A program made the translations under genes and the position numbers. The notes beneath the pieces are model-generated. The model was not told the DNA's origin, made no database searches, and was given only the letters and a program-made list of their open reading frames with translations. A stretch of 64,000 bases of DNA from Elusimicrobiaceae bacterium (lineage in GTDB: Bacteria; Elusimicrobiota; Elusimicrobia; Elusimicrobiales; Elusimicrobiaceae): NCBI GenBank assembly GCA_017475405.1, contig JAFVFN010000018.1, positions 1-64,000 on the forward strand, in the 5' to 3' direction. Shown piece by piece: positions 1-64,000 of this stretch (positions within the stretch are counted from its first letter, which is position 1; each line of letters starts with the position of its first letter).

Positions 1-24
1 CAGCGTAAATCCTTTCTTCTTCAT
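1..24 (-). CDS. type IV pilin-like protein, N-terminus only (cut by window edge)
   Basis: Eight codons on the minus strand, starting with ATG at 24, read MKKKGFTL. This is the start of a class III prepilin signal: a basic leader, then Gly before Phe-Thr-Leu, the usual cleavage point of prepilin peptidase. The other pilins of the window share FTLIELL at the same place. The gene continues beyond position 1, so nothing can be said of its body. A GAGG at 27-30 and a GGAGG at 34-38 are possible ribosome binding sites. The call rests on eight residues plus a pilin-type promoter at 215-242. Confidence 0.72.
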
Positions 25-214
25 TACCTCGTTCCTCCTTTGCTTTATTCCTTTTTGTTTATCCGGGGGAAAGCAGGCTTTCGCCTGCTATCCCCTGTCT
101 TTCTGTTGTGTTTGAGGAGGAACAGAAAGAAGAGCTCTTTTTAATCTCTCTAAATCTACTCTGGAGGCTCCCCCCTGTGGTGGATGTGTCCCCCCTCTAT
201 CACTCAACTATTAC
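25..214 (-). promoter_or_regulatory. long structured 5' leader of the left-edge pilin gene, with anti-SD helix
   Basis: About 190 nt separate the promoter at 215-242 from the pilin start at 24. Plus-strand 31-38 (which is GGAGGAAC on the mRNA, a Shine-Dalgarno) is perfectly complementary to 116-123, so an 8-bp helix can hide the ribosome binding site. That helix would enclose a strong hairpin with AGCAGGC at 72-78 pairing GCCTGCT at 83-89, extended by GGGG 66-69 with CCCC 92-95. It differs from the seven P1-P6 leaders in the window. No gene is seen in 25-356. Confidence 0.45.
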
Positions 215-242
215 AAGCTATCAAAAAAAAAAAACAAGTCAA
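215..242 (-). promoter_or_regulatory. poly-T spacer promoter of the left-edge pilin
   Basis: Read on the minus strand: TTGACT at 242-237, a 16-nt spacer containing T12 (A12 at 223-234 on the plus strand), then TAGCTT at 220-215. The same -35 / TG-or-CA / T11-12 / GA / -10 arrangement lies upstream of the four other minus-strand pilin genes of the window. Confidence 0.6.
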
Positions 243-356
243 GCCAAAAATAGGGACCGGCGAACTAAAGTTTCAAGTGCAACACGAGAGACTCCACAAA
301 GTAATTTCACAAATTAAGTATAATAGTAGAGAACTATTTAACCGCGGAGACAAACC

Positions 357-1289
357 ATGAACATTACCCTGCTGGTACCCGTTTATAATGAAGAAAACGC
401 CTTGCCTCTTTTTTGGCAGGCCACTCAACAAATAGCACAACAATGCCCCGATATAACATTCTCCTGGTTATTTGTAAATGACGGGAGTACCGACGCATCT
501 TTGGGTTGGCTAAAACAGCGGGCGCAACAACATCCGCACGTGCAAATCGTATCACTTTCTCGTAATTTTGGCAAAGAAGCGGCCGTTACGGCCGGCCTGA
601 ATTTTACGTCTGTGCAAACCGATGCTTTGATTGTCATGGATGCCGATTTGCAGGACCCGCCCAATCTGATCCCCTTGTTTATTGAAAAACTGCGTGAAGG
701 CTTTGATGTGGTATATGGGGTACGGGAAAACCGAAAAACCGATTCCTGGCTCAAACGCACTACCGCCGGTTTATTTTACAAAGCGTATAATTTACTTTCT
801 GACAGACCCATGCCGCCTCATGCCGGGGACTGCCGTTTGCTTAGCCGCCGGGCCGTAGAGGCATTACGAATGATTCCCGAACGAGAGCGGTTTATGAAAG
901 GGTTGTTTAACTGGATCGGATTTAAAAGTATATCTGTGCCGTTTACCCGTCAGGCGCGCGCGGCCGGTAAAACGAAATGGAACTACTGGCAGCTTTGGAA
1001 CTTTGCCCTGCAAGGGATCACCGCCGGCAGTACGGTGTTACTTCGCTTATGGGCCTATATCGGCATTTGCATCTCTTTGGCGGCCCTATTGTATGCCGGA
1101 TGGATCTCTTTGCAGAAGATTATTTACGGTAACCCCGTAAGCGGGTATGCGTCACTGATGGTAGCTATTTTATTTTGCAGCGGCATACAGCTGATCTCGC
1201 TAGGGATTATAGGAGAATATTTAAGCCGCATTTTTATGGAATCCAAGCAGCGTCCCTTATACATAGTAGACGAAAAGATCAATTGTTAG
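357..1289 (+). CDS. GtrB/DPM1-like polyprenyl-phosphate glycosyltransferase (GT2)
   Basis: A 310-residue family 2 glycosyltransferase. The GT-A domain spans about 1-225: VPVYNEE near 7-13, VNDGSTD at 40-46 and the metal-binding DADLQDPP at 95-102. Two hydrophobic helices follow at about 228-255 and 262-292. This layout is typical of GtrB, YfdH and ArnC-like enzymes, which move a hexose from a nucleotide sugar to undecaprenyl phosphate on the cytoplasmic face. Its convergent neighbour is a GT-C enzyme of the kind that uses lipid-linked sugars, and the two genes overlap tail to tail by 11 bp, which fits a donor/acceptor pair. The sugar is unknown. Confidence 0.85.
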   Translation: MNITLLVPVYNEENALPLFWQATQQIAQQCPDITFSWLFVNDGSTDASLGWLKQRAQQHPHVQIVSLSRNFGKEAAVTAGLNFTSVQTDALIVMDADLQDPPNLIPLFIEKLREGFDVVYGVRENRKTDSWLKRTTAGLFYKAYNLLSDRPMPPHAGDCRLLSRRAVEALRMIPERERFMKGLFNWIGFKSISVPFTRQARAAGKTKWNYWQLWNFALQGITAGSTVLLRLWAYIGICISLAALLYAGWISLQKIIYGNPVSGYASLMVAILFCSGIQLISLGIIGEYLSRIFMESKQRPLYIVDEKINC

Positions 1290-2844
1290 GGACACGGGTA
1301 CGAAGCTGCATATATTTATTAAACCGGTACGCATAGTCTGCGAGCTGCACCCTGTCTATGGGTTGTTCCAAATCGTCAGCAACCAATAAGAAACATGTGT
1401 TTTTAAAGTTCCCGAAAATGTGAACGGAACGCTGCCAGCTTTGTGCTAAGCGGTCTATTTTAAGCGGGTAACAATTGGGCATCCATAACAGCGCCTGTGC
1501 CCGCTGCGCAAGCAGTTCTTCCCGCTCCTGTTGCGGTAAATGAAACAGTTCATATACAGATTGTTTCATTCCAAAATATGTTTGGGGATAAAACGCATAC
1601 ATGGGAGTCATCGACTGCGGCGGAAACGCTTCCAAAGCTACCACATATAAGTCTTTTTCGGGGAAAGCACCTTTATAAATTTCCATGGCCGCACGTGCCG
1701 GGAAAAAATGGTCCTGCCAAAAAAACGGGCGCGCTTTTAAAAAGAATTGATACGACAGCCCCACAAAACATAAAAATACCAAAAACATCTCTTTGTAGCG
1801 TTTACAGATCGGCGCAATAACCAGAGCCACCAGTAAATACAAACTCGGCACAAACGGCATAAAATACCGCCAAAGCAGCCAAAATATTTTAAAAGAAACA
1901 GCCAGTACAAAAATCCCGGCTGCAGCCATCGGGACAAATAAGAGTACAATCTCACGGCGATACGGCCACACCCCTGTTTTGCGCATACGCAGTATTGAAT
2001 ATATTATGCCGAGCACCCCGATCCCGATTAATACGTAAAATGCTTTTAAAGAGGTAAAGAAAAATTCCACCCACAGGCGAACCAAATGCCAGGACAGCGG
2101 AGTTTGATTGCCCCACCAGTTGCCGGTAAAACGATGCTCGGAAAGATTATACAACAAATTAGGTACCAGCCACGGTAAAAAACAAATCAATACCAACAGC
2201 GGCACCAGGGTAAACACACGCAACGGTCGTTTGTATTTCCAGGCAAGGACAAATAATACGACAGAAAATAACCCGTAGAGCAGTGCTCCGAAGTAATGGC
2301 TCCAGCACAGTAACACGGCAAACACCCCGTACCAAATCCACCATTCCCGGGGGACAGAGCGACCTTTGAAACTGCGACGGGCGATTTGCAAATACAAAAA
2401 CGTAAACGGTACAGACAAACACACAAGCCAGGAATACACCCGGGCATGCTGGGCATAGAGGAGCATGTAAAAGTTACAGCTCAGCAGCAGTACAAACAGC
2501 CACTGGGCCGTTTTGCCCAAATACCGCGGGAAGAGTTTCCAGGCTAAAAACAAAGCTGTTACGCTGAAAATCCAACTGGGCCAACGCAACACCCATTCGG
2601 GGCCGTAAGGCACCACATGGTTATACACCCATAACAAAAAATTATACAACGGCGGATGTACATCCACCATTAAATAATGTGTCCAAATATAAGGGAACGA
2701 AACCGCCGGATTGGCGGAAATGGCCGTAAAGATCTCATCGTATTCAAAAGAAATCCCTAAAATCAAACAACGGCCTGCCAATCCTACCAGCACGCCGAGA
2801 ACGGCCAGTACTGCAAGAAATTTATGGTAGTATACTTTTGCCAT
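1279..2844 (-). CDS. GT-C glycosyltransferase, PMT/ArnT (GT39) type membrane protein
   Basis: A 521-residue multi-spanning protein. The acidic pair in FEYDEIFT near residues 33-40 and DVHPPLYNFLLW near 60-72 are hallmarks of the PMT/ArnT/GT39 group, which transfers a sugar from a polyprenyl-phosphate donor to a protein or lipid on the periplasmic side. Roughly ten hydrophobic segments fill residues 10-370, and the C-terminal 150 residues look soluble. The ATG overlaps the stop of the upstream RDD gene (TAATG), so the two are translationally coupled. The target is not known. Its 3' end overlaps the GtrB-like gene. Confidence 0.8.
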   Translation of the reverse strand: MAKVYYHKFLAVLAVLGVLVGLAGRCLILGISFEYDEIFTAISANPAVSFPYIWTHYLMVDVHPPLYNFLLWVYNHVVPYGPEWVLRWPSWIFSVTALFLAWKLFPRYLGKTAQWLFVLLLSCNFYMLLYAQHARVYSWLVCLSVPFTFLYLQIARRSFKGRSVPREWWIWYGVFAVLLCWSHYFGALLYGLFSVVLFVLAWKYKRPLRVFTLVPLLVLICFLPWLVPNLLYNLSEHRFTGNWWGNQTPLSWHLVRLWVEFFFTSLKAFYVLIGIGVLGIIYSILRMRKTGVWPYRREIVLLFVPMAAAGIFVLAVSFKIFWLLWRYFMPFVPSLYLLVALVIAPICKRYKEMFLVFLCFVGLSYQFFLKARPFFWQDHFFPARAAMEIYKGAFPEKDLYVVALEAFPPQSMTPMYAFYPQTYFGMKQSVYELFHLPQQEREELLAQRAQALLWMPNCYPLKIDRLAQSWQRSVHIFGNFKNTCFLLVADDLEQPIDRVQLADYAYRFNKYMQLRTRVPNN

Positions 2845-3707
2845 TAAATTTTATTGGTAAAATACACGGGAGTTTTGTTGTGATCTTTGGCCAGTGCCGA
2901 GATCTTATAGACGTTATCTTTAACACCGATGCGAATACTTCCTTTACCGGTGGAAAGCACTTTGTTCATATCCCGCTGGAACTGTACCGGATCACCGGAT
3001 AAGAGCGCCAGGCGCAGCAAATCGTTGGTATAGTAACCGTAGCGCAGTTTATGTCCTTCTTCTAGCAGGGCAATATTTTGTAAAAAATTATCGGCTTGGC
3101 GCACTTTGTATTTATTTTGCCAATCACGTCCGCCAAACGACTGATACAAACCGCCGACAAATAACACAAGCAGCAGGGCTCCCAGTGCGCGCACGGCCCA
3201 TACCTCCCAGGCCTCCCGCTCGCGCAGTTGTACCACCACACTGCCACCGAAAATGTCATGCAGCGCCCGTTTGCGGTCATCTACCAGGGCCAGTACAAAC
3301 CCGCCAAAGAACAAGAAGGCACTGATATAATACCCCACGGCCCGTAAAAATGCGCGCGGCAGGGAGATCGGCCCCGTTTTGTCTTTATTGACCACGGCAA
3401 TACCGACCAAATTTTTACCTAGCGTAACGCGCCCGTTGGAAGAAAACACCGTTTCATAGACAATAAAAATCACGTTCATCCCCACAGCCATGCCAATGAG
3501 CTGCCAGGGCTCCAAATAGGCCCCGATGCATTTGTAAATAATCCATACCAATAATTGCAGCGGCAAGAAAATAATCCCGTAATCAATGGCCAGTGCCACA
3601 AAGCGCTCGGTAACAGAAGCGTACGGCAAAGCAGTGTCTTGAGGGGCTCCCGCCGTGGTAACGGCCGGGATATCTTCCATAATATTAATGCGGTGTTCTT
3701 CGCTCAT
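2844..3707 (-). CDS. RDD family membrane protein
   Basis: 287 residues. The RDD domain (about 25-160) has its name-giving arginine in SVTERFVALAIDYG, a central GRVTLGKNLVGIAV, and the DDRKRALHDIFGG end. A fourth hydrophobic stretch near 170-188 is followed by a soluble C-terminal part of about 95 residues. RDD proteins are poorly characterised; some are ion transporters. TATAAT and GGAG lie just upstream, so this is the first gene of the RDD-GT39 pair. Confidence 0.8.
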   Translation of the reverse strand: MSEEHRINIMEDIPAVTTAGAPQDTALPYASVTERFVALAIDYGIIFLPLQLLVWIIYKCIGAYLEPWQLIGMAVGMNVIFIVYETVFSSNGRVTLGKNLVGIAVVNKDKTGPISLPRAFLRAVGYYISAFLFFGGFVLALVDDRKRALHDIFGGSVVVQLREREAWEVWAVRALGALLLVLFVGGLYQSFGGRDWQNKYKVRQADNFLQNIALLEEGHKLRYGYYTNDLLRLALLSGDPVQFQRDMNKVLSTGKGSIRIGVKDNVYKISALAKDHNKTPVYFTNKI

Positions 3708-3737
3708 AAATACTCCGTAATTTTATTATAACAAGTT

Positions 3738-4685
3738 TTAATAACCTCTGTTCATTTCTTCCAAAGCGGCAATCCGTTTTTCAATGGGCGGATGCGTGGC
3801 CATCAGCCCGCTGAATGCGGAAAATAGGTTTTGTTTCTCAAGCGGGTTTTCAATACACATGGCAGCCATGCTGGCCCGTTTATCCAGGGCCTCCACGCGG
3901 CTGTCTGAAGAAATCTTACGAAGCGCGTTAGCCAGTGCCTGCGGGTTACGCGTCATCAGCGCTCCGGTTGCATCGGCTAAATATTCCCGTTGTCGGGAAA
4001 CCGCCAGGCGAATAAGTGGCGCGAATACGAGGCCATAGAGCCAACAAATCACCCCTAACACTAAGAACAAACCCGCCCCGCTGGTTTTATTGCTGCGACT
4101 GTAGCGCGAAGCCATTCCCAGACGGAAACACAGCTCCCCGGCAAACGTAAAAAACGAAATCCCCGCCACCGTAATAAGCATGAGGCGTATATCGCGGTTT
4201 TCAATATGGGAGAGCTCATGGGCAATCACCCCTTCCAGTTCGGCGCGCTCGAGTTTTTTAACGATCCCTTTGGTCAGCGCTACAGACGCGTGTTGTGGAT
4301 CGCGACCGGTGGCAAAGGCATTTAAAGACTCGTCATCCATAATATAGATGCGTGGCAGCGGCAGTCCCCGCGACATACACAGGTTTTCAACAAGGCGGTA
4401 AATCTCCGGCTGATCCTGCCGGGTTACCGGGATCGCATCGGCACTGTTTAAGAGTAGTTTATCACCCGTAAAATAAGATACCGCGATCCAGATCATGGCT
4501 ACTATCCAACAAAGAACCGGCAGTGCGTATAACGTAGCAGATAAACCGGGATCCTGCAAACTGGCTCCGCCCAACAGCACAAAAAACACACCCCACGTGA
4601 GCATGGCAAACACCACAGGGAACAAAGCTACAAGCAGCCAGGTACGGTGTTTGTTTTGTTCAATATGCTGGTAGGTGGTTGCCAT
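3738..4685 (-). CDS. htpX: HtpX-like M48 membrane metalloprotease
   Basis: A 315-residue M48 peptidase. Two N-terminal membrane helices (about 17-40 and 50-72) come before the zinc motif HELSH at 156-160, with further hydrophobic segments near 167-185 and 203-225. The third ligand is probably the Glu of REYLADATGA near 233. HtpX degrades misfolded membrane proteins on the cytoplasmic face. It sits 2 bp downstream of lemA, a pairing found in many bacteria, and the two are probably one transcript with the LTA-synthase-like gene. Confidence 0.9.
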   Translation of the reverse strand: MATTYQHIEQNKHRTWLLVALFPVVFAMLTWGVFFVLLGGASLQDPGLSATLYALPVLCWIVAMIWIAVSYFTGDKLLLNSADAIPVTRQDQPEIYRLVENLCMSRGLPLPRIYIMDDESLNAFATGRDPQHASVALTKGIVKKLERAELEGVIAHELSHIENRDIRLMLITVAGISFFTFAGELCFRLGMASRYSRSNKTSGAGLFLVLGVICWLYGLVFAPLIRLAVSRQREYLADATGALMTRNPQALANALRKISSDSRVEALDKRASMAAMCIENPLEKQNLFSAFSGLMATHPPIEKRIAALEEMNRGY

Positions 4686-4687
4686 AT

Positions 4688-5251
4688 TTAAAACTGTACT
4701 TTAACCGGTTGGCGGGCGGCCTGTTCATCAGCGGCCAGTTCAAACAAAGATTCGGCCGTAAAGCTAAATTTTTCGGCTACGATATTGGCCGGGAACTGCT
4801 GGATCTTGGTATTATAGGCCAGCACATTACCGTTATAAAAACGACGGGCTGCCTGGATTTTATCTTCCGTATCGCGCAGTTCACGCTGCAGTTCCAAAAA
4901 ATTCGTATTGGCTTTTAAATCCGGGTAAGCTTCGCTTAAGGCAAACAGGGATTTTAAGGCCCCGCTCAATTCCCCTTCCGCTTTGGCCACTTGCTCGACC
5001 GTATGAGGTTGGTTAAAAGCACTGTTGCGCGCCGCGATCACTTTTTCCAGGGTACTGCTTTCATAATCGCGATATCCCTTGACGCTTTCCAGGATATTGG
5101 GAATCAAATCAAAGCGGCGTTTTAATTGTACTTCGATATCGCTCCACGCTTCTTTGACTGAGTTACGCATCCGAACCAGCGTATTATAGGTATTCATTAA
5201 ATAAAAACCAATGCCGATTACTACAATTAAAACTACAATCAGTCCGCTCAT
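4688..5251 (-). CDS. lemA: LemA family protein
   Basis: 187 residues. One N-terminal membrane helix (about 3-19) ends in MNTYNTLVRMRNSVKEAWSD, the conserved LemA start, followed by helical coiled regions and the terminal FPANIVAEKF block. LemA proteins are membrane-anchored four-helix proteins of uncertain role, often coupled to HtpX. The start codon overlaps the stop of the upstream gene by four bases, so translation is coupled. Confidence 0.92.
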   Translation of the reverse strand: MSGLIVVLIVVIGIGFYLMNTYNTLVRMRNSVKEAWSDIEVQLKRRFDLIPNILESVKGYRDYESSTLEKVIAARNSAFNQPHTVEQVAKAEGELSGALKSLFALSEAYPDLKANTNFLELQRELRDTEDKIQAARRFYNGNVLAYNTKIQQFPANIVAEKFSFTAESLFELAADEQAARQPVKVQF

Positions 5252-7275
5252 TTTACTTCCTCCAGATTTTGTTTTTGGTTATGATAAAACTCATAACGCG
5301 ACGTTTCATAGAGCCCGTGCGCAAGCGCCTTCATATGCTTAAAACGCTCCGGCTCTTTAGCGGATAAATCTTCTTTAAAGTTTTCCGCGCCGTACTTATA
5401 CAGCCCTTCATTTTTTCCCTGACTGTGATAGAAATACTCCCCTTGCACAAACCCGATCGGAGACGGTGTATCAGCCCATCCGTAAATAAGCGCGCCCGGC
5501 TCCGCATCCGCGTTGGTGGTCAATACGTCACGCCCCACAGCACGCGTTTTGTAACCACGTCCCAAGAGCCCCATGGCAATAGGTAAAATATCTACCTGAC
5601 TAGCCGTCTTGTTAATGATCTGCGGTTTTTTGATGGGACCGCCTGCAATAATCAAGGGGATCTGATGGTTAATCAAATTCAGCTCCACCGTGCCGCGCGG
5701 CATGTTTTCAGATTGAGGAGCCGCCAGGCCGTGGTCTCCGAAGATAAAGAAAATCGTGTTTTTGTAGTAGGGTTCTTTCTCAGCCAATTTAAAAAACTCT
5801 CGCAAGGCGTGGTCTGAAAATCGCAGTGAGTTATATTCCGCTACACTGGTAAAACTGCGTTTATGGGCTAGGTCTTCACCGATATCCACCGTTTTAAAAC
5901 CAGCATTATCCTCGGGGATTGTATAGGGGCGGTGGTAACCGGCCGTTTGGATGAATGCAAAGAAAGGTTTATGGTCTTCCTGTTGTTCTTCGGCTAAGAC
6001 ACGGTTGGCTTCCCTAAACAAATCTAAGTCTGAAATTCCCCAAACATCGTTTCGGTGTTCGTTTTTAAAATGTCCCTCTTCATACATATGGATATCATCA
6101 ATATTATGCTCAAGCACGCCGCGGATGTTCCCCCAGTTGGCACTGCCGCCGATGAAATAATACTTCTCGTAATCGTTGAGCGCATTGATAATCACGTGCT
6201 GATCGACAATGAGCGGATTACGCGAGCTGGTCTTAAACGAAGTTACGTCCGGGATATTAGTCACCGTGGCAAATACGGCACGGGCCGTAGCCGAAGTCGG
6301 GGAATAAAAATGCGTAAACAAAATAGACTTCTCGGCCAGTTCCCGCACAAACGGCGTCGGGTCCAGGTCCGGGTTGGTAAATGAGATCTTGTTCCAGGCC
6401 AAAGATTCCATAAAAATGACTACAATATTGTAATCATGCTGGTTTTCTTTCTGCTGGTCTTTGATCTCGCGGTCAAAAGACAGTTTTTCTTTGTTGGGTT
6501 GATCTACCTGCAAAAATTTGGCTACTTCATCGTAATAAGCCCGTGTGTTAGCCGTATCATAGCTGTCTGCTTTGACAAAACGGGCCGTATCAAAAATATT
6601 TAGTACCGGGTTTAAGGTTAAATTGCAAATAAAGTGATTGGTAGAATGATAAGCATTACTCCAGCGAAGCGGATACTGACTGATTTGCCCAAATCCCAGA
6701 CCGCCCGCAATCAGCAAACTGACCACAAACCAGCCAAGTTTTCCTTTCCAACGATAGAAATCTTTCCGGGCAAAAGCCTTGTCTGTGATACGTTTGACAA
6801 AATAATATCCAAGGAGTCCATACAAAATAAGCGCCAGCACGGCCCATACCAACGGGTACGTCTGCCAGGCCATCTGCAGGGAAATAAGCGGGTTTTCCGA
6901 ATAATGGAAAATCGAATAGTTAATGCGCATGGCAATGTAAGCATAGTGTGCAAAATCGGCAAAATAAGCCAGCAACACCGTAGCTTCCAACACGCCGCAC
7001 AACGCAGCTATAAATTTGCGAATATAAAGAGCACCTTTCCAAAACGCACACACTGTCAAATATAGTCCCAGCGGGATGGACAGGAAAGCCGCCAGACGAA
7101 AATCGAATTTGGCACCGATATAAAAAGTGGTCCACAGTTCATGATAGTTATCGGGGTTTAACGCCGCGAAAAACACACCTAAAAAGATGACCCTGAAAAT
7201 ACCAAATACCAACCAGTTAGCCAGGAAAAACGTAAAATACGCTTTTACCCAACCGGGAACAAAGACTTTTTTCAT
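5248..7275 (-). CDS. LTA-synthase/MdoB-like sulfatase-fold phosphoglycerol transferase
   Basis: 675 residues from the ATG at 7275, chosen because GAGG lies 8 nt upstream; a TTG at 7290 would add five residues. Five membrane helices fill about 1-200, then a periplasmic alkaline-phosphatase-fold domain starts at NIVVIFMESLAW (about 285-297). The likely Thr nucleophile is in SPTSATARAVFAT, and metal ligands include IFGDHG. In Gram-negatives such enzymes add phosphoglycerol or phosphoethanolamine to glycans or lipids. It leads the lemA-htpX operon. The start lies inside an inverted-repeat element at 7282-7326. Confidence 0.85.
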   Translation of the reverse strand: MKKVFVPGWVKAYFTFFLANWLVFGIFRVIFLGVFFAALNPDNYHELWTTFYIGAKFDFRLAAFLSIPLGLYLTVCAFWKGALYIRKFIAALCGVLEATVLLAYFADFAHYAYIAMRINYSIFHYSENPLISLQMAWQTYPLVWAVLALILYGLLGYYFVKRITDKAFARKDFYRWKGKLGWFVVSLLIAGGLGFGQISQYPLRWSNAYHSTNHFICNLTLNPVLNIFDTARFVKADSYDTANTRAYYDEVAKFLQVDQPNKEKLSFDREIKDQQKENQHDYNIVVIFMESLAWNKISFTNPDLDPTPFVRELAEKSILFTHFYSPTSATARAVFATVTNIPDVTSFKTSSRNPLIVDQHVIINALNDYEKYYFIGGSANWGNIRGVLEHNIDDIHMYEEGHFKNEHRNDVWGISDLDLFREANRVLAEEQQEDHKPFFAFIQTAGYHRPYTIPEDNAGFKTVDIGEDLAHKRSFTSVAEYNSLRFSDHALREFFKLAEKEPYYKNTIFFIFGDHGLAAPQSENMPRGTVELNLINHQIPLIIAGGPIKKPQIINKTASQVDILPIAMGLLGRGYKTRAVGRDVLTTNADAEPGALIYGWADTPSPIGFVQGEYFYHSQGKNEGLYKYGAENFKEDLSAKEPERFKHMKALAHGLYETSRYEFYHNQKQNLEEVK

Positions 7276-7281
7276 ATCAAA

Positions 7282-7326
7282 ATGCCTCAAATATAAGATA
7301 CAAGTATTTTACTAAATTTGAGGCAT
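7282..7326 (-). promoter_or_regulatory. inverted-repeat element before the LTA-synthase-like gene
   Basis: ATGCCTCAAAT at 7282-7292 and ATTTGAGGCAT at 7316-7326 are perfect 11-bp inverted arms, 23 bp apart. On the coding strand the spacer reads AGTAAAATA then CTTGTAT, and the proximal arm includes the GAGG ribosome binding site. A very similar element with imperfect arms sits before uppP at 35718-35771. It could be an operator, or an mRNA hairpin that hides the ribosome binding site. Confidence 0.5.
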
Positions 7327-7352
7327 GACAAATAGAGTTTAACAGACGAAAT

Positions 7353-7925
7353 TTATTCTACACCGACTCTCGCACAGTTTGTTTTTGCAATTTGACCGGA
7401 CCCTAACACAGAAACAGCATCTTGTTTGATTCCCGGCCACCACAAACAGACAACCTTCCGATTCGTTTTATTCTCAGGAACACCCGTCATTACCCACTGA
7501 TCCGAAGTACTTAATCGGGTGAAATTCACGTTCTCTCCCCCCAGCCACATATTTCCACCTGTTCCATCCTCATTATAATAGGTCCTTAACGTAATACCAC
7601 AATAAGAGGACGTACATCCTATATCATATGCTCCAGACCGGATACAGTTATAATTCTCATAACATGGCGTTCCCGGTATATCCACATCTAAAAAACCATT
7701 GGGATTAATACCTGTAAACATGGTTATTTCCGTGGGAAACCCATTTGCCAATATATATCCATCTACAGCCTGTCGGATCGTACCAAAGACGGCTCCAAAT
7801 TCTGCTAATCGTACTTTCTGAACCGCTTTTTGATACTGCGGCAATGCTACTGCAGCTAGTATCCCTATAATTAACACAACAACTAAAAGCTCTATGAGCG
7901 TAAATGCTTGTTTATTTTGATACAT
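7353..7925 (-). CDS. type IV pilin-like protein
   Basis: 190 residues. The short leader MYQNKQA is followed by FTLIELLVVVLIIGILAAVALPQ (given in parts: FTLIELL, then VVVLIIGILAAVALPQ), a class III prepilin signal with the usual Glu5 and one hydrophobic helix. Ala replaces the common Gly before the cut site. The body is specific to this gene and has several Cys pairs that may form disulfides (CYENYNC, CTSSYC, and a C-terminal CARVGVE loop). It resembles the pilin at 52488-53069 in the DGYILANG/DSYILANG region and the CGI block. Role: major, minor or pseudo-pilin subunit in the periplasm; which is not decidable here. Confidence 0.9.
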   Translation of the reverse strand: MYQNKQAFTLIELLVVVLIIGILAAVALPQYQKAVQKVRLAEFGAVFGTIRQAVDGYILANGFPTEITMFTGINPNGFLDVDIPGTPCYENYNCIRSGAYDIGCTSSYCGITLRTYYNEDGTGGNMWLGGENVNFTRLSTSDQWVMTGVPENKTNRKVVCLWWPGIKQDAVSVLGSGQIAKTNCARVGVE

Positions 7926-7969
7926 TTATTTCATTCTCCTTATATTATGATTTTTATCCCTATAAAGAG

Positions 7970-7997
7970 AAAATATCAAAAAAAAAAAATGCGTCAA
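7970..7997 (-). promoter_or_regulatory. poly-T spacer promoter of the pilin at 7353-7925
   Basis: Minus strand: TTGACG at 7997-7992, a 16-nt spacer made of CA, T12 (7989-7978) and GA, then TATTTT at 7975-7970. An AAGGAG lies just before the start at 7925. One extra T would give the optimal 17-nt spacer. Confidence 0.65.
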
Positions 7998-8073
7998 GCG
8001 AAATTTAGGATTCCACAGTTCACATATCAATTTCAATATAAAACTCATCTCCATCCTTATCAACCATAATTGC

Positions 8074-8085
8074 TATAATAACACT
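8074..8085 (+). promoter_or_regulatory. extended -10 directly before a start codon (leaderless)
   Basis: TGCTATAAT, an extended -10 with hexamer 8074-8079, ends 6 nt before the ATG at 8086. No ribosome binding site fits between, so the mRNA should begin at or next to the start codon. Confidence 0.6.
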
Positions 8086-9330
8086 ATGAAAAAGAAAACA
8101 TTTAACACCTCCTCTTGGAAATATGCCGTTTGGTTTGCCGTGGCGATTATACTGGGTATTCTAAACGGGTTATATCCTACTTCCCTGGGAATGACTACCG
8201 CCCAGTTTTTGAGTGATATTTTTGTTCGCTTGTTTAAATTTGTGAGCGTCCCAATTATTGCCGTTACCATTTGTTACACAATTGCCCGCTTGGGCAGTGC
8301 ACGCACCCAAAAAGTCCTTTGGAAACGCACCCTGGGCTATACGTTAACCACTACGCTCATTGCAGCCGGTGTCGGAGCTGCCTTGTATTATTTTTTTACG
8401 CCAGCCAATGTAACCGCCGTTAGTAACGCCGATGCAGGACTTGCTGCTCAAAAAGGATATTTGGATTATTTTGTATCGGTAATCCCGGACAACCCGCTGG
8501 CCCCCTTGGTGCAGGGCAATGTACTTAGCGTGCTGCTCATTGCCATTGCGGTAGGGATTGCCATTCGTTATATCCAGGAAGATCAATCGCGCGCCACGAT
8601 CTTAAATTTCTTGGGAGCCGTGCAGTCTGTGTTATTTTCCATTGTAAACGTCATTATCCGCGTGCTGCCCTTGGGAATTTTCGGGTTTACTTCTATTTGC
8701 ACGCGCGATTTTGCAGGCGGCGTAGCCCTCAATGGACTGGGACACTATTTTATCTTAGTGGTTGCTTCCAACTTATTGCAGGGCATATTGGTACTTCCGT
8801 TATGTTTACTGCTGCGCCGTATTAATCCGTGGCGAACGGTTCAAAACATGTCTAAGGCATTGCTGGTAGCATTCTTTTCCAAATCCTCGGCAGGAACATT
8901 GCCCGTTACCATGGCCTGTGCCGAACAAAACAATAAAATACATCCAACGGTTTCCCGGTTCGTGCTGCCGATATGTACCACAATTAACATGAATGGATGT
9001 GCGTCGTTTATTTTAATTACAGTAATATACTTGATGCAAAATAACGGAGCCGTGATTACGATCCCCACCCTGCTTACCTGGATCGTCATCGCCACGGTAG
9101 CTGCTATCGGCAACGCGGGCGTACCCATGGGCTGTTACTTTTTATCGGCCAGTTTGCTCTCTTCCATGAATGTACCCATCCAACTTTTGGGGATTATCCT
9201 ACCGTTCTATACGGTCTTGGATATGGTAGAAACTTCCCTGAATGTGTGGTCGGATTCTTGTGTAGCAACCTTGGTAAACAAAGATATCGCAAAAGATTTG
9301 CCCAAAGAAACTGCCACAATCCATTCATAA
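8086..9330 (+). CDS. dicarboxylate/amino acid:cation symporter (DAACS family)
   Basis: 414 residues with about eight hydrophobic segments plus re-entrant loops. The family signatures are visible: SKSSAGTLPVTMAC (the serine-rich HP1 loop, about 265-278), TTINMNGCA (TM7, about 301-309) and GNAGVPMG before the last helices. It takes up glutamate, aspartate, serine/threonine or C4-dicarboxylates with Na+ or H+ across the inner membrane. SstT-like Ser/Thr transport is possible, but the substrate cannot be read from sequence alone. It is a single gene, apparently with a leaderless mRNA. Confidence 0.88.
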   Translation: MKKKTFNTSSWKYAVWFAVAIILGILNGLYPTSLGMTTAQFLSDIFVRLFKFVSVPIIAVTICYTIARLGSARTQKVLWKRTLGYTLTTTLIAAGVGAALYYFFTPANVTAVSNADAGLAAQKGYLDYFVSVIPDNPLAPLVQGNVLSVLLIAIAVGIAIRYIQEDQSRATILNFLGAVQSVLFSIVNVIIRVLPLGIFGFTSICTRDFAGGVALNGLGHYFILVVASNLLQGILVLPLCLLLRRINPWRTVQNMSKALLVAFFSKSSAGTLPVTMACAEQNNKIHPTVSRFVLPICTTINMNGCASFILITVIYLMQNNGAVITIPTLLTWIVIATVAAIGNAGVPMGCYFLSASLLSSMNVPIQLLGIILPFYTVLDMVETSLNVWSDSCVATLVNKDIAKDLPKETATIHS

Positions 9331-9336
9331 ATATGC

Positions 9337-9342
9337 TATAAT
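9337..9342 (+). promoter_or_regulatory. -10 box of tRNA-Leu
   Basis: TGCTATAAT, an extended -10, lies 14 nt before the mature 5' end of the tRNA. Confidence 0.55.
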
Positions 9343-9356
9343 AAATATAGATTTAA

Positions 9357-9440
9357 GCCGGGGTGCTGGAATTGGTATACAGGATAGTCTCAAAAACTAT
9401 TGCCCAACCGGGCTTAAGGGTTCAAGTCCCTTCCCCGGTA
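9357..9440 (+). tRNA. tRNA-Leu (anticodon CAA)
   Basis: The acceptor arm GCCGGGG 9357-9363 pairs with CCCCGGT 9433-9439, ending in a G-U pair, and A9440 is the discriminator. Anticodon stem ATAGT/ACTAT holds the loop CTCAAAA with anticodon CAA at 9391-9393. A long class II variable arm (GCCC/GGGC) and the T-loop GGTTCAAGTCC fit a leucine tRNA. CCA is not encoded. Its last bases are repeated at 17030, so the gene may be an integration site. Confidence 0.93.
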
Positions 9441-9596
9441 TACCTTAACGAGAGCTACTTTTAGAAGTGGCTCTCTTATTTTTCTCATTTTCTCATCGTA
9501 AAAATATTGACGTATTTAGAACATTGGGGCTATTAGAACAGGTTATAGTGCCAGCAAAATGTCGACATAAAAGTCCCCACCAAAATAGCGAATCTT
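9437..9596 (+). repeat. direct repeat, left copy, starting in the tRNA-Leu 3' end
   Basis: 160 bp matching 17030-17189 with only three substitutions by eye. It begins with GGTATACC, which includes the last bases of the tRNA. It contains a terminator-like hairpin (GAGAGCTAC/GTGGCTCTC followed by a T-rich run) at about 9450-9483. The two copies bracket a 7.4-kb segment, as attachment-site repeats do. Confidence 0.8.
9449..9487 (+). terminator. terminator of tRNA-Leu
   Basis: GAGAGCTAC and GTGGCTCTC form a 9-bp stem with one G-U pair and a short loop, followed by TTATTTTTCT. The same hairpin is duplicated in the right repeat copy. Confidence 0.6.
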
Positions 9597-9863
9597 CGTT
9601 TTTAAAAAACTCTACTTGTGATTATAACGTCACATTGTTTTCCAAGAAAAGATTTGATGGTTTAATGTACGAAATTGTTGGAATAGTATTATAGAAATGT
9701 TTTTATTTTCTGTTTTGGGTTTTAATACTCTAATAAATGCCATAACTGGTTCTCCTTGTAAATTTAGGTTATAAATTTAAATGAAAGCCAGTTATGCTAT
9801 GCGTTTAAACAATTTTAATTATTGTTTTAATTTTAATTATTTTATTATTTAGCCTATTAATAT
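9597..9863. other. AT-rich gene-free stretch
   Basis: No convincing gene is seen. An inverted repeat CATAACTGG (9741-9749) / CCAGTTATG (9788-9796) is present; its role is unknown. It could be the remnant of a mobile element end, but no transposase or integrase is visible. Confidence 0.4.
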
Positions 9864-9892
9864 AATACCCCAAGTATTGAACTTGGGGTATT
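9864..9892 (-). terminator. terminator of the autotransporter operon
   Basis: AATACCCCAAGT (9864-9875) and ACTTGGGGTATT (9881-9892) make a 12-bp stem with a 5-nt loop, flanked by AT-rich sequence just after the autotransporter stop. Confidence 0.75.
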
Positions 9893-9908
9893 ATAAGCAC
9901 TTATTATG

Positions 9909-12900
9909 TTATTTCCCTTCTCTCCATCCGCGTTCTATCTCTTCCATTAGCGAATAATCGTTGGTTTGTTCTCTGTGATTATTTGTAGACTGTTGGACGA
10001 TAGGTGTTTGTATAGGTATGGTATTTATCTTTTTGATTGAAGGTTTAGCTACATGTTTGACCTGTTTAGACTTACTTGCCTTTTTGCCGCCAAACGCATA
10101 GCGTATACCCGCATGCACACCCCAACCTTTTACTTTCTCACTGGCTTCATAACTACCTAAGCCGTACCAATACAGGTTATCGGTTAATTGCATATTAAGT
10201 CCGGCGTTGATTTCAGCAGTGCCGCCTTTGAGGTCACTCTGTGCACTGGCTCCGCCATAGGACACTTTACCTTTCCCGTCAAATTCATAGCGGTACGCCA
10301 GTTCCAACAACGGTTCAATTAACAGCCCATTACTGCGAACCGCATTATAAGCTAACAATACTCCCGCCTTGGCATTTATGTAATTAGCCGCATCATACTT
10401 GAGCTTATTGTCTGTATTGGATACATCTGCACTGGCCGAGGCCGCGTTCATATACCCTACTTCTACTTTGGGTTCTATGCGGATAAACTTATTACGGGAT
10501 AACTCTTTGTTAAAGCTCTTCCCCGCTTCCACACTGGCCGCTAATACATTGCGGCTTGGCTTATAGGCCAACTCTGTACCATCACTGGCCTGGTTCTTCA
10601 TATCCAGCTTGCTCCAGAAGTTACGTGCCGCTATATCTACAAACCAGCCGTTTTCATTAACTAAGGTAGCATATACACCTACTCCCGGGGCTTCTCCGTC
10701 CCCTTTATCGTATGCCCCCTTATCATTTTCGGTCTTAATGCTATTGGCCGCTACAAAGCCCACTAATACACCCGCATACAGTTTTGTGGGTTCATCCGCC
10801 CTAAACAACCAGTCATACCCGGCCTCCGCTCCAAACAGGTTCATATCTGTCTTGGTTAAGTCCTTTACGGTCATATCTTTGTAATAACTGCGCACCCATA
10901 CACCTTGCTTGGCATCCGGGTTATTCATGGCCCGTAAATCCCCTAAACGCCGCTGTAATGAGTTCATGCCCGTTTGTGCTATCATCGCATTCATAACAGG
11001 GATATTAAGCATCGTCTTGAAGGTGTCGGTTAGTTCATGGGTACTGCGTAAGTAATAATCGCCACCTTCCCCTGCTTGTGTACCTTGCTCCAGCTTATAC
11101 ACATAACCGCCTTCATCCCATTGTCCCCCTACTAAGCCAAATGTACCGTTTACCGTAGCATTACTGCCAAATTCTACCAGCTTAATACCATCGTTGGTTG
11201 TTTCTTTGGCACTGGATGCTATATTGGTTAATTTTAAGTTGGCATTACCTGTATAGCTGTCCGTAATACTCAACTTATCGGCTGTTTGTTCTTCCAGGTC
11301 CACATTCATATTAAATGTGGCATTATTAGCAGATAAATTAGCCATGGCAAGTGTAATCATATCACCTATATGTCGGATATTTACATGCACATCGGCTAAC
11401 GTAATGTTACCCTGTAACGTATTATCCCCATATACATTAAGTGCTCCGCCTGTAGCTGTAAAACCACTGACAGTACCTCCTGTATACAGATTAACTGTCC
11501 CATTGGCAAGTGTCGTATCAACGGCTGTACCACCGGATGATATATTTTGTGTCCCACCATCTATTTGAGTATTGCCTGCAATGCCTCCGGATAATATGTT
11601 TTGGGTGCCTCCTTTGTAGATATTAGTGTAGTTGGCACTTCCTTGTACATTTTGCAGACCACCACTATTAATGGAAGTCAAACTCGCAATACCGCTTATA
11701 ACATTTTGCACACCACTTGCGTTAATCTCCGTGAAGTCTGCACTGCCCCCTAAAATATCTTGTATGCCTCCCCCATACAGATGCGTATTTTGTGCAAGGC
11801 CATTAGACAATGTTTGTGTTCCATTACTTATATAAGTCTGATTAACAGTACCATTGATAATATTTTGCGATCCTCCTGCTTGAAAATAAGTACCATCAAC
11901 AATTCCTGCATATATATTTTGAGTTCCACCAGAAATAATGGTTTCTCCTACTGCCCATATACCTGTCGAAAAAACATTTTGTATCCCCCCTGAATTTATC
12001 GTTGTATTGTGAGCAGAACCACCCGAAGATACATTTTGCACACCTCCAGAGTTTATGGTAGTAACTCCACTCGCTATACCTCCAGAAAATACATTTTGAA
12101 CCCCACCATTATTGATGATGATATCTTTAGTCACTCCACTATTCGTAACAACAACAGTACCGCCAGAATTAATAATAGAACTACTCAATACCCCACTAGA
12201 AGATACTATTTGAGTACCACTATTGTAAACGATTGCGCCATCAACAATACCACCATTAGCAATGATTTGACTACCACCAGCTTCAATAGTAGTATTATTC
12301 GCTCTTCCATAATAATGAATATATTGTTCTCCTCCCGATTGTATAGTAGTATTGTTAGCAATTGCACCCTGCTCAACAAATTGCGACCCAGCAGATCTAA
12401 TAATAGTATCATTGGCCACACCACTAAAAGCGATAACCTGACTACCGTAGGGATTTATTATTGTATTACTTGCAACTCCTCCTCGACTTATTGTTTGTAA
12501 ACCACCCGAGTTAACTATCGTACCACTTGCCTTAGCACTAGAGGATACAATCTGATTTCCTCCGAAATTTATAGTAGTGTCTATTGCACTTCCACTATGA
12601 AGATTTTGATATCCATTAGAATTAAGAATAAAATTGCTAGCAATTCCATTAGATAATAAAAAGCTTTCACCTTGTTCATTTGTACCCGATATATATGTAC
12701 TTCCTCCTGCAATATCCCACATATCCAACCCAATTGCACCACCAGAATTCTGAACAACATTATACGCTTTTCCACCCAAAGAAACTTCCTGATATCCACC
12801 AGAATTAATTGTTATATTGCTAGCTACTCCACCAGAACTAATGATTTGATGCCCCCCGAAATTTACCACTGTATCACTTGCTAAGGCACGATGAGAAACA

Positions 12901-14204
12901 TATTGCTCACCACCAGAGTTTATGTTCGTTCCTGTTGCTATACCACTAGATAAAATATATTGACGACCTCCATCATTAATATTTGTATCACTCGCGCTAG
13001 CACTAGAACTCACATATTGATAACTATCAGAATTTAGTGTAGTACTATTAGTAACCCCTCCCCGCGAAATAAACTGACTACCGCCATTAACAATTGTATT
13101 ACTAGCAACACCGCCAATAACAATATACTGATAACCCCCATTAATTACAGTATCTCGAGCAATACCTTCTACTCCAACATATTGAGTGGCAGAATTAATC
13201 GTTGTACTACTGGCTATACCACTATTGCTAATGTATTGATAACCATCTGAGTTTAAAGTTGTACCACTTGCCATTCCTCCCGATCCAATAGTTTGGTATC
13301 CTCCCGAATTTAGAATAGTGTCTATTGCCACTCCGTTATTATGAATATACTGTGATCCATACAAAATAAAATTACTAGCAACCCCACTAGATAACGAAAA
13401 ATCTTCTCCTTGCTCATTGATTCCCGATATATATGCAGGTCCAGTTTCTACTTGCACATAAACCCGTCCACCCGAATTTTGAATCACATTATAAGCTTTT
13501 CCTCCATTAGATACAATTAGCGCGCCCCCAGAGTTAAGCGTTGTACCACTTCCTATCCCAAAATTAGTAAGGTATTGAATCCCTCCTGAATTAATTGTAG
13601 TATCATACGTTACTCCATTTTGAATAACATATTGCGAACCTCCAGAATTGATTATTGTATTGATTCCTATCCCTGTGTATTCAATACGTTGATTGCCTCC
13701 AGAGCTGATTGTTGTATTGCTTACAATACCTCCAGAACTAACATATTGCCATCCACTTCTAATGATCGTATCATTGGCCAAGCCATTAGACAATACTCTC
13801 TGTTCGCCATTTACAAAAATGTATGTACCATTTGCTGTGCCGCCATTATATATAATCTCTTTGCCTCCCCATGCACTAGTATTTGAAGTAATACCATATA
13901 CTTGAACAGTTGTTCCACTTCCTGCCGACAAATTACTACTTGTCATATTAGAATTTACTACGATTGTCGCACCATAAACAGGCAGAACCATATTGTTGGC
14001 AAGTATTGCCCCAACGGTTGCCGTATAAATAGCTTGTCTACCGCCGTTATATATACGAGATATCATTCGTTCTCCAAACCCACGACTGGACACCAAGCAC
14101 GGACTAATTACAGCTGCGCTACAGCTGGAACAATACTGATCTTCTAGTGCTTGCACGCAAGCACTAGAGTAAATATTTTCGGTTTTTAAGTGGTATTTAG
14201 ACAT
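9909..14204 (-). CDS. AIDA-I-type autotransporter adhesin
   Basis: 1431 residues. An extended N-terminal region is followed by a hydrophobic signal segment (about 58-80). A passenger of roughly 85-970 is built from dozens of 19-20 residue strand-loop-strand repeats around the pattern NSGGxQxVSSGGxA, the AIDA-type beta-solenoid. A linker leads to the outer-membrane beta-barrel at about 1130-1370, starting near GVWVRSYYKD and ending WGVHAGIRYAF. A 60-residue Lys/Gln-rich tail follows the barrel, which is unusual because such barrels normally end at the last aromatic residue. The gene starts 9 bp after the heptosyltransferase gene, behind AGGAG. By analogy with AidA/TibA, the repeats are likely O-glycosylated and mediate adhesion or aggregation. 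Confidence 0.9.
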   Translation of the reverse strand: MSKYHLKTENIYSSACVQALEDQYCSSCSAAVISPCLVSSRGFGERMISRIYNGGRQAIYTATVGAILANNMVLPVYGATIVVNSNMTSSNLSAGSGTTVQVYGITSNTSAWGGKEIIYNGGTANGTYIFVNGEQRVLSNGLANDTIIRSGWQYVSSGGIVSNTTISSGGNQRIEYTGIGINTIINSGGSQYVIQNGVTYDTTINSGGIQYLTNFGIGSGTTLNSGGALIVSNGGKAYNVIQNSGGRVYVQVETGPAYISGINEQGEDFSLSSGVASNFILYGSQYIHNNGVAIDTILNSGGYQTIGSGGMASGTTLNSDGYQYISNSGIASSTTINSATQYVGVEGIARDTVINGGYQYIVIGGVASNTIVNGGSQFISRGGVTNSTTLNSDSYQYVSSSASASDTNINDGGRQYILSSGIATGTNINSGGEQYVSHRALASDTVVNFGGHQIISSGGVASNITINSGGYQEVSLGGKAYNVVQNSGGAIGLDMWDIAGGSTYISGTNEQGESFLLSNGIASNFILNSNGYQNLHSGSAIDTTINFGGNQIVSSSAKASGTIVNSGGLQTISRGGVASNTIINPYGSQVIAFSGVANDTIIRSAGSQFVEQGAIANNTTIQSGGEQYIHYYGRANNTTIEAGGSQIIANGGIVDGAIVYNSGTQIVSSSGVLSSSIINSGGTVVVTNSGVTKDIIINNGGVQNVFSGGIASGVTTINSGGVQNVSSGGSAHNTTINSGGIQNVFSTGIWAVGETIISGGTQNIYAGIVDGTYFQAGGSQNIINGTVNQTYISNGTQTLSNGLAQNTHLYGGGIQDILGGSADFTEINASGVQNVISGIASLTSINSGGLQNVQGSANYTNIYKGGTQNILSGGIAGNTQIDGGTQNISSGGTAVDTTLANGTVNLYTGGTVSGFTATGGALNVYGDNTLQGNITLADVHVNIRHIGDMITLAMANLSANNATFNMNVDLEEQTADKLSITDSYTGNANLKLTNIASSAKETTNDGIKLVEFGSNATVNGTFGLVGGQWDEGGYVYKLEQGTQAGEGGDYYLRSTHELTDTFKTMLNIPVMNAMIAQTGMNSLQRRLGDLRAMNNPDAKQGVWVRSYYKDMTVKDLTKTDMNLFGAEAGYDWLFRADEPTKLYAGVLVGFVAANSIKTENDKGAYDKGDGEAPGVGVYATLVNENGWFVDIAARNFWSKLDMKNQASDGTELAYKPSRNVLAASVEAGKSFNKELSRNKFIRIEPKVEVGYMNAASASADVSNTDNKLKYDAANYINAKAGVLLAYNAVRSNGLLIEPLLELAYRYEFDGKGKVSYGGASAQSDLKGGTAEINAGLNMQLTDNLYWYGLGSYEASEKVKGWGVHAGIRYAFGGKKASKSKQVKHVAKPSIKKINTIPIQTPIVQQSTNNHREQTNDYSLMEEIERGWREGK

Positions 14205-14213
14205 TATTTTCTC

Positions 14214-15548
14214 CTATTTATTATCTTCTTTCGGGGCGGTTAATTTACAATCTTTCATCAGCTGTTCAATCTGTCTGATCACTTGCTTTCCCGTTATAAG
14301 GCGGGTACACTCATACTGGCGGTCCGTATTTTTAAACTTCGGACACCAAAAATAATCATAATGATCAAAGTTGACATTCACATCATCCCAACATCCGTTA
14401 CATCCGTGGCTGTTAAATACCCGGTACGGGGTATAGAACTCACAGATAGGAAGCGTAAACCCGCTGATAAGTACTACCGGTATATGCGTACACCACGCCA
14501 GCCACGTCAGTCCGGAACTAAGTCCGATAAAAAAGTCTGCGTGTTCCAACAGCTCTATACGCTCCTGCAAAGGTCTGTCTCCTGTAAAGTCTTCCGCGTC
14601 ATGCGGCATCCGGTTCCAGGTATACTTAAACCCTGTTACAGGCTCTTTATCCATACACATCACTCTGTATCCCAGGCCTTTCAGATAAGATACCACCTGC
14701 TCCCAGCCGTATCCGTTGTTCCAGAACTTGGCCTGTGAACTGGACTTAGTCGCTATACATACATACCTCTCCTGGATAGTGCGTTTACTGCCCAGTTTTA
14801 CTTTGGGAGCTTCTTCTCGGGGGTCTACCCCTAAGATATACCCTGCTGTGCGGTGTAAACCCACCTTCCTAAAGTCTATGGGTTGATGCGTATCATTGCC
14901 CTTAAAAAATAGTCCCAGCATATAGCTGGCATAGGGTTTTTCAAAACGAATTTTGCCGGGTAAATGGGTAAAAAATAAATTGGGATATTGCCCTTCAAAT
15001 ACGGTGGCTAAGTTACCCGCCATGGTAACTTCGGCGGCACATTGGTGCTTTTGCTGGAAACGGTCTGCATACGTCATCCAGCCGATAATATCGCCCAAAG
15101 TCCCTACCGGAAATTTAATCTGTACTTCTTTACCTTTAAGGTCTAATGTATGGTTTAAAATGGGTTCTTTTTCTCCGCGTACCCAGACTCGGATCCGAAA
15201 CGGGATATAATACTTCTTAGTACTCAGTACCCACCCTTCATCCGCGTCACAGGCAAAGATAATATTATCGGTTTCGTCATCTTCTATTTGTACGTGCCAT
15301 TTACCTTTGGGCAGTAACACCCGTGCTCCGTCATTAAAGTCATAGCGAATACCCATCGGGCCTTCCTGTGTAGGAATGGCAGGAGCATTGACTATAAACG
15401 GGTTCTGGGCCTGTTGCGGATGGGTAGTTACGGACGCTGTTACATCTTGCGGAGCCTGTGTCGCGGAATTTGCCGCGGCTACACCCTGCTGTGTTTGAGT
15501 AGAATTAGCCGATGTAGAAATAGTTTCTAAATTGGTATTTTTATCCAT
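14214..15548 (-). CDS. autotransporter strand-loop-strand O-heptosyltransferase (Aah/TibC type)
   Basis: 444 residues. A low-complexity Ser/Thr/Gln/Ala N-terminus (1-65) comes before a beta-rich domain and a glycosyltransferase domain with FPVGTLGDIIGW (about 150-161) and the HADFFIGLSSGLTWLAW donor-site region (about 330-346). The C-terminal cysteines in LPICEFY, HGCNGCWDD, YFWCPKF and YECTRL match the iron-finger known from TibC. These enzymes add heptoses to Ser/Thr in AIDA-type repeats before secretion. The modifying gene directly precedes its likely substrate, the same order as aah-aidA and tibC-tibA. Confidence 0.88.
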   Translation of the reverse strand: MDKNTNLETISTSANSTQTQQGVAAANSATQAPQDVTASVTTHPQQAQNPFIVNAPAIPTQEGPMGIRYDFNDGARVLLPKGKWHVQIEDDETDNIIFACDADEGWVLSTKKYYIPFRIRVWVRGEKEPILNHTLDLKGKEVQIKFPVGTLGDIIGWMTYADRFQQKHQCAAEVTMAGNLATVFEGQYPNLFFTHLPGKIRFEKPYASYMLGLFFKGNDTHQPIDFRKVGLHRTAGYILGVDPREEAPKVKLGSKRTIQERYVCIATKSSSQAKFWNNGYGWEQVVSYLKGLGYRVMCMDKEPVTGFKYTWNRMPHDAEDFTGDRPLQERIELLEHADFFIGLSSGLTWLAWCTHIPVVLISGFTLPICEFYTPYRVFNSHGCNGCWDDVNVNFDHYDYFWCPKFKNTDRQYECTRLITGKQVIRQIEQLMKDCKLTAPKEDNK

Positions 15549-15602
15549 ATTTTCTTTTTACCTCATTAGTTATATACTAAAAACATTTTGGCAATAATAT
15601 TC

Positions 15603-16424
15603 CTAGAGCACATCCTGCTCTGTAATTTGTTGTTGCGTAAACTCAGATGCCTGATCCTGCACTTTGACATTTATTTTCTTATTGCGTCGCTGTTTTTTCT
15701 GTTTGTTAGGATCATAGGGATTATTCCGCCCCTCTGGTAAAGGTAATATCTGAGTAAAACACGCGTAGATACGAGGAGTAAGTTTGTTTACCTCTGGCAA
15801 ACTTTTATTTAGTTTCTTTTGAATCACTTTACATAAAGTTTTAAATACTTCTTTCTGTCTTAAACATACAATTATGTTCTCCGTAGAAATAGTATTTTGT
15901 ATATCAGCATAATTTCGACGGAACTTAGCTGCAATTTTTGCATGGAAAATATGAAATTTTTCACAATATTGTTGGGTAATACGATCTGGTAAATCCATAA
16001 AATCAACTTCAGCAAATTTTTGTCTGTCCTTTTTTGTTTTCCCAAATGGATACCAATAAAATTCCCAACGAATCCCATCTGTTAATATCCCCCACTCACA
16101 AACATTTGCACGGCAATACAAATCTAATTGCTTTTGTGCATCTTCATTTAATTGACTTTTTGAAGCATTATACTTCTTTCCTTCACACATGATCGTAGCA
16201 CCAGGGTGTTGGATTGCCAAATCTACGTGTTTATTACTAATATTTTCTTGTGGTAACAACCAATCGCGCTGATATCCAAACGCATCTATCAATAGATCCT
16301 GTATTAAATTAATACTTACGGCCTCTAAGGGCTTATTTGCTTTTAAAATTTCCCTAATATGTTGTGAATGTTTACGGATTCCAGCATGCAATTTATCTTT
16401 ACTCCATTTATCTAGTTTTATCAT
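15603..16424 (-). CDS. HsdR N-terminal-domain-like (PD-(D/E)XK-type) protein
   Basis: 273 residues. The region from about 35 to 150 resembles the free-standing type I restriction R-subunit N-terminal domain: LIQDLLIDAFGY, then VDLAIQ and CEGKK give the Asp and Glu-x-Lys of a PD-(D/E)XK core, followed by QLDLYCRA and WGILTDGIRWEFYW. The rest is helical and ends in a basic Lys/Arg stretch. There is no helicase, methylase or specificity gene nearby, so it is not a complete restriction system. The start ATG at 16424 has AAGGAG. It is the first gene behind a P1-P6 leader RNA and may share a transcript with the heptosyltransferase and autotransporter (54-nt gap, no clear terminator). Confidence 0.7.
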   Translation of the reverse strand: MIKLDKWSKDKLHAGIRKHSQHIREILKANKPLEAVSINLIQDLLIDAFGYQRDWLLPQENISNKHVDLAIQHPGATIMCEGKKYNASKSQLNEDAQKQLDLYCRANVCEWGILTDGIRWEFYWYPFGKTKKDRQKFAEVDFMDLPDRITQQYCEKFHIFHAKIAAKFRRNYADIQNTISTENIIVCLRQKEVFKTLCKVIQKKLNKSLPEVNKLTPRIYACFTQILPLPEGRNNPYDPNKQKKQRRNKKINVKVQDQASEFTQQQITEQDVL

Positions 16425-16451
16425 TTGGTCTCCTTATTTGAGTTTTAATAC

Positions 16452-16672
16452 AATGTTTCATATAAAACAAAAGACGACTGCTATTTGAGTGATTCTGAAC
16501 TCTCAAATAACAGCCGCCTACCCATACTGATATCAAATCAAACATGGGGTTACTCGCTAACAGAATCGGGTAATTAGTCCGTTCCAGTTAGCAATAGCGA
16601 CGTTTTTGGTTCAGAATCACTTTTACTTCCGTAAAAGAGTGGGCTTAATTGCCCTCCAAAAACAGTATCAAT
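16452..16672 (-). promoter_or_regulatory. structured P1-P6 leader RNA, copy 7 (upstream of the island operon)
   Basis: Minus strand. P1 pairs CTGTTTTTGG (16665-16656) with CCAAAAACG (16609-16601). Inside it are hairpins GGGC-aattaa-GCCC and CTTTTAC-ggaa-GTAAAAG. GTGATTCTGAAC (16620-16609) is perfectly complementary to GTTCAGAATCAC (16500-16489), which lies in the loop of the 14-bp P6 stem (16515-16502 with 16489-16476; one G-U and one other wobble by eye). The layout equals that of the six pilin leaders, but most sequence differs, including the loop helix. Downstream is the HsdR-N-like gene, not a pilin. TACAAT stands 5 nt before P1. Confidence 0.72.
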
Positions 16673-16689
16673 TGTAATCAAGCCACATT

Positions 16690-17029
16690 TAAGGCTTATT
16701 TAAAACGTTAAAGTCTCCTTATAAACTATTTTTTAACTACATATATAATAAGCTAAAACATTATAACAGTTTGTTTTAGCTGTTTAATCGTTAGTTGTGT
16801 AAAATAACCAATTAATTTATTATAACTTATTTCAGTATCACAAAGGGCATAAATAAGCTAATTTTTAAAATTTTTTTAAATTAATTACGTAGTAATACTA
16901 TGGAAAGCCAAAATCGTTCTTATAAATTAGTACATTTATACTGCGCTAAATGACTTTTTAGCTGTCTTACTTCTCTGGCTCGTTCCATTGTAGCTGTTAT
17001 ATAGGAGTTCCAAAATACATCCTGTTTTG
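16690..17029. other. AT-rich gene-free stretch of the island
   Basis: No supported gene. AGCTAAAACA (16751-16760) and TGTTTTAGCT (16772-16781) form a perfect 10-bp stem and may be a terminator. A short minus-strand reading frame across 16920-17108 runs into the right direct repeat and has no recognisable product; it is best read as debris. Confidence 0.4.
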
Positions 17030-17189
17030 GGTATACCTTAACGAGAGCTACTTTTAGAAGTGGCTCTCTTATTTTTCTCATTTTCTCGTCGTAAAAATAT
17101 TGACGCATTTAGAACATTGGGGCTATTAGAACAGGTTATAGTGCCAGCAAAATGTCAACATAAAAGTCCCCACCAAAATAGCGAATCTT
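17030..17189 (+). repeat. direct repeat, right copy
   Basis: Matches 9437-9596 (157 of 160 bases by eye). It includes the GGTATACC of the tRNA end and the terminator-like hairpin, but not the rest of the tRNA. It marks the right boundary of the island-like segment. Confidence 0.8.
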
Positions 17190-17411
17190 TTTGTAATTTT
17201 TATTAATTAACAAAAATAATATATTGCAAATGAATTTAATGAGAAAATTATCAGCACGGATTTAGTAGAAAAAGAGTCGGTAAGCGAAAAATAGATTGCT
17301 TTTGTTAAAACCTAATCAATTCAACAAGCCTTACTCTTCAAGTTTTTTAATTGTTGTATAAATTGCCATAATTTTTTCGGAAGAGCAAAGATGCTATTCC
17401 AAAACACAAAA

Positions 17412-17502
17412 TTAAACTATAGCGTAGCCAAATATGTCGAGCGGCATTTTAGAACAGATCGGTGCGGGCAGAACTACTCATTATAAATTCAAAGCGGTAT
17501 AA
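17412..17502 (+). pseudogene. decayed winged-helix C-terminus
   Basis: In one frame LNYSVAKYVE, then after a one-base shift GILEQIGAGRTTHYKF with a stop at 17500. Such GxLExxGxGRxTxY tails close winged-helix domains of AlbA_2-type ATP-binding regulators and Fic-like proteins. No longer open frame surrounds it, so it looks like the end of a disrupted gene beside the repeat. The rest of 17190-17645 shows no gene. Confidence 0.4.
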
Positions 17503-17645
17503 AAAATCCAAAACCAAACGCTAAATTCCTGCGTTTTTGGTAGAATTATTTCTATTCTTTGACTAAGGAACAATATAAAAACGTGCTAATACTGTATGTC
17601 TTTTAATATAAGGATGTTTCGGCAAACCGTAACTTGAGGAATGTC

Positions 17646-19652
17646 TTATAACTGGTTGGTCAGCGCCGTTACAAGTCCAGCCGTCCAGGATAACTCCAAC
17701 GGTTCGGTCATTTCCTCAGACATCGTAAAATCTTTTTCAAATAGTCTGGTTACCAAATCCGCTACAAATACTGGATCACTGACTCCCAGGCTCATTTCTT
17801 TATTTACATACAAACTCATCTTGTCAAAATTAGCCGATCCGACCACAGCCCATCCATCATACACAGCCGCTTTGACGTGACTCATTCCGTTATAAAAATA
17901 AACACGTACTCCGTTGGCCAGTAATCGGTTAGCCATATAGCGATTATTGGTATCCATAATGGCAAAATCGTTTTCTCCGGGTAAAATAACACGCACATCC
18001 ACCCCGCGTCCGCGTGCATCAATAAGATCGCGCACAATACGGTCATCGGAAAAATATGCATTTTCAATATAGATGCGTTTTTTGGCACGACGAATAGCTT
18101 CCCGCTGCGCGGCAAAGATTTCACTTTCATGGGGCTTGGTGTACATCAGGCGCACATCTATCATGTCGGGCTCTTCCTGATTCACTTCACGTTTTTTCTT
18201 ACTAAACAGTTGTCGGTAAGCAGCGCCGTAGTCTCCGCCCAGGCCCGTAAACGACCAGTTTTGATAAAAGTTTTTAACCAGTCTTCCCACCACCGGCCCC
18301 TCCAAGCGCACCATCATATCATGCCAGATATAGCGGTACGCTTCACCAATATTCATGCCTCCCGTAAAAGCAACTTTTCGGTCTACAATATATACTTTAC
18401 TATGATCAAAGGTGCTCCACGGGTTTAAATGGGTACGCGCTTTAGCCGGTGATTTTTTACGCAAATACGAAGTAATATATTTGGGCATAATAAAGTCTGC
18501 TAGCGGCATAAGTTCCGGGTTTTTACTGGAGTTGAGTACTGTATTTAGTTCATCTACAATGACACGTACATCAATCCCCTCTGCAGCCCGCTTTTTCATA
18601 ATATCGGCCATAGCTAATCCATACGGATCTGCCATAAAAATATATACGGTCGTGAAAATACTTTCCCGGGCATGTTGCATGGCCAGCATCCATTGTGCAA
18701 AGAACTCTTCCCCGTCAATTAACAATTGGATGCGGGCCTTGTAATTTTGTTTGCTGATGTGTTTATCAAGCCAACTATTAAACGCTGCTAAGTCCATCTC
18801 TTCACCGCTGACATTTAAAGGCGGCACTTCCTTGAGGTCTCGCAGGGCCGGTCCAAAGGAGCTGTACAAACTCGAAGTAGTTACCGCTACCAACCGATGT
18901 GTGGTGGTAAACGGAGCCTTGAGTGTACTCCACAGGTGACTCTTAATCAAAAACGAATAAATAAACGACGCCGAAAACCTCAAGGCACTCATCTCTTTTT
19001 TAACTTGGTAATATTCGGGCAACTGCAAACGAATTGTTTGTTTCTTGATCGTATCAATATACAAAAACGGGGAAAGCGCAATTTTTTCAAGCGGGAGTAA
19101 AAACCGTGTATAGGTTTGATCCTGGTTAGCAACACTCTCTTCCAAACTTTGACGCACCAGTTCACTAAATACGGCTGCCTCAATTTTCCCAATGATTTTA
19201 ACTTCAGGCGGCACTTGGTTTAACGGTACTAAATCCGGTGTCCCGTCCGAACGGCGATACAACAACGTTTGCACATTGTAAATGACCAATACGCATCCTG
19301 TATTGGGTTGGTCCGGTACCAGTGCTTCAATGGATTTATGTAAGATAGCTTGCCACTGTGTGTCACTTAATAATACGGGCAATCGGTTTTCGACAGAGGG
19401 TTCCTGGGCTTGTACACTAAGCCGTGCCACCCGTTCAGCTCCTACTTTTTTAGTTTTATCCAGTGCAGCAACAAACCATAAAGGAGTCCCTTCCAATTGA
19501 TAGTGGATGAACAGGTTTTTACCCTGAACAAAAATTTCTTGGGGACGTAACTCATGGGCGGCCACACGAGAAAATGTTTCCCGTTGATACGGTACATGCG
19601 AACAGGCCGCCAAAACCAGAGAAATAACAATATACAAGAATACTTTTTTCAC
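17646..19652 (-). CDS. phospholipase D / cardiolipin synthase-like lipoprotein
   Basis: 668 residues from a GTG start. A lipoprotein signal ends LVLAAC at 17, so the protein is probably membrane-anchored in the periplasm. Two HKD motifs are intact: HSKVYIVDRKVAFTGG at 417 and HVKAAVYDGWAVVGSAN at 592. That is the two-lobed PLD catalytic pair of cardiolipin synthases and related phosphatidyltransferases. The first 260 residues have no motif I recognise. ClsC-like phospholipid synthesis is likely; a nuclease is less so because of the lipid anchor. TATAAT lies about 30 nt upstream. Confidence 0.82.
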   Translation of the reverse strand: MKKVFLYIVISLVLAACSHVPYQRETFSRVAAHELRPQEIFVQGKNLFIHYQLEGTPLWFVAALDKTKKVGAERVARLSVQAQEPSVENRLPVLLSDTQWQAILHKSIEALVPDQPNTGCVLVIYNVQTLLYRRSDGTPDLVPLNQVPPEVKIIGKIEAAVFSELVRQSLEESVANQDQTYTRFLLPLEKIALSPFLYIDTIKKQTIRLQLPEYYQVKKEMSALRFSASFIYSFLIKSHLWSTLKAPFTTTHRLVAVTTSSLYSSFGPALRDLKEVPPLNVSGEEMDLAAFNSWLDKHISKQNYKARIQLLIDGEEFFAQWMLAMQHARESIFTTVYIFMADPYGLAMADIMKKRAAEGIDVRVIVDELNTVLNSSKNPELMPLADFIMPKYITSYLRKKSPAKARTHLNPWSTFDHSKVYIVDRKVAFTGGMNIGEAYRYIWHDMMVRLEGPVVGRLVKNFYQNWSFTGLGGDYGAAYRQLFSKKKREVNQEEPDMIDVRLMYTKPHESEIFAAQREAIRRAKKRIYIENAYFSDDRIVRDLIDARGRGVDVRVILPGENDFAIMDTNNRYMANRLLANGVRVYFYNGMSHVKAAVYDGWAVVGSANFDKMSLYVNKEMSLGVSDPVFVADLVTRLFEKDFTMSEEMTEPLELSWTAGLVTALTNQL

Positions 19653-19735
19653 GGAAAATCCCAGAAGAACTGATGCTTTATTATAACAAATTGTGTTTTT
19701 GTAACAAAGTTGAAAAAATAATGTAGAATAGAGAG

Positions 19736-19980
19736 GTAGTAATACTTAAAATTTAATCTGTTTTTGGAACCGTATAAGGAATACGGAGTACTTTTGGGAG
19801 ACCAAGAGTCTGAGAGAACGTCAAAAGCAGCCAATTAGAAACACGAAATAGTAGGCACTGCAAACCGACTATTTTGTGTTGAATGTTTATTGCTTTATGC
19901 AATAAACTACGGCTGTGCACATGGGACTGTTCTCTCAGCTCAAGTGCAACAGCCGTTTGTTATACGTTTACCCGAACAGA
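19736..19980 (+). promoter_or_regulatory. structured P1-P6 leader RNA, copy 1 (pilin)
   Basis: P1 pairs CTGTTTTTGG (19758-19767) with TCAAAAGCAG (19821-19830), with hairpins CCGTAT/ATACGG and CTTTTGG/CCAAGAG inside. CTGAGAGAAC (19810-19819) is perfectly complementary to GTTCTCTCAG (19929-19938) in the loop of P6, whose arms are at 19910-19920 and 19944-19955. A conserved AACAG at 19975-19979 precedes AGGAGA and the pilin ATG. TAGAAT at 19724-19729 is the likely -10. No terminator separates it from the gene. Confidence 0.8.
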
Positions 19981-19999
19981 TACCACCTAGGAGAAATGT

Positions 20000-20479
20000 A
20001 TGATAAAAAACCAAACAGCATTCACACTCATTGAGCTATTAGTAGTGATATTGATTATAGGTATTCTAGCAGCGATAGCGCTACCACAGTATAAGTTAGC
20101 CGTGACAAAAAGCAGATTGGCAACGATTCGTCCGTTACTAGCCTCTGTCAAATCAGCTGAGGAAGCTTATTATTTGGCCAATGGGGAATATACTGGGCGT
20201 ATAAACAACCTAGATATAGACTCATCAGGATGTTTAGAAATAGGAGGATATGGGGTCATTGCATGCGATTCATATTTCTTACTTGATCCATTAGATGATC
20301 ACACACCAAATATTCGAGCAGCATACTGTCCAAATCATCATTTAAATTGGAGTGCCGATTGTCTCGGGAACAGAGATTTTATTTATACAGTGTGGTTCTC
20401 CAATTCTGATAAACCAAACCAAATAGAATGTATAGGAAAAACTGACCTTGGTAAAAAAGTGTGTAATTCCCTAAATTGA
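20000..20479 (+). CDS. type IV pilin-like protein
   Basis: 159 residues. Leader MIKNQTA, then FTLIELLVVILIIGILAAIA, the prepilin signal and helix. The conserved QYKLAVTKSRLATIRPLLAS and YYLANGEYT blocks follow. A close paralogue is encoded on the other strand at 24092-24571 (same ATIRP.LAS.KSAEE, YCP, VWFS and KTDLG.KVCN.LN blocks). Cysteines near the end could make the usual C-terminal disulfide loop. The ribosome binding site AGGAGA is 6 nt before ATG. Expressed behind leader RNA copy 1. Confidence 0.92.
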   Translation: MIKNQTAFTLIELLVVILIIGILAAIALPQYKLAVTKSRLATIRPLLASVKSAEEAYYLANGEYTGRINNLDIDSSGCLEIGGYGVIACDSYFLLDPLDDHTPNIRAAYCPNHHLNWSADCLGNRDFIYTVWFSNSDKPNQIECIGKTDLGKKVCNSLN

Positions 20480-20491
20480 AAAAATAAAAGG

Positions 20492-20539
20492 CCCTCTTTT
20501 CTAGGCTCCCTTGATCATACGGAACTATAGAAAAGAGGG
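20492..20539. terminator. hairpin terminator between converging genes
   Basis: CCCTCTTTTCTA (20492-20503) and TAGAAAAGAGGG (20528-20539) form a 12-bp stem with a 24-nt loop, 13 nt after the pilin stop. It could serve both strands. Confidence 0.55.
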
Positions 20540-20568
20540 TTAAATTACTAATACAAGCGTAGGTGTGA

Positions 20569-21060
20569 TTATTTTACTAACTTATCAATTTCCACCGTTA
20601 CTTGTTCTTCCATATCTGGCCTAAACCCTTCCCAGACTTTTACCACGCGGTGTTTTTTATCAAACAACATCGTATGCGGTAAACCGCTTACGCCCATTCC
20701 CTCAGCCAATTCTCCAGCATTATACAAGGCTTTTACTGTAAATCCGTGTTCTTTGGCGGCATCACGCACCGGTCCGGGCGCAGCATCCATAAAAGCACCG
20801 ACGATTTCTACCTGATCACCATATTTTTCTTTTAAGGCATTGACCGCAGGCATCGTTTTTTTGCACCACGGACACCAAGAACCCATAAATACCACAAGCA
20901 CAGGCTTACCGTTGTAATCATCAGACTGCCAAACAACCTCTTCTTCCACAGCCGGAAGCTCGGCAGATTTCAAAGTAACCACTTCCGGCAAGTCCGGCAG
21001 TTTGGGCATACAAGCAGCTGCCAATACGGCTAAAGCTAGTAAAGATACTAATTTTTTCAT
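20569..21060 (-). CDS. TlpA-like thioredoxin-fold lipoprotein
   Basis: 163 residues from ATG 21060, chosen over an upstream in-frame ATG at 21078 because AGGAG is 5 nt away and a lipobox follows (LAVLAAAC at about 17). The thioredoxin fold carries the active-site WCPWC near 69-73 and the cis-Pro in SGLPHTMLF. Proteins of this TlpA/ResA group reduce or exchange disulfides in the periplasm, for example in cytochrome maturation or on disulfide-rich exported proteins such as the pilins here. The target is inferred only. Confidence 0.85.
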   Translation of the reverse strand: MKKLVSLLALAVLAAACMPKLPDLPEVVTLKSAELPAVEEEVVWQSDDYNGKPVLVVFMGSWCPWCKKTMPAVNALKEKYGDQVEIVGAFMDAAPGPVRDAAKEHGFTVKALYNAGELAEGMGVSGLPHTMLFDKKHRVVKVWEGFRPDMEEQVTVEIDKLVK

Positions 21061-21103
21061 ATTTTCTCCTATTTTCAAGTTTCCCCACAGGGGTCATATA
21101 TGA

Positions 21104-21116
21104 TAGAATACAAAAG
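21104..21116 (+). promoter_or_regulatory. -10 directly before a start codon (leaderless)
   Basis: TAGAAT at 21104-21109 ends 7 nt before the ATG at 21117 and no ribosome binding site lies between. Confidence 0.5.
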
Positions 21117-22037
21117 ATGGGTAAATTTATCAATGCCTTAGCCGGCTTTTTGGGCGAGCGGGTAGATATTTTAATCATGCCGCGCAAAGGAGCTAGCACT
21201 AAGTTTAAACTGCGTCGCCTGACGATCTGGGTAGCCGTTATTGTATGGCTGCTCGTGACAGCTGGCGGGCTCTTGTTTTTTGTTCGCGGGTATGACTATA
21301 ATATGGTCAAGGCGGATAATAATCTCATGCGCATTAAGATGAAACTTATTGCCGACGAGTTGGAACGCGGACGTAAATACATAGAACTTACCCACACCAC
21401 GGATATCCAAATGCGCCAAATGCTCGGCATGCCCGGCGGTAAATTTATCAATCTGCCCAAAAACTGGGAAGAAGCCAAAGCCAAGCAAGATGACCGCGCC
21501 AAACAACTTTTCTCGGGAGAGCTTAAAGATTTGGATACTGATGAATTTGAACAATATATTGATGAAATAGAAGACAGTTCCAAAACCCGGTTGGCCAGTT
21601 TCCAGGAGATCGCCTGGTACTTTGCCAATAAAAAAGAGGGATTGAACTCTACCCCCTCTATACGGCCGTCCAATGCGCCGATCAGCTCCGGTTACGGTTA
21701 CCGCTTAGATCCGCTTGGACATCGTACCTCCAAAAAACATAACGGGGTCGATTTTGCCGGTAAACCGGACAGCCCGATTTTCGTGACAGCAGACGGAGTA
21801 GTCCGTCACGCAGGCTGGGTACCGAGTTTTGGGCAGGCTATTTTGGTGGACCACGGGTTTGGCTACTCTACCCTGTATGCTCACACCGCGGGAGCGCAGG
21901 TAAAAACAGGAGACGTAGTCAAAAGAGGCGACAAAATTGCTACAATGGGTTCTAGTGGTCGTTCCACAGGAACGCATTTACATTATGAAGTGTGGAAAGA
22001 CGGGCAAGCCGTTAATCCGCGTAACTATTTTAAATAA
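21117..22037 (+). CDS. M23 family murein endopeptidase
   Basis: 306 residues: one N-terminal membrane helix (about 38-58), a coiled linker, then a LytM domain at about 190-306. Zinc ligands are His208 and Asp212 in HNGVDFAG, and the HxH at 287-289. All are present, so it should be an active peptidoglycan hydrolase rather than an EnvC-like activator. It starts an operon with bactofilin, a SurA-like protein and a PfkB kinase. Pairing of LytM peptidase and bactofilin is common and fits a role in cell shape. Confidence 0.9.
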   Translation: MGKFINALAGFLGERVDILIMPRKGASTKFKLRRLTIWVAVIVWLLVTAGGLLFFVRGYDYNMVKADNNLMRIKMKLIADELERGRKYIELTHTTDIQMRQMLGMPGGKFINLPKNWEEAKAKQDDRAKQLFSGELKDLDTDEFEQYIDEIEDSSKTRLASFQEIAWYFANKKEGLNSTPSIRPSNAPISSGYGYRLDPLGHRTSKKHNGVDFAGKPDSPIFVTADGVVRHAGWVPSFGQAILVDHGFGYSTLYAHTAGAQVKTGDVVKRGDKIATMGSSGRSTGTHLHYEVWKDGQAVNPRNYFK

Positions 22038-22052
22038 TCTTAGGAGAACAGT

Positions 22053-22430
22053 ATGGGATTTTTGAAAAAAGATTCTGATTTTTCCTCCGGTGAACATTTT
22101 TCCGTCGTCAGTGCGGAATGTTACTTTCAGGGCACCTTAAATGTACAGGGTTCCCTGCGGGTAGACGGAACCTTGGAAGGATCTGTAGATAATGCCCGTC
22201 ACGTCATTGTTGGTGATGGCGGCAAAATTGTAGGAGACGTTACCGCTGAGATTGTCGTGTGTGGAGGTACTATCGAAGGCAATGTCTGTGCCGATATGTT
22301 GGAAGTACTTGGCAAGGCCTCTATTGTGGGCGACATTCGCGCCAAAAAAATGATTGTGGAAGAAGGCGGACGCATTGACGGACGCTGCACGATTGGTGAA
22401 GAACAAGTCACCGAAGAAGAAAACAACTAA
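22053..22430 (+). CDS. bactofilin
   Basis: 125 residues, mostly a right-handed beta-helix of the DUF583 family. Short repeating turns such as GTLNVQGSLRVDGTLEGSV and GDVTAEIVVCGGTIEGNV occupy about 20-110, with polar tails on both sides. Bactofilins polymerise without nucleotide at the membrane and recruit wall enzymes. It lies 15 bp after the M23 peptidase gene, its probable partner, and has its own AGGAG. Confidence 0.92.
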   Translation: MGFLKKDSDFSSGEHFSVVSAECYFQGTLNVQGSLRVDGTLEGSVDNARHVIVGDGGKIVGDVTAEIVVCGGTIEGNVCADMLEVLGKASIVGDIRAKKMIVEEGGRIDGRCTIGEEQVTEEENN

Positions 22431-22439
22431 GGAGCAAGT

Positions 22440-23120
22440 ATGATTTCGTTTTTGATTAGACACAAAAAATCTATTTTAATTATTACGCTAGCCTTCTTTT
22501 TAGGCAGTATCGTATATATCGGGTTGGATGCGTATTCCCGCAGCAACTACAGCTTAACAGCTGCGACCGTAGGCGGTCAGAAGATTTCTTACAGAGACTT
22601 GTATCGCCTAAGCGACCAACAGGCCAACCGCTTACGCAGCCAGGGCGTGGACGTCAATGAAGACATGCTTAAATTTTTACAGCAACAAGTTTTATCTTCC
22701 ATGGTCAGCGAAGAGGTATTAAACCAAGCCGCCCAAAAAGCTGGTTTGTGGGTGGCTGATTATGAAGTAGCTTATGATATTAAAACATCTCCCTGGTTTT
22801 CCCAAGACGGCAAATTTGATAAAGCCGCTTATGAATACGCATTAAAATCTTCCGTAGGCGTGACTCCCGCACAATTTGAAGAACAACTGCGCCGCGACAA
22901 ACTGGCCAACCGTTTCCGTCAAACGTTGTATTCTTTCTATAAACTCACGCCGGAAGAAGTCAAATATTCTTACCAGGTACAACACGGTAACCTGAAAGAT
23001 TTTGAAGCCAATAAACAAGATTTTAAATTGGCGTTGATGGATACTAAAATGGAAACGGCCCAAAAAGCATTTTTGGACGATTTCAACAACCGCGTAGAAA
23101 TCAAAACTTTCCTGGAGTAA
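22440..23120 (+). CDS. SurA/PpiD N-terminal-domain-like periplasmic chaperone
   Basis: 226 residues. A membrane helix at about 11-30 anchors a helical domain with the SurA_N_3 pattern: VGGQKISYRDLYRL, then MVSEEVLNQAAQKAGL, DYEVAYDI, and FEEQLRRDKLANRFR. No PPIase (rotamase) domain follows, so it corresponds to PpiD or SurA without its catalytic part. Likely role: holding exported proteins in the periplasm. It lies 9 bp after the bactofilin gene with GGAG. Confidence 0.78.
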   Translation: MISFLIRHKKSILIITLAFFLGSIVYIGLDAYSRSNYSLTAATVGGQKISYRDLYRLSDQQANRLRSQGVDVNEDMLKFLQQQVLSSMVSEEVLNQAAQKAGLWVADYEVAYDIKTSPWFSQDGKFDKAAYEYALKSSVGVTPAQFEEQLRRDKLANRFRQTLYSFYKLTPEEVKYSYQVQHGNLKDFEANKQDFKLALMDTKMETAQKAFLDDFNNRVEIKTFLE

Positions 23121-23123
23121 GCC

Positions 23124-24038
23124 GTGAAAAATAACGAAATGTTAGTAGTCGGCTCGGTAGCTTTTGACACGATTGAAAATGCCAACGGACGTGCCGAGCA
23201 TGTATTGGGCGGTGCAGCCAGTTACGCTTCCATTTGTGCCAGTTATTTTACCAACCCGGCAGTAGTCGCCGTGGTAGGTACCGATTTTACCCAAGAATAC
23301 CGCGCTCCGTTTATTAAACGCGGCGTAGACATTACGGGCGTGGAAGTCAAAGACGGACTTACGTTCCATTGGGGCGGCAGTTACGATGCCGATTTTAATA
23401 CGGCATTTACCAAGTTTACGGACTTAAACGTATTTAAAGACTTTAAACCAGTACTTTCCAAAGAACAACAAAACGCTAAAGCGGTATTTTTGGCCAACAT
23501 CGACCCGGAATTACAGCTCTCCGTACTCAAACAGGTCAAGCATCCCCGTTTGGTTGCATGTGATACCATGAACTATTGGATTTCTTCCAAAAAAGATACC
23601 CTGCTCAAGGTCATTAAACAAATCGATATCCTGTTCTTAAATGAAAACGAAGCACGTCTGCTTACTGGTATTTACAATTTAATACAAGCAGGGAAATGGC
23701 TGCTTAATAAAGGCGTTAAATACGTAATTATTAAGCTCGGATCTAATGGATCTATGCTAGTCAGCAACAAGGGCATTGCCCAGTTGCCTCCGTATATTTT
23801 AGAGCATGTACATGATACCACCGGTGCCGGAGATACCTTTGGCGGCGGTTTTACCGGGTATTTGGCCAGTCTTAAAAATTGGAATAGTCTAAGTGCCATT
23901 AAACGCGCTATGATGATCGGTAATGTAATGGCCTCATTTACCATTGAATCGTTTAGTGTGGTACGTTTGGCAGGCTTAACTCAACAGACCATTAACAAAC
24001 GCTTAAAAGAATATACCGATATGTTACGGTTTGACTAA
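23124..24038 (+). CDS. PfkB family sugar or nucleoside kinase
   Basis: 304 residues from GTG 23124. The N-terminal GGAASYAS motif and the C-terminal DTTGAGDTFGGGFTGYL, with the catalytic Asp in GAGD, define the ribokinase/PfkB family. It has a short, adenosine-kinase-like N-terminal region. The substrate (sugar, nucleoside or sugar phosphate) cannot be told. It starts 3 nt after the SurA-like gene and is the last gene before a terminator. Confidence 0.85.
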   Translation: MKNNEMLVVGSVAFDTIENANGRAEHVLGGAASYASICASYFTNPAVVAVVGTDFTQEYRAPFIKRGVDITGVEVKDGLTFHWGGSYDADFNTAFTKFTDLNVFKDFKPVLSKEQQNAKAVFLANIDPELQLSVLKQVKHPRLVACDTMNYWISSKKDTLLKVIKQIDILFLNENEARLLTGIYNLIQAGKWLLNKGVKYVIIKLGSNGSMLVSNKGIAQLPPYILEHVHDTTGAGDTFGGGFTGYLASLKNWNSLSAIKRAMMIGNVMASFTIESFSVVRLAGLTQQTINKRLKEYTDMLRFD

Positions 24039-24061
24039 CAGGTATATTCACGGATATGATC

Positions 24062-24090
24062 ACTCCTCGCAATTGGCGAGGAGTTATTTA
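24062..24090 (+). terminator. rho-independent terminator after the PfkB gene
   Basis: ACTCCTCGC (24062-24070) and GCGAGGAGT (24076-24084) form a 9-bp stem followed by a T-rich run. Confidence 0.8.
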
Positions 24091-24091
24091 T

Positions 24092-24571
24092 TTAATTAAG
24101 TGTATTACATACTTTTTGCCCCAGATCAGTTTTTGCATTGCATTCTGTTTGATTGGGCTTAACTGATTTCGAGAACCATACCACATAAGAAAATTCGTAT
24201 CCAAAATTACATGTATTCATTTCTTCTGCATAACCCGGACAATAAACAGCTCTAACATTACCATCGTTGACGTTTGTTATAGGGTCAATTCCCCAATCCG
24301 GGCCACATGTTACCCAATCTATACTACTTTTTTTACAAGTTGATAAGTCTATATCTAGAACAGTCCAGTTATCTGTATATCCACCATTGGCTAAATAGTA
24401 TACCTCCTCTGCTGATTTAATAGAGGCTAATACCGGACGAATGGTAGCAAATCGACTTTTAGCCACAGCCAACTTATACTGTGGCAATGCCAATGCCGCT
24501 AAAATGCCTATAATTAATACTACAACTAAAAGCTCTATGAGCGTAAATGCTTGTCTATGTTTGATACACAT
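24092..24571 (-). CDS. type IV pilin-like protein
   Basis: 159 residues. Leader MCIKHRQA, then FTLIELLVVVLIIGILAALA. It is the closest relative in the window of the pilin at 20000-20479, sharing most of the first 60 residues and the C-terminal KTDLGQKVCNTLN. Conserved cysteine pairs suggest disulfides. It has AAGGAG before the start. Unlike its paralogue it has a poly-T promoter and no P1-P6 leader. Confidence 0.92.
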   Translation of the reverse strand: MCIKHRQAFTLIELLVVVLIIGILAALALPQYKLAVAKSRFATIRPVLASIKSAEEVYYLANGGYTDNWTVLDIDLSTCKKSSIDWVTCGPDWGIDPITNVNDGNVRAVYCPGYAEEMNTCNFGYEFSYVVWFSKSVKPNQTECNAKTDLGQKVCNTLN

Positions 24572-24604
24572 AATATCTCCTTATAGGAAATTCCCTATAA
24601 GGAG

Positions 24605-24632
24605 AAGATATCAAAAAAAAAAAACAATGCAA
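24605..24632 (-). promoter_or_regulatory. poly-T spacer promoter of the pilin at 24092-24571
   Basis: Minus strand: TTGCAT at 24632-24627, a 16-nt spacer made of TG, T12 (24624-24613) and GA, then TATCTT at 24610-24605. Confidence 0.6.
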
Positions 24633-24664
24633 GCGTTATTTAGTTTCGTGATTTTTTTGTATCG

Positions 24665-25696
24665 TTATTTACGTTTCACCCCGTCCCCGTAAATAGTTTT
24701 CCAATCATCACGCATAGAAACCGGGATCCAGCCGTTTTCTTTGCAAGACTCTTGCATCTTTTGCGCTTTAGCAGGGTTCCCATACTCACGCTCGGTATCA
24801 TCACACAATAACATAAAGGCTAGTGCCTTATACTTATTGCCTGTAATGACATAGTTTGCCATACTGGCATCTCCCGAACTGTTTCCAAAAGAAAGTACCG
24901 GCTGCACGCCGATTTCCCGGGCAATGACAGAAGGTTTATTCATTTTTACATTTTTGACAATCAGTTCACCGCCCTGTACTAACTCATCATCATGTTTGTA
25001 GATATAATCCAAACCATCGGTATCATGCTGCCCTTTGGCCACAATGGTGTTATCCGAACCAATGATTTGGCGGGCCGGGATCGGTACAACATTTTCTAGG
25101 AGAGTTCGGATAATAAAACGGTCCGTTCCGCTACATACATAGACAATAAATTTATGCGCAAGCAAGTAATCAATGACCTGTAACATCGGCTTGTAATAGG
25201 CTTCACCTTTTTTCATACCTGTATAACCCGGTTCTTCCTGGTTGGCGTAATTTCGGATATACTCCTTAAACTCTTCTAGCGGCATATCCTTAAATACCTG
25301 GATATTTTTAAGGGCATGCTCTTTCTCCATTTCATCGGTCAAGACGCGGGTTTTCATGGCCTGCCGAATTTCTTTAGCTAGGACAATTTGCGCTGGCGTG
25401 GCTTTATCTTTGTAAGCAGGGTCATCTAACACACGATCGGTATATAGGATCCATTCTATATAGATAGGATCAGTTTCATTAAAAAGAGTCCCGTCAAAAT
25501 CAAACACGGCAATGCGGTTTTCCGGCGGTATATAATCCGGTGATCCTTTTTTAGTGACGGCCTTTACATAAGCTGTGAGTTCCTGTTTGGCAGGAGCCGT
25601 ATCATTCCATAAAGACAAAGTGTTTTTATGATTACAAGCACTGAGGCCAAACACAAAAACAGTAATACTGATTAATAATTTAACTGATTTACTCAT
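24665..25696 (-). CDS. HAD-superfamily phosphatase lipoprotein
   Basis: 343 residues. A lipoprotein signal ends FGLSAC at about 21. The HAD motif I is FDFDGTL near 68-74, motif II includes VCSGTDRF, and motif III/IV are around SFGNSSGDASM. The serine-phosphatase-like fold, with an anchored location, points to a periplasmic acid phosphatase acting on small phosphate esters. The substrate is unknown. It is a single gene. Confidence 0.82.
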   Translation of the reverse strand: MSKSVKLLISITVFVFGLSACNHKNTLSLWNDTAPAKQELTAYVKAVTKKGSPDYIPPENRIAVFDFDGTLFNETDPIYIEWILYTDRVLDDPAYKDKATPAQIVLAKEIRQAMKTRVLTDEMEKEHALKNIQVFKDMPLEEFKEYIRNYANQEEPGYTGMKKGEAYYKPMLQVIDYLLAHKFIVYVCSGTDRFIIRTLLENVVPIPARQIIGSDNTIVAKGQHDTDGLDYIYKHDDELVQGGELIVKNVKMNKPSVIAREIGVQPVLSFGNSSGDASMANYVITGNKYKALAFMLLCDDTEREYGNPAKAQKMQESCKENGWIPVSMRDDWKTIYGDGVKRK

Positions 25697-25769
25697 TTTT
25701 CCCTTTTATTTTTTCGACATACAATAAATATTGTAACACATTCGTTGGAAATTATGTTATAATAAAAAA

Positions 25770-26010
25770 GACGTAAGAAAATTTAATCTGTTTTTGGAAC
25801 CGTAATAGATACGGTGCACTTTTGGAAACTCCAAGAGTTCAGTTTCAGTCCAAAAACAGCCGATTTAGGCAAAAACAAGTATGGGTAGCACCCAGATGTG
25901 TTTTTGCTGAATGTTTGTCATCCTTTAGGAATGACAGACTACGGCTGTTATGGCTGGGGCACTGAAACTGACTCTTCCATGGCAGTCGTTTTATTTGGAT
26001 TCATAAACAG
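25770..26010 (+). promoter_or_regulatory. structured P1-P6 leader RNA, copy 2 (pilin)
   Basis: P1 pairs CTGTTTTTGG (25788-25797) with CCAAAAACAG (25850-25859). Inner hairpins are CCGTA/TACGG and CTTTTGG/CCAAGAG. TCAGTTTCAGT (25839-25849) matches ACTGAAACTGA (25961-25971), an 11-bp loop helix abutting P1. P6 pairs 25942-25953 with 25977-25988, partly through G-U. AACAG stands at 26006-26010. TGTTATAAT (hexamer 25758-25763) is the promoter -10. Confidence 0.82.
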
Positions 26011-26029
26011 AAATCATAAGGAGAAGATT

Positions 26030-26599
26030 ATGGATTCAAACAAACGAGCATTTACGCTCATCGAGCTTTTAGTTGTAGTGCTGATCATAGGTATTTTGGC
26101 AGCAGTGGCATTACCGCAATATCAATTAGCCGTTATGAAAAGTCGTTTAGCACCGATTATGTCCAATGTTAAATCCATTGTGAACGCGAGTGAGGTATAT
26201 TATTTGGCACATGGAGAATATCCCGATGATAATGATATTACCGGTATTGACTTGGGAATGGAGAATTGTGCTTTTAATGACAATACAACGAAAAGGGGAA
26301 CCTTTTTTTGTCAAAATGCTGAATATGATTTTGGGTATACTAACAACGATCAACTGGTAATCGGGTTTCTAAAGTCAAAACCAATTACACTAGTATCCGG
26401 AAACAAAGCAGATTATTTGGGAATTGCTTATGCTCAATATCCGCAAAATGCTTTGCCGGTTAATAAGCGTGGTACGCGTGAATGTTTTGCCGATGAAACC
26501 AACTCTATCGCGAACAAAGCATGCTTATCCCTAAATGGTTCTAAATATGATTCACTAACTTGGCGAAATATTACTTGGAATAAATATCGTTTACCTTAA
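26030..26599 (+). CDS. type IV pilin-like protein
   Basis: 189 residues from ATG 26030, set by AAGGAG at 26018-26023; the frame is open further upstream but that part is leader RNA. Leader MDSNKRA, then FTLIELLVVVLIIGILAAVA, QYQLAVMKSRLAPIMSNVKS and a YYLAHGEYPD block. Cysteines near 75-90 and in RECFADETNSIANKACLSLN suggest disulfides. Its stop overlaps the converging SPL-like gene by 4 bp. Confidence 0.92.
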   Translation: MDSNKRAFTLIELLVVVLIIGILAAVALPQYQLAVMKSRLAPIMSNVKSIVNASEVYYLAHGEYPDDNDITGIDLGMENCAFNDNTTKRGTFFCQNAEYDFGYTNNDQLVIGFLKSKPITLVSGNKADYLGIAYAQYPQNALPVNKRGTRECFADETNSIANKACLSLNGSKYDSLTWRNITWNKYRLP

Positions 26600-27894
26600 A
26601 ACAGTTTAGTTACAGCCGGATCTTCCATACACAAATAGACCACCGCCTTGGGGAATGTTTTACGCAATAGCGGCACTAAAAATCGGTAAGCCTCCAACCG
26701 CTGTGTGTCACTGTAACGCATTTTGCCGTCAAAATCAAGCAAAAACTCGCCGTTCAAAATGGTGTTCTTTGGGAAACGTGTTTCTATTTGTTTTTTAAGT
26801 TCCCGGCTAAAACGTAGCGTTCCCACGCTAATCCACGCGATTTTATCGTGTGGCAGCATATCGGACATTTCCTGAACGGTACGCGCATAGTCCTGCTGAT
26901 ACCCCTCATAAATTACTACCGGGTCAAAGTGAAAACCTAACCGATACCCAGCGCGGGCTACTTCACAGGCGGCCTGCAGACGCTGCGCTAATTTAGGGGT
27001 AGAATGCTCTGCTAAATTCGTAATGGGTGCCGCATTAACCGACCAGGAAACCACTATGTTTTCATAGCCTCCAACCCGTAAAAGACCGTCAATATTTACG
27101 CTTTTGGTTTTAAACTCAAATTGCAGGTTAGGACGTTCTCTAAAAAACGGCACAATGCTGGCCGAATATTGTGTCAGATCGTCAAACACCAGGGAATCTG
27201 TAAACTCACCGCTTCCGATGCGCGGTCGGTCAAACGGCCCCATGCGAAACGCTCCCTCGTCAATTTTAGCTAAGAACTCATCCACGTTGGCAGGCAGCAA
27301 CACGGCATGCAGATTTTGATACTGTTGTAAAAAACAATACTCACATTCAAAACGGCATCCAAACCCCAGATTCACTAAATTATACCCGCAACCTGTCGAT
27401 CCGCAGCTGCAGGGACACGGTTTTAAAAAATCATATTTTTCGCGGTGGATAAGCAGCGTATCCAACCGTCGGGAAAAATTCGGGCTTCCCACCTGTGTTT
27501 TCCCGTCAGTTTCGTGGAAAACAGCCTTCGGGAACGCGCTATGTATCCGATCGGCAAGCGGGCTATCTTTCACAGAAGTTTCTATATAAATATCCTTGGG
27601 GGAAAAGGGACGCTCGGTTAGGTCTGCTTCCAACTCGGGATTTAGTTCCAATTTGGGCAAATAAAACTGGTCTTTGCGGGCCGTCTTAAAATTAACAGGA
27701 TAGCGTTTTTGCAGTAAAATCTTTTTGGCCTGCTCAAAATTTAAATTCTGCTGCGGCGGTAATATTTCAACGGGAGTCTTGTGATCTCGTTTGGAGATCT
27801 CATACATCAAACGCACGAGCTCACGCTGTTTGTTGATCCCCAACCTGGGAAGCAGCGCAAGCAGATAATTTTCCAACTCAATGATCACTTGCAT
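26596..27894 (-). CDS. spore photoproduct lyase-like radical SAM protein
   Basis: 432 residues. The radical SAM cluster motif CRFECEYC (C-x3-C-x2-C) is near 184-191, preceded by a CPCSCGSTGCGYN cysteine cluster. Downstream, SWSVNAAPI, FHFDPVV and the C-terminal NGEFLLDFDGKMRYSD resemble SplB. SPL repairs UV lesions in spore DNA, but the phylum implied here is not known to make spores, so it may be a general photoproduct lyase or a divergent relative. The first 150 residues are not typical. Confidence 0.78.
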   Translation of the reverse strand: MQVIIELENYLLALLPRLGINKQRELVRLMYEISKRDHKTPVEILPPQQNLNFEQAKKILLQKRYPVNFKTARKDQFYLPKLELNPELEADLTERPFSPKDIYIETSVKDSPLADRIHSAFPKAVFHETDGKTQVGSPNFSRRLDTLLIHREKYDFLKPCPCSCGSTGCGYNLVNLGFGCRFECEYCFLQQYQNLHAVLLPANVDEFLAKIDEGAFRMGPFDRPRIGSGEFTDSLVFDDLTQYSASIVPFFRERPNLQFEFKTKSVNIDGLLRVGGYENIVVSWSVNAAPITNLAEHSTPKLAQRLQAACEVARAGYRLGFHFDPVVIYEGYQQDYARTVQEMSDMLPHDKIAWISVGTLRFSRELKKQIETRFPKNTILNGEFLLDFDGKMRYSDTQRLEAYRFLVPLLRKTFPKAVVYLCMEDPAVTKLF

Positions 27895-28804
27895 ATAAAA
27901 ACTCCTGTTCGGTTTTACTTAATAGTACGTTCGCAGCGGACATATTTTCCAATACCTGTTGACGGGTTCGGGCCCCTGCTAACGCACAACTTACGCCCGA
28001 TTGCAACAGTACCCACGCTAGAGCCACCGATGAACTTGGTACTTGCTTTTCCAAAGCCAGTTCTTTGACTTTCTGAACAGCAGGCTGCACTGCCGCAAAT
28101 GCGCCTCCGTAGTAACATTTATAAAAATAACGCCTGGCATCGGCGCGCCGCAAATTAGGCTCACGCTTGTATTTACCGCTTAAAATCCCGCCGCATAAAC
28201 TGCCGTATGCCATAAATCCCAGTCCGTGCTCTAAGCACAGTTCCCGCACACGGCGACTTTTGTCCGCATGCAAAAGCGAACACTCATCCTGCACGCAGGA
28301 TACAAGCCCGGTGCCAATCATGACCTCTAAAATATCCGCCGGTACATTACATACACCAATGTGACGTATTTTGCCTTGTTTTTGAAGAAGAGCTAAGGTA
28401 TCAAGAGCATCCTGCCAGGGTACTTTAGGATCTAAATAATGGATAAAATAAAGATCTATATAATCGGTTTGTAATTTTTGAAGGGATTGTTCCAATTGGC
28501 TGATAATAGTAGCGGGCCTTAAATCATGATCAGTCCAAGAATCGTTTTTGGTAAGCCCGCATTTGGTTGTCAAAACAACTTGTGAACGATGGCCTTTTAG
28601 GGTGTGCCCTAGTAATTCTTCACTGTTCCCGTAAATAGGAGCCGTATCAATAAGGTTAATCCCCGCGTCCAGTGCTGCCAAAACTGTGTCTTGTACGTCA
28701 CGCTCGTTCGTCGTCCCCCAATCGGGTCCACCACCTAACGCCCAACCGCCCAGGCCAATTGTCGAAACTTTTAGATCCGTGTTCCCCAGGCAGCGTTGTT
28801 GCAT
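27878..28804 (-). CDS. aldo/keto reductase
   Basis: 308 residues from ATG 28804, which begins the conserved MQQRCLGNTDLKVSTIGLGG; an upstream in-frame ATG would overlap the preceding gene by 90 bp. The Asp-Tyr-Lys-His set is visible in LIDTAPIYGNSEELLG, TTKCG and DLYFIHYLD. NADPH-dependent oxidoreductase of the TIM-barrel family; substrate unknown. It begins 1 nt after the CoA-binding gene and overlaps the SPL-like gene by 17 bp. Confidence 0.87.
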   Translation of the reverse strand: MQQRCLGNTDLKVSTIGLGGWALGGGPDWGTTNERDVQDTVLAALDAGINLIDTAPIYGNSEELLGHTLKGHRSQVVLTTKCGLTKNDSWTDHDLRPATIISQLEQSLQKLQTDYIDLYFIHYLDPKVPWQDALDTLALLQKQGKIRHIGVCNVPADILEVMIGTGLVSCVQDECSLLHADKSRRVRELCLEHGLGFMAYGSLCGGILSGKYKREPNLRRADARRYFYKCYYGGAFAAVQPAVQKVKELALEKQVPSSSVALAWVLLQSGVSCALAGARTRQQVLENMSAANVLLSKTEQEFLYASDH

Positions 28805-28805
28805 A

Positions 28806-29180
28806 TTACCACAGTCCGTTTTCAGCCATAAAACAGGCGTTAACGGCCTTGATACCACTCGCAGTCGCCAGTACAAAAGCGTTGTCTTCCTGCGCACCGG
28901 GTTGGAACCAAATTTCTTTTACGCCTTTGGCTTTGCAGGCTTCTACGGCAGCCAGCAGGGCTGCCGGCGGGATCACCATAATTGCTACGTCCACCGAACC
29001 CGGGATGTCTGTTAAAGACTTATAAAACTCATGTCCGTCAACACTACCACCTCTGGGGTTAATACCGTAAACGCTAAATCCTTGCTCAGCTAACGTATTG
29101 AATATTTTATAGCCGTATTTCGTGCTGTCTTTCGAGGCACCAAATACGGCAATAGTTTTATTGTAATACATATTAGGCAT
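28806..29180 (-). CDS. CoA-binding (Rossmann) domain protein
   Basis: 124 residues, one YccU-like CoA-binding domain: TIAVFGASKDSTKYGYKIF near the start, YGINPRGG in the middle, and EIWFQPGAQED at the end. The family binds CoA or a nucleotide; the function is not established. The start used overlaps ybaB by 8 bp; a second ATG at 29171 is also possible. Confidence 0.83.
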   Translation of the reverse strand: MPNMYYNKTIAVFGASKDSTKYGYKIFNTLAEQGFSVYGINPRGGSVDGHEFYKSLTDIPGSVDVAIMVIPPAALLAAVEACKAKGVKEIWFQPGAQEDNAFVLATASGIKAVNACFMAENGLW

Positions 29181-29469
29181 TGGGGATACCCAAATTGCTG
29201 CCCATGGCTTGGGCGGCCATCATTTGCGTATCGCGGATCGCTTTATTAAAAGCGGCTTTGATTTCTTCACCCAGTTCCGCTTCCGAGAAGTTTTTGGCCA
29301 GTGCGTCTACACGCACTTCTTTGACTTCCATAGAACCATTCATGGTTACTTCTACCAAATGTTTGGGACTTTCAGCCTTAATGACCATGGCGTCCATGCG
29401 CTTTTTGAGCTCTTCCATTTGGCCTTTTAATTTCCATAAATCTTTGAGTTGTCCTAATTTATCAAACAT
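29173..29469 (-). CDS. ybaB: YbaB/EbfC nucleoid-associated protein
   Basis: 98 residues of the YbaB/EbfC family: a coiled N-terminus (LKDLWKLKGQMEELKKRMD), then a beta sheet and VTMNGSMEVKEVRVD. The dimer binds DNA without strong specificity. AGGAGAAAAT precedes ATG. It follows the AddAB genes in direction of transcription, near other repair genes; the dnaX and recR partners common elsewhere are not here. Confidence 0.88.
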   Translation of the reverse strand: MFDKLGQLKDLWKLKGQMEELKKRMDAMVIKAESPKHLVEVTMNGSMEVKEVRVDALAKNFSEAELGEEIKAAFNKAIRDTQMMAAQAMGSNLGIPNA

Positions 29470-29504
29470 ATTTTCTCCTAAAATGATTTTTTATATTGTA
29501 ACTT

Positions 29505-32500
29505 TTATCCCTCTACTACCGCAAACGTCCGTATAAATACGGCACTGACCCGCACAGGCTCTCCCGGGAAAATCTGCTCCACGGCCCGGCGATATTCGGC
29601 CAGTTGCGCCCGGTATTTTTGGGCAAATAAGACTTCTTCTGTCCCGGGTGTTACCTGATCGGTCTTGTAATCAATGACCCAAATCTCGGTCGGTGTCTGC
29701 AGTACTGCGTCCATGACCCCGTTTTGTGTTGTTCCGTCAGCAAGTACCACTGAAAACGGCATCTCACAGGCAAGCAGTTTATGGGAGGTTATTTCTTTAA
29801 AAAGATCGGACTTGGTAAACGGACGTAATAGTACCACTGCTTCTGCCACTCGGTCTGCAGCTCCCGCGGACTGCGCGGACTGCTTACAGGCCTCCGTTAC
29901 TTCGGATACTGTCCCGCTTACTATAAGTTCCAACGCCCGGTGACACACGGTTCCCAACTCGGCTCCGCGTTGCTGCTCGGGACTAAGCAGCTTGGATCCG
30001 GACAGTTCACTGGGAGTCTGTTTTTGAGCCGAAGTCAGCAGCGCTGTATACGACTGACGACGAGCTTCGTAAGCTCTATGCCAAGAGGAAAGCCCAACAA
30101 GCGGCTCCTGTAATGGTGTTTGACGTTGTACTTGTTGGTACAAAAACTCACGCGGAGGTACATAGCCATAATATTGCACGGGTAAAGCGGGATTTAATAC
30201 ATCTAGTTGTTTGGTCTGTCCGTCCGGCCACATATTCGCGGCTACAAAAGGAGCGGCCCCTTTTTCGGCACCAGACCGGCTGTCAGCTACCAGTATGAGT
30301 TTTTCTTTGGCGCGCGTCAGCGCCACGTACAATACTCGAACTTCTTCGCACCGACTGTGTTTCTTCTGCTCTTCTTCCAAGAAAGCTAAATTCACGTCAC
30401 ATATTTTACCCACGCGCAAACCATACATATTATATTGCCAGGAAAACAGATACTCAACCGGATGAGCTGCGGCCACGGTTTCTTTGCGTGACAAGTCTGC
30501 CAGAATGACAACCGGGAACTCCAATCCTTTGGACTTATGTACCGTAAGTAGAGAAACCGCATCTTCGGTTTCATCGGCCGGCGGCAAGTTCAAAGCATCC
30601 GGGCTCTCTGTAACCTGTGTCTCTAAATAACTCAAAAATCCGGTCAAACTGCCTCCATTTTCTGCTTCATAGTTTTGAACCAGTGCCGTTAATTGGTGCA
30701 AATAGGCCAGGCTTCGTTCCTGATCGTAAGCGGCCGCGCAGGACTCCGGTAAAAAGGTCTCTGTCAACACTTTTTCCAACCATTCCTGCAGCGAAACACG
30801 TCCGACTAATTGGTTAAAATGTTTGATCTGCAACGCACAGGAAGCCGTCTTCGGATGGTTTAACAAATGCGTCAATGACAGGTTCCCCTCGCAAGTTACC
30901 TGATACAGCTCTTCATCACTAAGTCCGCCAAATGGACTTCTCAACACGCCGGCCAGTGCGATTTTATCCTCCGGATCCGCAGCCGCACGCAAAAACAGGA
31001 TAAGATCATTGATTTCTTGTTTATGGAAAAAATCTTTGTCTGTTTCCGTATTAAAGGGTATCCCGTACCGGCGCAGGGCATCGGTATAAATACGTGACGT
31101 GGTCCCCACCCGGGTAAGCAGTGCAATATCTCCATACGCCAGTTTGCGTCCATCTTTTAGGGTCATACTCCCTACCTGCTCGTCAATCCATCGGGCGATT
31201 TGTTCGGCCTGGTTATGGCGGTAATCATCCGCGGCGGGTTTTTCTTTCTCGGGCGCCGTTACAAACAGCCATTCCACCACCGGACCCCGTACGGGCTTAT
31301 CAGTAAAAATAGGAACATATGCCGGTTGGAACGCACTTTGTTGTACCATGGCGCGCGAACAAACCTCATTGGCCGCCTCAATAATACCGGGCTCACTGCG
31401 AAAATTGTTCTGCAAGAAACACTTCTCACCGCCCTGTTTCAAAATCAAATCGGTAAACAGTTCATAGGCCGTAATATCGGCACCTCGAAAGCGGTAAATT
31501 GACTGCTTCGGGTCTCCCACAACAAACAGTTTTCCGGGTAGTAGCCGCACGTCCTGCCATCGGGATGCCGCGTCAGATTTTTCTTCGGCTAGGAACAAAA
31601 GCATCTCTCCCTGTACGGGATCCGTGTCCTGGAACTCGTCTATAAAGAGTGCATCAAATTTTTCTTTGAGTACGCGGCGTACATATAAGTTGTGTTGTAA
31701 TAAATTGCGGGTCTTGATGATCAGGTCATCAAAACTAAGTACTCCTTGTTCCTCATAGACCCGCTGTACCTGCCGCGCAAGCGGACTTACTAACTCATAG
31801 GCTTGTAAAAAGAGTTGCTGGTTTTCCGGAGATACTTTTTGGGCAAACGTAATCAGGTTATTTGCCTCTTCATAGTCCGGCTTGCTCCAATCTTTACAGG
31901 CAGATGGAACGGGACACTCTTCTTCCGCAGGAGCGGGAACCTCTTCGCGCCGTAAAAACGACACGGTTCTTTGAAGCGAGTTTGACGCCCAACGCAATGC
32001 TTTTTCAATATTGCGCGGTTTTTTGGGTACATGCGCCTCATACAGCTCTTCCAAACGCTCCGCTTTTTGGATACATTGATTCATCAGCAGTTGTCCGTGT
32101 GAATAATAATCATACTCCACAGGTTTAACGGCACCCAAACGTTGAGCAAACGTTTTTAAATCGTCCAGTGAGATTTCTCGCAGTACCTGTTTCCAAGCCT
32201 CTGCCTGCACAGCGTTTACTCCCAATTCCTGATCCAAAAAACTGTTCCAATAATCCTCAAAAATCTGAACGGCCCTATACCCCGTATCAATCTGCGCATT
32301 TGGAGAGAGCCCTGCTTCCAAGGGGAACATTTTGAGGATCTGCGCACAAAATCCGTGAATGGTACCGATAGACGCACGGTCCAGCCGCAACAGTGCCGTC
32401 TCGGCACGTGCGACTAAATCCGCATCAGGTACATTAAAATGGGTACGCAACAGCTCCAGGGTACGGTCCTGTCCTTTCGTACGAACCGCTTCAATTAATT

Positions 32501-32714
32501 GTTGGAGTTTAAAAATAAAACGAGTTTTGATTTCGGCAGCCGCTTTTTCGGTAAACGTCAGTGCCACCAACTTCTCAACCGGGGTCCCCTGCGCCAGTAC
32601 GCATAAACACAACCGGTCAATAAGCAGGGTCGTTTTGCCTGTTCCAGCCCCGGCTTCCACCACCATATTTACCCCCAACAGGGTTTGTACGCGGCTGCGG
32701 TCTTCACGCATCAT
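29505..32714 (-). CDS. addA: AddA-type helicase-nuclease
   Basis: 1069 residues. Walker A EAGAGTGKTT is at 17-26. Superfamily 1 motifs follow: the Q-type N-terminus, DALFIDEFQDTD (motif II), VGDPKQSIYRFRGAD (motif III), LLTVHKSKGLEFP and VLYVALTRA (motifs V-VI). The C-terminal PD-(D/E)XK nuclease is GVMDAVLQ...WVIDYKTD. Works with AddB on DNA ends for recombination repair. The start overlaps addB by 4 bp. Confidence 0.9.
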   Translation of the reverse strand: MMREDRSRVQTLLGVNMVVEAGAGTGKTTLLIDRLCLCVLAQGTPVEKLVALTFTEKAAAEIKTRFIFKLQQLIEAVRTKGQDRTLELLRTHFNVPDADLVARAETALLRLDRASIGTIHGFCAQILKMFPLEAGLSPNAQIDTGYRAVQIFEDYWNSFLDQELGVNAVQAEAWKQVLREISLDDLKTFAQRLGAVKPVEYDYYSHGQLLMNQCIQKAERLEELYEAHVPKKPRNIEKALRWASNSLQRTVSFLRREEVPAPAEEECPVPSACKDWSKPDYEEANNLITFAQKVSPENQQLFLQAYELVSPLARQVQRVYEEQGVLSFDDLIIKTRNLLQHNLYVRRVLKEKFDALFIDEFQDTDPVQGEMLLFLAEEKSDAASRWQDVRLLPGKLFVVGDPKQSIYRFRGADITAYELFTDLILKQGGEKCFLQNNFRSEPGIIEAANEVCSRAMVQQSAFQPAYVPIFTDKPVRGPVVEWLFVTAPEKEKPAADDYRHNQAEQIARWIDEQVGSMTLKDGRKLAYGDIALLTRVGTTSRIYTDALRRYGIPFNTETDKDFFHKQEINDLILFLRAAADPEDKIALAGVLRSPFGGLSDEELYQVTCEGNLSLTHLLNHPKTASCALQIKHFNQLVGRVSLQEWLEKVLTETFLPESCAAAYDQERSLAYLHQLTALVQNYEAENGGSLTGFLSYLETQVTESPDALNLPPADETEDAVSLLTVHKSKGLEFPVVILADLSRKETVAAAHPVEYLFSWQYNMYGLRVGKICDVNLAFLEEEQKKHSRCEEVRVLYVALTRAKEKLILVADSRSGAEKGAAPFVAANMWPDGQTKQLDVLNPALPVQYYGYVPPREFLYQQVQRQTPLQEPLVGLSSWHRAYEARRQSYTALLTSAQKQTPSELSGSKLLSPEQQRGAELGTVCHRALELIVSGTVSEVTEACKQSAQSAGAADRVAEAVVLLRPFTKSDLFKEITSHKLLACEMPFSVVLADGTTQNGVMDAVLQTPTEIWVIDYKTDQVTPGTEEVLFAQKYRAQLAEYRRAVEQIFPGEPVRVSAVFIRTFAVVEG

Positions 32715-35713
32715 TGGCGAGCCTCCTCTAACGCACGCAACTGCGCGCTCTTACGGGAACGTAATAACGGCCTAAATGCATCTTTACGGCATAATAATGT
32801 GTACGGGCAGTACTTGCATAAATCAGAAGGACACATAAAAAAACTGCCCGTTTGAATGAGTTGTGTCAGTTGGATTAAAAAATTACGAGCCTTGTCATAT
32901 ATAGCGGCAAATTCTTCGCTGGAGAGTTCCGCTTTTTGGTACTTACCAATGGCAAGTAAACACGAGCCGGCCGATTGATATCCTCGTAATTGAGGTAACG
33001 TTTTGGCAAGCAGTACATAGATAAACGGCTGTAACAGAAGCTGTTTAAAAAGATCACGTACCAGTCCGCCTGAACTCTTACGACTGGATTTATAATCCAC
33101 CACATAGAACTCTTGGGTCGCTTCTCGAACATCAATACGGTCAATGATCCCGCGCAGTTTCACAGGAAACTCAGCTGTGGGTTCTATACTTACTTCCTGC
33201 TCGAATACGGTCGGTGTAAAATCGTTTGTATTTTTGATATCTTCCTTGGCAAAATCTGTTAACTTTTCACAAATGTTTTCCAAAATCAGCTCCCACACTA
33301 CCGGATAGATCCCGAATAACTTATATGAAGACGGCGTGTAAAATTTGGAGATACTCTGCTCCATATATGCCGTTACCCCCGTATCAAACAATGTATGCGT
33401 TAGTTTTTTTTCATACAGAGTTTGATAAAAATCCTGTAAGATCTCATGATACACGCTGCCGCGTTTATCCGCAGCCAATTCATGCCGGCTGGCCGGCTCA
33501 TCCGGCTCCCCCAGGTGCAGTCCTTTGTCAAAAAAATATTTGAGCGGGCAGGCACCGATCTCCTGCAGAGCCGAGGGTGAAAACCCGCGTGCGTTTTCAC
33601 GCGCAAAAATTTGCGCTCCGCTTTGGATCATCCCATCATAATCCCCCAAAGGACCCGTTTGAGAAATCTTCTGAGCGGCAGTCAGGGTACGCGTTTTTTG
33701 CTCACTCAGTAGTCCCGCCAATTGGTAATTCTCCTGCGGACGGGAACGTAAAATAATCTGACAGGAAACCTCTTTGGGCGTTAAAAATGCTGTTGGATAG
33801 CTGCCCAACCGCTCGCTTATGCGTCCACTCACGCGCGGTGCATTCTGAGCCTGTAAATTAATCTCACATACGCGCGCCAACTCGGCCGCATAAACCGAAG
33901 GCACAGCGGGTTTACCGTCCTGCCCATAACGTACGTAGCACACATATAATTTTTCTCGGGCGGCCGTCACCGCATTGTAAAAGAGCAATTTTTCTTCATC
34001 CCCGCGGTCTAGGCTGGGATTAATCCAGTAACCCAGTGTATCTCGCAGTTGGATCCGGTAATAGTCACGTAAAATAGGGTCTTCCGCCGTCACTACCGGG
34101 AACTCTTTATCATTCAGACCCAGTACAAATACATATTTAAAATTCAGTCCGCGCGCACGCACGGCATCGGTAAGTGTAATCCCGCCGCGAATACTTTCTG
34201 CTTCATTAAAGGTCAAGTCACTAAGTGCCTCCGTTGCCTCACGCAGCAGCTCTTCCTCCCGGCAGTTTTCCCGTATGACCTGATAGGTTTCCAATTGTTG
34301 CAGGGTTTCTTGAATCGTTTGAAAAATCTCATAGTCTTTCCCCTGGAAAGCGGACACATCTATTTGGGACTGTAAAAAATTCCACAGAGACGCAGCTCCT
34401 CTCTTCCAAGGTTGGGATTGATTTAAGGCATGGAGTTGCTTGGCCGTTTGCTCAATCCAAGCTTGCACAGCCGGTGTTTGTTCATGATCTTGCGGCAATA
34501 AATCCTGCCATTGAGACAAATCACGTTTAACTGAGCTTTGCTGTACCAGGCGTCGCCAAGCCGGTTTAGCGGATTGCTTAAAATAGGGCGAACTAAACAA
34601 AAATAACACTTTTTCCCGGGAAAACCCGCTTGCAGCCAGCCCTAGTAAATTTTGGCAAAATACTCCCAACGCATAGTGCGTAAAAGGATATGTAAAAGAA
34701 GAATCCAACGGCAAACAATTATCTTTGAATACGCGTCGGATTTCATCTTGGTAAGGCGGCAAAGCTCGCACGATAACAGCCATGTCCCCGTAAGAGACAC
34801 CCGCCTCATGCAGCGATAGTATTTCTTTGGCCGTATAGAACACGCCGCCCCGAGCGTCCGGTACACTGGTAATCGTTACCCGCTCATTGGGGGCACTCCC
34901 CCCGCCGGCAAATAAGCAGGACTCACTTTGTTCCAAGGCACCTGAATGAGGGGCATTTACATCCTCGGCCCCCGGTACACTTAGCCAATTACTTTCAAAA
35001 AACTTTTTGGCAAAACTATAAGCCGGATGTTTTTCATACGGTGCAAACACGGTTACGGGATAACAGGAGCATACCCGGTTTAACAGCTCAAGCTGCCGTC
35101 CGGTCATGTCATAAAACCCATAAATAATAATACATGAAAACCCCTGCAAATAACGAGACTGCTCTACATGTCCTAGCGCACGCTCAAATGCCTGCTGATA
35201 CGAGCGGTAACCGGGAACGGTATTTTCTTTTTCCCGGTAACGTGCATACAATTTGATGAGCCACTCAAACCGTCCACCGTCTTGCTCCAGTACAGTATCC
35301 GGCAAACTGCCCCAATGCTCTTCCAACACCTCCGGGGTAACCAGTGAATCTTCCAAATCCCGAAGTGCACTTTTAACCGCCTGAATAAATCCACGTGACA
35401 CGGGATAACGGTCCAGTCCCGGTTCAGACAAAATCCCCTTAATTAAATAATCCCGCACATGGTTTTGCGGCAGCAGCGGCAAAGTGCTGCCGGGACATTC
35501 GCTGTCTAACCGGCCTACAAGCGCCGATCCCGTCAAAAAATGGATGTTAGCCAAAGCGCCTAATTCACGAGCCAAACGGTTTTGTAGTCGTCCGGACACT
35601 AATGAAGAAGACGCGATAACTAGCCATTTATCAACCGGGCTTTGGCGGTTTTTTTGTACAAAACGCACCAAATGGTCTTCTAACGAGGGATAATGGGCAT
35701 AATATAATTTCAT
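32711..35713 (-). CDS. addB: AddB/RexB-type PD-(D/E)XK subunit
   Basis: 1000 residues. A helicase-like but motif-poor N-terminal half, then a C-terminal PD-(D/E)XK nuclease (GIIDRIDVRE, FYVVDYKSS). Cysteines at GACPLKYFF and in SDLCKYCPYTLLC match the iron-sulfur staple of AddB. Together with AddA it forms the DNA end-resection complex that replaces RecBCD. It is transcribed away from uppP. Confidence 0.85.
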   Translation of the reverse strand: MKLYYAHYPSLEDHLVRFVQKNRQSPVDKWLVIASSSLVSGRLQNRLARELGALANIHFLTGSALVGRLDSECPGSTLPLLPQNHVRDYLIKGILSEPGLDRYPVSRGFIQAVKSALRDLEDSLVTPEVLEEHWGSLPDTVLEQDGGRFEWLIKLYARYREKENTVPGYRSYQQAFERALGHVEQSRYLQGFSCIIIYGFYDMTGRQLELLNRVCSCYPVTVFAPYEKHPAYSFAKKFFESNWLSVPGAEDVNAPHSGALEQSESCLFAGGGSAPNERVTITSVPDARGGVFYTAKEILSLHEAGVSYGDMAVIVRALPPYQDEIRRVFKDNCLPLDSSFTYPFTHYALGVFCQNLLGLAASGFSREKVLFLFSSPYFKQSAKPAWRRLVQQSSVKRDLSQWQDLLPQDHEQTPAVQAWIEQTAKQLHALNQSQPWKRGAASLWNFLQSQIDVSAFQGKDYEIFQTIQETLQQLETYQVIRENCREEELLREATEALSDLTFNEAESIRGGITLTDAVRARGLNFKYVFVLGLNDKEFPVVTAEDPILRDYYRIQLRDTLGYWINPSLDRGDEEKLLFYNAVTAAREKLYVCYVRYGQDGKPAVPSVYAAELARVCEINLQAQNAPRVSGRISERLGSYPTAFLTPKEVSCQIILRSRPQENYQLAGLLSEQKTRTLTAAQKISQTGPLGDYDGMIQSGAQIFARENARGFSPSALQEIGACPLKYFFDKGLHLGEPDEPASRHELAADKRGSVYHEILQDFYQTLYEKKLTHTLFDTGVTAYMEQSISKFYTPSSYKLFGIYPVVWELILENICEKLTDFAKEDIKNTNDFTPTVFEQEVSIEPTAEFPVKLRGIIDRIDVREATQEFYVVDYKSSRKSSGGLVRDLFKQLLLQPFIYVLLAKTLPQLRGYQSAGSCLLAIGKYQKAELSSEEFAAIYDKARNFLIQLTQLIQTGSFFMCPSDLCKYCPYTLLCRKDAFRPLLRSRKSAQLRALEEARQ

Positions 35714-35717
35714 CTCA

Positions 35718-35771
35718 ATGCCTAAAAATAGTAAAATAAATAGGTACTTGTATTATTGCATTTTTAGGTAT
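35718..35771 (+). promoter_or_regulatory. inverted-repeat element between addB and uppP
   Basis: ATGCCTAAAAAT at 35718-35729 and ATTTTTAGGTAT at 35760-35771 are inverted arms around AGTAAAATA and ACTTGTAT. The same order, with near-identical core, stands before the LTA-synthase-like gene. Probably a shared operator or promoter for envelope genes. Confidence 0.5.
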
Positions 35772-35799
35772 ACATAATCAAACGATTCAGGAGCATACC

Positions 35800-36594
35800 A
35801 TGAGCATTTTAGATGCCATTCTGTTAGGTCTTGTACAAGCATTAGGAGAATTTTTACCGATTTCCAGCTCGGCTCATTTAGTATTACTTCCCTATTTTCG
35901 CGGACAGGTGTACCAGGGACTAGCGTTTGATGTCATGCTACATGCGGCTACCCTGTTAGCGGTACTCATCTATTTTGCCAACGATTGGGTAGTGCTTATT
36001 AAAAACGGACTGACTCGCCCCAAATCTGCGGATGGACGCATGCTGTGGTATTTGGCCGCGGCCACCATCCCGGCCGGGCTGGCAGGCGTGTTGTTTAACG
36101 ACTGGGCAGAAAATACCTTTCGTAATCCGCTCATGATTGCAGTCTGTTTGGTAGTATTTGCATGTTTATTATGGATTGCCGATAAACAAACCGGAGCCAA
36201 AAAGGGAGATCCCGATATTTTCACTGTACCGTTTATTACCGTATTTTTAGTAGGATGCGCACAGGCGCTGGCCATTATGCCGGGCGTATCACGCAGCGGA
36301 ATTACCATTACGACAGCTTTATTTTTAGGGATGTCACGACAGGCTTCGGCACGATTGTCGTTCTTACTTTCTACCCCGATTATTGCCGGAGCAGCTTTAT
36401 TGGAAGTAACCAAATTATCTGCTTCTGATTTTAATGCACCGCTATTTTGGGGATTTGTCAGTGCCTTTATTGGCGGTTTACTTGTCATCGGCGGCCTGAT
36501 GCGTTATATCAAAACGCACAGCTTTGACGTATTTGTGTATTACCGCTGGTTACTGGGTGCGGCCATTGTAGTATTTTATTGGTTACATGGTTAG
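35800..36594 (+). CDS. uppP: undecaprenyl-diphosphatase UppP/BacA
   Basis: 264 residues with about eight membrane segments. The two conserved blocks are EFLPISSSAHL at 17-27 and PGVSRSGITITTALFLG near 162-178. It removes a phosphate from undecaprenyl diphosphate to recycle the lipid carrier for peptidoglycan and O-glycan building, so it supports the polyprenyl-linked glycosyltransferases near the left end. GGAG lies 7 nt before ATG. Confidence 0.95.
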   Translation: MSILDAILLGLVQALGEFLPISSSAHLVLLPYFRGQVYQGLAFDVMLHAATLLAVLIYFANDWVVLIKNGLTRPKSADGRMLWYLAAATIPAGLAGVLFNDWAENTFRNPLMIAVCLVVFACLLWIADKQTGAKKGDPDIFTVPFITVFLVGCAQALAIMPGVSRSGITITTALFLGMSRQASARLSFLLSTPIIAGAALLEVTKLSASDFNAPLFWGFVSAFIGGLLVIGGLMRYIKTHSFDVFVYYRWLLGAAIVVFYWLHG

Positions 36595-36603
36595 GATATA
36601 TTA

Positions 36604-37074
36604 CTAATCAAATCGGTATTCCCAATAACTGCCTCCATTATCACCTTTCTGTTTCCCTGTAAGCGATTTACAGATTTGATGTATATAGGGCTCATCCTTA
36701 TACACCCGGCATTCTCGGCCAGGTCTGGTAACTCCATGTTGTAAGTAAATGTTGTAGCCCATCCCCAAATCGGAACGGTCTTGTGCAACCACAATACCAA
36801 CTCCTTCGTTAGAACTGGTATCTACGTATATTTCATAGCCATCATCAGGTACGCTAATATCTAATTGATAAAGATTGGAAGTATACGCCCCATTAGCTAA
36901 ATACAATACTTCTTCTGCTTTTGCAATTGCATCCGCAGATATCATCAGTTGTACATAGCGAGATTTAATAACTGCCTTACGATACTGCGGCACTGCCACC
37001 GCTGCCAAGATGCCTATAATGAGCACAACTACTAAAAGCTCTATAAGTGTAAATGCTTGTTTTTGTTGAACCAT
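36604..37074 (-). CDS. type IV pilin-like protein
   Basis: 156 residues. Leader MVQQKQA, then FTLIELLVVVLIIGILAAVA and a QYRKAVIKSRYVQLMISADA block, YLANGAYT. The body lacks the long insert of other pilins. Two cysteines (RECRVYK and IHQICKSL) may form the C-terminal loop. It stands back to back with another pilin at 37440, and converges on uppP with only 9 bp between stops. Confidence 0.92.
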   Translation of the reverse strand: MVQQKQAFTLIELLVVVLIIGILAAVAVPQYRKAVIKSRYVQLMISADAIAKAEEVLYLANGAYTSNLYQLDISVPDDGYEIYVDTSSNEGVGIVVAQDRSDLGMGYNIYLQHGVTRPGRECRVYKDEPYIHQICKSLTGKQKGDNGGSYWEYRFD

Positions 37075-37107
37075 AATTCTCTCCTTATATATTCTTCTTA
37101 TATAGAG

Positions 37108-37135
37108 AGAATATCAAAAAAAAAAAACGCGTCAA
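37108..37135 (-). promoter_or_regulatory. poly-T spacer promoter of the pilin at 36604-37074
   Basis: Minus strand: TTGACG at 37135-37130, a 16-nt spacer made of CG, T12 (37127-37116) and GA, then TATTCT at 37113-37108. The -35 end is only 14 bp from the opposing TATAAT at 37150-37155. Confidence 0.65.
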
Positions 37136-37161
37136 GCGAATTTTCTTGCTATAATAGTTAT

Positions 37162-37412
37162 GTAGTAGAAATTAAAATTTATTCTGTTTTTGGAACCGTT
37201 TAAGAAACGGAGAGCTTTGGATTTTCAAAGTACTATTGTGCTCCAAAAACAGCCGATTTAAGGCATAAGATAGTGGAACTTATAATCCCGTTATTTTGTG
37301 CCAAGTGTTTCCCGTATTCTGCTGTTGCAGAACCGGGGAGCCACGGCTGTTCAAGTTGGGTTCGCACAATAGGCCTGACGGGTAACAGCCGTTTTATTGG
37401 TTTCATAAACAG
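37162..37412 (+). promoter_or_regulatory. structured P1-P6 leader RNA, copy 3 (pilin)
   Basis: P1 pairs CTGTTTTTGG (37184-37193) with CCAAAAACAG (37243-37252); hairpins CCGTTT/AAACGG and CTTTG/CAAAG lie inside. CTATTGTGC (37233-37241) matches GCACAATAG (37364-37372). P6 arms are CGGCTGTT (37344-37351) and AACAGCCG (37384-37391). AACAG recurs at 37408-37412. The -10 is TATAAT at 37150-37155 with TG in front. Confidence 0.82.
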
Positions 37413-37439
37413 AGATTAACTATCCCAGGAGAAAAACTT

Positions 37440-38024
37440 ATGAAACCAATTACAAACAAAGTAGACTATCTCATCATTCAAAGAGGATTTACGCTAATCG
37501 AATTACTCGTTGTCGTGCTTATAATAGGGATTCTGACATCTGTGGCCGTACCTCAATATCAGAAAGCAGTGGAACGTTCCAAAGCTGCGGAGGCTATCAC
37601 ACTGCTCGCATCTATCGCACAAGCATATCAAGTATACTATCTGGCCAATGGAACTTTTGCTACTAAGTTTGCAGAATTGGACGTGGATATTCCGTTTAAA
37701 GGTAATACAAAAGCTGTTAATGTGCATAACAATACCGGTGACACCAAATCAAACGATGATTGGTCCTTTCAAATTGAAAAAAGTGATGAATATGTAACTC
37801 TTTTTGCTACCCGTATTGATGGGAAATATAAGGGGGCCGGGGTTATGGTCAGTTTTGAAAATCCAAATTTTGACGCCAACAAACAAGTAAAATGTTTTGA
37901 ACGTAAATCAGCCTCTTATATCATTTTTGATACTGGCTTACCCAAGGGGGCCTATTGCGAACGAGTTATGCAAGCTCGACAAGATAGTGAGAATCAGTAT
38001 TCTCGTAAGTACATATTGCCCTAA
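37440..38024 (+). CDS. type IV pilin-like protein
   Basis: 194 residues. A longer leader (MKPITNKVDYLIIQRG, about 16 residues) ends in Gly before FTLIELLVVVLIIGILTSVA, unlike the short QA-ending leaders of most copies. QYQKAVERSKAAEAITLLAS and YYLANGTFA follow. Only two cysteines are visible (VKCFER, AYCERV). AGGAGA at 37427-37432 sets the start. Confidence 0.92.
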   Translation: MKPITNKVDYLIIQRGFTLIELLVVVLIIGILTSVAVPQYQKAVERSKAAEAITLLASIAQAYQVYYLANGTFATKFAELDVDIPFKGNTKAVNVHNNTGDTKSNDDWSFQIEKSDEYVTLFATRIDGKYKGAGVMVSFENPNFDANKQVKCFERKSASYIIFDTGLPKGAYCERVMQARQDSENQYSRKYILP

Positions 38025-38047
38025 GTAAAAGCCAGCTTAATGGACAG

Positions 38048-38686
38048 TCATAATACAAGCAATTCTTGAGGATGGTTAATTAAATATGTCGGTTTATAAG
38101 CAGCCAATACTTCCCAGGAACGGAACCCCCACGTCACCCCGCAGGCTTTGACACCTGCGTTGCGGGCTGTTTGCATATCCACATCGCTGTCTCCCACATA
38201 CAGACAATATGATTTGGGTTCTTGGGAAGCTTGTAAAATATCCTCGACAATTTGCGGATCCGGTTTTACGGGGATATTTTCCCGCTGTCCCAATACCGCT
38301 GCAAATTGAATGTTCGAGAAAAAATGTTCCACTAAACGCTCCGTGGCACTTTGATATTTATTTGAAGCAACCGCTAGTTTAATCTTACGCGTTTGAAGTT
38401 CCGTGAGTACATCCGCTATTCCCGAGTACGGACGTGTTTGGTCCCATAAATGCGCGTCATAATAACTAAAAAATACTTCGCGCATACGGGTTAAATTTTC
38501 GGCTGTGCAATCTGCCAGGGGTAATGCTCTTTCCAAGAGCTTGGTTACACCGTTTCCCACAAACTGACGACATTCCTCCACACTGCGAGCCGGGAACCCG
38601 CATGCCACCAAAGCGTGATTGGCTGCGGCAGCCAAGTCGTCAATCGTATTTAACAGGGTTCCGTCTAAATCAAAAATAACCAACAT
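38048..38686 (-). CDS. gph: HAD phosphoglycolate phosphatase-like
   Basis: 212 residues. HAD motif I is FDLDGTLLNTIDD at 4-16, motif II VASNKYQS, and motif III/IV GDSDVDMQTARNAG. The cap domain is of the small helical type used by Gph. It hydrolyses phosphoglycolate or a similar small phosphate ester; the exact substrate is not provable here. It is the last gene of the nnrD-hydrolase run. Confidence 0.82.
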   Translation of the reverse strand: MLVIFDLDGTLLNTIDDLAAAANHALVACGFPARSVEECRQFVGNGVTKLLERALPLADCTAENLTRMREVFFSYYDAHLWDQTRPYSGIADVLTELQTRKIKLAVASNKYQSATERLVEHFFSNIQFAAVLGQRENIPVKPDPQIVEDILQASQEPKSYCLYVGDSDVDMQTARNAGVKACGVTWGFRSWEVLAAYKPTYLINHPQELLVL

Positions 38687-38700
38687 AAAATATCTAATTA

Positions 38701-39597
38701 TTACAGATAATTTCGGAAAAAATCTGCCAATTTCTGCTTATAGGCAAACCCGCCTTCTTCACCGCACTTATCGTGTTTGGCATTGGGAACTAGCCACAAG
38801 CTTTTCGGCTCACCAGCCCGGCGGTATAATCGTCGTGCGTGCGCGGCCGGCACTAAATTGTCATACCTGCCGTGGATGATAAACAACGGTCTTGGTGCAA
38901 TTTTAGATACCATATACTTGGGGCTGTAGCGCTCTGGGTTGGCACCCAACTGCTCACGGATATAGTGCAAAATAATCGGCAACAACGGAAAATACGGGAT
39001 ATGGTAATGGATCCACGCCCACCGGGATACCACGCGTCTAAACGAATAATACGGTGCCTCAGCAGCCACGCAGGCAATCTCCGGGTTGCGGGCGGCTTCA
39101 CCAATGGCTACCATCCCGCCGAGCGATAATCCGTATAATCCTATTCGTCGGCATTGACCCGGATAATTATTTTTTAAAAACTCAATAGCACCGCGCACAT
39201 CTTTGAGCTCCAAATACCCGATGGAACTTGTGTCTCCACCGCTCTCACCTAGCGCCCGAAAATCAAAATAAAACAGGTTATATCCCATGTCCCGTAAAAA
39301 ACAGGTATGCGCCAAAATGGAAGATCGGTTCATCCCCCACCCGTGCATACAAATAATCGTTTTATCCGAATTTTCCGCAGGAACCCACCAACCTTTCAAG
39401 GTTACGTGATCGGCCGTTTGGAACGTTACGTTATCATACGATAATCCAAACTGGTCCGGCCAAGCAAACAAAGCTTTGCGTTTGGCTTTGGGGTGTAATA
39501 CTTTCTTAGCGGCCCGTTTGCAAAACAATACCACTACCAATGCCGCTAATGCAACCCCCAAAATGATTCCGATTAAAATATGTAAAATGGCAATCAT
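38701..39597 (-). CDS. alpha/beta hydrolase, membrane-anchored
   Basis: 298 residues. An N-terminal membrane helix (about 4-26) precedes an alpha/beta hydrolase fold. The nucleophile elbow is GLYGLSLGG, with Ser near 154; HGWGMNRSS forms the oxyanion part, and the Asp and His come from GRYDNLVPA and KHDKCGEEG. Likely a serine esterase or peptidase facing the periplasm. Its start overlaps the upstream nnrD gene by 4 bp. Confidence 0.8.
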   Translation of the reverse strand: MIAILHILIGIILGVALAALVVVLFCKRAAKKVLHPKAKRKALFAWPDQFGLSYDNVTFQTADHVTLKGWWVPAENSDKTIICMHGWGMNRSSILAHTCFLRDMGYNLFYFDFRALGESGGDTSSIGYLELKDVRGAIEFLKNNYPGQCRRIGLYGLSLGGMVAIGEAARNPEIACVAAEAPYYSFRRVVSRWAWIHYHIPYFPLLPIILHYIREQLGANPERYSPKYMVSKIAPRPLFIIHGRYDNLVPAAHARRLYRRAGEPKSLWLVPNAKHDKCGEEGGFAYKQKLADFFRNYL

Positions 39598-40496
39598 GCG
39601 CTCTCCTGTATTTTAATAAATGACTGAGCAATGGCGGCCAAGGTATCACCGGCCAGTACACTGTAATTGCTTTTGGTCTGAGCGGCCAACTCTCCTGCCA
39701 GCCCGTGCAGGTATACCCCGCATACAGCAGCCTTTAAGGCCGTACTCAGGGAAAACCCTTCCGCTGTCCCCAACTGTGCCCACAAGCCGGCAATCAGTCC
39801 CGCCAATACGTCTCCCGATCCGCCTTTAGCTAGAGCACAACCGCCTGTCGTGTTCTCAAAGAGTTGCGAGCCCCCGCGCACCAACGTAGCTGCCCCTTTT
39901 AGCAGACATACACCGCCGGTTAACTGGGCCAGTTTTTCTACTTGATTGTGGCGTTCTGCCGCACTAGCAGCAACGGAAGAATTTAACAGGCGTGCCATTT
40001 CGCCAGCATGCGGTGTAAAAATCGCCGGTCGTTCCGACGGCCAACTGCGATGCCAGGCCGTTTGGCGTGCCAAAGTGTTTAACGCATCTGCGTCTACCAG
40101 TAACGGGAGTGCATTGTTTTGCAACAATAAGGGCAGTAGCGGACTTTGCCCCATTCCGGGCCCGACTACCAATAAAGAGGGTTTATAATTCGCACAAATC
40201 TCCGGGAACAGTTCCCAGGCACTTGCGTCAATTTCGCCCTGTTCGTTTTCGGGCATCGGTAACGTAATCGCTTCGGGAAGAACTGCGGCAAATGCAGGCT
40301 GCATGCTTTTAGGCAGTGCCCAATATACCAGTCCCGCTCCGGCTGTTAACGCACTTTTTGCACACAAAAAACCGGCACCGCACATTGTGCGAGAACCGGC
40401 CACCACAAGCACGCGCCCGAAATCTCCCTTATGCGCAGTTTGCGCACGCCGGGGGATCCATCGTCGGACCTGCGTCGTCGTAATGAGTGTACTCAT
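39594..40496 (-). CDS. nnrD: ADP/ATP-dependent NAD(P)H-hydrate dehydratase
   Basis: 300 residues, the YjeF C-terminal (ribokinase-like) domain. GDFGRVLVVAGS near the start, FTPHAGEMARLL, CLLKGAAT and GGSGDVLAGLIAGL are diagnostic. It repairs hydrated NADH and NADPH. The YjeF N-terminal epimerase domain common in bacterial fusions is absent here. Confidence 0.88.
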   Translation of the reverse strand: MSTLITTTQVRRWIPRRAQTAHKGDFGRVLVVAGSRTMCGAGFLCAKSALTAGAGLVYWALPKSMQPAFAAVLPEAITLPMPENEQGEIDASAWELFPEICANYKPSLLVVGPGMGQSPLLPLLLQNNALPLLVDADALNTLARQTAWHRSWPSERPAIFTPHAGEMARLLNSSVAASAAERHNQVEKLAQLTGGVCLLKGAATLVRGGSQLFENTTGGCALAKGGSGDVLAGLIAGLWAQLGTAEGFSLSTALKAAVCGVYLHGLAGELAAQTKSNYSVLAGDTLAAIAQSFIKIQESA

Positions 40497-40512
40497 ACGT
40501 CCCTCTATAAAA

Positions 40513-42354
40513 TTATTCTACCGTCACACTCTTTGCCAAATTGCGCGGTTGGTCAATATCACAACCTAACCGTTTGGCAATCCAATACGCTAAAAATTGC
40601 AAAGGTACTACATTTAAAATCGGCTGTAACAATGGGACAGTCTGCGGAACCGTAAACACTTTATCGGATACGTCTTTGGCCTGTTTTTCTCCGCCTTTGG
40701 TCGTAATGGCTACTACATACGCTCCGCGTGCCCGACATTCCTGACAAGCTGAGAGCATCTTTTCAAACAGCTCATCATGCGGCATCAGCATAAACACCGG
40801 AGTTCCCTTGTCAATAATGGAAATCGGTCCGTGTTTGATTTCGCCGGCGGCAAACCCTTCGGCACTTCGGTAAGACACTTCTTTTAATTTGAGTGCCCCC
40901 TCCAGTGCAATCGGGAAATTCACATTACGTCCCAGGAAAATAAACCGGTCCGCTTTATAAATTTTACGTGTCAAATGGCGCACATCATATTCCATTTTAA
41001 CTGCCTGCGCCATATCCTTGGGAAGCCGGGAAAGTTCTTTGGCATATTTGTTAAAATCCGCTTCACCGGTATGTCCGTTGGCTTTACCCAAACAGACAGC
41101 CAGAGCAAAAAGCGATGTAATTTGACTGGTAAACGCTTTGGTGGAGGCTACGCTGATTTCCGGTCCGCAATGTGTAAAGAAAGTACCGTCACATACGCGG
41201 GTCAACGTAGATCCCAAAACATTGCAAATAGCCAACGTACCGAATCCTAACTTTTTAGCCTTTTTAATGGCACCAATGGTATCGGCCGTTTCACCGGACT
41301 GGCTGATGGCAATAGCCAGGGTATTTTCAAAAGGCGGGATGGTGCGGTATTTGTATTCGCTAGCCAAATCCACACTGGTCGGGATCCCTGCAAGCTGCTC
41401 CAAATAGTATTTACCTACCAGTCCGGCATGGTATGCCGTTCCGCAAGCAATGATATGGATATTGCGCAGTTTACGAAGCGCTTTATCATCTGCTCCTAAG
41501 AGTTTGGCAAAATCGGTACGCGCGGTACGCAAGGTATCTTCCAGTGCTTGCGGCTGGTCGTAGATTTCTTTAATCATGAAGTGGGCGTATCCGCCTTTTT
41601 CAGCAGTCTTTTGATCCCACGAAATTTTCGTAGCTTTGACTTTCTTTTCCTGTCCACTGGCATCCAATAAAGTGACACCTTCCCGGCGAAGTATGACCAT
41701 TTCACCGTCTTCCAAAAATAAAGCTTTGTTGGTATGCTGTAAAAAAGCGGGCACATCAGATGCCAAAAAGTTTTCGTGTTTTCCCAGTCCCACCACAAGC
41801 GGGCTTTGGGTTTTCACTCCGATTAACATGCCCGGTGTATGCGCCCACATGACCCCAATGGCAAACGCACCAGCAATCTCTGCATTGGTTTTTTGTACGG
41901 CTTTGATGAGTTTTTCTTCCTCATTAGCAGCGCGGGTATGTTTGAGATTCTCTTCAATTAAATGCGCAATGACCTCAGTATCAGTTTCACTTTTAAAAAC
42001 GTGTCCTAATTTTTTGAGTTTATCACGCAGTGTTAAATAGTTTTCAATAATGCCGTTGTGGACCACTACGACTTCACCGGAACAATCCGTATGCGGGTGC
42101 GAATTTTCCTCACTGGGACGTCCGTGCGTCGCCCAACGCGTATGTCCGATACCCGTTGTCCCCTGAGGGTTGGCCAACAGTGCTGCTTTTTCCAGTTCGG
42201 CTACTTTACCTACCGCACGTACAGTTACGATTTTCGTATCCTGTAAAATGGAAATCCCCGCAGAATCATATCCGCGGTATTCCAATTTTTTAAGTCCGTC
42301 TATGATATAAGGAACACTGTTATTTTTACCTACATAACCGATGATACCGCACAT
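40513..42354 (-). CDS. glmS: glutamine-fructose-6-phosphate aminotransferase
   Basis: 613 residues. Cys2 is the N-terminal nucleophile in MCGIIGYVG. The class II glutaminase domain covers about 2-230 (GHTRWATHG, HNGIIENY) and two SIS domains follow from about 285 (CGTAYHAG, SQSGETADT, EVSYRSAEGF), ending in KSVTVE. It makes glucosamine-6-phosphate, the first step to UDP-GlcNAc. It shares the cluster with glmM, so two of the pathway steps are encoded together. Confidence 0.97.
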   Translation of the reverse strand: MCGIIGYVGKNNSVPYIIDGLKKLEYRGYDSAGISILQDTKIVTVRAVGKVAELEKAALLANPQGTTGIGHTRWATHGRPSEENSHPHTDCSGEVVVVHNGIIENYLTLRDKLKKLGHVFKSETDTEVIAHLIEENLKHTRAANEEEKLIKAVQKTNAEIAGAFAIGVMWAHTPGMLIGVKTQSPLVVGLGKHENFLASDVPAFLQHTNKALFLEDGEMVILRREGVTLLDASGQEKKVKATKISWDQKTAEKGGYAHFMIKEIYDQPQALEDTLRTARTDFAKLLGADDKALRKLRNIHIIACGTAYHAGLVGKYYLEQLAGIPTSVDLASEYKYRTIPPFENTLAIAISQSGETADTIGAIKKAKKLGFGTLAICNVLGSTLTRVCDGTFFTHCGPEISVASTKAFTSQITSLFALAVCLGKANGHTGEADFNKYAKELSRLPKDMAQAVKMEYDVRHLTRKIYKADRFIFLGRNVNFPIALEGALKLKEVSYRSAEGFAAGEIKHGPISIIDKGTPVFMLMPHDELFEKMLSACQECRARGAYVVAITTKGGEKQAKDVSDKVFTVPQTVPLLQPILNVVPLQFLAYWIAKRLGCDIDQPRNLAKSVTVE

Positions 42355-42363
42355 ATCTGACTC

Positions 42364-43080
42364 CTAGAGTAAATTCTTCATCTCTTCCACGGCAGATGGT
42401 AACCCTGTAAATAAGGCCCGTGTAATAATGGCAAATCCGATATTCATACAACTAATACCGCCGATATCCGCGACAGCCAGCACATTATGATAATCCAACC
42501 CGTGTCCGGCGTGTACTTCCAGTCCCAACTCTTGCGCAAGTAGCGCCGAAAGTGCCAACTCCTGTACCAGTTTTTGGGATTGTTTTTGGGTTTTGGCTTC
42601 ACTGTAAGCAGCCGTACATAATTCCACGATATCGGCACCCAGTTTAGCGGCCATACGCAAATCGGTGGCAACCGGGTTTACAAACAGGCTGACTAAAATA
42701 TGTTTTTTGTGCAATTTCTCAATCATTGCAGATAATCGTTTTTGCACGGCCAGTGTAAAATTCAGTCCGCCCGTTGTGGTCACTTCCCCGGGCAGTTCCG
42801 GCACAATGCACACCGAATACGGTTTGCATTTCAAGGCAGCTGCCTGCCCGAAATCACTGCAGGAACATTCCAAATGGATTTGTTTGGGGAACAACTTACA
42901 TAAATTCGCTACATCTGTTTGGTTGATATGGCGCTGATCCTTACGTAAATGCACCACCACATAATCCGCCCCGGCCGCCAGTGCAATGGCGCCGGCATCC
43001 AACGGATCCGGATACGCTGCCCGGCGCGCCTGGCGCAGGGTAGCCACATGATCAATATTTACACCTAATTTTAAAGTCAT
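42364..43080 (-). CDS. pdxJ: pyridoxine 5'-phosphate synthase
   Basis: 238 residues of the PdxJ TIM barrel: LGVNIDHVATLRQARR at the N-terminus, VHLRKDQRHI, and GHGLDYHNV. It joins 1-deoxyxylulose-5-phosphate with 3-amino-2-oxopropyl phosphate in vitamin B6 synthesis. It overlaps glmM by 4 bp and lies 9 bp before glmS. Confidence 0.96.
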   Translation of the reverse strand: MTLKLGVNIDHVATLRQARRAAYPDPLDAGAIALAAGADYVVVHLRKDQRHINQTDVANLCKLFPKQIHLECSCSDFGQAAALKCKPYSVCIVPELPGEVTTTGGLNFTLAVQKRLSAMIEKLHKKHILVSLFVNPVATDLRMAAKLGADIVELCTAAYSEAKTQKQSQKLVQELALSALLAQELGLEVHAGHGLDYHNVLAVADIGGISCMNIGFAIITRALFTGLPSAVEEMKNLL

Positions 43081-44429
43081 TTAAGTACCTCCGTTTTTTG
43101 TTGGTACAATTCTTCTACTTCTTTCAGTACACGGTTTACCATCGCCTCTTCCTGCCCTTCTACCAAAATACGCAGTTTCGGCTCCGTACCGCTGTAACGT
43201 ACCACCACCCGGCCTTTGCCGTGCATGGTTTCTTCAATCTTAGCTACACCGGGCAAAAACCCTTCCAAACTCTCTAACGGCGGCTTGGAAGAGACTGCCA
43301 CAGCTTTTAATTGACTCGGGTATTTTTGCCACTGGTCTAAAAACCAACTGACCGGTTTACCCGATTTTTTGACAAATTGTAAAAATTGTAGTGCCGATAA
43401 GATCCCGTCTCCGGTATTGGCAAATTGCCTGAAAATAATATGCCCAGACGTTTCTCCACCGATAGACAGATTTTCTTTTTCCAGGGCTTCGGACACATAT
43501 TTATCGCCTACCGTGGTTAATTCCACCGATACCCCGTGTTCTTTTAAGTAGTTAATACATCCCAAATTAGCCATCACAGTCAATACCGCTTTATTTTGGT
43601 GTAAGGTACCGGCCTGTTTCATACACAAAGCACTGGCCGCAATAATGTTATCACCGTCCAATTGACGTCCTTTTTCGTCTGATGCGATTACACGATCCGC
43701 ATCGCCGTCAAAACTAAATCCGATAAACGCCTGTTCCTGTACGGTTAAGCGCTGCATAAAACCGGTATGCAGGGCTCCGATATCTTTATTGATATTTGTA
43801 CCGTCTGGTTTGGCACCCGTCACGGTTACGTTCATACCCAGTCCTGTAAATACATTGACAGCCACTTTATAACTGGCCCCGTTAGCACAGTCCAGTACTA
43901 CTTTGGTGCCTTTTAATAAATCGGCATCTACCGTAGATATTAAAAATTGTTCGTATTCTGTGACCAGTGCCGTATCTTCCGTATAAGTACCTGTTGGAGC
44001 GGGAACGGAAGTAAGAGAGTCAATTTTGGTTTCAATGGTATTTTCCAATGCTTCGGGCAATTTGGTACCCTGATTGGTAAAAAATTTAATGCCGTTAAAT
44101 TCAGCCGGATTATGGCTGGCAGAAATCACTACTCCGCATAAACTGCCGGTCTTTTTGACCAGGTATGCCACAGACGGCGTTGGTGAAATACCGATACTGA
44201 TTACATTGACACCGCTGGCCCGGATGCCTTTTTCCAAAGCCGCTAAAATAGTCGGTCCGGAGACTCGGGAGTCCTGCGCAATAATAACCTGCGGTTTAAG
44301 ATGTTCGCCACGAGCATATTCTTTAAGTTCACATAATGCCACGTAACCCAGTTTAGTAATAAAATCATCTACGAGCGGGAATTGTCCTGCCACAGCCCGA
44401 ATCCCGTCAGTTCCAAAATATTTTCCCAT
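43077..44429 (-). CDS. glmM: phosphoglucosamine mutase
   Basis: 450 residues. The phosphoserine is Ser105 in SASHNPAEFNG, the Mg loop is DGDADR, the sugar-binding motif is GGETSGH, and the phosphate loop RYSGTEP ends the protein. It turns glucosamine-6-phosphate into glucosamine-1-phosphate. Confidence 0.96.
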   Translation of the reverse strand: MGKYFGTDGIRAVAGQFPLVDDFITKLGYVALCELKEYARGEHLKPQVIIAQDSRVSGPTILAALEKGIRASGVNVISIGISPTPSVAYLVKKTGSLCGVVISASHNPAEFNGIKFFTNQGTKLPEALENTIETKIDSLTSVPAPTGTYTEDTALVTEYEQFLISTVDADLLKGTKVVLDCANGASYKVAVNVFTGLGMNVTVTGAKPDGTNINKDIGALHTGFMQRLTVQEQAFIGFSFDGDADRVIASDEKGRQLDGDNIIAASALCMKQAGTLHQNKAVLTVMANLGCINYLKEHGVSVELTTVGDKYVSEALEKENLSIGGETSGHIIFRQFANTGDGILSALQFLQFVKKSGKPVSWFLDQWQKYPSQLKAVAVSSKPPLESLEGFLPGVAKIEETMHGKGRVVVRYSGTEPKLRILVEGQEEAMVNRVLKEVEELYQQKTEVLK

Positions 44430-44459
44430 AGTTACTTCCTTCTATGTATACGCGTAAGA

Positions 44460-46412
44460 CTATTTATCCAGGTCAAACAAGTTGCCTTGAGTAGCCTGCG
44501 CGGATGCCGCTTTTTCTTCTTTCGCTTCGGCCGCTTCCCGTGAGAGCTCACTGGCAGACTGCTCGGCCGAGGTCTCTTCTTTTACTTCAGGGGCTTTAAG
44601 GCCCAAAATTTCATCAATCTCTTTGGCCTCAACCACTTCTTTTTCAAGCAGTACCGATACCAACTTATCAAAAGCAACCCTGTGCGTGGAAATAATTTCC
44701 TTGGCACGTGCGTAAGAAGAACGAATCAAATCCAAAATTTCTTCATCAATGACTTTGGCCAATTCGGGCGAGTAAGTCGTATGACGGGAAATATCACGTC
44801 CCAAGAACACTTCACTCTCTTCCCCGCTGGGAAGGGCGATGGGTCCTAACTTCTCACTCATCCCCAGTTCCATGACCATTTTGCGAGCATACGCCATCGC
44901 TTTATTTAAGTCATCACTGGCACCGGAGGTGATTTCACCAAAAACGATTTCTTCAGCTCCGCGTCCGGCGAGTAAGATGCACAAACGATCTTTAAATTCC
45001 GATTTGCTGACTAAAAATTTGTCTTCTACCGGTAGTTGCAACGTATACCCCAACGCTTGACCGCGCGGGATGATAGACACTTTATGTACCGGGTCTGAAT
45101 GATCCGTCAAACGGGCCACAATAGTGTGCCCCACTTCATGCGCTGCAATAACTTTAAGTTCGTGCTTGGAAATAATACGGCTTTTTTTCTGCGGGCCAGC
45201 AATCACACGCTCAATGGCTTCATCCATATCCGAGGGCTCTACGGCGTCTTTGTCAGCACGTGCCGCCAAAATAGCGGCTTCGTTAACGACATTAGCCAAA
45301 TCGGCTCCCACAAAGCCTGGAGTTCCTTTGGCAACGGTTTTCAAGTCAACATTTTCGCCCAATTTTACTTTCTTGGCGTGTACTTTTAAGATTTCCTCGC
45401 GTCCTTTCAAATCCGGAGCTGGTACGGAAATATGTCGGTCAAAACGGCCGGGGCGGATCAACGCTGGATCTAATACGTCCGGACGGTTGGTAGACGCCAT
45501 TAAAATAATCCCCTGCTTGCTCTCAAACCCATCCAATTCAATTAAGAGTTGGTTTAGGGTCTGTTCGCGCTCATCGTGCCCACCGCCAATACCGGCAAAA
45601 CGACGACGACCGACGGCGTCTAATTCATCAATAAAAATAATCGCCGGTGAGTTCTTTTTGGCCTGGTCAAACAAGTCACGCACGCGCGCGGCACCCACAC
45701 CGACAAACATTTCCACAAACTCGGAAGCTGAGGCCGAGAAGAAAGCTACTCCGGCTTCTCCCGCAACTGCTTTAGCTAAGAGGGTTTTGCCGGTACCCGG
45801 GGCACCGTATAATAAAACACCCTTAGGCAGTTTACCGCCCAGTTTTTGGAATTTTTTCGGGTTTTTCAAAAATTTAATAATATCCTGCAGCTCTTCTTTT
45901 GCTTCATCACATCCGGCTACATCTTTAAACGTAACTGTTTGTTCGGCCGGATTTTGCATTTTAGCTTTGCTGCGCGCAAAGCTCATGGCAGATTTTCCGT
46001 CGCTTCGCTGCGGACGCAAGAAAATAAACCACCACAATCCGATTAACAGCACAATCCACAATACATTAAAAAGTACATTGCCGATCCAGCTGTTATCTTT
46101 TTCGGCTTTGAATTTAATTTTAGCGGCTGAGAGTTCTTTGACCAAATCAGGGTCCGCCATACGAATGGTTTTAAACGGAACAAATTGCCCGTTTTCATCC
46201 TTATATAAGCCCGAAATGACTTCCGGCGCAACCGTTAAATCTGATACTTCCGCCGAAGCAACTTTTTGTTTGAAATCCGAATAATCCAAGGTACTTTGTT
46301 TGGCACCGGGACGGTTAAACAGTACGACTGCCAATACAAATACGGCAATCCAACCAGCAATCTGTCCTATAGAAATAATTTTACGGTTGTTGGGATGTTT
46401 GTTGTTTTTCAT
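44460..46412 (-). CDS. ftsH: ATP-dependent zinc metalloprotease FtsH
   Basis: 650 residues. Two N-terminal membrane helices surround a short periplasmic domain. The AAA module has GAPGTGKT and [12 protein letters not shown], then the zinc motif HEVGH in the peptidase domain. The C-terminal tail is Glu/Ala-rich. It degrades membrane and regulatory proteins. Its start overlaps hpt by 4 bp, so hpt-ftsH form one unit. Confidence 0.97.
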
Positions 46413-46939
46413 TGTTTTCTAAAAACCCCGATATAAGGTAAATTGCGGTACAGTTCGTTATAATCCAAACCGTACCCGATTACAAATTCATCTCCGACTT
46501 CAAAGCCCACATATTTAGGGTGAATGTCCGCCTTGCGGTTGCAGGGCTTGTTTAAGAGACAGCAGACTTCCAAGCTGGCAGCCCCGCGTGATCTGAGGTT
46601 GGATAATAAATAGTCCAACGTAAGTCCTGTATCTACAATATCTTCCACAACCACTACGTGGCGGCCTTTAATGCTCTCGCGCAAGTCCAGCATCGTACGT
46701 ACCTGCCCGGTACTCGACGTACCGGAATACGAAGACAGGCACATGAAGTCCATATTGCAGTCTACGCTGATTTGTTTCATTAAATCCGAATAAAACAGAA
46801 TACAACCGCGCAAAATACCTACAAATAAAGGCATTTTTCCGCGATAGTCCGCGGAAATCTGGCGACCCAGTTCGGCTACGCGGTCTGCCAACTGTTCCTG
46901 TGAAAATAAAATACGTTCTAAAACGGGTGTTTCGGGCAT
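46409..46939 (-). CDS. hpt: hypoxanthine phosphoribosyltransferase
   Basis: 176 residues from ATG 46939, which has GGAG at a good distance; a TTG upstream at 46957 would contain that site. The PRPP motif VVVEDIVDTGLTLDYL and the FVIGYGLDYNE end are typical. It salvages hypoxanthine and guanine. Coupling with ftsH is widespread in bacteria. Confidence 0.94.
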   Translation of the reverse strand: MPETPVLERILFSQEQLADRVAELGRQISADYRGKMPLFVGILRGCILFYSDLMKQISVDCNMDFMCLSSYSGTSSTGQVRTMLDLRESIKGRHVVVVEDIVDTGLTLDYLLSNLRSRGAASLEVCCLLNKPCNRKADIHPKYVGFEVGDEFVIGYGLDYNELYRNLPYIGVFRKQ

Positions 46940-47036
46940 AAGTTCTCCAATAAACAATATATATAAAGGATACCTTTTTTAGGGGACAAACACAATAACC
47001 GCGCTCTCACATTCCCAGTTATGCTATAATGTAAAT

Positions 47037-47257
47037 ACAATTTAACTGTTTTTGGAACCGTTTAAGAAACGGGTAGCTTTTGGGAAATACCAAGAGTTTG
47101 CTTCTAGGCCAAAAACAGCCGATTTAGGTACAGCGGAACCGTACATTCTGTTGTGCCAAGTGTTTCCCGCTTATATAAGTGGGAAGCCGCGGCTGTTAGC
47201 CTGGGTTACCTAGAAGCAACTCACGGCTGACAGCCGTTTTACGCGGTTTCATAACAG
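47037..47257 (+). promoter_or_regulatory. structured P1-P6 leader RNA, copy 4 (pilin)
   Basis: P1 pairs CTGTTTTTGG (47046-47055) with CCAAAAACAG (47109-47118); hairpins CCGTTT/AAACGG and CTTTTGG/CCAAGAG lie inside. TTGCTTCTAGG (47098-47108) matches CCTAGAAGCAA (47209-47219). P6 pairs CGGCTGTTAGCC (47190-47201) with GGCTGACAGCCG (47225-47236). AACAG is at 47253-47257. The -10 is TGCTATAAT with hexamer 47025-47030. Confidence 0.84.
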
Positions 47258-47281
47258 TAAATCAAATAAAGGAGAAGAGTT

Positions 47282-47794
47282 ATGAAACTAAACAAACAAG
47301 CATTTACATTAATCGAGTTACTAGTTGTGATACTGATTATAGGAATTTTAGCAGCTGTGGCATTGCCACAGTACCGTTTAGCAGTAGAAAAATCCCGTGC
47401 ATCGGAAGCACTTACCCAAGTCAGAGCTGTGGCCGAAGCAGAAAAAATATATTATTTAGCCAATGGAGAATATACCAATAAGCTCGCCGATTTAGATATA
47501 GAAATCACAGGACGTCCCGATGACGCTACATATATTGCGCATCAGCCTTTTTGGTATATTTCATTATTTTCGGCCAAGAATGCCCCCTATCTAGTATACG
47601 CGGCACGTTACGGCGAAGGTGTATCAAATGCAAATGGGAGATGGTATATTGAGTATAATTTACTAACAAATAATTTAACTTGTGGTGCTTATAAAGAAGA
47701 TACTAGGGCAAACCGTGTTTGTAAAGCATATGGCGATTTACAAGGGGACTGTCCTTGGAGCAATGGCAAAGAAAACTGCTATTCTATGTACTAG
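47282..47794 (+). CDS. type IV pilin-like protein
   Basis: 170 residues. Leader MKLNKQA, then FTLIELLVVILIIGILAAVA, QYRLAVEKSRASEALTQVRA and YYLANGEYTNKLADLDIEI. Several cysteines sit at the C-terminus (LTCGAYK, NRVCKAYG, GDCPWS, ENCYSMY), giving two possible disulfides. AAAGGAGAAG at 47268-47277 sets the start. Its stop nearly touches the converging mutL. Confidence 0.92.
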   Translation: MKLNKQAFTLIELLVVILIIGILAAVALPQYRLAVEKSRASEALTQVRAVAEAEKIYYLANGEYTNKLADLDIEITGRPDDATYIAHQPFWYISLFSAKNAPYLVYAARYGEGVSNANGRWYIEYNLLTNNLTCGAYKEDTRANRVCKAYGDLQGDCPWSNGKENCYSMY

Positions 47795-47796
47795 TT

Positions 47797-49665
47797 TTAT
47801 CTTCCAAACAGCTTGCCAATCTCCTCAATACCCAGTTGAGCCAGTACAGGGCGGCCATGCGGACAATGCATGCCGTCCTTACATTTTTTCATATTCTCTA
47901 ACAAGGCTTCGGCTTCTTGGGCAGTCAAGGCGTCATGCGCTTTGATAGCACGCTTACAGGCAAGCATGGCAATCATCTTGCGTTTTAAGGTATCAGTTGA
48001 TTTAGAAGGATCCCCCACAACAGCAGCCAACGAAACGATAAACGCTTTCATATCGTCTTCTTTAAAACGTACTACATTAGGCATGGTTTTAACGAGTATC
48101 GTTCGGGCCGAAAAAGGTTCTATTTCAAAACCGGATTGCTTGAGCCAGTCTTTCCAGGACAAGAGGCTTTCTATGTTGGAGGGAGCCAAATCCACATGCA
48201 CGGGAAACAACAGTTTTTGTACTTGTACCTGTTGTTTTTCAAAGAGATCCAAATAGTGTTCAAACAGCACACGTTCCTGCGCGGCATGTTGGTCAATCAA
48301 TACCAGTCCTTGCGGGTTTTCAAAAAGCAGGTAACTGCGCTGCAATTGTCCCAAATAATGATACGGTCCATGGTACCAATGCGGTTCTTGCTTTACAGGC
48401 ACTGCAGCTTGATTAAATACTTCAACGCCTCCGTTATCCTCGGGAGTATTGGGAGTCTGTTGCTCAAAAAGTTCCTGCTGTAGCGTAATCGGTGTTTTTT
48501 TAAGTGCAAAAGTATTAGGCGTTGCCTTTGGTGTAAAGGCGACTGACTCCGAAATTGTTCGCTCGGACGTACGTTGCGCCGGTATGGGAGTAAATAGTTT
48601 TTCAGCAGCAGGCTTCGCTGGTTGGGGCAAATCAATTGTTACTTGGGGAGCGGTCACTTCAACCGGACGGCCGTTACTAAAAATGGTCTCCCCGGCATCT
48701 TTCATAAGGGTATAAAAAACCGCATGTTCATCCTCAAAGCGCACATCGCGCTTTTGCGGATGGATATTGACATCAAACGCTGCCGGCGGCAAAGTCATGT
48801 AAATTAAGAAAGCCGGGTGTGAGTTCTGTCCGCGTGCATTTTGATAAGCCTTATAAATAGCCTGTTTGATCGTCTTAGAATCAATCGGCCGACGGTTTAC
48901 AAACGTATATTGCAGGTCCCGCACATGTACCAATTTATCGGCCGGGGTCAAAAAGAGCTGCAGCCCCAGTTCGTCAAATTCCTTAAACACTAAACTGTCG
49001 GCCACTTCCGGACCCATAATATACCGTGCGCGGTTAATAACAGCCTCATTAAAAGCTCCGGTTTCAACAGGCAAATGGTATACCTCACGACCGTTTACCG
49101 TAACGTGATAGCCTACGTTTAAATTAGCCAGTGCACTTTCTTCAATAACTTTAAGTAAACAGGCACGTTCATAAGAATCACTCTTTAAAAATTTAAGACG
49201 GGCCGGCACGTTATAAAACAGTTCACGAATTTCTACCGTAGTACCTTGAATGGACGGGGCCGGACGCAGAGCGATTTCTTTGCCGCCGTGGATTTCCAAA
49301 CAATGGCCCGCACCGTTTTGCATGCAGCTGGTAATACGCATTTGGGAAACAGCCGCCACAGAATAAAGTGCCTCCCCACGAAACCCAAAGGTATGCAGAG
49401 ACGCCAAATCAGCAAACCGGGTAATCTTACTGGTAGCATGGCGAAGTACACTGAGTTTTAAATCCTGCTCATCCATGCCGCGTCCGTTGTCATTAACGCG
49501 AATCAGTTCCCGGCCGGCACCCTCAATATCAATATGCACGGCCGTAGCACCCGCGTCTACGGCATTTTCCAATAATTCTTTAAGTACCCCCGCCGGGCGT
49601 TCAATAACCTCGCCCGCCGCGATCTGTCCGGCTGTACTTTCATCTAACACGTGAATACTACTCAT
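47797..49665 (-). CDS. mutL: DNA mismatch repair protein MutL
   Basis: 622 residues. The GHKL ATPase half has ELLENAVDAGAT, DNGRGM and GFRGEAL. The C-terminal half holds the endonuclease motif DQHAAQERVLFE, plus ACKRAIKAHD and CPHGRP, so this is the nicking type of MutL that does not need MutH. A proline/threonine-rich linker joins them. Overlaps mutS by 8 bp. Confidence 0.96.
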   Translation of the reverse strand: MSSIHVLDESTAGQIAAGEVIERPAGVLKELLENAVDAGATAVHIDIEGAGRELIRVNDNGRGMDEQDLKLSVLRHATSKITRFADLASLHTFGFRGEALYSVAAVSQMRITSCMQNGAGHCLEIHGGKEIALRPAPSIQGTTVEIRELFYNVPARLKFLKSDSYERACLLKVIEESALANLNVGYHVTVNGREVYHLPVETGAFNEAVINRARYIMGPEVADSLVFKEFDELGLQLFLTPADKLVHVRDLQYTFVNRRPIDSKTIKQAIYKAYQNARGQNSHPAFLIYMTLPPAAFDVNIHPQKRDVRFEDEHAVFYTLMKDAGETIFSNGRPVEVTAPQVTIDLPQPAKPAAEKLFTPIPAQRTSERTISESVAFTPKATPNTFALKKTPITLQQELFEQQTPNTPEDNGGVEVFNQAAVPVKQEPHWYHGPYHYLGQLQRSYLLFENPQGLVLIDQHAAQERVLFEHYLDLFEKQQVQVQKLLFPVHVDLAPSNIESLLSWKDWLKQSGFEIEPFSARTILVKTMPNVVRFKEDDMKAFIVSLAAVVGDPSKSTDTLKRKMIAMLACKRAIKAHDALTAQEAEALLENMKKCKDGMHCPHGRPVLAQLGIEEIGKLFGR

Positions 49666-52219
49666 TGATTCGTTTCTTCCATTCGCAAATTAATTGCAAC
49701 GCTTCCATCGGGGTCAGCTTATTGGGATCGGCCATTTTGATTTCTTCCACAATCGGAGAAGAAAACAAATCCTTGACCATATCCTGTTCTTTGACCGAAA
49801 TCTTGGCCCCTTTTTTAGCTTCTAAATCTTTTAGCACTTTTTTGGCACGCAGCGTACAAGCTGCCGGCAGTCCCGCCAGCTCCGCTACGTGGATCCCATA
49901 CGAGCGATCCGCCGCACCAGGTTTAATCTGGTACAAAAACGCCAGTTTACTTTCCCCGGCCGCGTTCTTATATTCCTGTGCTTCTACGTGGAAATTCTTC
50001 ACACGTTCATATTTATTTTCCAAATCCACGAGTTCAAAGTAATGCGTGGCAAAGATCACTTTGGCTCCGCCTTTTTGTTTGTAAAGGTACTCCACAATAG
50101 ACCACGCAATGGAGATCCCGTCAAAGGTAGAAGTACCGCGCCCCACTTCATCAAGCAAAATTAAGCTACGAGGAGTCATGGAAGCCAAAATATGAGCGGT
50201 TTCACTCATCTCTACCATAAATGTAGAGTTCCCGCGACTCAGTGCATCGTGAGCACCGATGCGCGTCATAATCCGGTCCACTAACCCAACATGCGCCCGC
50301 ACGGCCGGCACAAAACTGCCCATTTGCGCTAAAATTACAATAATCGCGCTTTGCTTAAGATATACGCTTTTACCCCCCATATTGGGTCCGGTAATCAACA
50401 TAATCTGCGTGTCGGCTTCACCGATACGCAAATCATTCGGTACAAAGCTGCCGGGCGGCAGAGTCTGTTCCACAAGCGGATGTCTACCCTGCTCAATGAT
50501 CAGCTCCGTCCCGTTATCTACAAGGGGCTTGGAGTAATTGCCTTTTAAGGCACACAACGCCAGTGACTCATATACGTCCAACTCGGAAACCAATTGCGCA
50601 AATGTTTTAAATGCCTCAATATGTTGAGACAGCTCTGTGCGGATTTGCCCGAATAAATGCGATTCCAAACGCTGGATTTTTTGTTCCGCATGGGTAATTT
50701 TGTCTTCCAGTTGCTTGAGCTCTTCGGTAATAAAACGTTCTGCATTCACCAGCGTCTGTTTGCGGATATACCCGTAAGGCACTTTGGACAAATGAGACTT
50801 AGTCACTTCAAAGTAGTACCCGTAGACCGAGTTCACACCTACTTTTAAAGTGGTAATGCCAGTTTTGGCGCGTTCGCGCTCACAGATTTCTTCTAAAGTT
50901 TTATTGGTGTTGGTTTTTAACGAGCGAAGTTCATCCAACTCAGCATTAAACCCGGCCCGGATTACATTGCCGTCTGAAACATGCAGCGGCGGAGTCTCGT
51001 TAATAGCCTCGTAGAGCAAACGAGCTTTTTCTTTAAGAGTCGGTAAAATTTGCTCAAATTGTTCTTTTAGGTGCGGAGCTACCGTGGGGTAATTTTCAAA
51101 CCACTGCGCCAGAGCATCAACATTTAGTAGTGAACGTCTTAGTCCCGATACATCACGCGGACTGGCTGTACCGTTAGCGGTACGGGTCATGATACGCTGC
51201 ACATCGGCGATAGTCTCCAATAACGCACTCAAATCGGCAATAGCCGCCTGATTTTTAACAAACGCTTCTACACAATTTTGACGTTGGGTAATTTCACCGA
51301 CGTCTAGCAAAGGATGCAAAATCCATTCTTTGAGCTTACGGCTTCCGATCGCAGTTTTGGTTTTATCTAAAAGTTCCCATAAACTGCCGACGCGTCCTCC
51401 TTCCTGTCCTTTAATCAGTTCCAAAGAAGCTACGGCATTTTCATCAATTTGCAAACACTCTTTAAGTTCCCGGTAAGAAGGAACCAACGTAGCCTGTACA
51501 CTGGGATCGGTCGCATTAATGTATTTCATGACCTGCAATGCACAGGCCAGTGCCCGTTTGTTATTTCCCCAGGCACCTACCGAGGGCCAACTAATCGGCA
51601 GTGTATAGTCGCCATTAAATGCAGCCACCGAGGTCAACGTCAAATTAGACGGGATCACTACTTTTTGACGCAGGGTTTCTAAGGTCTCACGGGTACCAAT
51701 AATTTCGGACGGATTGACTACAGCCAAGGCTGCTGCCAGTCCAGCTAAAGAAGCATCTTTATCATTTTGGTTGACCCAAAATTCCCCCGTTGAAACTTCC
51801 ACACAAGCCAGTGCCCACCCAGCCGGGGTAATATCCAAAGCCAGTAAGTAATTGGCCTGGTTAGCATCTAATAAACTGTCTTCTACCAGTGTACCGGGCG
51901 TAATGACACGCACTACTTTGCGCTCACAGATCTTGGTATCTTTATCAACAGCAGTACTGGTTTGTTCGCAAATACCGATTTTTTTACCGGCTGCTAACAG
52001 ACGCGTAATATAGGTATTACCCGCATGATACGGGATACCGCACATCGGAACTCCGTTGCGCGAAGTTAACGTTAAACCTAGCAGACCACTGACTTCACGA
52101 GCCTGCTCATCAAACATTTCATAAAAATCACCCAAACGAAAAAATAATACAATACCGGGATGTTGGTCCCGAATGGTATAGTATTGTTTCATTAAAGGAG
52201 TCAAAGTGGGTTGTTGCAT
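49658..52219 (-). CDS. mutS: DNA mismatch repair protein MutS
   Basis: 853 residues. The mismatch-binding Phe-x-Glu is in FRLGDFYEMFDEQA (about 27-40). The ATPase has Walker A TGPNMGGKS, LILLDEVGRGTSTFDG and a helix-turn-helix end. It recognises mispairs and recruits MutL. A -10 TACAAT ends 6 nt before ATG, so its mRNA seems leaderless. Confidence 0.97.
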   Translation of the reverse strand: MQQPTLTPLMKQYYTIRDQHPGIVLFFRLGDFYEMFDEQAREVSGLLGLTLTSRNGVPMCGIPYHAGNTYITRLLAAGKKIGICEQTSTAVDKDTKICERKVVRVITPGTLVEDSLLDANQANYLLALDITPAGWALACVEVSTGEFWVNQNDKDASLAGLAAALAVVNPSEIIGTRETLETLRQKVVIPSNLTLTSVAAFNGDYTLPISWPSVGAWGNNKRALACALQVMKYINATDPSVQATLVPSYRELKECLQIDENAVASLELIKGQEGGRVGSLWELLDKTKTAIGSRKLKEWILHPLLDVGEITQRQNCVEAFVKNQAAIADLSALLETIADVQRIMTRTANGTASPRDVSGLRRSLLNVDALAQWFENYPTVAPHLKEQFEQILPTLKEKARLLYEAINETPPLHVSDGNVIRAGFNAELDELRSLKTNTNKTLEEICERERAKTGITTLKVGVNSVYGYYFEVTKSHLSKVPYGYIRKQTLVNAERFITEELKQLEDKITHAEQKIQRLESHLFGQIRTELSQHIEAFKTFAQLVSELDVYESLALCALKGNYSKPLVDNGTELIIEQGRHPLVEQTLPPGSFVPNDLRIGEADTQIMLITGPNMGGKSVYLKQSAIIVILAQMGSFVPAVRAHVGLVDRIMTRIGAHDALSRGNSTFMVEMSETAHILASMTPRSLILLDEVGRGTSTFDGISIAWSIVEYLYKQKGGAKVIFATHYFELVDLENKYERVKNFHVEAQEYKNAAGESKLAFLYQIKPGAADRSYGIHVAELAGLPAACTLRAKKVLKDLEAKKGAKISVKEQDMVKDLFSSPIVEEIKMADPNKLTPMEALQLICEWKKRINE

Positions 52220-52231
52220 AGTATTATTGTA
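52220..52231 (-). promoter_or_regulatory. extended -10 directly before mutS (leaderless)
   Basis: On the minus strand TGTTACAAT (hexamer 52231-52226) ends 6 nt before the ATG at 52219. Confidence 0.55.
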
Positions 52232-52347
52232 ACATTTTGCGTTCCATTATGACGAAAAATCTGACCGATTCTCTGATAAAAAAATGACAGACAAACTTTT
52301 TTTTGTTATAATATATGTACCTAGTTGTTTAAGTAAAGACGTTTTTC

Positions 52348-52431
52348 GGTAGGATGGCTGAGCGGTCAAAAGCAACGGTCTGTAAAACCGTCGGGCTACG
52401 CCCTACATAGGTTCGAATCCTATTCCTACCA
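52348..52431 (+). tRNA. tRNA-Tyr (anticodon GTA)
   Basis: GGTAGGA (52348-52354) pairs with TCCTACC (52424-52430), discriminator A52431. The anticodon stem ACGGT/ACCGT holds GTA at 52382-52384. A long variable arm and GGTTCGAATCC T-arm fit tRNA-Tyr. TATAAT at 52307-52312 with TG in front is a likely promoter. Confidence 0.95.
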
Positions 52432-52439
52432 AATTTTAA

Positions 52440-52462
52440 ACCCCGCCTTAAGCGGGGTTTAA
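52440..52462. terminator. terminator after tRNA-Tyr
   Basis: CCCCGC (52441-52446) and GCGGGG (52452-52457) form the stem; T-rich sequence follows on both strands, so it also serves the converging pilin gene. Confidence 0.7.
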
Positions 52463-52487
52463 TTCTTTGCAAAAATAACTCAAGCCC

Positions 52488-53069
52488 CTATTCTTCTTCA
52501 TATTGGCTGAGATTAACCCCATATGTTGTACAAGCCGTTTGCGATGACGAATTCGCGGGATACCCATGATCTTTCAGCCATTGACAAAACACTGTGGGTT
52601 CCCGAAGATCTACAATATTATTCTCATAAATATACCATGGCTTTTCTGGATACTTACGAAGTACAACCGTTCCCTTTCCTAATTTACTTTCTTTACCAAG
52701 GTTTCGACCACTAGAATCATAACCCATGTACATATAAATGCCACAATAATCAGGACCACACCATACCTCTGTTGCCCCAGCGTCACTAAAACAACTATGT
52801 GTGTTCAAATTGCAATTCCCCGGCAAGTCAATATCGACGCCCGCACCTAATGTCCCGTATAAAGGGCCCCATGAACTTGGATGACCATTAGCCAAGATAT
52901 AAGAATCAACAACCTTTTTCGCCGTACTCACACTAATATTCAATTGTGCCAAACGACTTTTATAGACTGCTTTTTGATATTGCAGCAAAGCCACGGCCGC
53001 TAAAATTCCTATGATGAGCACAACGACTAAAAGTTCTATGAGCGTAAACGCTTCTTTACTTTGATACAT
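52488..53069 (-). CDS. type IV pilin-like protein
   Basis: 193 residues. Leader MYQSKEA, then FTLIELLVVVLIIGILAAVA followed by LLQYQKAVYKSRLAQ; Leu replaces the Pro found in the LPQY of all other copies, which may alter the helix kink. It resembles the pilin at 7353-7925 (SYILANG, CGIYMYM). Many cysteines: NCNLNTHSC, WCGPDYC, FCQW and TACTTYG. Confidence 0.9.
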   Translation of the reverse strand: MYQSKEAFTLIELLVVVLIIGILAAVALLQYQKAVYKSRLAQLNISVSTAKKVVDSYILANGHPSSWGPLYGTLGAGVDIDLPGNCNLNTHSCFSDAGATEVWCGPDYCGIYMYMGYDSSGRNLGKESKLGKGTVVLRKYPEKPWYIYENNIVDLREPTVFCQWLKDHGYPANSSSQTACTTYGVNLSQYEEE

Positions 53070-53104
53070 ATTTATTCTCCTTATATTGTTTTACTCTATA
53101 AAGA

Positions 53105-53132
53105 GAAAATATCAAAAAAAAAAAACAATGCA
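53105..53132 (-). promoter_or_regulatory. poly-T spacer promoter of the pilin at 52488-53069
   Basis: Minus strand: TTGCAT, then a spacer of TG, T11 (A11 at 53114-53124 on the plus strand) and GA, then a TATTTT -10. The T tract is one shorter than in the other four copies, giving a 15-nt spacer. Confidence 0.6.
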
Positions 53133-53165
53133 AGCATATTTTAGGTTTCTGACGGGACAAAAGTA

Positions 53166-53192
53166 AAAAGACCGACTTTCGCCGGTCTTTTT
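53166..53192 (-). terminator. terminator of corA
   Basis: AAAGACCG and CGGTCTTT arms with an 8-nt loop form a stem; on the minus strand T-rich sequence follows. It stands 22 bp beyond the corA stop. Confidence 0.65.
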
Positions 53193-53213
53193 ATATATCA
53201 CAATCTTTTAAGA

Positions 53214-54128
53214 TTACCAGTTTTTATGGCGCCAGTATAACATTACTAACCACACCAGCATCAGACACACGCCCATGAGCATCCAAAATGCCTGCGGGTG
53301 TTGCGCCATGGGCAGTGCCACGTTCATACCGTATGCACTCACCACTAACGTAGGCACCATCATCCAAATGGTAACTACGTTTAATTTTTTCATGAGCTGG
53401 TTTAAGTTGTTATTGACAATGGAAGCACGCGCATCTAAAAGTTGAGCCAAAATGTTTGAGTAAATGTCCGCCTGTGTTTTGCACTGCATATTTTCCACAA
53501 TAATATCATCAAGCATTTCCACATCTTTTTCGGTCAGCCCGATACGTCCGGCCAATGTGCGTGTTTTTTCAAATACAAATCCGTTGGAAGTAATGGCCTC
53601 AGCGTAATAAACCAAGCTTTTTACCAAGCTAAATAAATTAAGTAAATAGCGGTTATCCATAGAATCAGTAATTTTATCTTCAATCTCTTCCGAAATCATA
53701 TGGATAATACGCAGGTGTTCTACGTAATGAGAAATCGAATTATACACAAGTTTTAAAAATACATCTTTTATAGAATCTACCCGTTGGAAACGTTTTCCGA
53801 CAAATAACGGGATATCTTCTGCCAGTACGATTACCAATTTATCTTTAAATAAGAACATCCCTACGGAGGCTACTTTAAATTCCAGTTGGTCTTTACCGGA
53901 GTAATTCTTGGGACGTTTGTAAATCATGACAGTATGTTCGGGTTCAAACTCCAAGCGCGGTAACTCATCCGGATCCAGAGCACTGGCCAGGGTATGCTCG
54001 TCAATTTGATATTTATCAATCAAAAAGCGTTGCTCTTCCTGGGTCGGATTGGTATAAACGTATACTTCCGCTTGTTTGCCGTCGGTTTCTACGAGTTTAT
54101 TATGTTGGATGTGATATTCTTTGAGCAT
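53214..54128 (-). CDS. corA: CorA family divalent cation transporter
   Basis: 304 residues. A soluble N-terminal alpha/beta domain and long helix lead to two C-terminal membrane helices; the signature YGMN is between them near 270. It takes up Mg2+ (or Co2+/Ni2+) as a pentamer. GAGGAAAC before ATG. Confidence 0.92.
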   Translation of the reverse strand: MLKEYHIQHNKLVETDGKQAEVYVYTNPTQEEQRFLIDKYQIDEHTLASALDPDELPRLEFEPEHTVMIYKRPKNYSGKDQLEFKVASVGMFLFKDKLVIVLAEDIPLFVGKRFQRVDSIKDVFLKLVYNSISHYVEHLRIIHMISEEIEDKITDSMDNRYLLNLFSLVKSLVYYAEAITSNGFVFEKTRTLAGRIGLTEKDVEMLDDIIVENMQCKTQADIYSNILAQLLDARASIVNNNLNQLMKKLNVVTIWMMVPTLVVSAYGMNVALPMAQHPQAFWMLMGVCLMLVWLVMLYWRHKNW

Positions 54129-54155
54129 ACTGTTTCCTCTTTTTACATAATAGCA

Positions 54156-55496
54156 CTATTTGCGTGCAAAGCGCAACTCGGACGCCAAGTGTGCCTTTGT
54201 CTCACTAAACACAACGTCGCGAAGCAACCACAAAGATAAAATATTGGGGATACACATCACGGCAATCGCCGTATCGGCCAGTTCCCACACCAGTTTGGGT
54301 TGTAAAAATCCCCCGATACACATCACACACAGCCACACCACATAAACCCATTTCTCTACATTGTTCCCGATGCAAAACTCTACCGATTTGGCCGTGTAAT
54401 AACTCCATCCTACCAGCGTACTAAAGGCAAATAAAGAAAGAGACAATAAAAGCAGATATGAACCAGCCGGCAGTGTGGCAAACGCGTTTTGAGCTAGTTC
54501 CGCTCCAAACAACGTGCCGCTTTGCCAATCCCCTGCAATCACTACCGTGACTCCAGAGAGCAAACAAAGCACTAACGTATCCCAAAATACGGTAGTCGCT
54601 GACACCAATCCCTGACGCACTGAGTTGGGCGTTTGAGCAGCTGCTGCTGCAATGGCTCCGGACCCGCTGCCTGCTTCATTGGAAAGTACACCGCGCGCTA
54701 CCCCATAACGTACTGCTTCTCGTACTGTGACCCCGATCGCACCGCCGACAACAGCTGTCCCGCTAAAAGCACTTTTAAAAATGCACAGTATCGCCCACGG
54801 GATTTTATCAAAATGCAGGGCTATAATTACTAAACACAATACAATATAAAGGATAGCCATCAGGGGAACTAAGTATTTACACACCTGAGCGATTTTTTTA
54901 ACGCCGCCTAAAATAACAGCAGCAGTGAGCACAATCAAAAGCGCCGTTGTTAAAGCGGCCGGTGCGTTAAAAACTGAACGATAAATAGCGGCTAATGAAT
55001 TTGTCTGAATGAGCGCATCGGCAAATCCCATTAAAGCGGTAGCCACGGCAAACACGATCGCCCATTTTTTAAAATGAAGCCCGTTTTTTAGTACATACAT
55101 CGGCCCGCCGACATATTCACCGTTAGGATTTCGTTCGCGGTATTTCACGGCAAGTACAGACTCGGCATACTTGGTGGCCATGGCAAAAAATGCACACAGC
55201 ATCATCCAAAATAACGCTCCCGGCCCTCCCGTAGAAACTGCCGCGGCAACCCCTACAATATTACCGGTTCCCACCATGGCAGCCAATGCTACCACTAACG
55301 CTCCAAAGCTACTGATAACTCCGGCAGAACGCGATTCTTTTAAGGACAATGAAACAGCGCGGTGTAAATGGCGTTGGAAAAATTTTAGCTTTACCGTAAA
55401 ATAGATGCTGATGCCTACAATTAAGAGCATCATGGGGATCCCCCATACAAATGCGTTCAACGCAACGATTACGCCTGTAAACCACTCCATATTCAT
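54156..55496 (-). CDS. alanine/glycine:cation symporter (AGCS)
   Basis: 446 residues, about 11 membrane segments. Conserved AGCS features: GTGNIVGVAAAVSTGGPGALFWMM (given as GTGNIVGVAAA then GGPGALFW), ATKYAESVLAVKYRE, and SNEAGSGSGAIAAAAA. It takes up alanine or glycine with Na+ or H+. AAGGAAA precedes the start. Confidence 0.92.
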   Translation of the reverse strand: MNMEWFTGVIVALNAFVWGIPMMLLIVGISIYFTVKLKFFQRHLHRAVSLSLKESRSAGVISSFGALVVALAAMVGTGNIVGVAAAVSTGGPGALFWMMLCAFFAMATKYAESVLAVKYRERNPNGEYVGGPMYVLKNGLHFKKWAIVFAVATALMGFADALIQTNSLAAIYRSVFNAPAALTTALLIVLTAAVILGGVKKIAQVCKYLVPLMAILYIVLCLVIIALHFDKIPWAILCIFKSAFSGTAVVGGAIGVTVREAVRYGVARGVLSNEAGSGSGAIAAAAAQTPNSVRQGLVSATTVFWDTLVLCLLSGVTVVIAGDWQSGTLFGAELAQNAFATLPAGSYLLLLSLSLFAFSTLVGWSYYTAKSVEFCIGNNVEKWVYVVWLCVMCIGGFLQPKLVWELADTAIAVMCIPNILSLWLLRDVVFSETKAHLASELRFARK

Positions 55497-55552
55497 TTTC
55501 CTTTTTGCTACAATATATATATCTTACGTATACTCTAAAATTTTACAAAAAT

Positions 55553-56299
55553 ATGAAGATATTATTCCCAAAAAATAAGAAACCAACCCTAAAGGGGATC
55601 TCCTCGGCCGCCAATTATGTAGGTCACGTGGCCTCCGGGCTTAAACTGCCCGCCAAAGCAGTTATCTGCCCGATTTCGTCTTTAACCAAATATGTAATTT
55701 CGCACAGCAAGTGGAAAAAATATACCTGTGAAATGGATATCTATGTATTGGAAGGGCAAGATATTTGCTATGTGACTAACTTTGGATACGGTGCCCCGGC
55801 CATGGCCATGAAACTGGAAGTACTCATTGCCTTAGGCGTTAAAGAAGTCGTATTTATCGGACTGGCCGGCAGCTTACAGGAAGAGCTGCAACCCGGTGAT
55901 ATTTGCGTGTGCAGTGAAGCACTTTGTGATGACGGAACTTCTCCCTGCTACGTAGCCACGGAAACGGCCAAACCCAACAAGACCTTGTTTAGCAAACTGA
56001 CTAAGGCCCTAAAAGCGGACAAACAGGATTTTCACATCGGACGCAACTGGTCTACGGATGCTATTTTCCGGGAAACCAAAGAAGAAATCAAACACTACCA
56101 AAAACACGACGTCTTAACTGTTGAAATGGAAACGGCTGCTTTTTATGCTGTATGCCAAAAACGCAAAATAAAAGGCGTCTCAGCTTTTGGAATTAGCGAT
56201 AAACTTTATGAGTATAAGTGGGAAACCCATTTTGGAGAACGTCCCATTTACCGCGCGATGGAACTCATATTTGAGGCCGCGAAAAAAGCTCTTAAATAA
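55553..56299 (+). CDS. nucleoside phosphorylase (PNP/UdP family)
   Basis: 248 residues from the ATG at 55553; the frame is open upstream but no ribosome binding site supports a longer protein. FGYGAPAMAMKLEVLIALG, VFIGLAGSLQ, DGTSPCYVA and VEMETAAFYAV (the nucleoside-binding ME-E region) are typical. It splits purine nucleosides or uridine with phosphate; which one is undecided. Close to hpt in function. Confidence 0.85.
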   Translation: MKILFPKNKKPTLKGISSAANYVGHVASGLKLPAKAVICPISSLTKYVISHSKWKKYTCEMDIYVLEGQDICYVTNFGYGAPAMAMKLEVLIALGVKEVVFIGLAGSLQEELQPGDICVCSEALCDDGTSPCYVATETAKPNKTLFSKLTKALKADKQDFHIGRNWSTDAIFRETKEEIKHYQKHDVLTVEMETAAFYAVCQKRKIKGVSAFGISDKLYEYKWETHFGERPIYRAMELIFEAAKKALK

Positions 56300-56372
56300 A
56301 AATATTCCAGTCTAATAAGTTATCCAAAACACACGCATTGAAAAATGTGTGTGTTTTTATTATACTGTAAGT

Positions 56373-56591
56373 ACAATTTAACTGTTTTTGGAACCGTATA
56401 TGGCATACGGGGGTTTGCTTTAGCAAATACTCAATCACTCCAAAAACAGCCGATTTAGGTGCAAGATAATAGGCTTTATAACCCCATTATTTTGTGCCAA
56501 GTGTTTACCGCTATGGTAAACCACGGCTGTTATGGTGTGGTTCGTGATTGAGTCTACTCTGTAACAGCCGTTCTTATGGGTTTCATAACAG
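56373..56591 (+). promoter_or_regulatory. structured P1-P6 leader RNA, copy 5 (pilin)
   Basis: P1 pairs CTGTTTTTGG (56382-56391) with CCAAAAACAG (56440-56449); inner hairpins CCGTAT/ATACGG and TTTGCT/AGCAAA. ACTCAATCAC (56429-56438) matches GTGATTGAGT (56544-56553). P6 arms CGGCTGTTA (56524-56532) and TAACAGCCG (56562-56570). AACAG at 56587-56591. -10 TATACT at 56361-56366. Confidence 0.84.
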
Positions 56592-56612
56592 GAAATTAAC
56601 AGGAGAATAATT

Positions 56613-57128
56613 ATGAAATCACATAAACAAGCATTTACATTAATCGAACTACTTGTTGTAGTTTTGATTATAGGTATATTGGCGGCAGTAGCCTTGCCGC
56701 AATATCAAATGGCCGTGTCAAAATCGCGCACCAGCGAAGCAGTCTCTATGCTAAAAGCTATTACCGATGCACAGGAAGTATATTTCCTTGCTAATGGAGA
56801 ATACACCAATAATATCAATGATTTGGACGTTGTCGTACCTGCTGAACGAATGATAACTTACAACAATCTCCCCGTAGATACAGATCAGCCGAATACTTAT
56901 TTTTATACTTGTTGGGAAAGCCGTACTTGTGGAGCTTTCGCTTACAACCCAAATCTGCCTAATTTAGAGTTTCACATGCAACAGACAACTTGGGGAAATT
57001 ACTCCTTTCAAGGTAAGCATTGGTGTCAAGTTAATCATTTAAGCAAATCCGAAAAAGCAAAAAAGCTATGCCAATCCATGGGAACAAAAGATCCTGAATT
57101 GGGCAGTAACTACTATTTGATTAACTGA
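56613..57128 (+). CDS. type IV pilin-like protein
   Basis: 171 residues. Leader MKSHKQA, then FTLIELLVVVLIIGILAAVA, QYQMAVSKSRTSEAVSMLKA and YFLANGEYT. Cysteines in YTCWESRTCGAF, HWCQV and KLCQSMG suggest two disulfides. AGGAGAA at 56601-56607 sets the start. The stop is followed by a terminator shared with the converging kinase gene. Confidence 0.92.
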   Translation: MKSHKQAFTLIELLVVVLIIGILAAVALPQYQMAVSKSRTSEAVSMLKAITDAQEVYFLANGEYTNNINDLDVVVPAERMITYNNLPVDTDQPNTYFYTCWESRTCGAFAYNPNLPNLEFHMQQTTWGNYSFQGKHWCQVNHLSKSEKAKKLCQSMGTKDPELGSNYYLIN

Positions 57129-57181
57129 TCTTTTATAATTTGCAAATTAAGTTAGCTCAGTCCCATTTGTTTTAAACCAAA

Positions 57182-57206
57182 ATCCCCGCTTACTGCGGGG
57201 ATTATA
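57182..57206. terminator. terminator between the pilin and the kinase gene
   Basis: ATCCCCGC (57182-57189) and GCGGGGAT (57195-57202) with a 5-nt loop; T-rich tails on both strands. Confidence 0.75.
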
Positions 57207-57208
57207 GT

Positions 57209-58699
57209 TTAATAATGCGTTTTTTCGGGATTGTCATCCGGGTCAGGCTCAATGGCATTTAAGCGGTCCCAAAATTCCTGCACCGACTGGATACGTTCTT
57301 TGGGGTCCTCTTTAAGAGCATCCACCAACACTGCATCCACCGCAGCCGGGATATGTGGAGCCAGTTTAGAGGCGGGTACGATTTTTTTATTGGCAATATC
57401 AAAACCCTTAACAGTCCACGGTACTTGTCCCACCAACGCTTCATAGACGCACAACGCCAGAGAATACACATCGGACTGTTTGCGCATAAATCCGCGCTGC
57501 TGTTCGGGGGCCATATACGCAGGCGTACCTGCTACGGTGCGTGCGCCGGTCTGGTTATCTATTTTTTTGGCCACGCCAAAATCCATAACCTTGGCCTTAT
57601 CATCTTCTAAAATCATAATATTACCGGGTTTCAAATCACAGTGCACAATGTCCTGTGAGTGTGCATACTGCAGCGCTTCACATACATTTTTAAACAGTGC
57701 CTTTACCTGTGAGAACGGCAATCTTCCGTCAATATCTAGTCGGGTTTCCAAGGTTTGTCCGTCTACATATTCAAATACCAGATACAGAGAGTTTTCTGTT
57801 TCAATGACGGTATAAATTTCAACGATATACGGATGGCGCAATAAAGCCACCATACGAGCTTCCGATAAAAATTGTTCGCGCACATAGGCACTACGTACCA
57901 GTTCGGGCCGTACGCGCTTAATGGCTACTTTGCGTTTAAGGGCCTTATCGTACGCTTCATAGACTTTACCCATCCCGCCCTCACCGATTTGACGAATAAA
58001 ATCATACTGGTCTTTGATTTCTGCTTCTTTGCGTGCGTATGTTTTTCTACGGCGCCTAAACAAATCCTCATACCGAAAATACACAAACACACAAACCGCC
58101 AGTAAAATAATCCCCACATACATAATGACCCACCGCGGAATTCCCTTGGAAGTGCTTTGCGGTTTTTCACCGCGTTCTTTGGCACTTTGTGCGTCCAACT
58201 CTTTTTTAAGGTTTCGGGCCAATCGGGAATCGGGGTTTAATTTTAAGGCCGTATCCACATCAATGCGGGCGCGTTCATAATTATTTTGGGTCACATAAGC
58301 CTGTGCACGCAAAATATACGCCCGTGAGTCCTGTGGTGCCACGGCAATCGCCTGCCCTGCCGAATAAATGACGTCATCGTATTTTTTCAGGCCGTCAAAC
58401 GCGATGGCCAGTAACAAATAAAACCGATTATCTACAAAGTTATTGGCGGTAAGCGTATTAATGCGTTTAATCACCTCATTATATTGACCATTACGCAGTT
58501 GTTCACGTAGTCTTGCCACTTCCCCGTCACGCGCATCCTGCGTAAAAGCACGGGTCTGGGTAGGATTATTAGACTGTGTTGAAAAGTTTCCCCCTACCAG
58601 CAACGGAGCAGCCGTTTGAGCGGTTGTTTTGGTGTTTGCGGCAAAACCAACCGGGGTAATCACTAAAATAAATAAAAACAGGATGATAAACTTTCTCAT
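57209..58699 (-). CDS. TPR-containing membrane Ser/Thr protein kinase
   Basis: 496 residues from ATG 58699, where a signal peptide (MRKFIILFLFILVITPVGFA, about 1-20) begins. TPR-like helices follow (about 60-175), a membrane helix (WVIMYVGIILLAVCVFVYF, about 190-208), then a cytoplasmic kinase domain. It has IGEGGMGKVYEA, the VAIK lysine, HCDLKPGN (Cys replaces Arg of HRD), DFGVAKK and APEQ. The order sensor-membrane-kinase is reversed from PknB. It is transcribed as a leaderless mRNA by sequence. Partner unknown. Confidence 0.85.
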   Translation of the reverse strand: MRKFIILFLFILVITPVGFAANTKTTAQTAAPLLVGGNFSTQSNNPTQTRAFTQDARDGEVARLREQLRNGQYNEVIKRINTLTANNFVDNRFYLLLAIAFDGLKKYDDVIYSAGQAIAVAPQDSRAYILRAQAYVTQNNYERARIDVDTALKLNPDSRLARNLKKELDAQSAKERGEKPQSTSKGIPRWVIMYVGIILLAVCVFVYFRYEDLFRRRRKTYARKEAEIKDQYDFIRQIGEGGMGKVYEAYDKALKRKVAIKRVRPELVRSAYVREQFLSEARMVALLRHPYIVEIYTVIETENSLYLVFEYVDGQTLETRLDIDGRLPFSQVKALFKNVCEALQYAHSQDIVHCDLKPGNIMILEDDKAKVMDFGVAKKIDNQTGARTVAGTPAYMAPEQQRGFMRKQSDVYSLALCVYEALVGQVPWTVKGFDIANKKIVPASKLAPHIPAAVDAVLVDALKEDPKERIQSVQEFWDRLNAIEPDPDDNPEKTHY

Positions 58700-58711
58700 A
58701 TACCTATTGTA
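58700..58711 (-). promoter_or_regulatory. extended -10 directly before the kinase start (leaderless)
   Basis: Minus strand TGCTACAAT (hexamer 58711-58706) ends 6 nt before ATG at 58699. Confidence 0.55.
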
Positions 58712-58750
58712 GCACAAAAAAAGCCGTTTGTTCCCGCTTTTGCAAATTAC

Positions 58751-58763
58751 TATAATAATATAT
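58751..58763 (+). promoter_or_regulatory. -10 directly before murI (leaderless)
   Basis: TATAAT at 58751-58756 ends 7 nt before ATG 58764. It faces the kinase promoter about 40 bp away. Confidence 0.55.
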
Positions 58764-59564
58764 ATGAAAAACACACCCATCGGCGTATTTGATTCCGGGA
58801 TTGGCGGACTGACCATTTTACGTGCGTTGCGCCGCACACTACCGCATGAACATTTAATTTACTTTGGAGATACTGCCAACGTACCTTACGGTGGGAAATC
58901 CAAAACCGCCGTTACGCGTTTAGCATTGGACGTAGCCCGTTTTTTAGAGTCGCGCAACGTTAAACTGGTGGTAGTTGCCTGTAATACCGCTTCTGCCCAA
59001 GCACTTAGTGCGCTGCGCAAACAATTAACCGTCCCGGTGATGGGGGTCATTGAACCGGGTGCTGACGCAGCAATGCGCGCTACACGCAACCGCAAAATTG
59101 CCGTATTGGGTACCCAGGGGACCGTGGAAAGTCAGGCCTACGTCAAAGCCATCTACAAACGAAACAAAGATATACAGGTATTCCAAAAAGCATGCCCGTT
59201 ATTTGTGCCACTTGCTGAAGAAGGGTTTGAGAACAAACCGGCCGCCGAACTTATTGCCCGAGAATACCTGCAACCCGTTCAAGACAGCCGGGCAGACACG
59301 GTAATTTTAGGATGTACGCATTATCCGATTTTAAAAAACCTCATAGCCAAGGTCATGGGTCCCCAAGTTACACTGGTAGATTCGGCCGATACGTTGGCTA
59401 CATCCGCTCAACAGTTTTTGCAGGAGCACCAACTAGCGGCCACATCGGGGAAAGGATCTGTCAAATTATATGCCAGTGACGCGCCGGACAAATTTACCCG
59501 ATCGGCACGCATGCTGTTACATGACCCAACAGTCAAGGCTACTCTTAAAAAACTAAACGTATGA
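58764..59564 (+). CDS. murI: glutamate racemase
   Basis: 266 residues from ATG 58764, where the family begins (PIGVFDSGIGGLTILRAL). Catalytic cysteines are in VVACNTASA and LGCTHYPIL, and FGDTANVPYG is conserved. It makes D-glutamate for peptidoglycan. Its stop overlaps the start of pgeF by 4 bp. Confidence 0.95.
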   Translation: MKNTPIGVFDSGIGGLTILRALRRTLPHEHLIYFGDTANVPYGGKSKTAVTRLALDVARFLESRNVKLVVVACNTASAQALSALRKQLTVPVMGVIEPGADAAMRATRNRKIAVLGTQGTVESQAYVKAIYKRNKDIQVFQKACPLFVPLAEEGFENKPAAELIAREYLQPVQDSRADTVILGCTHYPILKNLIAKVMGPQVTLVDSADTLATSAQQFLQEHQLAATSGKGSVKLYASDAPDKFTRSARMLLHDPTVKATLKKLNV

Positions 59565-60259
59565 AAATCTATGCCGATAAACGAATGCTAGCCGTAGGAC
59601 TTGTGGGAGGGACGCTTTCTCGTCACAATGGGAACATGCGGGAACTCAATAACCAAACTGCTGTTTATCAGGAACTGGGCATAAACCCGCGTAAAATCCT
59701 ACATTTTCACCAAACCCATAGTGATACCATAATCTGCGTAGCCACTGAACAAGATGCCCTTCAAATTAGCGCGCGTCCGTTACAGGATGCAGACGCCTGG
59801 GTATTTGACTCGTTCCCCGCTCAGTGGGGAGCAGCTATTGTAACAGCTGATTGTGTACCGTTATTTTTATGGGATGATACGGGTTCCTGTGGGGCACTGG
59901 CACACTGTGGTTGGCGCGGTGTGGTTCAAAGCCTTGCGGGAAAAACAGCCCGCGGGTTACTTCTTAACCATCCAAACCTCCGACTAAATGCCTGGTTGGG
60001 GCCCCATATCCAAGCCTGTTGTTTTGAAGTACAAAGTGATGTAGCGAACCAGTTCCCGCAATCATGTATAGAACACAAAAACGGAAAACTGTTCGTAAAC
60101 CTAAATACAGAAATCAAACGTCAACTGGTACAAGCCGGTCTAAAAGAAGAAGATATTAAAACTCCTTATTATTGTACTTGCGGGGACCGGGAAAACTTTT
60201 TTTCGTGGAGACGCGATCATCAAAAAAATTTACTGCTCTCTTTTATCTATAAACCCTAG
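59561..60259 (+). CDS. pgeF: PgeF/YfiH-family (laccase-domain) protein
   Basis: 232 residues. HFHQTHSD, VTADCVPLFLW, AHCGWRGVV, and HIQACCFEV carry the metal-binding His and Cys of the DUF152 family. YfiH/PgeF enzymes have been reported as purine nucleoside phosphorylases or as editors of peptidoglycan cytoplasmic steps, which fits the coupling to murI. The actual reaction here is not provable. Confidence 0.88.
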   Translation: MKIYADKRMLAVGLVGGTLSRHNGNMRELNNQTAVYQELGINPRKILHFHQTHSDTIICVATEQDALQISARPLQDADAWVFDSFPAQWGAAIVTADCVPLFLWDDTGSCGALAHCGWRGVVQSLAGKTARGLLLNHPNLRLNAWLGPHIQACCFEVQSDVANQFPQSCIEHKNGKLFVNLNTEIKRQLVQAGLKEEDIKTPYYCTCGDRENFFSWRRDHQKNLLLSFIYKP

Positions 60260-60262
60260 GTC

Positions 60263-60297
60263 TTGCACGCATTCACACATTTGCCTATAATATAATT
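60263..60297 (+). promoter_or_regulatory. sigma-70 promoter of the response regulator (leaderless)
   Basis: TTGCAC (60263-60268), 17-nt spacer, TATAAT (60286-60291), then 6 nt to ATG 60298. A clear promoter leaving no room for a ribosome binding site. Confidence 0.7.
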
Positions 60298-61227
60298 ATG
60301 GAACACAGCGCGAAAATTTTACTGGCCGATGATTCACATGCCATTCGGTTTTTGGTAACCGAAATCCTGACCAACGCGGGATTTACAGTGATACAAGCCG
60401 AAGACGGACAAGAAGCCATCGAAAAAACCTATAAAGAAAACCCAGACCTGCTTATCTTAGACTACGAAATGCCGAAAAAAACCGGTTTTGACGTTGTCAA
60501 AGAAGTACGCAGTCGCACGGGATACTTACATACCCCTATTATTATTTTTACCGCTGTAACCGATAAATCTACCAAACTTGAGGGACTGGGACTGGATATT
60601 GATGACTACCTGACCAAACCGGCCGATGAAGATGAAATCGTGGCACGCGTCAAATTGCTTCTTAAGCGCAGTCAACAGAGAATGGATTCCAACCCGCTCA
60701 CACATCTGCCCGGTAATCCCTCCATCCAAGCACGCGTAGAACGCGAGATTGCCAGCGAAAAACCGTTTGCCGTCTTGTATTGTGACCTGAATAATTTTAA
60801 ATCTTTTAACGATAAATACGGCTTTGAAGCCGGAGATCGCGTACTCAAAACAACCTCTGAGATTATTGTAAACGCGGCCCATCAAGATCCGACCGCATTT
60901 GTAGGACATATTGGTGGGGATGATTTTATTGTGGTTAGCTCCTTTGACAAAGCGGAACCAATCGCCCAAGAAATTACCGCGCAGGTAGACAAAATAGCTC
61001 CTACGTTTTATTCCCAGCAAGATCAGGCGCAAGGATATATGATTTCCACAAACCGCAAGGGCGAAGAAGAAAAATTTCCGTTTTTGGCCATGGGCATCGG
61101 CATTGTACATAATACTCGCCGTCCACTTACTTCGTTTGCCATGGTCAGCAATATCGGAAGTGAACTCAAATGCCTTGCCAAACAACATGAAAAGGGCAGT
61201 TATTATATCATGGACAGAAGGAGCTAA
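60298..61227 (+). CDS. response regulator with GGDEF-like domain
   Basis: 309 residues. A receiver domain (1-125) has DD at 11-12, the phospho-acceptor Asp55, Thr85 and Lys107. A GGDEF domain follows (about 135-305); the signature is GGDDF at 206-210 in place of GGDEF/GGEEF, and LTHLPGN occupies 134-140. The changed acidic residue may lower or abolish diguanylate cyclase activity. No histidine kinase is next to it. It could set c-di-GMP levels or act as a receptor. Confidence 0.85.
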   Translation: MEHSAKILLADDSHAIRFLVTEILTNAGFTVIQAEDGQEAIEKTYKENPDLLILDYEMPKKTGFDVVKEVRSRTGYLHTPIIIFTAVTDKSTKLEGLGLDIDDYLTKPADEDEIVARVKLLLKRSQQRMDSNPLTHLPGNPSIQARVEREIASEKPFAVLYCDLNNFKSFNDKYGFEAGDRVLKTTSEIIVNAAHQDPTAFVGHIGGDDFIVVSSFDKAEPIAQEITAQVDKIAPTFYSQQDQAQGYMISTNRKGEEEKFPFLAMGIGIVHNTRRPLTSFAMVSNIGSELKCLAKQHEKGSYYIMDRRS

Positions 61228-61234
61228 CGCCGCT

Positions 61235-61291
61235 ATGGCCCGCCCTGTTCACAGTCAAGCCACCCCCCCCCGCACGTGCTTCCAACTTTGA
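61235..61291 (+). CDS. short out-of-frame start of the acyltransferase gene (phase-off form)
   Basis: ATG 61235 lies about 12 nt after GGAG and codes MARPVHSQATPP before reading through the C9 tract into a stop at 61289. With one C fewer this frame would run straight into the acyltransferase (RASNFELLRILAM), so it looks like the true 5' end of that gene, switched off in this copy. Confidence 0.6.
   Translation: MARPVHSQATPPRTCFQL
61263..61271 (+). repeat. C9 homopolymer tract at the acyltransferase 5' end
   Basis: Nine consecutive Cs within the coding start region. C8 or C11 would join ATG 61235 to the acyltransferase frame; C9 does not. This is the layout of a slippage-controlled contingency locus. 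Confidence 0.7.
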
Positions 61292-61310
61292 ATTATTACG
61301 CATACTAGCC

Positions 61311-62354
61311 ATGTCCCTGATTGTAGCGCATCACTTTGCGGTACATGGAGGTTTTCAATTTGGCACAGATGTTTTTTCAGTGAACCACTTATGGGTACAG
61401 TTCCTGTCCAGCGGCGGAAAAATAGGCGTCAATGTATTTGTACTGATCTCCGGTTATTTTTTATGTCAGTCAAAAGGCATTTCTCTTGTTAAACTCATAC
61501 GGTTATGGCTTTCCATCTTCTTTTATTCGGTATTATTTGTCGGACTTTTTGTAGGATTGGGTCCTGAATCGTTACAGCTTAAGCCGCTCATTCGAAGCCT
61601 GTTTCCGGTAACTTATTCGGCCTATTGGTTTATCAGTACTTACTTTGTACTCTATTTACTCTCCCCATTTATTAACTGGTTCATCCAAACTTTGTCACAA
61701 ACGAAATACCAACGGTTACTTATTTTATTAACGGTCATGTGGTGCCTCATCCCCACATTTATGATTTCTACATTCCAAAGTAATTCGCTGTGGTGGTTTG
61801 TGTATTTATATTTGTTGGCCGGTTATATTCGAAGTTACGTAAAAGACGGCCGGGCCTATCCGTTCCTTTGGGCAGCTGGTTCTTTGTATCTACTGGCATT
61901 ACTGGCAACCGCAGGTTGTGATGTAGTGGGACTTAAATTTCCACTTGTGGCCAAACACGCTACGTTTTTCTTTGCCATGCAACGACTGCCCACGCTGCTT
62001 ATTTCCTTACTGCTGTTCTTGGGGTTTAAAAACATGCGTCTGGGTTTTAGCTCTTTGATTAATTTATTTGCTGCCACAACTTTGGGGATTTACCTTATCC
62101 ATGAAAATATGTTTGTGCGTCCCTTTTTATGGAAAACAGTGTTTCGCAACGCCTCCTATGCCGGTTCAAATTGGTTAATTCCCTATTCTATCGGAGTCAT
62201 AGTATTAGTATTCACAGGCTGCGCGTGTTTGGAACTCATCCGATTGCATCTTCTAGAAAAATATTACAAAAAATATCTTTATCCCGTAGCCGATTACATG
62301 ACACAATTAAGTCAACGATTTTTTGATTCTAAAATTTTTAGAAATTATCTTTAA
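61311..62354 (+). CDS. acyltransferase family 3 (OafA-like) membrane protein
   Basis: 347 residues from the first in-frame ATG; the natural protein probably starts at 61235 and includes NFELLRILAM just before this point. About nine to ten membrane segments follow. The conserved His pair is in LIVAHHFAVHG at the start, and AYWFISTYFVLYLLSPF lies near 105-121. The family O-acetylates surface polysaccharides or peptidoglycan. It is separated from its start by the C9 tract, so in this copy it is probably silent or made as a shortened form. Confidence 0.8.
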   Translation: MSLIVAHHFAVHGGFQFGTDVFSVNHLWVQFLSSGGKIGVNVFVLISGYFLCQSKGISLVKLIRLWLSIFFYSVLFVGLFVGLGPESLQLKPLIRSLFPVTYSAYWFISTYFVLYLLSPFINWFIQTLSQTKYQRLLILLTVMWCLIPTFMISTFQSNSLWWFVYLYLLAGYIRSYVKDGRAYPFLWAAGSLYLLALLATAGCDVVGLKFPLVAKHATFFFAMQRLPTLLISLLLFLGFKNMRLGFSSLINLFAATTLGIYLIHENMFVRPFLWKTVFRNASYAGSNWLIPYSIGVIVLVFTGCACLELIRLHLLEKYYKKYLYPVADYMTQLSQRFFDSKIFRNYL

Positions 62355-62453
62355 ATAAAACATATAAGGTTTTTAGAAAGCGTGCATATACATATCTTTC
62401 TGAACCCAAACATGTGCATTGTAAAAAGCCCACTTATTTGTTATACTGATTAT

Positions 62454-62665
62454 ACAATTTATCTGTTTTTGGAACCGTATAAGGATACGGACCTCTCTTA
62501 AGAAAAGAGATATATTTGATCCAAAAACAGCCTATTTAGGTACACAAGGACGGCCATCCGCGTGTACCAAGTGTTTCCCGTTTATACGGGAAACCACGGC
62601 TGTTTTGTGAGAGGGTTCAAATATACTCAAACTTAATAGCCGTTTTTTTGTACTTTCCATAACAG
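62454..62665 (+). promoter_or_regulatory. structured P1-P6 leader RNA, copy 6 (pilin)
   Basis: P1 pairs CTGTTTTTGG (62463-62472) with CCAAAAACAG (62521-62530); hairpins CCGTAT/ATACGG and CTCTT/AAGAG inside. TATATTTGA (62511-62519) matches TCAAATATA (62617-62625). P4 is a perfect GGTACAC/GTGTACC. P6 arms CGGCTGTT (62597-62604) and AATAGCCG (62635-62642). AACAG at 62661-62665. -10 TGTTATACT with hexamer 62442-62447. Confidence 0.83.
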
Positions 62666-62680
62666 AAGAGGAGAGTACAT

Positions 62681-63229
62681 ATGGAACAAATACATCCCCG
62701 GCGGGGTTTCACGCTAATTGAGCTATTAGTTGTGATACTAATAATAGGAATCTTAGCAGCAGTGGCCTTACCACAATACCAAAAGGCCGTTGATAAAAGC
62801 TTCTACTCGCAACAAATGGTATTAGCCAAAAACATAAGAAATCAACAAGAAGTATTTTATCTACAAAATGGACGATACGCCTTAGATTGTACGGAATTAG
62901 CCCCTGATTTACCTTCTGGAGGAAGTTTAGAGGAGGATGGCACTATTTATATTACAAATAAAAACCTCCGCATTTACTGCTATAACGGTAGTTCTCGCGT
63001 CTATATTACGGGACCTATCGCAGCTTACGGAGCATTTTTTTATCATCTTCCAGAAGGATATGGACATCCAGAATGGGCAGGCCAACAATTTTGTGGCTTA
63101 GACAACACATCTGGATTTTCTGGCAATCCAGCGAAACATACTCGAGGAAATCATTTGTGTAAACGCTTTGGAGATTTTGCCAATTATGAAGGACAAAAAT
63201 CCAACATGGGAAATGCTTATATTTTTTAA
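62681..63229 (+). CDS. type IV pilin-like protein
   Basis: 182 residues. Leader MEQIHPRRG ends in Gly, then FTLIELLVVILIIGILAAVA and QYQKAVDKSFYSQQMVLAKN. The body differs from the others: FYLQNGRYALDCTEL, then a C-terminal region with FCGLDNTSGF and HLCKRFGD cysteines. GAGGAG before ATG. Confidence 0.92.
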   Translation: MEQIHPRRGFTLIELLVVILIIGILAAVALPQYQKAVDKSFYSQQMVLAKNIRNQQEVFYLQNGRYALDCTELAPDLPSGGSLEEDGTIYITNKNLRIYCYNGSSRVYITGPIAAYGAFFYHLPEGYGHPEWAGQQFCGLDNTSGFSGNPAKHTRGNHLCKRFGDFANYEGQKSNMGNAYIF

Positions 63230-63234
63230 ATAGA

Positions 63235-63262
63235 GCCCCGCCACACAGCGGGGCATTTGTTT
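63235..63262 (+). terminator. terminator after the last pilin
   Basis: GCCCCGC (63235-63241) and GCGGGGC (63248-63254) stem with a 6-nt loop, then ATTTGTTT. It lies between converging genes. Confidence 0.7.
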
Positions 63263-63284
63263 AATTTCCTGATAGCATTGACAT

Positions 63285-64000
63285 CTATTTCAGCAACTTC
63301 TGTGCCTCTTCAATCAGCATATGCAAATGCTCTTCGCTGACAAATGTTTCGGCATAGATTTTTAAAATATTCTCCGTGCCGGAGGGTCGTACCAGTAACC
63401 ATGATGCTTGCAGATAGATTTTAATGCCGTCCGTATCACGCACGCGAAGTACTTTCTCACCGGCCACTTGTGTAACACCAGCAAAATCCACTGCCTTCAT
63501 GGATTTTACACGTGCTTTAGTGGCGTCATCGGTAGGAACATCTACACGTGTATAGAAAGGCGTTCCGTGTACGGCTGTTAACTTGTTATACAGCTCGCCA
63601 ATATCTCCCTCCATAGCTGCGATTTCCATGAGAAGCAGTACGGCAAACATACCATCTTTTTCTGTGGTCCAACCGCTTACCGACATACCGGCACTTTCTT
63701 CGCCGGCCAATACATACTTGCGTTGGCTCAGTCCCGGCACAAAATATTTAAAGCCTACATTTACTTCGTCCAGTCCCAGTTGATATCCGGACGCAATACG
63801 ATCAAGCAGTGCAGTAGTACCTAACGTGCGTCCTACAGCCGTCGCCCCAGAAATCTTATGATGCCGCACCAAATAGTCTGCCATCACGCACAAAGCATGG
63901 TTGGGCGAAATAAGTCCGCCTTTAGGTGTAGCACAGCCAAACCGATCTGAATCCGGATCACTGGCTCCGGCAAAATCATAATCACCGCTTTCTACATACT
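63285..64000 (-). CDS. phosphoglucomutase/phosphomannomutase, C-terminal part (cut by window edge)
   Basis: The frame stays open from the stop at 63285 to the window edge (about 238 residues), so the ATG at 63893 is internal. It has the Mg loop DPDSDRFG near the edge, GEESAGMS (sugar-binding) and the phosphate loop RPSGTEN. It interconverts hexose 1- and 6-phosphates. The N-terminal part with the catalytic serine lies outside the window. A second enzyme of the alpha-phosphohexomutase family besides glmM. Confidence 0.88.
   Translation of the reverse strand, partial: YVESGDYDFAGASDPDSDRFGCATPKGGLISPNHALCVMADYLVRHHKISGATAVGRTLGTTALLDRIASGYQLGLDEVNVGFKYFVPGLSQRKYVLAGEESAGMSVSGWTTEKDGMFAVLLLMEIAAMEGDIGELYNKLTAVHGTPFYTRVDVPTDDATKARVKSMKAVDFAGVTQVAGEKVLRVRDTDGIKIYLQASWLLVRPSGTENILKIYAETFVSEEHLHMLIEEAQKLLK

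Follow-up and report, generated by a model that had tools for sequence, protein, structure and literature searches.

An RNA family that precedes pilin genes also heads an autotransporter operon in an Elusimicrobiaceae bacterium

Judged by its sequence and predicted fold, the minus-strand RNA upstream of an autotransporter operon in an Elusimicrobiaceae bacterium (assembly GCA_017475405.1) genuinely belongs to the family found before the pilins of the same window, the window being the whole stretch of 64,000 nucleotides analyzed (contig JAFVFN010000018.1, positions 1 to 64,000). On balance, folding models and the order of the pairing strands favor reading this leader as a cis-acting transcription attenuator of riboswitch type. 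To call it a leader shared by the accessory surface and restriction genes of host-associated Elusimicrobiota fits better than to call it a tag of mobile DNA. The RNA family is new and uncatalogued; its functional kind is known, while its copy number and its loop helix are unusual.

The core of the minus-strand leader is about 195 nt long and consists, in order, of P1, P2, P3, a strand J, P4, P5, and P6, followed by a U-rich tract, a Shine-Dalgarno sequence, and the ATG of gene 1 at 16424. The features of this copy are listed below; percentages of paired cells and covariation refer to an alignment of 20 relatives.

16760 to 16765, minus strand: candidate –10 box TATAAT upstream of the leader
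16715 to 16720, minus strand: 5' AAGGAG element without a start codon
16680 to 16697, minus strand: P0 hairpin AAGCC...GGCTT upstream of the core, 91% of cells paired
16471 to 16665, minus strand: leader RNA core, P1 to P6
16656 to 16663, minus strand: P1 5' strand GTTTTTGG (CTGTTTTTGG in relatives), 99.5% of cells paired
16641 to 16654, minus strand: P2 hairpin GGGC/GCCC, both-side covariation in 6 of 7 pairs
16620 to 16637, minus strand: P3 hairpin CTTTTAC/GTAAAAG, covariation in 6 of 7 pairs
16609 to 16621, minus strand: J strand AGTGATTCTGAAC, 13 bp with the P6 loop, with a 9-bp core
16602 to 16609, minus strand: P1 3' strand CCAAAAAC, paired with 16663 to 16656
16597 to 16601, minus strand: tail GTCGC, candidate antiterminator strand complementary to the P6 5' strand
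16556 to 16592, minus strand: P4 hairpin, apical part GGACTAATTACCC, 97 to 100% of cells paired; identical apical sequence in a second family (f15)
16521 to 16548, minus strand: P5 hairpin, 97.5% and 79.5% of cells paired in its two parts
16472 to 16519, minus strand: P6 hairpin, terminator-like with the U-tract, strands 16519 to 16502 and 16489 to 16472, 100% of cells paired
16488 to 16500, minus strand: P6 loop strand GTTCAGAATCACT, partner of J in the 13-bp loop helix (16621 to 16609 with 16500 to 16488)
16460 to 16471, minus strand: U-rich tract after P6 (TTTTGTTTTATA)
16430 to 16435, minus strand: Shine-Dalgarno sequence AAGGAG of gene 1

The whole leader folds at –71.7 kcal/mol, compared with –43.8 ± 3.8 kcal/mol for shuffled sequences (z = –7.3), and P6 alone reaches –25.8 kcal/mol (z = –6.9). 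Together with the match to the covariance model described below, this fold confirmed the architecture that a preliminary description had proposed for this copy, namely, P1, two hairpins (P2 and P3), and a loop helix. The P6 of 14 bp given there measures 17 to 18 bp, and the earlier sketch lacked hairpins P4 and P5 between P1 and P6; the loop helix spans 13 bp here.

Upstream of the core, the AGGAG element and P0 form a 5' module that is common to non-pilin copies and rare in the pilin copies of this genome: an AGGAG-like motif at –75 to –25 was found in 95% of the subtype and 61% of other non-pilin copies, compared with 12% of the pilin copies. In most subtype copies, the element lies about 50 nt upstream of P1 and opens no reading frame; in two (L162 and L163), it is followed by ATG-TAA. 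The TATAAT at 16760 to 16765 is a candidate –10 box, and a similar box stands upstream of the AGGAG element in many relatives of the subtype. The apical loop of P4 (e.g., positions 16581 to 16567 of the window) falls into a few discrete types that recur across species (GGACTAATTACCC, GGAAGTCATGAGCC, CTGATCCC, TTGCAA, and CGGCCA), and these might resemble interchangeable docking modules.

Membership in the family was assessed with two covariance models. R1 was built from 12 aligned pilin leaders, 6 from the window and 6 from elsewhere in the genome, leaving out the minus-strand copy. It recovered that copy with 46.4 bits (E = 1.5e-11), as well as a second one 157 kb away (40.6 bits); R2, built from 100 sequences of many species, scored the minus-strand copy at 92.4 bits. 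The R1 search also located the following members of the family before pilins of the window.

19758 to 19959, plus strand: leader before a pilin
25788 to 25992, plus strand: leader before a pilin
37184 to 37395, plus strand: leader before a pilin
47046 to 47240, plus strand: leader before a pilin
56382 to 56574, plus strand: leader before a pilin
62463 to 62646, plus strand: leader before a pilin

The match to a model from which it had been left out, and the same P1 to P6 and J:loop pairing with covariation, place the minus-strand copy among these leaders. That it has little sequence in common with them, as had been noted, is true only in relative terms, since it is 50% identical to the pilin leaders and those leaders are 57% identical to one another.

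Covariation was measured on 20 subtype copies drawn from this genome and from congeneric species, with the loop helix included in the structure. Paired cells amounted to 96.2%, versus 85.1% in shuffles, and both sides had changed in 39 of 76 pairs. The covariation score was 0.380, compared with 0.181 after shuffling and 0.06 to 0.09 when the partners were slid. In the J:loop helix, the 9-bp core was 100% paired and 8 of its 9 pairs covaried. Over 99 copies of all kinds, J paired with its own loop at a score of 24.5, versus 12.0 ± 2.5 in trans, and 97% of copies beat 95% of the trans pairings. The fold energy and this covariation rule out a chance fold, and the frequent G-U pairs and covariation in the leader copies rule out a repeat acting at the DNA level. 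Rfam 15 gave no gathering-level match in the window other than tRNAs, a sensitive scan of the minus-strand copy reached a best E value of 1.6, and six relatives had no Rfam 15 match either. In the open-access literature, which leaves most subscription journals outside, we found no paper on such a leader.

Three genes follow the minus-strand leader, with intergenic gaps of 54 and 9 bases.

15603 to 16424, minus strand: gene 1, HSDR_N/MTES_1575-like PD-ExK protein (weak match of its own; assigned through homologues)
14214 to 15548, minus strand: gene 2, Aah/TibC-type autotransporter O-heptosyltransferase (TIGR04414, E = 3.7e-176)
9909 to 14204, minus strand: gene 3, AIDA-type autotransporter with 19 heptosylation-target repeats

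The assignment of these genes as an HsdR-N-like protein, a heptosyltransferase, and an autotransporter was confirmed; homologues of gene 1 match HSDR_N_2, and the HSDR_N match of gene 1 itself (20 bits) lies below the Pfam cutoff. Distant gene 1 homologues (22 to 23% identity) occur in three other genomes of the genus, and the leader stands directly upstream of all three (125 to 171 bits), showing that the link between the RNA and the gene 1 family is not an accident of one island. At the two loci read, the gene 1 homologue is followed by an exported protein.

In the 1.68-Mb genome, R1 and R2 searches found about 129 copies of full length. Of these, 122 stand before genes with a type IV pilin N terminus (120 by motif scan; L069 and L107 escaped the scan and were recognized as pilins by sequence reading). 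Nearly all pilin copies lie 20 to 59 nt before the start codon. Three of the other seven precede surface-polysaccharide genes (one GT2-like, one GT4-like, and one TupA-like, by sequence reading), one precedes a type III restriction-modification (R-M) operon, one precedes the minus-strand operon, and two have no clear gene behind them. The copy at the R-M operon, 81% identical to the minus-strand copy and its nearest relative in this genome, heads a complete system with Mod and Res (NF012027 cutoff passed). This system (L155:3738-8332 and 10652-11686) lies beside a tyrosine recombinase in a second island on the same contig. The roughly 120 leader-bearing pilins have a mean pairwise identity of about 41%. 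Over 114 leader-pilin pairs, leader distances hardly tracked pilin distances (Mantel r = 0.07, a value reached in 44 of 500 permutations), which rules out inheritance as a single leader-plus-pilin unit.

Outside this genome, the first genes behind the leader encode GT2, GT8, and GT9 glycosyltransferases, LicD, pyruvyl transferases, outer-membrane proteins, lipoproteins, TPR and zinc-ribbon/TM2 proteins, a sulfatase-family membrane protein, pilins, EcoRI-type and N6/N4 DNA methyltransferases, and HSDR_N-like proteins. Most non-pilin copies in other species precede glycosyltransferases, LicD, pyruvyltransferase, lipoproteins, or outer-membrane proteins. The covariance search thus found further non-pilin copies both in this genome and in other species, and the glycosyltransferase, lipoprotein, outer-membrane, and R-M genes behind them strongly support the earlier proposal that the RNA is not specific to pilins. 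The accompanying suggestion that it marks surface-structure genes holds for most copies but is too narrow, as DNA methyltransferases and HSDR_N-like nucleases recur among the targets.

The leader was found in 86 of 295 sampled Elusimicrobiota genomes of two families, with copy numbers that are lower bounds because eight candidates were scored per genome. Within the same family, three genera carry it, and f15 contributes five more, with up to 26 copies in one f15 genome; the listed genomes of a further family of the same order (f2) yielded none. Among 24 other genomes of the genus, with 60 candidates scored in each, none had more than 10 copies. An exact-pattern scan of 84,980 prokaryote species returned, among the matches listed, only Elusimicrobiota or unnamed metagenome-assembled genomes, largely from animal guts. 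Three f15 copies (L304, L314, and L321) represent a minimal RNA that has one hairpin fewer and keeps P1, the loop helix, and the terminator.

Several features point to attenuation. The leader lies before the start codon, on the strand of its gene, and P6 is followed in every group by a U-rich tract (on average 6.7 T in 9 nt; 7.6 to 9.0 T in 12 nt by group), so that P6 and the tract look like an intrinsic terminator. However, at least five consecutive U residues follow P6 in only 38% of the pilin copies of this genome. An automated terminator scan misses P6, probably because its loop limit is ≤8. Immediately behind the P1 3' strand comes AACAGYCG, which is almost a duplicate of the P6 3' strand (AACAGCCG) and can pair with the P6 5' strand, the arrangement of a P1/antiterminator/terminator switch. 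In 88% of 246 copies, compared with 2.7% of control windows, 8 or more of the 9 positions are complementary. The family thus has a candidate antiterminator that excludes the terminator; it is weaker in the minus-strand copy, where 7 of 9 pairs form and one base is missing after P1. Some of this complementarity (AACAG/CTGTT) follows simply from the CTGTT that P1 and P6 have in common. When the two states were forced, the minus-strand copy folded at –71.7 and –67.5 kcal/mol, a difference of 4.2 kcal/mol in favor of the terminated state, which was also the lower one in the mean over 143 copies (difference of 6.6 ± 3.7 kcal/mol).

A hairpin after P6 that covers the Shine-Dalgarno sequence or start codon scored 18.4 in cis versus 14.5 in trans over 140 copies, in several registers. 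It occurs in many pilin copies of this genome; none was convincing in the minus-strand copy, in which a masking hairpin is unsupported (z = +0.67). A third pairing, between the RNA 5' end and the Shine-Dalgarno hairpin, is suggestive (Fisher test, 1e-4, confounded by relatedness; mean of 18.2 in cis versus 17.1 in trans). Downstream of the RNA, L150 and L153 have another T-tract hairpin (AGGATTCCAA-GAAA-TTGGGATCCT), and its 5' arm is complementary to the 5' end of the RNA itself (TTGGAATCCT).

We infer from this layout that the leader switches, and in the following direction. With P1 closed, P6 would form, J would lock onto the P6 loop, and transcription would stop. With P1 open, the P1 3' strand and its tail, aided by J, would capture the 5' half of P6; no terminator would form, and the downstream genes would be read. 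The J:loop pairing would also suit a P6 that is a true pseudoknot, so it need not be part of the antiterminator. Many pilin copies would add a second layer through the hairpin over the Shine-Dalgarno sequence or start codon, while in the minus-strand copy the terminator alone would control the nuclease-like/heptosyltransferase/autotransporter operon. P1 could be opened or closed by a metabolite, a protein, or temperature. One of the two states should yield transcripts that end inside the leader if P6 is a terminator, and the preliminary description, which had named such an end as refuting its reading, was therefore ill served by that test.

Other explanations have to be weighed against the attenuator. 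A passive leader, in which a stable 5' structure with a terminator insulates accessory genes or protects the mRNA without switching, would fit the finding that 97% of 143 copies have their energy minimum in the terminated fold and that many copies, with a promoter of their own, stand singly among unrelated genes. We consider it unlikely, since a plain terminator or stabilizer needs neither a 200-nt fold kept across two families nor a covarying loop helix nor a tail that copies the terminator, and since a terminator between promoter and gene must be overcome for expression. It is decidedly unlikely that a protein reads the leader instead, with the RNA serving, like EAR or put RNAs, to load a factor for antitermination or translation. 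The genome has a single NusG-family gene, and hence no RfaH/LoaP-type paralogue, and no CsrA, which rules out an RfaH/LoaP or CsrA regulon; moreover, the leader lacks the ops core, and most of its targets are single pilin genes, for which processive antitermination is unneeded. Nevertheless, a shared leader before surface and polysaccharide genes recalls the settings of EAR and JUMPstart, and a factor acting in trans would account for the coordination of many genes, here one regulon of about 129. The promoter-like box just upstream of many pilin copies and the terminator-like P6 of all copies imply a free RNA of about 210 nt if termination occurs. That this would be an independent small RNA acting in trans, the downstream gene being expressed by read-through, is nonetheless extremely improbable, because the J and loop sequences are copy specific and pair in cis rather than between copies and because the position relative to the start codon is conserved.

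The RNA could also belong to mobile DNA, riding with islands and cassettes and sitting before these genes because it moves with them. The operon and its leader are enclosed by two direct repeats at a tRNA gene.

9357 to 9440, plus strand: tRNA-Leu (CAA), one end of the island (anticodon from the sequence and as in relatives)
9437 to 9596, plus strand: 160-bp direct repeat, left copy, att-like, starting in the last 4 nt of tRNA-Leu
17030 to 17189, plus strand: 160-bp direct repeat, right copy, 98% identical

Such repeats at a tRNA 3' end are those expected of an integrative island; between them, we found no integrase or recombinase, the three genes of the operon being the only ones there. RNA copies also occur in this neighborhood, marked by an SDF-family transporter gene and tRNA-Leu, in two other species, one within an 8-kb insert. 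The idea that the RNA travels with mobile DNA therefore fits the minus-strand copy and the R-M copy beside a tyrosine recombinase, but not the family: single pilins follow 122 of the 129 copies, and collections of plasmids, phages, and viral contigs contained no copies (nine pattern matches in viral contigs were only P1-like hairpins of ≤31 bits). The barely correlated leader and pilin distances would suit a mobile element; however, the RNA is always oriented with its gene, lies nearly always 20 to 130 nt before it, and folds as RNA with G-U pairs. As a general account, we therefore regard mobile DNA as highly improbable.

We know of no cis-regulatory RNA family present at about 129 copies in one bacterial genome. 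Going beyond attenuation as such, we tentatively raise the possibility, itself rather doubtful, that a single undescribed switch RNA, sensing one signal through a new aptamer and with its terminator loop held by a copy-specific helix, rules an accessory surface and restriction regulon of about 129 leaders in host-associated Elusimicrobiota. If so, the cell could trade pili, surface sugars, adhesins, and restriction enzymes together. Through such genes a gut symbiont encounters its host and its phages, and the leader marks them in a phylum with few cultured members. It offers a concrete 200-nt molecule with a predicted two-state fold and a covariance model able to annotate hundreds of genes now filed as unregulated pilins; should a ligand or factor be found, it would serve these bacteria as a master signal for surface identity.

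Among known systems, terminator-type riboswitches such as SAM-I share with the leader a 5' position, a compact multihelix domain closed by P1, a P1 3' strand common to P1 and the antiterminator, and a terminator with a U-tract before the gene. Unlike them, the leader has no Rfam match, pairs its terminator loop back to the domain over 9 to 13 bp, occurs in about 129 copies in one genome, and serves surface and restriction targets rather than one pathway, with no ligand named by the downstream genes. Like EAR and JUMPstart/ops leaders, it is a structured leader common to surface-polysaccharide operons, but it lacks the ops core (GGCGGTAG) and an Rfam match, its genome has no RfaH/LoaP paralogue, and it stands mostly before single pilin genes. 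c-di-GMP riboswitches likewise control pili and surface genes from many copies per genome, and this genome encodes three GGDEF proteins, one of them a response regulator in the window (60298 to 61227, plus strand); the leader differs from these riboswitches in length and architecture and matched no known aptamer family in the Rfam scan.

Type III R-M phasevarions offer a further comparison: phase variation usually affects surface genes and type III R-M genes, and both classes carry the leader RNA here; in contrast to phasevarions, no repeat-slippage mechanism was seen in the leader, and the common feature is the RNA fold. Five minus-strand promoter-like sites of the window (7989, 24624, 37127, 53125, and 234) read TTG..T12-GATA, with exactly 12 T in the spacer, and four of them precede pilins without the leader RNA. 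The T12 tract, if variable in length, could be a source of phase variation. At 24580 to 24634, a Shine-Dalgarno sequence lies inside a perfect hairpin (CTCCTTATAGG/CCTATAAGGAG). Finally, as in the AIDA-I/Aah and TibA/TibC operons, the heptosyltransferase gene of the minus-strand operon adjoins that of a self-associating type of autotransporter, but unlike those operons, it is preceded by an HSDR_N-like gene and the leader RNA.

Follow-up and report, generated by a model that had tools for sequence, protein, structure and literature searches.

Within the 64,000-nt stretch of DNA analysed here (the window), an exact run of nine cytosines separates a Shine-Dalgarno (SD)-preceded start codon from the acyltransferase-3 (AT3) frame that follows it. 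Judged from the sequence of this and related loci, this is quite probably a phase-variable (contingency) gene that codes for a membrane acyltransferase acting on surface glycans and is present in the assembly in its OFF state. The original prediction had named it as a candidate phase-variable surface modifier. That proposal is supported by the long C/G runs in other glycan genes of this genome, by the leaders of pilin genes in a congener and by the (AC)n repeats of homologous genes. The role at the surface would follow from membership in the family PF01757.

Reading frames around the C9 tract

Translation from ATG 61235 yields 18 codons, MARPVHSQATPPRTCFQL, before it reaches a TGA (Table 1). 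The acyltransferase frame (..PPP ARASNFELLRILAM..) follows a stop near 61188 and continues without interruption across the tract up to a TAA at 62352-62354. Upstream of 61311 this open frame contains no ATG, GTG or TTG, by which an alternative start 5' of the tract is ruled out. The sole SD-preceded start for the whole AT3 domain is ATG 61235, reading through the C9. In all these points the original prediction was correct: it had placed a C9 between the two frames, had the first of them end at 61289 and had described the second as uninterrupted across the tract. Its expectation that C8 or C11 would join leader and enzyme holds as well, both lengths being 2 mod 3 and hence equivalent in frame.

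Table 1. Features of the acyltransferase locus and its surroundings, and C/G tracts of at least nine in the same genome (positions refer to the window unless a locus is named)
Feature	Position	Strand	Remark
T12 copies of the promoter-like element	7978-7989, 24613-24624, 37116-37127, 53114-53125 and 223-234 (T12 on minus strand)		
MutS gene	49673-52204	-	intact
Receiver + GGDEF-like gene (response regulator, named by eye)	60298-61227	+	upstream neighbour, conserved in genus
Shine-Dalgarno-like GGAG	61220-61223	+	11-nt gap to ATG 61235
Start codon and leader MARPVHSQA	61235-61262	+	5' of C9 tract
C9 tract of the window acyltransferase	61263-61271	+	exactly nine C, between start codon and acyltransferase frame; gene split
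Acyltransferase-3 frame	61272-62354	+	360 aa, PF01757; no own start before 61311
TGA closing the ATG 61235 frame in the C9 state	61289-61291	+	
First in-frame ATG of acyltransferase frame	61311-61313	+	start there would drop R10 of R-X10-H
Inverted repeats	62440-62660		upstream of pilin gene at 62681
TupA-like ATP-grasp			G11, split
ORF with two ATP-grasp stretches	L166 / L179:13726-15024		G10, in frame
Epimerase/dehydratase in rfb-type cluster			G10, in frame
GT2			C10, split
ChaN-like protein, weak Pfam match			G9, in frame

The tract lies inside a reading frame that ends soon behind it, with the domain frame open; it reaches nine G/C residues, and its unit is not a multiple of three. The cut-off of nine or more used in the field for G/C tracts comes from Neisseria (G9 and up, known genes, PMC5953494). 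Runs of at least eight C give two overlapping matches in the 64-kb window, versus 1.87 expected from shuffled sequences. Such a run is not rarer than chance here, therefore the C9 by itself proves nothing. Its signal is its position, together with the genome-wide and cross-species pattern, and not the bare sequence.

The acyltransferase domain and its N-terminus

The match to PF01757 (E 3e-25, 89.3 bits versus a curated cut-off of 31) aligns residues 6-319 to profile positions 4-323 of 326, i.e., the domain is complete behind the tract. It was the only domain found by profile search in the 360 aa, and a fused C-terminal SGNH domain was not among the results. At the position of the FFXISG motif the protein reads FVLISG, with V second, and the loop behind it has KLIR instead of RXXR; both AT3 motifs are highly, not absolutely, conserved. 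Invariant in an alignment with four homologues (A1) are R2, S4, N5, E7, L8, L9, R10 and H21. Of these, R10 and H21 of the protein (P0001) form the R/K-X10-H motif of helix 1 as defined in PMC7448272. Exchange of the corresponding residues in Salmonella OafA leaves a residual activity of 0.07% for R14A and 0.33% for H25A (PMC7448272).

The usual N-terminus of such enzymes had been placed 5' of the first in-frame ATG, and indeed the PF01757 match begins at NFELLR, before 61311. Translation from 61311 would leave out R10 of the conserved motif and thus very likely give an inactive enzyme. We judge a working start at this position unlikely, since the conserved N-terminus would be lost. That this copy is off, as had been proposed, agrees with both findings: the frame is broken at the C9 and the start at 61311 lacks an essential N-terminal residue.

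Homologues with a repeat at the same site

The closest acyltransferase homologues found in the genome collection belong to two rabbit-gut Clostridia MAGs (L003 and L004; 42% and 39%). They share with the window gene the order of SD, ATG, short leader, repeat and N[FL]ELLRI. Their repeats, however, are a perfect (AC)27.5 and a perfect (AC)11 instead of C9, located between the SD-preceded ATG and NLELLRI, and both genes are in frame. A scan of the two Clostridia genomes gave no further AC run of at least 18 bases in either. In 23 further AT3 loci from the genus no leader repeat of this kind was found, nor in the plasmid and phage homologues that were read; a homologue on a viral contig (L210) has (GAAA)3. 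As to whether the window gene and the two Clostridia genes inherited the leader repeat from a shared ancestor, the backbone of the tree gives no answer.

Genomic context and origin

The upstream receiver/GGDEF-like gene is present in 61 out of 61 genus genomes searched. In the window its 3' end overlaps the GGAG, and the acyltransferase leader starts 8 nt past its stop. The acyltransferase is absent from this position at all 29 congener loci read, in many of which a terminator-like stem follows right after the stop. A search of 65 congeners gave no homologue exceeding 30% identity, and the GC content of the gene is 0.398 versus 0.441 in the window. Both observations suggest that the gene was probably acquired.

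Other C/G tracts in the same genome

Six C/G tracts of at least nine occur in the 1.68 Mb of this genome, five of them in glycan genes, and three split their gene (Table 1). The two halves of the GT2 gene align to successive portions of intact congener ORFs of 351-398 aa, and those of the ATP-grasp gene to residues 15-94 and 103-300 of one intact homologue. Therefore, each of these is a single gene cut at its tract. As a separate observation, the G10 in the ORF with two ATP-grasp stretches is the exact junction of a whole TupA-like ATP-grasp and part of a second one, as if two neighbours had been fused.

Across 60 congeners 45 such tracts were counted: seven in the genome G030 and on average 0.64 in each of the other 59. 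Compared with this mean, six tracts in one genome are unusual (Poisson 6e-5). The long tracts are not due to a missing MutS, as its gene is intact; by the same token the rate of slippage would be held down. Many of the tracts in the other congeners are in frame and situated in ordinary genes (judged by eye to be FtsZ-like, penicillin-binding-like or of other kinds), for which reason a tract alone was not counted as evidence.

These data bear on the possibility that an acquired acyltransferase was knocked out for good by one recent indel and simply shows no other damage yet. In favour of such a fixed pseudogene, the gene does not belong to the common stock of the genus, it is lower in GC, and the single indel is the only lesion seen. 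But three genes are split, each exactly at a C/G tract of at least nine, all belong to surface-glycan functions and none has another lesion; moreover, the homologues have kept a repeat in this place and are in frame. A permanently broken gene is therefore improbable. Less probable still is an error of assembly or sequencing in a tract whose true length is in frame, the gene being simply on. The genome is in 30 contigs of unknown read type and homopolymers are the usual site of indel errors, but the C8 tracts are in frame in five out of five cases (DnaB, a GGDEF protein, ATP-grasp, and TadB-like and KsgA-like genes, the latter two named by eye), as are all A8/T8 tracts inside genes and three of the tracts of 9 or 10. 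The layout of leader plus repeat, common to the homologues, would hold even with a wrong length.

Pilin leaders in other members of the genus

All seven tracts of at least nine in G030 are located in similar leaders of pilin genes (loci L124-L130). These genes resemble the window gene in having an SD, an ATG, a short leader and a C tract ahead of a conserved protein. They differ from it in that the protein is unrelated, the tracts are C9-C12 and the leaders are alike only among themselves. An ATG is followed by about 11-15 codons, ending mostly in ENFIHT or NYFIHT, then by the tract and by FTLIELL. In three cases leader and pilin share one frame (205-220 aa); in the other four the leader runs into a stop after 22-25 codons. 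Thus, genes of one design differ in tract length and frame within a single genome. The G030 leader sequence is absent from the genome of the window acyltransferase. In two further congeners, single pilin genes are seemingly split, with the C-terminal part in another frame past a C9 (L146 in G004) and a C10 (L160 in G069).

Ribosomal or transcriptional slippage at the tract, by which some enzyme would always be made from the C9 form, is hardly to be expected: homopolymers of at least eight can serve transcriptional slippage (PMC3711429) and a shift of +1 (or -2) would be needed, but the homologues have an in-frame (AC)n there and no slippery run, and tract length varies among the G030 leaders. 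Such slippage may exist beside the switch, as a leak.

Two other elements lie upstream of pilin genes in the window. One is promoter-like: TTGACGCG or TTGCATTG is followed by a run of exactly T12 and by GATAT, and the element precedes four pilin genes by 41-52 nt; the T run sits between -35-like and -10-like hexamers and its length is 12 throughout this genome. The copy at 223 is without an assigned gene, and further copies are at L184:13051 and L006:615. This element may represent a fixed class of promoters or else a second switch, one that acts on transcription. The other comprises the inverted repeats (e.g. GTTTCCCGTTTATACGGGAAAC) ahead of the pilin gene at 62681, which have no Rfam match; the only Rfam families in the window are two tRNAs.

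The proposed switch

According to the phase-variation model, translation would begin at ATG 61235 and the length of the C tract would change when DNA polymerase slips on it. A tract of 2 mod 3 would join the leader to NFELLR.. and yield the full AT3 enzyme, other lengths only a short peptide terminating before it. ON cells would then carry an acylated, probably O-acetylated, glycan that OFF cells lack, and the acyltransferase would be one of several such loci in the genome. We infer that length changes occur in the living population and are reversible, and likewise the substrate; the benefit might be avoidance of phages or of the immune system.

In favour of such a switch we considered the frame break without alternative start, the complete PF01757 domain and the loss of R-X10-H from 61311; the six tracts versus 0.64 per congener genome, with five in glycan genes and three splits; the five C8 tracts in frame and the seven G030 leaders, three in and four out of frame; and (AC)n at the same leader site in two homologues, together with known precedents in the enzyme family. 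Counted against it were the intact MutS, the fact that C9 is among the shortest tracts that switch (G9-15 in Neisseria pglI), the count of C8+ runs, which is not above the shuffled expectation, and the lack of a genus orthologue for comparison (65 congeners, >30% identity). The tract data are from one genome of the species, and the length differences are those among G030 paralogues and between homologues.

Comparison with known systems

Multi-locus, repeat-driven surface switching is known mostly from pathogens, which according to a 2025 review may reflect database bias (PMC11868660). Full-text search of a limited library returned only passing mentions of phase variation for Elusimicrobiota. 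We are inclined to think that species-specific repeat phasomes of several loci exist, alongside an intact MutS, in a genus of gut bacteria that has small genomes and is not one of the classical phase-variable pathogens; from gene content and genome size it is probably a member of the Elusimicrobiota, Avelusimicrobium-like. These phasomes would affect glycan genes here and, in a sister species, a set of pilin genes whose C-tract leaders resemble each other. In the leader of this acyltransferase group, different phyla would have repeats of different units. Existing metagenome reads would allow a direct check of such a commensal lineage, with its several loci and among them seven pilin genes whose frame is set by a C tract. 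The lineage also serves as a warning that annotation may record such genes as fragments or pseudogenes.

Among characterized genes, oafA of H. influenzae, coding for a LOS O-acetyltransferase, is likewise an AT3 of a surface glycan whose frame is set by repeat number (PMC6479036, PMC9558356). Its repeat, however, is the tetranucleotide (GCAA)n in another phylum, and its variation and phenotype were shown by experiment. With the pilin-glycan O-acetyltransferase pglI of Neisseria (G9-15) the window gene shares an AT3 with an intragenic G/C homopolymer (PMC5953494), but PglI is an AT3-SGNH fusion (PMC9558356) and the window protein an AT3 of 360 aa only. Thus, the mechanism and the enzyme family are already known, and it is the organism that is new for them.
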